From NCBI GenBank assembly GCA_007127425.1, contig SKZJ01000186.1, positions 1 through 25,987 on the forward strand: a stretch of 25,987 nt of DNA, written 5' to 3'. The notes beneath the pieces are model-generated. The model saw only the letters and a program-made list of their open reading frames with translations. It had not been told where the DNA came from and did not search any database. Source of the DNA: Wenzhouxiangella sp. Lineage in GTDB: Bacteria; Pseudomonadota; Gammaproteobacteria; Xanthomonadales; Wenzhouxiangellaceae. Each line of letters begins with the position of its first letter. Positions within the stretch are counted from its first letter, which is position 1. Both the position numbers and the translations under genes were made by a program. Positions 1-25,987 of this stretch are shown here, piece by piece.

Positions 1-347
1 AACGGCAGGAAGGACAGCCAGCGCGGTGCAAAGCGCACTTCCAGCGCCGCTTCCGGCCCATCCGGGTCGACGCGTCTGGCCACACCGTTCGCTTCGGCAT
101 AACTGCCGTCCTCGCGGCGGCAACGGTTCGTCACGTCGATCCGGCCGTCGTCACGTAGCCGGTAATCGGCTGACACATCCGACTCGCACTGGCGCTGAAA
201 GCGATTGGGCAGGCGCACGATCTCGTACCAGCGCCCCTGGTATCGCTCCAGATCGACCTGGTCCACCAGGTCCAGACCGGCATGTGAACTACCCATACCG
301 AGCAGCATGAGTGCCATAGCGGCGACAGTCAACGTGCAAGACTTCAT
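1..347 (-). CDS. blc: Lipocalin family protein (Blc-like), 3' part cut by window edge
   Basis: The first 115 residues of a bacterial lipocalin are visible; the gene runs off the left edge. Bacterial lipocalins such as Blc bind lipids or lysophospholipids in the envelope. Residues 1-23 form a signal peptide (MKSC start, hydrophobic core, SHA cleavage motif), followed by the lipocalin hallmark around residues 34-45 (LERYQGRWYEIVRLP, with the invariant G-x-W) and a Cys at 54. There is no lipobox Cys at the cleavage site, so unlike E. coli Blc this looks like a soluble periplasmic form rather than a lipoprotein. It starts 38 bp downstream of the stop of the Mur-ligase gene on the same strand and may be the last gene of that operon. 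No strong Shine-Dalgarno is visible before the ATG. The symbol is by family resemblance only. Confidence 0.85.
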   Translation of the reverse strand, partial: MKSCTLTVAAMALMLLGMGSSHAGLDLVDQVDLERYQGRWYEIVRLPNRFQRQCESDVSADYRLRDDGRIDVTNRCRREDGSYAEANGVARRVDPDGPEAALEVRFAPRWLSFLP

Positions 348-385
348 GCCACTGATTCTGCCAGAGTCAGCGTGAACAGGGGGAT

Positions 386-2887
386 TCAGACCGCCCCCTG
401 ACCGGATGCTCGATCCCTGAGCAGACGGTAGATCCTGCGCTTGTTCTTCTTGCCGGCGACGATGACCACCAGGTCGCCGGGTCGCGCCATCGCCAGCGTT
501 TGTTCGATCGACTGCATTTCCTCGTCGCATACCGTGATCAGCTCGTCACTGACCCCGGCCCTCGTCAGGCCCGCATGCAGATGACGTGCGACCTCTCCTG
601 GCTGCCGCTGGTAAAGAAACGTGAAGCCCTTGCAGACGTAATGGTCGAAGGCACCGGCCGCCGCCGCGCCCATGCGCTGGATAAAGGCGTCGGAGTTGGC
701 TGCCGAGCAGGAGAAATTGAGAATGCGCCGCCCCTCGACCGGCGTGCGACGCACGAATTCCACGAGGTGGGCCAGCCCGTCCGGGTTGTGCGCATAGTCG
801 ATGACGAGATCGTAGGGCAGCCCCTCGATGCGGTTGAGGCGACCGAAGTGGGTCTCGAACGAGGTATCAAGGTCGCGCAAACCGGTGGCGATCACTTCCG
901 TCGACACGCCCATGAAGTGCGCGGCCAACACCGCATGCAGTGCGTTGCTGACGTTGTGGACGGCGTGCCCATCGTGGCAGACGGGCACGTCGGCCACCGC
1001 GATCACTGGAACAACACGGCCATTGTCATGTACGACCAGCCAGTCACGCCCCTCGAAGGGTTCGACCAGCGCCAGTGCAACACCCTCCTCGACCAGCCCG
1101 GCCAGCTCGGCTGCCGGCTGCAGACGTGAAACCAGACCGACCCGACGCCCGCGCAGGGCAGCCAGCATGTCCAGGCAATGCCCGTTGTCGGCATTGAGCA
1201 CCACCACATCGTCGGAAGCCTCCAGGATGCTGCGCTTGATGCGCGCCATTTCCTCGACTGAGCCAATGGCCAGCTCATCGTCGAGGTGGTCTTCGCTGAC
1301 GTTGAGGCAAATGCCGACGCGACAATGCTCGAAGCCCAGCCCGGTGCTGCCGGCACTGCCGCGGGTGGACTCGAGCACGGCCAGTTCGGTTTCCGGATGG
1401 TCCAGCACCCCCAGGTGCCCGATCAGGTGTCCATCCTCGGTGTCCGAGATTTCGTTGGCACCGATGAAGGAGCCGTCGGAGCAGGCCAGAGAGGAGCGCT
1501 TGCCGTCGTGCTGCATGATCCAGTGCAGCATTCTCGCCGTGGTGGTCTTGCCGTTGGTTCCGGTGATCGCAATCACCGGCACACGGGAGCGCTCGGGCTC
1601 CGGGAAGAGCCAGTCGACGAAGGCTGCGGCCAGGGCATGCAGGCGCCGATCATCGGTGGCCAGATACCGATCCAGCCGCGGCGCCAGGTCGACATCGACG
1701 ACCGCGCCACCGCTGTCGGCCAGCGAACAATCGATATCGCGGGCGACGATCTGCACGGCCAGCAGACCGACATCAAGTTTAGTGGCCAGGCGCTCGGCCA
1801 GTGCCCTGATCGAGTGGTGGACCTGCTGTACATCGAACGCGGTAAAATCCCGGTCGGCCTCGTCGGGCCCGCGCAAGGCGGCCAGGCATCGCCCGCCTCC
1901 CACCAGCACCAGCCACTGCCTGCCCGGCACGAACGGTTCGATCAGCGCCTGGTCGCTGTAGCGCAGTACTGAACGGGCGGCTGCACGAACCGCGTCCTCG
2001 CTCTCAACGGCCAGAGTGGTCGCGCGGCCCGACAAATTACTGACAGGCCGCACGGCCACGGGCTGGCCGATGCGACGAAAGGCACGTGCCGCGCGCGATT
2101 CGCTCAGACACCAGCCGGCCTCTGGATGACGGGCAGGCAGCGGCACATCCAGGGATGCCAGGGCACGCAGGCGTGCCTCGCGATTGCGCACCAGGCCGAA
2201 CATCGGCTCGGAGCGGCTGACGCAAAAAGTGCCGTCGACGGTATGCTGCCGGCTTCCCTGCCCCAGGCGCAGCAGCGAATGAGCACGCAGGCGGAAATCA
2301 CCGTGGATCGGCTCGGACGGTGATCGGTCCATGCGCAGTCGCGGGATGCCGCGATCGCGCGCGGCATCGATGATGGCAAGCGTATCGGCCGGGGTGGCCA
2401 GCGGAGCATGTTCACGCACGAAGGCATCCAGCTCTTCATCCAGCCAGCGGCGCAGCGTCCCGTCAATGCCGGCAGGCTCCCCGGCCCCGGCAACGAGCAG
2501 GTGCCCTACCCATTCGGCCGCCAGCTCGGCGGCGGCGTGGCCGCTGTCGGGATGGTCGTACTCAAACCAGGGCCGGGTCTGACCGTCCAGTTCGCAGCCG
2601 TCGATAGCGAACCGGCTCACACGGTGACCGGCGGCCCGCTGGATCGCCAGTGCCAGCCTCGCAAACCACTGCCCCGCCCGGTCCTCGCTGCGGACCATGG
2701 CCGGAGGCGTGTCGGTGGGTACCGGGCCGATCGCCGATTCAAGTCTTTCGAATGCGCGGAGCCGTTCGGACTGCCCCCGGTCCAGGGCCTGCCTTTCGGT
2801 CTCGTCCAGACCAAGGTGGTAATGATGAAGCGGACAGGGTCCCAGCCGGTTGTAGCCGGAATACATGAATGTTCGAACGATGTTCAT
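386..2887 (-). CDS. Cyanophycin-synthetase-like ATP-grasp/Mur ligase fusion protein
   Basis: This 833-residue protein has the domain order of CphA, the enzyme that polymerises Asp and Arg into cyanophycin: an N-terminal region with the AIQRAAGH segment (residues 81-88), an ATP-grasp region (about 200-430) and a C-terminal Mur-ligase half (about 437-833). The Mur half looks intact: P-loop GTNGKTTT at 443-450, an LESTRG segment, NVSEDHLD and DYAHNPDG. The ATP-grasp half aligns with CphA (LLRLGQG near 205, LIEPFVPGRQWLVLVGG near 315-331) but the usual KP-(D)GN nucleotide-binding Lys is Arg (VRPV, 279-282), and the metal-binding E-x-N of the GGG-EVNAAPG motif reads DVD (GGAVVDVDLAPR). It may therefore be a CphA paralogue that has lost one ligase activity or changed substrate. 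It lies 16 bp after a methyltransferase gene. No cyanophycinase is present in the window, so cyanophycin production is not shown. Confidence 0.8.
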   Translation of the reverse strand: MNIVRTFMYSGYNRLGPCPLHHYHLGLDETERQALDRGQSERLRAFERLESAIGPVPTDTPPAMVRSEDRAGQWFARLALAIQRAAGHRVSRFAIDGCELDGQTRPWFEYDHPDSGHAAAELAAEWVGHLLVAGAGEPAGIDGTLRRWLDEELDAFVREHAPLATPADTLAIIDAARDRGIPRLRMDRSPSEPIHGDFRLRAHSLLRLGQGSRQHTVDGTFCVSRSEPMFGLVRNREARLRALASLDVPLPARHPEAGWCLSESRAARAFRRIGQPVAVRPVSNLSGRATTLAVESEDAVRAAARSVLRYSDQALIEPFVPGRQWLVLVGGGRCLAALRGPDEADRDFTAFDVQQVHHSIRALAERLATKLDVGLLAVQIVARDIDCSLADSGGAVVDVDLAPRLDRYLATDDRRLHALAAAFVDWLFPEPERSRVPVIAITGTNGKTTTARMLHWIMQHDGKRSSLACSDGSFIGANEISDTEDGHLIGHLGVLDHPETELAVLESTRGSAGSTGLGFEHCRVGICLNVSEDHLDDELAIGSVEEMARIKRSILEASDDVVVLNADNGHCLDMLAALRGRRVGLVSRLQPAAELAGLVEEGVALALVEPFEGRDWLVVHDNGRVVPVIAVADVPVCHDGHAVHNVSNALHAVLAAHFMGVSTEVIATGLRDLDTSFETHFGRLNRIEGLPYDLVIDYAHNPDGLAHLVEFVRRTPVEGRRILNFSCSAANSDAFIQRMGAAAAGAFDHYVCKGFTFLYQRQPGEVARHLHAGLTRAGVSDELITVCDEEMQSIEQTLAMARPGDLVVIVAGKKNKRRIYRLLRDRASGQGAV

Positions 2888-2903
2888 GCCCGGGCGCCGA
2901 CGT

Positions 2904-3662
2904 TCAGACCGGTTTGCGGGCAGTGGCGACCAGCAACTCCCAGTGCATGGCGATACCGTCCTTACCGAGTGATCTCATACCCAGTATCTGCTCGATGCCG
3001 TCAATAATCTGCTCGTCGTCGGCACGGTCCATGCCGAACAGGCCACGCGTGAAGGTCGCCATGGCGGTCAGGTCGGGAAATCGCCACTCCAGTGGTACGG
3101 ACTCAAGGGAAACGTCGACCATGCCGACGCTTTCCAGCAGGCCGATCAGGCCGTCATCAAAAAACCGGCCGTCATGTCCCTGGCTGTTGTGGGCATCGAC
3201 GAAACCGTTGAGAAAACGGGCCGGCGCGCTGTCGGCGCCAACCTCGGCAATGCCCAGCCGCCCGCCGGGCTTCAGCAAACGATGGAATTCGGCAAAAATG
3301 GCCGGCAGCCGGGGCTCGTGATGCAGTCCGGCCAGGCTGACAACTGCGTCTGCTGCGGCATCGGGCAGATCGATGTCGTCAAGCGGGACTTGAAGTCGGT
3401 CGATGCCATGCCGACCGGGACAGCGCCGAAAGAACTCGCCGACCGGATCCACCGCGATATAGCGGACGCCAGGCGACAAGTATTCAGCGAGGTAGCCACC
3501 ACCAGCCGGCGCGTCGACCAGTACATCTCCGGCCTGAACACCAAGCTGCCGCGGCAACAACCGCAACTCCTCCGCTCTTGCTTCCGGCCAATCCCGCATG
3601 GCGCGATGGTAACGGTCACCGCGCTCGGAAAAGATCTCCTCGTAGCTGTCAATCTTCTGCAT
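2904..3662 (-). CDS. Class I SAM-dependent methyltransferase
   Basis: This 252-residue protein has a Rossmann-type methyltransferase core: glycine-rich motif I (VLVDAPAGGGYL, residues 47-58), the acidic residue of motif II (AVDP, D72), a post-I region with DDIDLPDAAADAVVSLAGLHH and a PGG turn (LLKPGGRLGIAEV). The motif I is unusual in having DAPAGGG rather than DxGxGxG. It resembles ubiE/type-11 methyltransferases in layout, but the substrate cannot be read from the sequence. The gene lies between lysS (35 bp upstream) and the cyanophycin-synthetase-like gene (16 bp downstream), all on the same strand. This suggests co-transcription and possibly modification of the product or substrate of that ligase, which is inference. 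The ATG at 3662 gives a natural N-terminus but has only a weak ribosome binding site. Confidence 0.85.
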   Translation of the reverse strand: MQKIDSYEEIFSERGDRYHRAMRDWPEARAEELRLLPRQLGVQAGDVLVDAPAGGGYLAEYLSPGVRYIAVDPVGEFFRRCPGRHGIDRLQVPLDDIDLPDAAADAVVSLAGLHHEPRLPAIFAEFHRLLKPGGRLGIAEVGADSAPARFLNGFVDAHNSQGHDGRFFDDGLIGLLESVGMVDVSLESVPLEWRFPDLTAMATFTRGLFGMDRADDEQIIDGIEQILGMRSLGKDGIAMHWELLVATARKPV

Positions 3663-3697
3663 GGTTGCAACCCGAGTCCATTGGCAATGTCCGGCCG

Positions 3698-5227
<1,530 letters not shown>

Positions 5228-5255
5228 CTAAAGATTCTCGGTCAAATAATTCGGT

Positions 5256-5396
5256 CCACAGATGAACACAGATAGACACAGATCGAAACCATTTCCGTCC
5301 ACCTGCTGCCTTGAGCCACTCTCAACGCGAATGGTCAACTGCAACGTTCAATATCAAAAACCATTTTGCTGTGTATATCTCTGTGTTCATCTGTGG
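5256..5396. repeat. Inverted repeat pair in the prfB-lysS spacer
   Basis: The arm at 5256-5283 begins CCACAGATGAACACAGAT and continues with a second ACACAGAT unit. The arm at 5369-5396 is its inverse: its reverse complement also begins CCACAGATGAACACAGA, so 17 bp match perfectly. Each arm is itself built of a short CACAGAT-like unit. The 85-bp centre has no ORF. Sequences of the ATCTGTGTTCATCTGTGG type recur in intergenic regions of many bacterial genomes, so this is probably a dispersed palindromic repeat rather than a gene-specific regulator. In the prfB-lysS transcript the arms could pair as a long hairpin. Confidence 0.75.
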
Positions 5397-5407
5397 ATGT
5401 GGACACT

Positions 5408-6506
5408 TTATTCCAATCCAGCCTGGAGCTGGGCGGCGGCGAATTCATCGAGATCGCCGTCGAGCACTTTCTGGGTGTCGGAGCGTTCGATGCCGGTGCG
5501 CAGGTCCTTGATGCGAGACTGGTCGAGCACGTAATTGCGGATCTGGCTGCCCCAGCCGATATCGGCCTTTTCGTCCTCGGCCGCCTGTGCCTTTTCCTGC
5601 TGCTTTTGCAGTTCCAGCTCATAGAGCTTGGCACGCAGCTGCTTCATCGCCCGATCCTTGTTCTTGTGCTGTGAACGGTCGGTCTGACACTGCACGACGG
5701 TGCCGGTCGGTTCGTGCGTGATGCGCACGGCCGACTCGGTGCGGTTGACGTGCTGACCGCCAGCACCCGAGGCCCGGTAGACGTCGATGCGCAGATCCGA
5801 GGGATCGACCTCGATCTCGATGCTGTCGTCGATCTCGGGGGAGACGAACACGCTGGCAAATGAGGTATGCCGGCGGTTGCCCGAGTCGAACGGCGACTTG
5901 CGCACCAGCCGATGCACACCGGACTCCGTGCGACACCAGCCGAAGGCATAGTCGCCTTCCACGCGCACCGTTGCACTCTTGATGCCGGCGACATCACCCT
6001 CGGACACCTCGATCAGCTCGGCTTTCCAGCCACGGCGCTCGGCCCAGCGCAGATACATGCGCAGCAGCATTTCGGCCCAGTCCTGGGCCTCGGTGCCGCC
6101 GGATCCGGCCTGGATATCGATGAAGCACGGCCGGTTGTCCATCTCGCCGGAGAACATGCGCTGGAACTCCAGCTCGTCAACCTGCTTCTCCAGGTTCTCG
6201 AGATCGGCACCGACGCTATCGAGTGTCTCCTCGTCCTCTTCGGCCAGGGCCAGCTCCAACAGGTCGGCGGCATCACTCACGCCGTCGATCACTGCCTTCT
6301 GAGCGCTGACCGAGCGATCCAGGTCGGAACGTTCCTTGCCCAGCCCCTGAGCGTGGTCGGGATCATTCCAGACGTCGGGGTCTTCGAGTTCCCGGGTTAC
6401 CTCTTCGAGTCGTTCTACTTTGCCATCGTAGTCAAAGATACCCCCTAAGCGCTCGAACACGGCGCTCCAGGTCGTCAAGGAGGTTCTTCAGCGAAGTCTG
6501 TTCCAT
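5408..6506 (-). CDS. prfB: Peptide chain release factor 2 (programmed +1 frameshift)
   Basis: RF2 recognises UGA and UAA stop codons and triggers peptide release. The gene is in two frames. The ATG at 6506-6504 opens a 24-codon segment ([13 protein letters not shown]...RGYL) that ends in an in-frame TGA (6434-6432). Skipping one T lets translation continue as [12 protein letters not shown] to the TAA at 5408, giving 365 residues, the same as E. coli RF2. The body shows the SPF anticodon-like tripeptide (RKSPFDSG), the catalytic GGQ loop ([17 protein letters not shown]) and the [14 protein letters not shown] segment. An annotation starting at 6478 in the second frame alone would be wrong. It probably heads a prfB-lysS transcription unit and is divergent from the 6687 gene. 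Confidence 0.97.
6431..6446 (-). promoter_or_regulatory. prfB programmed +1 frameshift site
   Basis: On the minus strand the sequence reads AGGGGG-TAT-CTT-TGA-C. This is the classical RF2 autoregulatory signal: an internal Shine-Dalgarno-like AGGGGG three bases before the slippery CUU, followed by the poorly terminated UGA C. When RF2 is scarce the ribosome slips +1 on CUU and makes full-length RF2. All elements match the E. coli site. Confidence 0.97.
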
Positions 6507-6540
6507 CTTGTTCTTCCCAGTCGATTGGCGAAAGATGCGC

Positions 6541-6546
6541 ATTGTA
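6541..6546 (-). promoter_or_regulatory. Possible -10 box for prfB
   Basis: The minus strand has TACAAT here, 5 of 6 bases of the sigma-70 -10 consensus, about 35 bp upstream of the prfB ATG. No convincing -35 hexamer is seen 16-18 bp upstream. The call rests on position and one box only. Confidence 0.3.
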
Positions 6547-6686
6547 CAGATTCCTGGCCTATGACCGCCAGAAATCACCGGATTACAAAATTTTCCCCGC
6601 TTGGGCCAACCTTCGATCCCACCCCACGCCCTTGAAAACTTGCTACAGTTAAGCCCGCTTGCAACTCATTCTGGAGGACTGTCCCG

Positions 6687-7124
6687 ATGTCCGCATACTG
6701 GGTCCTGGTAGCCGATTCGGCCAAGGCACGCATCTTTTCCCGCAACAAGAAATTCAGCCCACTGGTGGAGCTGGAAACCCTGGTTCATCCGGAGTCACGC
6801 CTGCATCGACAGGACCTGGTGACCGATCGGCCCGGTCTGGTTCACGAATCGCGCACGCCCGGCGAAAGTTCCAATGAAGAACCGACCGACCCCAAGGTCA
6901 CCGAAGCCCAGGTGTTCGCTCGCGATATTGCCCATCGCCTGCGCGAAGGCCGCCTGAACGGTGACTACTCGGCACTCGTTCTGGTGGCCGACCCGAGATT
7001 TCTTGGAATCCTGCGCAAGTGCATGGACGAGGATACCCGCCGCGCCATCGACCACGAGGTCGCCAAGAACGTCACCCGCGAAGATATCGACCGCATTACC
7101 CGCACGCTCGACAATTCATACTGA
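6687..7124 (+). CDS. Host attachment protein family (bacterial eRF1-like, baeRF)
   Basis: This 145-residue protein matches the 'Host_attach' family (PF10116). It has an N-terminal WVLVADSAKARIFSRNK strand-helix, an acidic variable linker around residues 50-70, and the conserved C-terminal block FARDIAHRLREGRLNGDYSALVLVADPRFLGILRKCMD. The family was named from a role of an Agrobacterium member in attachment to plant cells. It has since been grouped with bacterial relatives of archaeo-eukaryotic eRF1-type release factors; the biochemical role is unknown. There is no signal peptide, so it is cytoplasmic. The start has a good ribosome binding site (GGAGGA). It is divergent from prfB across 180 bp, and its 3' end overlaps the convergent recJ stop by 9 bp. 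Confidence 0.85.
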   Translation: MSAYWVLVADSAKARIFSRNKKFSPLVELETLVHPESRLHRQDLVTDRPGLVHESRTPGESSNEEPTDPKVTEAQVFARDIAHRLREGRLNGDYSALVLVADPRFLGILRKCMDEDTRRAIDHEVAKNVTREDIDRITRTLDNSY

Positions 7125-8876
7125 CCCCGACCGGCTCGGCGGCGGGGGCTCCCCGGCTGCTCCGCCGTCGTCGACCAGGTGGCGGATGTTGAGTTGCGGC
7201 GTGACCCGGCCCTGCCAGCGGTTGACCTCCAGGCTATAGACCACGTGCAGTGGATCGGGCAGGTCCCGGTGGCACAAGTGACCGGCGCGAAAGGCAATGG
7301 CATCGATGGCCGGCCCGCGCTCAGTCGGCGACAGCCTGAGCTTGAGATGCTTCTCGCCGACCACGCGTCGCTCCACTACGCGGAATGCACCGTCGAACAG
7401 CGGCTCCGGCCAGCCCTGCCCCCACGGCCCGGCATCGGCCAGTGCCTGCGCCGTTTCAAGCGACAGTTCTGCCGCACTCAACTCCCCATCTGTTCGAACA
7501 TATTCATCTTCAAACTCAATAGCTTGAATATGTTTATTAAATCTATTTCTAAACTCTTCAAAACGGCTCCTGTCGATGGTCAGACCGGCCGCGCGCGCGT
7601 GCCCCCCGAATCGCCTGATCAGGCCCGGCTGCCGGGCATCGATGTCGACCAGCAGGTCGCGCAAGTGCAGCCCGTCGGGCCCACGCCCGGATCCTTTCAG
7701 TTCGCTACCGCCGTTCTCGGCCGGCGCAAAGGCGAATACCGGTCGCTGCAGGCGCTCCATCAGGCGCCCGGCCACCAGTCCGACCACGCCCTGATGCCAT
7801 TGCGGGTCGAACACACATAGTCCCGGCAACTCCCCGTCGAGGCCTTCGGCCAGCTCCTGCGCCTGGCGCTCGGCCATCTCCTGCATTTCCTGCTGAAGAC
7901 TCTGACGATCACGGTTGAGGGTATCGAGCTCGCCGGCCAGTTCACGTGCACTGGACTCGCGGGTCGCGAGGAGACAGCGTACGCCTACGCCCATGTCATC
8001 GAGTCGCCCGGCGGCGTTGAGGCGCGGAGCGGCGGCAAAGCCGAGATCGGCCGCCTGGACGTGGCGCAGGTTGCGGCCGGCCACTTCCAGCAGGGCCCGC
8101 AACCCCGGCAGGCATTGTCCGGCGCGAATGCGCGCAAGCCCATGGTGAACCAGCCTGCGGTTGTTCTCGTCCAGCGGCACCAGGTCGGCCACGGTACCGA
8201 GGGCGACCAGGTCCAGCCACTGGTCCAGGCGCGGTTCACGCCCGTTGCGAAAATGTCCGGCGTCGCGCATCCGGGCACGCAGGCCCATGAGCAGGTAGAA
8301 CATCACGCCGACCCCGGCCAGGGCCCCGGACGGGAACTGCTCATCGGCAAGATTCGGATTGATGATCGCATCGGCCGGCGGCAGCGTTTCGCCGGGCAGG
8401 TGATGATCGGTCACGATGACGCGGATACCCAGTTCACGGGCAAGCGCGATGCCGGCGTGGGAGCTGACACCCTGGTCAACGGTGACCAGCACCTCGGGCA
8501 GCGGTGAGGCCAGTTCGCCGACCAGGTCGGTACTCAGACCGTAACCGTGCCGAAAGCGGTCCGGCACCAGCCAGTCGACACGACCGGCACCCAGCGCCCT
8601 GAGACCGTGAACCGCCAGCGCCGTTCCGGTAGCCCCATCGGCATCGAAATCACCGACCACGCAGATGCGCGCGTTGTTCGAGATGGCGCCCATCAGTAGC
8701 TCGCACGCACGATCCATGCCGCCGAGTCGCGGCGGGAGCAGGTGCCGGAGCGAGTAATCCGGCGGTGTCTTCAGGCCACGCATCGCCAGAACCCGAGAGA
8801 CCACCGGATGCAGTCCGGCCAATGCATGCTTCGGCTTCTCCCTACGCCTGATTCGGACCCGGCGGATGGTCACCAC
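7116..8876 (-). CDS. recJ: Single-stranded-DNA-specific exonuclease RecJ
   Basis: RecJ degrades single-stranded DNA 5' to 3' in recombination and mismatch repair. The 586-residue protein carries DHH-family motifs: VVGDFDADGATGTA (residues 73-86, metal-binding Asps), VTVDQG (132-137, usually VTVDNG) and TDHH (156-159), then the DHHA1-type nucleic-acid-binding region (FGGHARAAG) and the C-terminal OB domain with GPWGQGWPEPLFDG. The GTG start overlaps the rpfE stop by 7 bp, implying translational coupling. Residues about 435-465, a linker between conserved blocks, are encoded by a strikingly AT-rich patch (7501-7560, 14 of 60 bases G/C) with AGA, ATT and AAT codons foreign to the rest of the gene. 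The 3' end overlaps the convergent host-attachment gene. Confidence 0.96.
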   Translation of the reverse strand: MVTIRRVRIRRREKPKHALAGLHPVVSRVLAMRGLKTPPDYSLRHLLPPRLGGMDRACELLMGAISNNARICVVGDFDADGATGTALAVHGLRALGAGRVDWLVPDRFRHGYGLSTDLVGELASPLPEVLVTVDQGVSSHAGIALARELGIRVIVTDHHLPGETLPPADAIINPNLADEQFPSGALAGVGVMFYLLMGLRARMRDAGHFRNGREPRLDQWLDLVALGTVADLVPLDENNRRLVHHGLARIRAGQCLPGLRALLEVAGRNLRHVQAADLGFAAAPRLNAAGRLDDMGVGVRCLLATRESSARELAGELDTLNRDRQSLQQEMQEMAERQAQELAEGLDGELPGLCVFDPQWHQGVVGLVAGRLMERLQRPVFAFAPAENGGSELKGSGRGPDGLHLRDLLVDIDARQPGLIRRFGGHARAAGLTIDRSRFEEFRNRFNKHIQAIEFEDEYVRTDGELSAAELSLETAQALADAGPWGQGWPEPLFDGAFRVVERRVVGEKHLKLRLSPTERGPAIDAIAFRAGHLCHRDLPDPLHVVYSLEVNRWQGRVTPQLNIRHLVDDGGAAGEPPPPSRSGSV

Positions 8877-9784
8877 GGCCTCCAGGCTCGCAGCGTGGAC
8901 ATCGACCAGACCCGCTGCTCGCCGGCCAGCTCCAGCACTCGCATTTGCCCGCCGAAACGCAACCGTCGAACCGCCACGGCCAGGTGGGCGGCCAGCCGCT
9001 CCAGGTTGTCATCGGCCGTCGCGGCATGATCGGGCTTCCACTCAACCAGTGAGCCGGGCAACGCGCTCCCCTCTGTGCCTGAGTCGGTGACATCCAGCCC
9101 TGCCCACGCAGCCGCGCCCAGCAACTCCGGGCTGCTGGCACGGATTCGCCGCACGCGCGCGGCAGGAGGTGTTGACGGCAAAGCACCTGCCCCCCAGAAC
9201 CACAGGCTGCCGGGGAGTTCGGGATTCGACTGGCGATGCTGGTGAAGAATCATCTGGGTCTCGTTGAGCAGGCGTCGCCAGTAGAGGGCTTCAGGACCTT
9301 GCGGCCAGACCCGGTCCATGCTCTCGCCCATCAGTTGCCACGGGGGAGTGAAGCGGCAGTCGGGCACTGTGCGCAGCGTCAGGTAACCGCGACCCGAACG
9401 GGTCAGATCCAGCCTCATGCCCTCTTCCGCGAACCGCTCCGCCAGATCGCGGGCAGCGTCCGAGTCGAGTGACAGCGAGGCCTTCGGTTGCAGCCAGACC
9501 GCTCCCAGGTCGGGGGTGAGCCCCACCGGATCGGCCCTTAACCATGGGCCGTTCACATCTTCGGGTCGGTCGAGATGACGGCTCAGCGCTGCCGCTGCAA
9601 AATCCTCATCGAACAGCAGCCGGGAGTGACAGGTTGCTGGATCAATTGCCCGCGACGCGCCACGCTCCAGCAGTCGGCGAACAAGCCGCGGCACCCGGGC
9701 GGCTTCACGCAACATGTCCTGGAGTCCGGGCACCAGGACGATATGACGCTGGTCAGGACTCGTAACGGACCTCGACGATTTCAT
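8870..9784 (-). CDS. rpfE: RpfE-like protein (phosphoglycerate-mutase-related, COG4255-type)
   Basis: This 304-residue protein sits between greA and recJ, exactly where rpfE lies in Xanthomonas. The visible body ([57 protein letters not shown]) agrees with the RpfE/COG4255 family of proteins related to cofactor-independent phosphoglycerate mutases. RpfE was named for an effect on pathogenicity factors in Xanthomonas; its biochemical activity is not established. No signal peptide or membrane segment is seen. The only ATG in a sensible place (9784) makes the gene overlap the greA stop by 32 bp; a later start is possible. The stop overlaps the recJ start. Assignment rests on both sequence pattern and synteny. 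Confidence 0.8.
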
Positions 9785-10238
9785 AGGTCCGGCGACCGTT
9801 GGGTGCCTTGAAGTCGACCACGTCGCCTTCTTCCTTGCCGATCAGGGCACGGGCCAGCGGTGCGCTGATGGCGAGTCGGTGCTGTCCGGCATCGGCCTCC
9901 AGGTCACCGACGATTTGCCAGGTCACTTCTTCGGCGTCATCGACCTCCTCGAGCAGCGTCACCGTCGCCCCGAAAACGACCTTGCTGCCCGGATTGAGAG
10001 AGGCCACATCAATCACACGGGCATGGCTCAGCCCCGCTTCCAGTTCCTGGATGCGCCCTTCGATAAAGCCCTGTTGCTCGCGTGCGGCATGGTACTCGGC
10101 ATTCTCCTTGAGATCGCCGTGCGCCCGCGCTTCGGCAATCGCCTCGATCACGGCTGGCCGCTCCTGCTTCTTGAGCCGATGGAGCTCCTCGCGCAAGCGC
10201 TCGGCGCCCGTGCGGGTCAGCGGTGTCTGGGTACTCAT
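9753..10238 (-). CDS. greA: Transcription elongation factor GreA
   Basis: GreA rescues backtracked RNA polymerase by stimulating transcript cleavage. The 161-residue protein has the N-terminal coiled coil with the tip acidic residues ([20 protein letters not shown], about 38-57) and the C-terminal FKBP-like domain ending [15 protein letters not shown] chose the ATG at 10238 ([15 protein letters not shown]), which follows AAGGAGA with good spacing. An upstream start 19 codons earlier would add a non-homologous tail lying inside carB. The chosen start overlaps the carB stop as ATGA, the usual sign of translational coupling. Confidence 0.95.
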
Positions 10239-13200
10239 CCTGTCTCCTTGGTACTGTGCAGTTCCTCGAGGCTGCGTACGCCCCGCTCGTGCCAATGATC
10301 CAGCGCTCTCAACGTGGCGCGCGCGCCTGCAATAGTGGTCGAGTAGTTGACCTTGCGTTGCAATGCCTCGCGCCGAATCGAGAATGAATCGGCAATCGCC
10401 TGGCGCCCCTCGGTGGTATTGACAATATAGTCGATCTCGTCGTTCTTGATCAGGTCGACGATATGGGGCCGGCCCTGGATCACCTTGTTGACGTAATCAC
10501 AGTCGATGTCGTTTTCAACCAGGAATTTCCAGGTGCCCTGGGTAGCGACCAGCGAAAAACCGCGCTCGATGAGTTCCTGCGCCACCGGCAGCAATCGGTC
10601 CTTGTCGGCGTCACGCACACTCAGGAAGACGCGACCCGAATGCTTGATGTTGATGTTCACGCCCTGCTGGGCGCGGGCGACGGCCGAGCCGAAGGAACGA
10701 CCCACGCCCATGGCTTCACCGGTCGAGCGCATTTCCGGCCCGAGGATCGGATCGACGCCGGGAAACTTGATGAACGGATAGACCGGCTCCTTGATGGAAT
10801 AGAAAGGAGATGAGAGATCTTCCGTAAGATTTTGTTCTTTAAGGCTATTATCAACCATGCATCGGGCTGCGACCTGGGCCAGCGGCACACCGGTCGCCTT
10901 GGAGACGAAGGGCACGGTGCGCGATGCACGCGGGTTGACCTCGAGCACGTAAATCTCGCCCTCGCGCACCGCGAACTGCACGTTCATCAGACCGATCACG
11001 TTCAGGCCCAGCGCCATTTGCCTGGTCTGGCGCTTGATTTCCTCGATGCAGTCGTCGTCCAGGGAAAACGGCGGCAGACTGCAGGACGAGTCGCCCGAAT
11101 GCACGCCGGCTTCCTCGATATGCTCCATAACACCGCCGATGATGACGTTCTCTCCATCGCAGACGGCATCGACATCGACCTCGATGGCGTGGTCCAGGAA
11201 GTGGTCCAGCAGCACCGGAGAATCATTGGAGACCTTGACCGCCTCGCGCATATAGCGGTTGAGCTCGTCCTCGCCGTAGACAATGTCCATGGCGCGTCCG
11301 CCCAGAACGTAGGAGGGACGAACCACCAGTGGGTAGCCGATCTCGCGCGCCAGCACCAACGCCTCGTCGGGATCGCGCGCCGTGCGATTGGGGGCCTGCT
11401 TCAATCCCAGCTCGTTGAGCAGGCGCTGGAATCGTTCGCGGTCCTCGGCCAGGTCGATGCAATCCGGCGTGGTGCCGATGATCGGAGCACCGGCCGCCTC
11501 CAGCTCCCGCGCCAGTTTCAGCGGCGTCTGGCCGCCGAACTGAATGATGATGCCCTCGGGCTTCTCGACGTCGACGATCGCCAGCACGTTCTCAAGTGTC
11601 AGCGGTTCGAAATAGAGACGATCGGACGTATCGTAGTCGGTTGAAACCGTTTCCGGATTGCAGTTGACCATGATGGTCTCGAAACCGAGATCACGCATGG
11701 CCATGGCCGCGTGCACGCAGCAGTAGTCGAATTCAATCCCCTGCCCGATCCGGTTCGGCCCGCCGCCGAGCACCATGATCTTGCGCCTGCTCGTCGCCGC
11801 CGCCTCGCACTGCTCGCCCCAGGTCGAATACATGTAGGCGGTGCTGGTGGCAAACTCTGCAGCACAGGTGTCCACGCGCCGGTACGCCGGACGAATATCG
11901 TGGCTGGCGCGCAGCTTGCGAATGGACTTTTCGCTGACCCCGGCCAGCTCGGCGATACGTGCGTCGGCAAACCCATAGCGCTTGAGTTCCAGCAAACGAT
12001 CACGATTCAAGGCCGCAATTCCACCTTCGTGGATGGCCTGCTCGACCTCGACCAGTTCCTGGACCTGGTCGAGGAACCAGGGATCGATCTGCGACAGGCG
12101 GTGAACCTCCTCGAACTCCATTCCGCGCCGGAAGGCCTCCGCCACGTAGAGCATGCGATCGGCACCGGCTTCGCGCACTTCGCGCCGAATCAGGGTCGGT
12201 TCATCGTCATCGCCCTCGAACTCGACAGGATCGAGGCCGGTCAGTCCGGTTTCCAGACTCCTGAGCGCCTTCTGCAGGGATTCCTGGAAGGTCCGCCCGA
12301 AGGCCATGGCCTCACCGACCGATTTCATCTGTGTGGTCAGGCGATCATTGGCAGCCGGGAACTTCTCGAAGGCAAAACGCGGGATCTTGGTGACCACGTA
12401 GTCGATGGTCGGCTCGAACGACGCCGGCGTGGCGCCTCCCGTAATCTCGTTGTCCAGTTCGTCGAGGGTATAACCCACCGCCAGCTTGGCCGCCACCTTG
12501 GCGATCGGGAATCCGGTGGCCTTGGAAGCCAGCGCCGAAGAGCGTGACACGCGCGGATTCATCTCGATCACCACCACCCGGCCGTCTTCCGGGTTGATGG
12601 CAAACTGCACGTTGGAACCGCCGGTATCGACACCGATCTTGCGCAGCACGGCGATGGACGCGTCGCGCAGCACCTGGTATTCCTTGTCGGTCAGTGTCTG
12701 TGCCGGTGCGACAGTGACCGAATCGCCGGTATGTACGCCCATGGGATCGAAGTTTTCGATCGAGCAGATGATGATGCAGTTGTCGGCCTTGTCGCGCACG
12801 ACCTCAAGCTCGAATTCCTTCCAGCCCAGCAGCGATTCGTCGAGCAGCACCTCGTTGGTCGGCGACAGATCGAGCCCATGCTCGACGATCTCGACGAATT
12901 CCTCGCGGTTGTAGGCGATGCCGCCACCCGAGCCGCCCAGCGTGAACGAGGGCCGGATGATGACGGGAAAACCGATGCGCTTCTGGATCTCGACGGCTTG
13001 CTCGAGCGAGCGCGCCACTTCCGCCTCGGGCGACTCCAGCCCGATATCGCGCATCGCATCGCGAAACTCCTCGCGATCTTCGGCCATGTCGATGGCTTTT
13101 TTGGACGCACCGATCATCTCCACACCGAACTCCGCCAGCACGCCTTCGCGATCGAGGTCGAGGGCGCAGTTCAATGCGGTCTGCCCGCCCATGGTCGGCA

Positions 13201-13459
13201 GCAGCGCGTCGGGGCGCTCTTTCTCGATGATGTCGCGCACCACGTCCCAGCGGATCGGCTCGATGTAGACCACATCGGCAATGTCCGGATCGGTCATGAT
13301 GGTGGCCGGGTTGGAGTTGACCAGGATGACCTTGTAGCCCTCTTCCCTGAGCGCCTTGACCGCCTGTACGCCGGAATAGTCGAACTCGCACGCCTGCCCG
13401 ATGACGATGGGCCCGGCGCCGATGATGAGGATGGATTGGATGTCGTTGCGTTTAGGCAT
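10235..13459 (-). CDS. carB: Carbamoyl-phosphate synthase large subunit
   Basis: At 1074 residues it matches E. coli CarB. It has two homologous ATP-grasp halves (first near [21 protein letters not shown], second near [20 protein letters not shown]) and a C-terminal MGS-like allosteric domain ([30 protein letters not shown]). With CarA it makes carbamoyl phosphate for arginine and pyrimidines. The ATG follows the stop of the four-helix-bundle gene by 4 nt, and no Shine-Dalgarno is visible (upstream is heptamer repeat), so it probably depends on re-initiation. Codons near residues 866-884 ([14 protein letters not shown]) lie in a local AT-rich patch (10801-10860, 22 of 60 G/C). The stop overlaps greA. 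Confidence 0.97.
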
Positions 13460-13463
13460 GGCG

Positions 13464-13871
13464 TTATCGGGACTCGGGATTCGGGACTCGGGACTCGGAA
13501 TGGGTGCGCCGTGACAGCGCCTGGTTCAGTTTCTGCAACATTTGACCTACTCGATCACAAAGCGACAAGGCGCTCTCGGCTCGATCAGCCGAACCCAGTC
13601 CAAGATCCTGCGCCAGAATCAATTGCGTCTGGAGTTCGGCGACCGAACCGAGCGCGATGGACACAAACCTCTGATATTCACGGTTACCACCTCGGCCATT
13701 CCCTTCCGCAATATTCGAAGGAATCGAAACCGCACTGCGCTGCAGCTGCGAACTCAAACCGTATTTTTCCGAGGCAGGAAAGTCAGCCGTCATGCCATAC
13801 ACTTCCCTGGCAAGCCGCATGGCGAGTTTCCAGACTTCAAGCTCCCGAAAGTGACTCGGCCCCGCACTCAT
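13464..13871 (-). CDS. Four-helix-bundle protein (23S rRNA intervening-sequence/S23 family)
   Basis: This 135-residue protein is a clear member of the family encoded inside intervening sequences of some bacterial 23S rRNAs, which also includes the Avd accessory protein of diversity-generating retroelements. Diagnostic pieces are [21 protein letters not shown] (residues 8-28), [24 protein letters not shown] and [20 protein letters not shown]. Function is unknown; members form basic multimers. Here it is not in rRNA but sits between carA and carB, overlapping the carA stop as ATGA and ending 4 nt before carB. Its last dozen residues ([12 protein letters not shown]) are translated from a GGGACTC-type heptamer array. 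An inverted array lies just upstream of its start. It looks like an inserted unit captured by the operon. Confidence 0.93.
13468..13502. repeat. Heptamer array, carB-proximal arm of inverted pair
   Basis: Five consecutive 7-mers on the plus strand read CGGGACT, CGGGATT, CGGGACT, CGGGACT and CGGAATG. The array covers the C-terminal codons of the four-helix-bundle gene and ends just before the carB start. It is the inverse of the array at 13880-13914. Confidence 0.9.
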
Positions 13872-15058
13872 GAACTCTTCCCGAGTCCCGAGTCCCGAGT
13901 CCCGCGTCCCGATCCCAGAGCTTCTACCGACGACTCACCATCCATCAACTTGACGAAACGTGCGAACAAACCCCGCAGGTCGTGGGGGCCGGGGCTGGCT
14001 TCGGGGTGGCCCTGGAAGCCCATGGCCGGCTTGCCTTGGATACGGACGCCCTGCAGGGATCCATCGAACAGGGAACGGTGGGTCGGGATCACTTCATCGG
14101 GCAGCGAATCCTCGTCGACCGCGAAGCCGTGATTCTGGCTGGTAATCATGACCTGACCCGTGGCCAGATCCTTGACCGGGTGGTTGGCGCCGTGGTGGCC
14201 AAATTTCATCTTGACCGTGCGTGCGCCGGCGGCCAGCCCCAGCAACTGGTGGCCCAGGCAGATACCGAAGGTCGGCACGTTCTTGTCCAGCAGCCCCCGG
14301 ATGGCCTCGATCGCGTAGCCGCAAGGCTCGGGATCGCCCGGTCCGTTGGACAGCATCACGCCATCGGGCTTAAGGGCCAGAACTTCGGCCAGCGGGGTTT
14401 TCGCGGGCACGACGGTCACGCGGCAGCCGGCATCGACCAGCAGGCGCAGGATGTTGGTCTTTACGCCGTAGTCGTAGCAGACAACGTGGTGACGAGGGTT
14501 GTCGGCCCCGAAAGCACCTGTCGACAGATCGAACGTCCCCTCAGTCCACTCGTGGCTGCTTTCGGTGGTAACGGTACAGGCCAGGTCACGTCCACTCATC
14601 GGCTCGCATTCGCGGGCCCGCCGCACGGCCTCGTCCGGATCGACTTCAGCGCCGGCCATCAGGCAGCCGTTCTGGGCGCCCTTCTCGCGCAGCAGGACGG
14701 TGAGTGCCCGCGTGTCGATACCGGCGATGGCCACCCGCCCCTGTTCTGCCAGCCACTCTCCCAGCGAGTTCGTGGCTCTCCATGAGCTGTGGCGTCGAGG
14801 ATAATGGCGGATGATCAGCCCGGCGGCATGAACGCGGGCCGATTCCACATCGACCGGGTTGATGCCGGTATTGCCGACATGGGACGCGGTCAGCGTGACC
14901 AGCTGACCGGCATAGCTGGGATCGGTCAGAATTTCCTGGTATCCGGTCATGGCGGTATTGAATACCACCTCACCCACACTGAAGCCGGGCGCGCCGAACC
15001 CGTATCCGGAAAACGTGCTGCCGTCTTCCAGCGCCAGAATCGCCTGCATTTGGGACAA
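13868..15058 (-). CDS. carA: Carbamoyl-phosphate synthase small (glutaminase) subunit
   Basis: CarA hydrolyses glutamine and channels ammonia to CarB. The N-terminal domain ([40 protein letters not shown]) is followed by a class I glutamine amidotransferase domain with nucleophile Cys in [23 protein letters not shown], and the His/Glu pair in [12 protein letters not shown]. The TTG at 15058 is chosen because GGAGG lies 8 nt upstream; the next ATG (15049, [10 protein letters not shown]) would be 17 nt from it and a GTG at 15064 too close. The last 15 or so residues (after [13 protein letters not shown]) are encoded by the heptamer repeat and are not typical of CarA. The stop overlaps the next gene as ATGA. 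Confidence 0.95.
13880..13914. repeat. Heptamer array, carA-proximal arm of inverted pair
   Basis: Five consecutive 7-mers on the plus strand read CCCGAGT three times, then CCCGCGT and CCCGATC. They encode the final CarA residues on the minus strand ([15 protein letters not shown] region). They are inverse-complementary to 13468-13502: the two arms can pair over about 32 nt with two or three mismatches, enclosing about 377 nt that hold most of the four-helix-bundle gene. Confidence 0.9.
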
Positions 15059-15076
15059 GTTCACTTCCTCCGGGTA

Positions 15077-15129
15077 CAAAAAGCGGGCCTAACCGCATGT
15101 CGGCCTGGCCCGCCTGTCGAGCGCCGGGC
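15077..15129 (-). promoter_or_regulatory. Putative transcription attenuator in the carA leader
   Basis: On the minus strand, GCGGGCC (15113-15107) and GGCCCGC (15089-15083) form a 7-bp perfect stem, with an extra CCG/CGG pairing in the loop. Five U residues (15082-15078) follow, as in an intrinsic terminator, only a few bases before the carA Shine-Dalgarno. An upstream GCCCG (15129-15125) can pair with CGGGC of the terminator arm, offering a mutually exclusive antiterminator. Pyrimidine- or arginine-responsive control would be sensible for carAB but is inference. Confidence 0.55.
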
Positions 15130-15153
15130 AATGTGCCGGCTTTCCGGGTCGCT

Positions 15154-15159
15154 ATTGTA
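15154..15159 (-). promoter_or_regulatory. Possible -10 box of the carAB promoter
   Basis: The minus strand carries TACAAT, 5 of 6 bases of the -10 consensus, about 95 bp upstream of the carA start and upstream of the attenuator-like hairpin. No good -35 box is seen at normal spacing. Support is weak but it is the best candidate in this spacer. Confidence 0.3.
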
Positions 15160-15240
15160 AACCATGGCAAGAGGCTTTGGGGACATCCCGGCGCCCTGTC
15201 GCGGCGCCCTAAGCCCGGCAGCTGATGTCCGGGAGCAGCG

Positions 15241-15278
15241 AAGTCTGAAGCTGACCGGTCTTACCGGTCTTCAGACTT
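15241..15278 (-). terminator. Hairpin at the end of the ppsR-DUF1249 operon
   Basis: AAGTCTGAAG (15241-15250) and CTTCAGACTT (15269-15278) form a perfect 10-bp stem, with a nested ACCGGT-CTT-ACCGGT hairpin inside. The stop codon of the DUF1249 gene (15273-15271) lies within the stem. There is no U-tract, so it may be a Rho-aided end, an mRNA-stabilising structure or a repeat remnant; the AAGTCTGAAG unit differs by one base from AAGTGTGAAG of the ppsA-orn element. Confidence 0.5.
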
Positions 15279-15786
15279 CCGGAGCGGTGGCGATAGGGCC
15301 GAAGGTCGCGCCGGTTTCAGCCGGACGCATGGTCTCGCTGCCGTGACCCTGTGCAATCAGGTAGTCCAGCCACTTGAGTAGCGCCCGGTTGAGGCGCCAG
15401 CTCCTGACCACCAGGCCGCTGACCGACAGATCGGGGCCGGCAAAGCGACGGATGCCCTGTTCCGGGCTGAAGGCTGTCGCCTCGGCCATCGCCGCATCGT
15501 GGTAGATACGAACATGAGCATTGGGGTTGTGCTGGCGCTCGGGTCCGATGACATGGGACAGGCGCACGAAAGTGGTATAGGCGTGACGCTCGATCACTTC
15601 CAGGTAGAGTTCAGGGCCGTTGCCGGCCCGGGAATAAAGCACGTCGCTCACTGCCAGGCCGTCGGGCAGCATCACGCTCAACGCCCGGTACAGGGCGCTG
15701 TGCAGTTCCGGGAGCCGTCGCGCCAGGATGCGGCTGGACGGCTGTAGTTGGCGGGTCGCGGTCAGCATGGCGGCAGAGAATAGCAT
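15271..15786 (-). CDS. DUF1249 / YqiB-like protein
   Basis: The 171-residue product matches the YqiB (DUF1249) family. The hallmark segments are AYTTFVRLSHVIG, AHVRIYHDAAMAEATAF and NRALLKWLDYLIAQGHGSE, corresponding to YTTLV, VRLYHDAMVAEV and LADWLRYCLAHG in E. coli YqiB. Function is unknown; in E. coli the gene lies beside nudF and cpdA. The frame stays open upstream through ppsR, but that extension (an Arg/Cys-rich shadow of ppsR) is not real. ATG 15786 is a working start. ATG 15768 and GTG 15819, which lies right at the ppsR stop, are alternatives, and none has a clear ribosome binding site. It follows ppsR closely and is probably co-transcribed. Confidence 0.75.
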   Translation of the reverse strand: MLFSAAMLTATRQLQPSSRILARRLPELHSALYRALSVMLPDGLAVSDVLYSRAGNGPELYLEVIERHAYTTFVRLSHVIGPERQHNPNAHVRIYHDAAMAEATAFSPEQGIRRFAGPDLSVSGLVVRSWRLNRALLKWLDYLIAQGHGSETMRPAETGATFGPIATAPEV

Positions 15787-15820
15787 CAGGCCCGGGGAAT
15801 CACCAGACCCATCGGCCACA

Positions 15821-16633
15821 TCAGCGGTGATCGCGTTCCAGGCCGAGGTCGAGCAGGATGTGACTGGCCAGCTCCTCAATCGACGAGTCGGTCGACGACA
15901 GCATGCGCACACCCTCGGTACGGAGCATGGCCTCGGCCGCCTCAACCTCGTACCGGCATTGCTTTAGCGAGGCATAACGCGATCCCGGTCGGCGATTCTC
16001 GCGAATCTGGGACAGACGATCGGGATTGATTGTCAGTCCGAACAGCTTCTTCTTGTGTTCGCGCAGGAACCCCGGCAGTCGATTCTGCTCGAGGTCCTCC
16101 TCGGTCAGCGGATAGTTGGCCGCCTTGACGCCGTAATGCAATGCCAGGTAAAGGCAGGTCGGGGTTTTTCCGGAACGGGAGACGCCCACCAGGATCACAT
16201 CGGCACTTTCGAGTCGCTTGGAAATGCCGTCGTCGTGGGTCAGTGCATAGTTGGTCGCCTCCATGCGGTCCTCGTAGGAGCTACTGTCGCCCATGCCGTG
16301 AGCCTGACCCACCTGGGAGGAGCGGCTGACCCCCAGCACCCCTTCCAGCGGGCCGATGAAGGTGCGAAACATGTCGAAGACATGGGCCTCGGCCTCGGCC
16401 ACGATACTGCCGACCTCTGGATCGACGATGGTGCTGAAAACGATCGGCCTGTCGCGGCTGTCGGCGGCACGCTCGATCAGCGAAACAGCATCGCGGGCCT
16501 TGCTCGGCGTGTCGACGAAGGGCAAGCGCACCTGGCGAAACTCGATGCCGGAAAACTGGGTCAGCAGGCTGTGGCCGAAAGTTTCGGCCGTGATCGCGGT
16601 GCCGTCGGATACAAAGAAAACTGTACGTTTCAT
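15821..16633 (-). CDS. ppsR: PEP synthase regulatory protein (PSRP kinase/pyrophosphorylase)
   Basis: The 270-residue protein belongs to the DUF299/PSRP family, bifunctional enzymes that inactivate PEP synthase by ADP-dependent phosphorylation of a Thr next to the catalytic His and reverse it with phosphate. Visible features are the N-terminal [36 protein letters not shown] and the P-loop GVSRSGKT (150-157), followed by [19 protein letters not shown]. Placement divergent from ppsA, 62 bp apart, strongly supports PEP synthase rather than PPDK as the target. The ATG at 16633 is preferred over the TTG one codon upstream. Confidence 0.96.
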
Positions 16634-16695
16634 CAAAAGTCCGGGGGGTTACAATACGTGTTTGCGCAAATTCATCAATCAAGGAATCTTCTCAG

Positions 16696-19047
16696 GTGTC
16701 GGAGTATATCCTTTGGCTCGACGAACTTGGAATGGGGGACCTGGAAAAGGTCGGCGGCAAGAACGCTTCGCTGGGGGAAATGATTTCCCACCTGAGCGAG
16801 ACCGGCGTCAACGTCCCCGGCGGCTTCGCCACCACGGCCCAGGCCTACCGTGACTTTCTCGATCAGTCGGGCCTGGCCGCCAGAATCAAGGACCGACTGG
16901 CGGAACTGGATCCCGAGGACACTCGGGCCCTGGCCCAGACGGGGCAGGAGATTCGCCAGTGGATCATGGACACTCCGCTGGAGGCCGAACTCGAGCAGGC
17001 CGTGCGTGAAGCCTACGCGAAGATGCAGGCCGAACACGGCGACAATCTGGCCGTGGCAGTGCGCTCTTCAGCCACGGCCGAGGACCTGCCGGATGCTTCC
17101 TTCGCCGGGCAGCAGGAAACCTTTCTCAATGTCTGCGGCATCGACAGCGTGCTGGAAAAAATCCACGCCGTCTTCGCAAGTCTCTACAACGATCGCGCCA
17201 TCGCCTACCGCGTCCACCACGGCTTCGAGCACGAGCACGTGGCCCTGTCGGCCGGCATCCAGTTGATGGTCAGAGCCGGCGCGGGTGCCGCGGGCGTGAT
17301 TTTCACCCTCGATACCGAGTCCGGCTACCGCGAGGTGGTGTTCATCACCTCGAGTTACGGGCTGGGCGAATCGGTTGTCCAGGGCGCGGTCAATCCCGAC
17401 GAATTCTACCTGTTCAAGGCCAATCTCCGCGCCGACCGACCGGCGATATTGCGACGCAGCATCGGCAGCAAGGCCACGCGCATGATCTACGGCAGCGGCA
17501 ACGGCGGCGTGCACACTGAGGACACCCCGGAAGCCGAGCGTCAACGCTTCTCGATCACTGACGATGAAGCCACCCGGCTGGGGAAGATGGCGCTGACCAT
17601 CGAGGAGCACTACGGTCGCCCGATGGACATCGAATGGGGCAAGGACGGCGAGACCGGCGAACTGTTCATCCTCCAGGCCCGCCCGGAAACCGTCAAGAGC
17701 CGTTCCGGCCAGACCATGGAGCGCTTCCGGCTCGAAGAGACCGGCAAGGTCGTCGCCGAGGGACGCGCCATCGGCCAGCGCATTGGTCAGGGCACCGCCA
17801 AGGTAATCAAGTCGCTCGACCAGATTCATGATGTCGAAGCCGGCGATATCCTGATCACCGACATGACCGACCCCGACTGGGAGCCGATCATGAAACGCAC
17901 CTCGGCCATCGTCACCAACCGTGGCGGCCGCACTTGTCATGCCGCCATCATTGCCCGCGAGCTGGGTATCCCGGCCGTGGTCGGGTGTGGTGACGCCACT
18001 GAGCGTGTCCCCCACGACACCGAAGTGACTGTCGCGTGCAGCGAGGGCGACACCGGGCGCATCTACGAGGGCCATCTGAAGTTCAGCGTCAGCGAAGACT
18101 CGATGGACGACATGCCCGAAGCCCCGTTGAAGATCATGATGAACGTAGCCAACCCCGACCGGGCCTTCGACTTCGCCATGATTCCCAACCACGGCATCGG
18201 CCTGGCGCGGCTGGAGTTCATCATCAACCGCATGATCGGTATTCACCCGCTGGCTCTGCTGGGCTACGACGAGCAGCCCGAAGACCTGCGTGCGGAAATC
18301 GATCGGCGCATCGCCGGCTACGACGACCCCGTCAGTTTCTATGTCGACAAGCTGGCCGAGGGCATCGCCACCATCGCCGCGCCCTTCGGGCCCAACCCGG
18401 TGATCGTGCGCCTGTCCGACTTCAAGAGCAACGAGTACGCCAACCTCATCGGTGGCGAACACTTCGAGCCCGACGAGGAAAACCCAATGATCGGCTGGCG
18501 CGGGGCGTCACGCTACGTCGACGAGAAGTTCAAGCCGGCGTTCGAGCTTGAATGCCGGGCCATGAAGAAGGTGCGTGAGGAAATGGGCCTCGATCAAGTC
18601 TGGGCGATGGTGCCGTTCGTACGCACCGTCGACGAGGCTAGAGATGTCGTGGCGGTCATGGAAGAATTCGGCCTCAAGCGCGGCGAAAACGGTCTCAAGC
18701 TGATCATGATGTGCGAATTGCCGTCCAACGCCATCAGTGCCGAGGCATTCCTCGAGCACTTCGACGGCTTCTCGATCGGCTCCAACGACATGACCCAGCT
18801 CACGCTCGGCCTGGATCGCGACTCCAGCCTGGTCGCCCACCGCTTCGACGAGCGCGACCCGGCCGTCAAGGCCCTGCTGGCCATGGCCATCGAAGCCTGC
18901 CGCAAGCAGGGCAAGTACATCGGCATCTGCGGCCAGGGCCCGTCCGACTACCCGGACCTGGCCCAGTGGCTGCTCGACCAGGGCATCGAAAGCATGTCGC
19001 TCAACCCCGATACCGTGGTGGATACCTGGCGGAAATTGGCGGAATAA
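16696..19047 (+). CDS. ppsA: Phosphoenolpyruvate synthase
   Basis: PpsA converts pyruvate and ATP to PEP, AMP and phosphate for gluconeogenesis. The 783-residue protein has three parts. The N-terminal ATP-binding domain includes [11 protein letters not shown] and [26 protein letters not shown]. The swivelling phosphohistidine domain has catalytic His415 in [24 protein letters not shown]; the preceding Thr of GGRTCH is the PSRP target by homology. The C-terminal PEP/pyruvate TIM barrel has [16 protein letters not shown] and the acid/base Cys745 in [11 protein letters not shown]. The GTG start follows AAGGAATCTTCTCAG. It is divergent from ppsR, its regulator. Downstream lies a repeat element of about 180 bp, not a gene. 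Confidence 0.97.
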
Positions 19048-19051
19048 GATA

Positions 19052-19230
19052 TTAAGTGTGAAGTGTGAAGATGGGGAGGAGTTTCAGGTGGCCGGGGTTG
19101 GAGGGTGTTAGGTACTGTCCGTCGGACGTAGCGATCATAGAAACCCCGGCGACAAACTACGCCCCAAAATCAACCGCAAGCCGTTGTTTTGCTTCACACT
19201 TCACACCTCACACTTAACCCTTCACACTTG
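19052..19230. repeat. Intergenic element with inverted AAGTGTG arrays and nested hairpin
   Basis: The left arm (19052-19070) reads TTAAGTGTGAAGTGTGAAG. The right arm (19192-19230) is an inverted, longer array of CTTCACACTT-type units whose reverse complement contains TTAAGTGTGAGGTGTGAAG. Between them GCCGGGGTT (19091-19099) and AACCCCGGC (19142-19150) form a perfect 9-bp stem that encloses GTCC-GTC-GGAC (19117-19127). The right array supplies the orn stop codon and its last codons (GQV-stop). No ORF is present in the element. Its arrangement of heptamer-like arrays in inverse orientation around a centre parallels the carA-carB insert. Confidence 0.75.
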
Positions 19231-19773
19231 CCCCCCCAATTTGCCCATAAAGCGACGGTAATACCTGAGCTCGTCGATCGAATCCCTGATATCCTCCAGC
19301 GCCTGATGCGTGGATTCCTTGGTAAAGCCTTCGGCAATCTCCGGCGACCAGCGCCGGGCCAGTTCCTTGACGGTGCTGACATCGAGGTTGCGGTAGTGAA
19401 AGAAGGCTTCGAGTTCCGGCATCAGCCGGGCCATGAAGCGGCGGTCCTGGCAGATCGAATTGCCGCACATCGGCGAGGTGCCGGCCGGCACGTGTTCGGC
19501 CAGGAAGGCCAGCGTGCGCAACTCCGCATCCCGGGTGTCGATACCGCTTTCCAGGCAACGGCGCACCAGGCCCGATTCGGTGTGGGTGCGGGTGTTCCAC
19601 TCATCCATGACATCGAGCGTTTCGGCGGATGTGGCAATGGCAATCTCGGGCCCGGTGGCGATTTCCTCGAGCTGGGCATCGGTGACAATTGTGGCGATCT
19701 CGATGATGGAATCACTGGCCGGATCCAGGCCGGTCATCTCAAGATCGATCCAGACGAGATTGTTTTCGTTCAT
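19222..19773 (-). CDS. orn: Oligoribonuclease
   Basis: Orn is a DEDDh 3'-5' exonuclease that degrades the dinucleotides left by other RNases, including pGpG from c-di-GMP turnover. The 183-residue protein has the first motif [10 protein letters not shown] (D10, E12), [13 protein letters not shown], the central [34 protein letters not shown] and the terminal motif with His and Asp in [21 protein letters not shown]. It is divergent from rsgA with 41 bp between starts, the same pairing seen in E. coli. Its extreme C-terminus and TGA are embedded in the AAGTGTG repeat array. Confidence 0.97.
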
Positions 19774-19814
19774 GATGGGCGATGATTCGGGATAGCGGGG
19801 AGGAGACTATACCA

Positions 19815-20705
19815 GTGTCGGACAAGGAATCCAGCGGCGAACAGTTCCTGGTGGTGCAAGCCTCGTCCAATCGCGGCGTGGCCGCCGGTAAAGACGGCCA
19901 ACTGACCGAATTTCACTTCCGGCGCCGCAGCGGTCGCCCGCTGCCCGGTGACCGGATTACCCTGGATACCGCCGACGCACTGGCCTCCATCGCGCCGCGC
20001 GACAATGTTTTCGGCCGCGGCGACCCACGCGGGCGGCTCAAGCCGATTGCCGCCAATCTCGACCAGGTCATCATCGTTATTGCGCCCCAACCCGCCCCCA
20101 GCCGCGACCTGCTGCACCGCTATCTGGCCGCAGCCCATATCCAGGGCATCCGGCCACTCATCATCGTCAACAAGACCGACATCGAACTGCCGGAACAACC
20201 GCCGTTCGACGAGCTCGACGGGCTGCAATCCCTAGGCTACGAGATCGTCCGCACGCGCTGTACCGACGGCAGTTCACTGGAATGCCTGCCCACACGCCTG
20301 GCCGGCCAGACCAGTCTGCTGGCCGGGCAATCCGGCGTCGGCAAGTCGTCGCTGCTCAATGCCTTGATTCCCGACCTCGATCTGCAGACAGGCGCGCTCT
20401 CGCGCGTGACCGGCAAGGGTACTCACACCACAACCACGGCCATCCTTCACCGCCTGCCCGACGGTGGCTGGCTGGTCGATACCCCGGGGGTGTGGGAGTA
20501 CGGATTGTGGCGCATGGAGGTCGAACAACTGCAGCGCGGCTTTCCGGAGTTTGCCGATTACTCGGGAGACTGTCGCTTCCGCAACTGCCGTCACCGCGAG
20601 GATCCCGGCTGCGCGGTCCGCGCCGCCGCCGAAAGCGGGGCCCTGCCCGCCTTTCGCCACGAGGCCTGGCTGCGATTGCTGGCCGAGCAGGATCGGCTGA
20701 AGTAG
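19815..20705 (+). CDS. rsgA: Ribosome small subunit-dependent GTPase A
   Basis: RsgA is a circularly permuted GTPase that helps late 30S maturation. The 296-residue protein has an N-terminal OB-fold, then GTPase motifs in permuted order: G4 NKTD (119-122), G1 GQSGVGKS (171-178) and G3 DTPG (222-225). A zinc-binding C-x4-C-x-H-x5-C cluster follows (C253, C258, H260, C266). I chose GTG 19815 because GGGGAGGAG precedes it by about 8 nt; an ATG at 19782 would add 11 residues without a ribosome binding site and crowd the orn promoter. Confidence 0.95.
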   Translation: MSDKESSGEQFLVVQASSNRGVAAGKDGQLTEFHFRRRSGRPLPGDRITLDTADALASIAPRDNVFGRGDPRGRLKPIAANLDQVIIVIAPQPAPSRDLLHRYLAAAHIQGIRPLIIVNKTDIELPEQPPFDELDGLQSLGYEIVRTRCTDGSSLECLPTRLAGQTSLLAGQSGVGKSSLLNALIPDLDLQTGALSRVTGKGTHTTTTAILHRLPDGGWLVDTPGVWEYGLWRMEVEQLQRGFPEFADYSGDCRFRNCRHREDPGCAVRAAAESGALPAFRHEAWLRLLAEQDRLK

Positions 20706-20725
20706 CGGGCTCCAGGAACCAGGCC

Positions 20726-20750
20726 CAAGGCCAAAAACCTCGGGGCCTTG
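20726..20750. terminator. Possible bidirectional terminator between rsgA and the SDR gene
   Basis: CAAGGCC (20726-20732) and GGCCTTG (20744-20750) form a perfect 7-bp stem with an 11-nt loop in the short spacer between the convergent rsgA and SDR genes. There is no clean U-tract, only pyrimidine-rich sequence on the plus side. The spacer as a whole (20706-20790) is built of degenerate AAGG/CCTT pieces. Confidence 0.4.
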
Positions 20751-20790
20751 CTCTCTGTCCTTTGTGTTCCTTGAGCCTTTTACCTGATAC

Positions 20791-21459
20791 CTACCAGGGC
20801 AGCGCTTCCCCATTGGCATGACGAAAGCTGCCGGTCAGCTCCATATTGAGTTCGTCGATTCGATCGACCAGGCTTGCGGCCGCTTCACTGGCGTCGACAT
20901 GGCCGGTATTCCCGGTCATCCCGGTCCGCACGTAGCCCGGATGCAGCAAGCCGACCGCGATACCGCGCTCGCTGAACTCGTGGGCCAGCGATGCGCCCGC
21001 GGCGTTCACCGCCGCTTTCGACATCCGGTAGGCATAGGCGCCGCCAGAGGTGTTGTCGGCGATCGAGCCCATGCGAGAGGTAATGATGACGACCTTGCCG
21101 CCGTCATTGAGATGGTTGCGCAGTGCGCTCGTCACACGAATCGGGCTGAGCGAATTGACCTCGAATTGCGCGCGCCAGTCGTCCAGCTCCGACTCGATAC
21201 CCTCGAGGCTCGACTGGCGCAGCAGGCCGGCATTGTTGACCAGCAGGTCAATACGATTGCCACGCAGGCGCTCGGGCAGATCCGCCAGGCTGTCGGCACT
21301 GGTCACGTCCACGCCCTCCTCGACCTCGACATCCATCGCATTGAGTTCCGGTGAGGAATGGCGGCAGACACCGATCACGCGGTATCCGCGGTCGCTCAGT
21401 TGGCGGGCCAGTTCCAGACCGATTCCCCGGTTGGCGCCTGTAATCACGGCTGTTTTCAT
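20791..21459 (-). CDS. Short-chain dehydrogenase/reductase (SDR)
   Basis: The 222-residue protein is a classical SDR with the nucleotide-binding TGANRGIG (7-14), NNAG (75-78), catalytic Ser128 in IITSRMGS and the YxxxK pair Y144/K148 (YRMSK). The LHPGYVRTGMTG segment after the active site is typical of C-factor-like SDRs. The substrate cannot be inferred. ATG 21459 is chosen since the fold begins at MKTAVITGAN and AAGGA lies about 10 nt upstream; a 26-residue upstream extension is low-quality sequence from the promoter region. It is convergent with rsgA and divergent from the 21579 gene. Confidence 0.92.
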   Translation of the reverse strand: MKTAVITGANRGIGLELARQLSDRGYRVIGVCRHSSPELNAMDVEVEEGVDVTSADSLADLPERLRGNRIDLLVNNAGLLRQSSLEGIESELDDWRAQFEVNSLSPIRVTSALRNHLNDGGKVVIITSRMGSIADNTSGGAYAYRMSKAAVNAAGASLAHEFSERGIAVGLLHPGYVRTGMTGNTGHVDASEAAASLVDRIDELNMELTGSFRHANGEALPW

Positions 21460-21520
21460 GGTTTGCACATCCTTCTGGTTCGAGCAGGTCGCAAGTGAGT
21501 GGCTTATGCTACTATTTTTA

Positions 21521-21553
21521 CGTCGGTTAACCATCAACAGCCCGCAACCGACG
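21521..21553. promoter_or_regulatory. 8-bp inverted repeat in the SDR/21579 divergent spacer
   Basis: CGTCGGTT (21521-21528) and AACCGACG (21546-21553) form a perfect inverted repeat separated by 17 bp, directly after an AT-rich stretch (TATGCTACTATTTTTA) that could hold divergent promoters. It could be a regulator site or a 5'-UTR hairpin of the 21579 operon. Confidence 0.4.
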
Positions 21554-21578
21554 GGCGCTACAAACCTAAGGATGAACC

Positions 21579-21899
21579 ATGATCAGAACGACTAAGGGCA
21601 AACTGGTTTGGGGGGTCGTTTTGCTGGGAATGATCGGCACAGCCGCTGCCGATGTCCTGTTGATCGAGAAAGTTCGTGAACGCATGGCTCTCAGCCTGCC
21701 GGACAACGGATTGACGATGGAACAGGTCGAACAACGCTACGGGCAACCACTGGAACGACGCGATGCGGTCGGGGACCCGCCGATCACCCGCTGGATCTAC
21801 GACGATTACAGCGTGTTCTTCGAACACCATCTCGTTATCGAGAGCGTGGTCCACCACGAGGCCGTCGCGCGCGAAGTCGAAGAACAACACTCGCGATAA
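21579..21899 (+). CDS. Small exported protein of unknown function
   Basis: The 106-residue product begins with a signal peptide (MIRTTKGKLVWGVVLLGMIGTAAA, cleavage probably after AAA). The mature part has a helix-turn segment LTMEQVEQRYGQPLERRDAVGDPPITRWIYDDYSVFFEHHLVIESVV. The MEQVEQRYGQP plus W-Y-strand pattern resembles small BamE/SmpA-like periplasmic proteins found widely as hypotheticals in gammaproteobacteria. No function is known to me. AAGGA lies 8 nt before the ATG. It is the first gene of a plus-strand run: aguA follows after 20 bp, so co-transcription is likely. Confidence 0.75.
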   Translation: MIRTTKGKLVWGVVLLGMIGTAAADVLLIEKVRERMALSLPDNGLTMEQVEQRYGQPLERRDAVGDPPITRWIYDDYSVFFEHHLVIESVVHHEAVAREVEEQHSR

Positions 21900-21919
21900 C
21901 CGTTGTCGGGTGAAGTGCC

Positions 21920-22900
21920 ATGTCGCATACCGATCATCGACTGCCTGCCGAATGGGAACACCAGAGCGCCACGCTCCTGGCCTGGCCACATGAGAAGTCG
22001 GACTGGGCAGACCACCTCGACGAAATACGCCGAGAATACGTCGCGCTGATCGACGCGATCCTGCCGCACCAGCAAGTCGTGGTGTTGATCCAGCCCGGAG
22101 ACACCAGTGCCCGAACCAGCCTGGCCGGGCGAGCCCGGCTGGACCTTGTCGAGGTACCATTCAACGATACCTGGTGCCGGGACTATGGTCCGATCACGCT
22201 GGTCGGCTCGGAAACACGGCTCGCTCTGGATTTCCACTTCAACGGCTGGGGCGGCAAGTATCCGGCCAGCCTGGACAACCGGGTCAACCGGCTGCTCGCA
22301 CGGCACCGCCTGTTCGACCGCCTCGAGTTCCGGCAGTACCTGTTCGAACTGGAGGGCGGCGCCATCGAAGCCGACGGCAAGGGCACACTGCTGATCAACT
22401 GGCACTGCCTGCACGCCCGCCACTCCCACCTGACCCGCGGCGAGATCGAGCACGAACTGCACAACCTGCTCAATATCGATCACGTTGTCGGTATCGATAT
22501 GGAACCGATGAACGGTGACGACACGGACGGTCATATCGATACCCTGGCGCGGTTCATCTCACCTGACATCATCGTATTCCAGGACCAGGGCGATTCTGCT
22601 CGCACCGACCGACTGCGGGGCCAACTTGAATCATTGCGCAGTACTGACGGCGAGGCCTTCGAACTATTTGTGCTGCCCAGTGCGGGTGGCATCGACCCGA
22701 CGTTGCCGGCCAGCTATGCAAATTTCGTGTTCGTCAACGGCGCGTGCCTGGTACCCGCCTACGGCAGCGACAGCGACGAAGTGGCCCGTGGGGTGCTGGC
22801 CGACCTGCTGCCCGACCGCGACGTAAGATCCGTGCCGGCCGGGGTCATGATCAGCCAGTTTGGCGGCCCACACTGCGCTTCCATGCATATTCCCGCCTGA
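21920..22900 (+). CDS. aguA: Agmatine deiminase (peptidyl-arginine deiminase fold)
   Basis: It hydrolyses agmatine to N-carbamoylputrescine and ammonia. The 326-residue protein shows the guanidino-group hydrolase motifs NDTWCRDYGP (82-91), FHFNGWGGKY (105-114), LEGGAIE, DGHIDTLARF (His205), ASYANFVFVNGACLVP and a C-terminal Cys319 in GGPHCASMHIPA. The family usually has GGGNIHC before the catalytic Cys; here the His-Cys pair and the spacing to IP are kept but the loop differs (FGGPHC). The immediate downstream gene is aguB, starting 7 bp after the stop, which fixes the pathway. Confidence 0.94.
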   Translation: MSHTDHRLPAEWEHQSATLLAWPHEKSDWADHLDEIRREYVALIDAILPHQQVVVLIQPGDTSARTSLAGRARLDLVEVPFNDTWCRDYGPITLVGSETRLALDFHFNGWGGKYPASLDNRVNRLLARHRLFDRLEFRQYLFELEGGAIEADGKGTLLINWHCLHARHSHLTRGEIEHELHNLLNIDHVVGIDMEPMNGDDTDGHIDTLARFISPDIIVFQDQGDSARTDRLRGQLESLRSTDGEAFELFVLPSAGGIDPTLPASYANFVFVNGACLVPAYGSDSDEVARGVLADLLPDRDVRSVPAGVMISQFGGPHCASMHIPA

Positions 22901-22907
22901 GCATTCA

Positions 22908-23792
22908 ATGAGCCGAGTGATCCGACTGGCACTGGTCCAGCACGCCATGGGCCCGGACGCCGAGGCCAACCGCCGGACGTCCGTCGAAGGCATCGAGCAA
23001 GCGGCCCGGGCCGGTGCCGACCTGGTGTTGATGCCGGAGCTGCATGCCGGAGAATATTTCTGCAAGTACCAGGATCCCGCGCTGTTCGAGCTGGCCGAGC
23101 CGCTGGACGGGCCGACCGCCGACATGTTGTCGGCCGCCGCTGCCGGGAACGGCGTGGTGGTCGTCGGATCGATCTTCGAGCATCGCGCGCCCGGCCTGGC
23201 CCACAACACTGCGCTGGTATTCGAGCGCGACGGCACTCGCGCCGGCATTTACCGCAAGATGCATATTCCCGACGATCCGGGCTACAACGAGAAATTCTAT
23301 TTCACGCCCGGTGATATCGGGTTCGAACCAATTGATACCTCCGTCGGCCGGCTGGGGGTGCTGGTGTGCTGGGACCAGTGGTACCCGGAAGCCGCCCGCC
23401 TGATGGCGCTGGCCGGGGCCGAGATCCTGCTCTACCCCACCGCCATCGGCCTCGATCCCGATGACAACGAGGACGAACAGCTGCGCCAGCTCGATGCCTG
23501 GCGCACCATCCAGCGCGGACATGCCGTGGCCAACGGGCTGCCGGTGGCAGCCTGCAACCGGGTCGGTTTCGAACCTGACCGCTCCGGCAAGGAGTTGGAT
23601 GCCGAGTTCTGGGGCCACAGTCTGATTGCCGGGCCGCAGGGCGAGATCATCGATGAAGCCGGTACCGAGGCCGAAGTGCTGATGGCCGACATCGACCTGG
23701 CGCGCAGCGAACAGGTGCGCCGGATCTGGCCGTTTTTGAGGGATCGGCGCATCGATGCTTACGGGGATCTGTTGAAGCGTTGGCGGGACTAA
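22908..23792 (+). CDS. aguB: N-carbamoylputrescine amidase (nitrilase superfamily)
   Basis: It converts N-carbamoylputrescine to putrescine, CO2 and ammonia, completing the agmatine route. The 294-residue protein has the nitrilase Glu-Lys-Cys triad: E44 in MPELHAGEYFC, K117 in YRKMHIPDDPGYNEKFYF and C154 in VLVCWDQWYPEAARLMAL. The QLDAWRTIQRGHAVANGLPVAACNRVG and EFWGHSLIAGPQGEI segments are typical of AguB. The ATG at 22908 is preferred; an upstream in-frame ATG would lie inside aguA. The gene ends before a strongly structured spacer shared with the convergent oxidoreductase gene. Confidence 0.96.
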   Translation: MSRVIRLALVQHAMGPDAEANRRTSVEGIEQAARAGADLVLMPELHAGEYFCKYQDPALFELAEPLDGPTADMLSAAAAGNGVVVVGSIFEHRAPGLAHNTALVFERDGTRAGIYRKMHIPDDPGYNEKFYFTPGDIGFEPIDTSVGRLGVLVCWDQWYPEAARLMALAGAEILLYPTAIGLDPDDNEDEQLRQLDAWRTIQRGHAVANGLPVAACNRVGFEPDRSGKELDAEFWGHSLIAGPQGEIIDEAGTEAEVLMADIDLARSEQVRRIWPFLRDRRIDAYGDLLKRWRD

Positions 23793-23822
23793 GCGTCGGA
23801 GGTCGAAGACCTGAAGAGCGCA

Positions 23823-23895
23823 GCGGGTCGGGTGATCGTGGTGGTGATTTCGAAACCGCAGGTTTCGCATGAGCCGCCACGATCACCCGAGCCGC
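23823..23895. repeat. Long nested palindrome between aguB and the oxidoreductase gene
   Basis: GCGGGTCGGGTGATCGTGG (23823-23841) pairs with 23877-23895 over 19 bp with one mismatch. Inside, two symmetric 9-nt unpaired strands lead to a perfect 7-bp inner stem CGAAACC-GCA-GGTTTCG (23851-23867). Smaller hairpins flank it: AGGTC-GAA-GACCT (23800-23812) and CTTCAG/CTGAAG (23929-23947). Position between convergent genes suggests a bidirectional terminator. The size and nested shape also fit a REP/MITE-like element. No U-tract follows the big stem. Confidence 0.7.
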
Positions 23896-23950
23896 GATAA
23901 AGCATGGGCACAACGTCGCTGCCAGTCCCTTCAGGCAGTAACTGAAGCAG

Positions 23951-24538
23951 TCAGACTCCGCGTCGCCCCAGTAACTCGATTCGCTCCAGCCACTTCTGGC
24001 GGCCCTCGGGTTTCTTTGAGCCGGCCAGGCCGACGAAGCAGTGCCGCACCGGCTTGATGCCGCAGAATTTCAGGATATTGCGCTTGAGATTGCGGTACCC
24101 GTGGGCACCGAAATACCAGCGGTAAAAGAAGCCGGGCATACCCATGGTGATGATGACCCGGGCCGACTTGCCCTTGAGCAGCCCGCCACCCGGCCCTTCA
24201 CGGGCCTGTTCGTCGAAGGCGAAGCCCGGTCGCAGCACCTGCTCCAGAAAAGCCTTGACCAGTGCCGGCATGGTGCCCATCCACAACGGAAAGACAAGCA
24301 CCAGGTGATCAGCCTGAAGAATGCGCTCCTGAGCATAGGCAATATCCGGCGCCGTCTCCTTCTGCTGCCATTCCGACTCACTCGCCAGCAGTGCAAAGTC
24401 CATCTGCGCGACACTCAGTTCCTCGACGGTGAAACCGCCCGCTTCGGCCCCCTTGCGATAGGCAGCCGCCAGGCCGTGGCAGTAGTGGGAAGCCTCCGGG
24501 TCCGGATGCCCCTGGATGACCAGAATCCTCTTGCTCAT
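23951..24538 (-). CDS. NAD(P)H-dependent oxidoreductase, flavodoxin-like fold
   Basis: The 195-residue protein belongs to the NQO1/KefF/MdaB-type family of FMN- or FAD-dependent quinone reductases. Seen are RILVIQGHPDPEASHYCHGLA (residues 4-24, phosphate-binding strand-loop), ADHLVLVFPLWMGTMPALVKAFLEQVLRPGFAF (the W-G-x-P-A-x-x-K motif) and a GMPGFFYRWYFG segment. It is cytosolic; the physiological substrate is unknown. Its ATG overlaps the stop of the upstream N-formylglutamate amidohydrolase-type gene (ATGA, 24535-24538), so the two are translationally coupled. Confidence 0.92.
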   Translation of the reverse strand: MSKRILVIQGHPDPEASHYCHGLAAAYRKGAEAGGFTVEELSVAQMDFALLASESEWQQKETAPDIAYAQERILQADHLVLVFPLWMGTMPALVKAFLEQVLRPGFAFDEQAREGPGGGLLKGKSARVIITMGMPGFFYRWYFGAHGYRNLKRNILKFCGIKPVRHCFVGLAGSKKPEGRQKWLERIELLGRRGV

Positions 24539-25248
24539 GCTTTCGTCTCCATTTCCACGATCGATTCGACCGCCCTGGCCAACTCATCAACCAGGTTGAG
24601 CCAGTCTTCACGATCGCACAGTGCCTGATTGATCTCCAGTTCCACGGTGATCAGCCGCGTATCGTCGAACACTTTTCGATGCTGCTGGCCCATCCCGTTG
24701 CTTGTACCGCGGTAGGGATAATTCATTCTTGTCCGCAGCTCTGGCAAGCGTGAGTGAATATGGCCCGCCAACGTCCGGCACCAGGTCCGTTCTTGCGGCC
24801 TTGCGGGGTCGTAGAGCAACCCGATGTCGGCATTGCGAGTTCTGCCGTCCAGCACTGGCGCAAAGCTGTGGCAGGCCAGGTGCACGATCCGACCCGGCAG
24901 CTCATGCAGGAATTCCCGGTAGCGATCCCAGTGCGGCTTCCAGTGCGCGGCATCCAGGCCCTTTCTCTCTTTGGCCGAAAGACCACGAGTGAATTCCGAG
25001 AAGTGCTGCGGGTGGGAAGCCGAGCGATTGAGATCCACCAACAGCCGTGTGACCTCGCCGACCAGCAAGGGCGCATTCAACTGCCGGGCCAGAGCCTGTG
25101 CCAGCTCCAGCGAACCGCGATCATATCCTCGGTGACTGTCGAGCAGCGCCGGGCATCCCTCGAACAGGTACTGCCACCGCTGCGGGACGCTTCTGGTGGC
25201 ATGCTCACAAGTGATCAGGGCAGATAAAGACGGTTGTCGCTCAAGCAT
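24535..25248 (-). CDS. N-formylglutamate amidohydrolase family protein
   Basis: The 237-residue protein matches the FGase family (PF05013): SALITCEHATRSVP (9-22, metal-binding CEH), DSHRGYDRGSLELA (37-50, D43 region), VTRLLVDLNRS, LACHSFAPVLDGRTRNADIGLLYDP and the terminal NGMGQQHRKVFDDTRLITVELEINQAL. Classical members hydrolyse N-formylglutamate in histidine catabolism, but no hut genes are here. The neighbour upstream is a GCS2-type amide ligase, so the true substrate may be another glutamyl or amino-acid amide. ATG 25248 is chosen because the fold starts there; the frame extends upstream only as a shadow of the GCS2 gene. It overlaps that gene by 34 bp. Confidence 0.85.
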   Translation of the reverse strand: MLERQPSLSALITCEHATRSVPQRWQYLFEGCPALLDSHRGYDRGSLELAQALARQLNAPLLVGEVTRLLVDLNRSASHPQHFSEFTRGLSAKERKGLDAAHWKPHWDRYREFLHELPGRIVHLACHSFAPVLDGRTRNADIGLLYDPARPQERTWCRTLAGHIHSRLPELRTRMNYPYRGTSNGMGQQHRKVFDDTRLITVELEINQALCDREDWLNLVDELARAVESIVEMETKA

Positions 25249-25987
25249 CGTGCCAGCTCCCGGTAGACCTCGATGGTTGCCGCCCTTTCGGACGCCGGCC
25301 CCACGCGATCGATGATGCATTCGGCCAGCGTACCGCGCTCGACCATGCATCCCAGCACCTCCGCCTGCGGACTGCCCGACATCAGGCCATCGGCCAGCAG
25401 ATGGCGCCATGCGGCCTGGCCGCTCGCCGGAGCCGCCAGCCCCAGCAATGCGAGAAAGCCGCTATCTTCGATGATTCCCGCGCCACCACGCTCGGCCAGT
25501 TCAAGCAGTATGCCGGACAACGCCTTCTCATCGAGTGCCTGCTGGCGCTGGAACCCCTGCTCGTCAGCCTCGTACAGGCGCTGTACCAGCCGCACCAGCG
25601 CGGCGGCAACCGCCAGGTCTGCAGCCGGGCACTCCTGCAGATCCACCAGGCGAATCTCGATGGTCTGACGGTCGAAGCGGGCAATTGCACCGCGCGAATT
25701 CAGCCAGTCATCGGCCAGGATGCCGCCCGGATCGTGCTGCGTGATCGCGCGGTACATCGGGGCGAGGATTCGGGCGTGGTAATCATCAATGCCGGCAACG
25801 GGTTCCGGTATGACCAGGCCGGCGATTTCGGGGATGAGTGCCTGGTTGTTCCGGTAGTGATACAGACGGCGATCGCACCACCCAGTCAAGCGTCCCTGCT
25901 CCAGCGGCGAAGAGGCCGCCAACGCAGGAATCAGAGGCAGCACCACGCGAATGGCCGCATGCAGGCGCCGAAACTCCTCTCCACTCG
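25215..25987 (-). CDS. GCS2-type glutamate-cysteine ligase-like enzyme, 5' end beyond window
   Basis: The C-terminal 256 residues of a carboxylate-amine ligase of the YbdK/GCS2 kind are visible; the start lies beyond the right edge. The segment opens with SGEEFRRLHAAIRVVLPLIPALAASSP and includes the diagnostic RFDRQTIEIRLVDLQECPAADLAVAAALVRLVQ, which corresponds to the E-R-x-x-D-x-Q strand of glutamate-cysteine-ligase-like enzymes. GCS2 proteins form amide bonds using ATP; only some are true glutathione-pathway enzymes, and the substrate is not evident here. It leads an operon with the N-formylglutamate amidohydrolase-type gene and the flavodoxin-fold oxidoreductase. The long 3' overlap (34 bp) implies coupling. 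Confidence 0.85.
   Translation of the reverse strand, partial: SGEEFRRLHAAIRVVLPLIPALAASSPLEQGRLTGWCDRRLYHYRNNQALIPEIAGLVIPEPVAGIDDYHARILAPMYRAITQHDPGGILADDWLNSRGAIARFDRQTIEIRLVDLQECPAADLAVAAALVRLVQRLYEADEQGFQRQQALDEKALSGILLELAERGGAGIIEDSGFLALLGLAAPASGQAAWRHLLADGLMSGSPQAEVLGCMVERGTLAECIIDRVGPASERAATIEVYRELARCLSDNRLYLP

Follow-up and report, generated by a model that had tools for sequence, protein, structure and literature searches.

The four-helix-bundle (FHB) gene that lies between carA and carB in a Wenzhouxiangella sp. contig, together with the two inverted arrays of a 7-nt unit that enclose it, is best read as a single insertion unit, of which the intervening sequence (IVS) of 23S rRNA would be a special case. 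The FHB protein would be a putative binder of its own array, and the copy at carAB would have been kept by selection and exchanged horizontally; we rate this reading, taken as a whole, at somewhat better than even. The same design, with a 7-mer that mostly differs from place to place, surrounds many FHB genes throughout the bacteria and suggests a kind of insertion element that is widespread but has drawn little notice. A repeat bracket around FHB genes is the rule and not an oddity.

The window, that is the whole stretch of DNA analysed (25,987 nt), carries the carA, FHB and carB ORFs on the minus strand with FHB in the middle; its features are collected in Table 1. The names carA, carB, ppsA, orn, lysS and prfB are assumed throughout, from the initial annotation or from a reading of the sequences. 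In profile searches the FHB protein matched PF05635 (E 6.7e-38, 129.6 bits for a cut-off of 33.8) and TIGR02436 (118 bits for a cut-off of 24), and scored below the cut-off of the NCBIfam Avd equivalog model (20.4 bits vs 80). The family assignment of the initial annotation is thus retained for FHB and dropped for Avd, and kinship to the DGR accessory protein Avd is remote. Profile family searches of the window FHB gave no match to a transposase family. The placement of the gene between carA and carB, inside inverted GGGACTC arrays, agrees with what had been described from the sequence, and so does the pairing of its arms: positions 13466-13505 and 13874-13913 are inverted and 88% complementary across 40 nt, with 368 nt between them, and the predicted fold is stable. 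The FHB start codon overlaps the carA stop as ATGA. The 3' array is read through by the FHB frame, and the 5' array, which precedes the carA stop, is part of the carA frame. A separate hairpin with 11-nt arms (GAAGTCTGAAG / CTTCAGACTTC) was noted upstream of carA, at 15240-15279.

Table 1. Features of the window, with positions counted from its first letter.
Feature	Position	Strand	Remarks
FHB gene (PF05635 / TIGR02436), 135 aa	13464..13871	-	Profile matches and ORF reading
carA ORF	13868..15079	-	Name presumed from the initial annotation and the sequence; 3' end reads through the 5' array
carB ORF	10235..13459	-	Name presumed from the initial annotation and the sequence; start 4 nt after the FHB stop
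5' arm (mRNA sense), CGGGACT/GGGACTC units	13879..13916	-	Within the extended carA reading frame; period 7, 5.6 copies (Tandem Repeats Finder)
3' arm (mRNA sense), complementary array, GAGTCCC units	13467..13498	-	Within the FHB reading frame; period 7, 4.6 copies (Tandem Repeats Finder)
Gene-less inverted element, CACAGATGAA-type / GTCCACAGATGAACACAGAT arms	5251..5402		Arm type that brackets GxxExxY genes
Gene-less element, inverted AAGTGTG/CTTCACA arrays	19053..19229		Between two convergent genes

FHB loci came from three surveys, of the genus, the class and the order, and from a scan of the collection in which the best 80 of 286 relatives were kept, so that this last set leans to close relatives. 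A locus was considered strictly bracketed when arrays of the same period stood on both sides of the gene and matched inverted. Further FHB units with inverted 7-mer arrays, for which the initial annotation had proposed a search, do exist: strict 7-mer brackets were found at 72 of 174 loci from the genus, the class and the best 80 of 286 collection relatives. By set, these were 12/28 in the genus, 14/66 in the class and, among the best 80 of 286 relatives, 26/31 at carAB and 20/49 elsewhere; the order survey gave 21/80 under the same rule. In the 174 loci the unit length is 7: strict brackets were seen twice at period 8 and 60 times at the harmonic period 14, and at none of the remaining periods tested from 4 to 15. 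Strict 7-mer brackets were absent from 3,480 shuffled flank pairs and from 550 control ORFs of the same loci; on the latter count, chance or base composition was rejected as the source of the brackets.

Using a relaxed inverted-repeat criterion, 207 of 241 FHB loci (141/164 and 66/77) exceeded the 99th percentile of shuffled flanks, and 34 showed no bracket above this threshold; under the stricter cut of the shuffle maximum the two sets gave 119/164 and 61/77. These counts use the shuffle null (99th percentile 23 and maximum 31 in the 164-locus set), which is exceeded by a cross-locus null (48 and 64) because many loci share 7-mers. Slight overlaps exist between the locus sets (L064/L218 and L080/L082 are duplicates, and L273 shares its junction with L079). 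Many loci without a strict match still show short or degenerate arms by eye. Judging from record titles, the bracketed loci span several phyla, with Selenomonadaceae, Treponema, Chloroflexi, Planctomycetota and Omnitrophota among them. One group of FHB genes (L160, L163 and L165-L168), with short degenerate 7-mer arms by eye, adjoins a tRNA gene and apparently lies downstream of a ribosomal protein gene, which we take to be rpsI from its C-terminal sequence.

The design of the arms was compared in 57 loci, left after thinning, that carry an array on each side. The arms matched inverted at 50 of them and direct at one; when arms were swapped between loci, a match was obtained in 3.7% on average and 12.3% at most. 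The left arm had more G than C at 53/57 loci, an inward G-rich polarity, and arm length was most often 4-5 units. As many as 43 distinct 7-mers occurred, the two arms of one locus usually sharing theirs. Over 46 loci, 7-mer distance tracked FHB distance (Mantel r 0.32, reached in 0 of 5,000 permutations), a correlation that is equally expected from co-inheritance. The protein itself is under strong purifying selection: the nine pairs that were informative, of which four come from carAB sites, gave dN/dS of 0.06-0.21; two of the 11 pairs gave no value (dS zero), and some dS values were near saturation. Identical FHB domains were dropped from the 7-mer distance, FHB tree and dN/dS sets.

The initial annotation had regarded the unit as borne by operon mRNA. 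On a full RNA-level account, the arms would pair in the carAB transcript, RNase III would cut the stem and the FHB segment would be removed, separating the carA and carB messages as in 23S rRNA. The arms do pair with each other in the predicted RNA fold (z-score -6.36, none of 100 shuffles as stable; arm-arm duplex predicted at -73.7 kcal/mol), and the prevalence of inverted arm matches among the thinned loci fits a stem. The orientation of the genes points both ways, FHB being co-directional with both neighbours at 74 of 150 scored loci and antisense to both at 20, with mixed-orientation neighbours at the other 56. Cleavage by RNase III has been described in vitro for the Coxiella IVS (PMC4990558). 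At carAB, however, both arms of the window unit lie within reading frames, as they do in most of 12 carAB junctions inspected, and since the 5' arm stands upstream of the carA stop, a cut there would give a nonstop carA mRNA. Moreover, array pairs without a gene are found between convergent genes, and the unit is not tied to operon mRNAs. We regard the RNA-level account as unlikely; separation of carA from carB by RNase III appears disfavoured by the anatomy of carAB, and at other loci processing of this kind may still occur.

The carA-carB junction looks like a hotspot. Thirty CarA loci including the window were compared, 27 of which show both genes. Among the 26 junctions outside the window, ten are tight (31-61 nt in the extracted segment) and five hold a GxxExxY gene between inverted repeats (L116, L121, L123, L124 and L126). 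The others comprise two short 7-mer tracts and three other inverted repeats (by eye), two short unassigned spacers, and four with other small ORFs or spacers; the junctions judged by eye are L114, L115, L128, L129 and L136. The empty sites sought in related genomes were found: the window unit is at none of the same-genus junctions in 20 genomes with both genes in view. Several of these carry other repeat-bracketed inserts instead, and in one more genome of the genus (G013) a different FHB (L218) stands beside carB.

The GxxExxY genes (TIGR04256) have inverted arms of their own, made of CGCAGATGAA/ACGCAAAG/CACAGAG-type motifs, both at carA-carB junctions and at the 30 loci fetched (L369-L398). 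Their brackets exceed all 216 shuffles at 26 of the 27 loci scored from these 30. The motifs are spaced by about 8-10 nt by eye, with a strict period in five loci. GxxExxY inserts would be a parallel class of repeat-bracketed small-gene inserts with differently spaced arms. The gene-less element at 5251-5402 of the window, flanked by ORFs that we take to be lysS and prfB, closely resembles, in its arms, the GxxExxY locus L372 of G003.

Could the FHB gene be an ordinary, vertically inherited protein gene of the carAB operon, surrounded by arrays that are just slippage-prone DNA? Its purifying selection would fit, as would the FHB tree, in which 36 of 40 carAB FHBs form one pure clade (support 0.999). 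The other four fall outside, so the carAB site was used at least twice. The initial annotation had counted a gene fixed at this place across distant lineages without repeats as evidence against its reading. This applies in part: within the order, many genomes have the gene between carA and carB, but the repeats are nearly always present. The exceptions are L349, which retains FHB without arrays and speaks for an ordinary gene, and L337, which is below threshold yet keeps recognisable units in its flanks. Against vertical descent, divergence from the window FHB is 0.30 for a Lysobacter FHB but 0.48-0.55 for those carAB FHBs of its own family that were seen, a disagreement with the carB distances that suggests horizontal exchange. 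FHB co-diverges only weakly with the adjacent genes (carB r 0.33, 45 of 2,000 permutations; carA r 0.21, 128 of 2,000), and purely vertical inheritance is weakened by this together with the Lysobacter proximity. Brackets around FHB genes in many other places and phyla, and their absence from the control ORFs, are also difficult to reconcile with such a gene, and we consider this explanation improbable. The carAB FHB is probably a domesticated, translationally coupled gene held by purifying selection.

Arrays without a gene are dispersed in the window's genome. This assembly (65% complete) has GGGACTC arrays at many places, and several of them form inverted pairs with a spacing of about 100-200 nt. 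Six gene-less copies have in common an interior, about 85 nt long, which is not a piece of the FHB gene; both arms are in view for four of the six. Across the genus, GGGACTC arrays were found in 7 of 30 genomes, with an FHB in 6 of the 7 vs 9 of the 23 others. Among the array-bearing genomes, GGGACTC arms were seen only at the window's own FHB: the FHBs of G014, G314, G315, G024 and G019 are flanked by different arms or by none that are clear, and no FHB was found in G005, which has the arrays. The AAGTGTG unit of the window element at 19053-19229 brackets FHB genes in two same-genus genomes (L235 and L238); in G009 (assembly 80% complete), which has many AAGTGTG arrays, no FHB was found. The convergent genes around that element are presumably ppsA and orn. 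In several same-genus species this intergenic region (19053-19229 in the window, L243-L253) holds different inverted tandem-array elements, of 7-mers, 8-mers and others by eye, as if one such element were swapped there for another.

A similar association was observed for another unit. Of 19 genomes rich in GGGAWTC arrays, 12 had FHBs with GGGATTC-type arms, vs 2 of the 181 others; array-rich was defined as at least 20 hits, a limit chosen after seeing the counts, and the array and FHB surveys were taken as the same 200-genome draw. The two exceptions (G000 and G325) are near-miss 7-mers admitted by the allowed mismatch. Any FHB was present in 15/19 vs 59/181, an association that holds in one family (f2, p 6e-4) and is not significant in another (f12, p 0.24). 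Four GGGAWTC-rich genomes have no FHB (G363, G385, G396 and G401), and two have the carAB FHB only (G037 and G464). Thirteen of the FHBs with GGGATTC arms fall in one group by shared flanking proteins, so the link to the arrays may partly reflect common descent. Arrays without a cognate FHB in several genomes count against the insertion-unit reading.

Presence and absence of the whole unit was followed on plasmids. Thirty plasmid records had an FHB match, and the seven taken for study are all cyanobacterial. The inverted bracket exceeded the maximum of 200 shuffles at all seven loci, only narrowly at L353 and L357, and five had 7-mer arrays on both sides. Related plasmids lacking the unit at the same place were found for four of the five sites queried (cas10/cmr3, cas6/cas4, after a TraM-like gene and after an integrase); for the fifth (L352) the search returned no relative besides itself. 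Arms without the FHB gene are present (by eye) on one plasmid, L363, at the TraM-like site, and at cas6/cas4 a related plasmid bears a different inverted repeat. The whole unit is thus present or absent at orthologous sites, via gain or loss, as expected of a mobile element. A target-site duplication did not appear at any of the plasmid sites; the sequences flanking these units are somewhat different from those of the empty sites. With these plasmids, the empty carA-carB sites and the many bracketed loci, the proposal of an inserted unit, mobile or domesticated, gains support. Two plasmid units lie inside CRISPR operons, between cas6 and cas4 in Anabaena sp. 90 (L354) and between cas10 and cmr3 in Picosynechococcus PCC 7003 (L357).

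A copy inside a 23S rRNA gene was found at one (L171) of the 40 class-survey loci (of 66) that were scanned with Rfam, and on this count rRNA was rejected as the usual home of FHB genes. The FHB frame of L171 is broken, as in a decayed gene, and it is among the 23 loci below the relaxed threshold because stops shorten its FHB domain; its arms, of AGAAGAC type, emerged after the flanks were redrawn by hand, without shuffles. GACAGAT heptamers are described upstream of the ORF in the Coxiella burnetii IVS (PMC4990558). The IVS-like geometry first proposed for the carAB unit is borne out to this extent, and given the 7-mer-type arms of L171 and the Coxiella heptamers, the comparison looks right in kind.

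A conventional non-autonomous transposon, with the arrays as terminal repeats, a putative transposase acting in trans and FHB as cargo, could account for the inverted ends, the dispersed gene-less copies, the arrays in genomes without a cognate FHB and the spots where different inverted-repeat elements replace one another, but we hold it very improbable, since FHB is the shared component, no target-site duplication appears at the plasmid sites, and ends that vary in sequence as widely as the 57 thinned loci do, while unit length stays 7, would hardly be explained by a single transposase.

Under the insertion-unit reading, we propose that the FHB protein binds the array of its own element. The only PDB sequence match to the window FHB (E 9.5e-24), and also to a GGGATTC-bracketed FHB (E 6.1e-43), was XCC0516 (2gsc), deposited as a putative uncharacterized protein with no function assigned there. 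The Xanthomonas S23p structure is reported as a homopentamer (PMC4990558), and, as the arms are mostly 4-5 units long, each FHB subunit might perhaps contact one 7-mer. Binding to the array would allow FHB copies to spread or persist, and likewise gene-less copies that carry the same 7-mer (these spreading in trans), with catalysis supplied by host replication, repair or RNA enzymes. At carA-carB, the unit would by now be an operon gene, translationally coupled and maintained by selection, and would also have been exchanged horizontally. Against this reading, the loci examined showed neither a transposition event nor a target-site duplication or a catalytic domain.

More broadly, and as a tentative proposal that we rate below even, these units may form a class of transposase-less insertion elements in which tandem 7-nt units are the target of a small helical protein that acts as a pentamer, only the period being fixed and each lineage drifting to its own 7-mer. 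Such a class would cover rRNA IVSs and the Xanthomonas G-rich and cyanobacterial heptamers, with GxxExxY inserts as a parallel class. It would give a testable role to the FHB family, a large protein family of unknown function, and would join two literatures found apart, on rRNA intervening sequences and on intergenic heptameric repeats. Pairs of strains that differ in having the unit at one site allow direct tests of its movement and of RNA processing: Picosynechococcus PCC 7003, with a unit of short arms between cas10 and cmr3, vs the empty PCC 7002, and Nostoc C052, with clear 7-mer arms, vs the empty C057.

A general link of FHB genes to inverted 7-mer arrays was not found in the open-access literature, preprints being outside the search. 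In REPIN/RAYT and MITE systems, a gene carries the same ends as short inverted repeats that are scattered over the genome. The units described here differ in that FHB matches no transposase family searched and its ends are 7-mer arrays that vary between loci. With 23S rRNA IVSs, the carAB unit shares an FHB (S23p/IVP) ORF, terminal complementary arms that enclose this ORF and can form a stem (28 bp in Coxiella), and a length of about 430-450 nt (PMC4990558, for the features described there). It differs in its location between two ORFs of a protein-coding operon and not inside a 23S rRNA gene, in arms that are tandem 7-mer arrays, and in the dispersal of gene-less pairs. Repeats of TAACTGA are described by MacGregor 2015 (PMC4679880). 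Rehm et al. 2015 (PMC4692102) describe G-rich heptameric repeats, with the unit GGGAATC in Xanthomonas and the unit GGGGA(C/T)T in Nostoc, in which convergent (inverted) pairs are frequent (70 in Xcc and 75 in Xac), four units are preferred, and association with mobile elements is generally not found; the terms "helix bundle", "hypothetical protein" and "xcc0516" do not occur in the main text of that article. The carAB arrays, as tandem G-rich 7-mers in a convergent pair, belong to the heptameric class described there. They are the same kind of array, with the difference that here the arrays are tied to a protein family, FHB.
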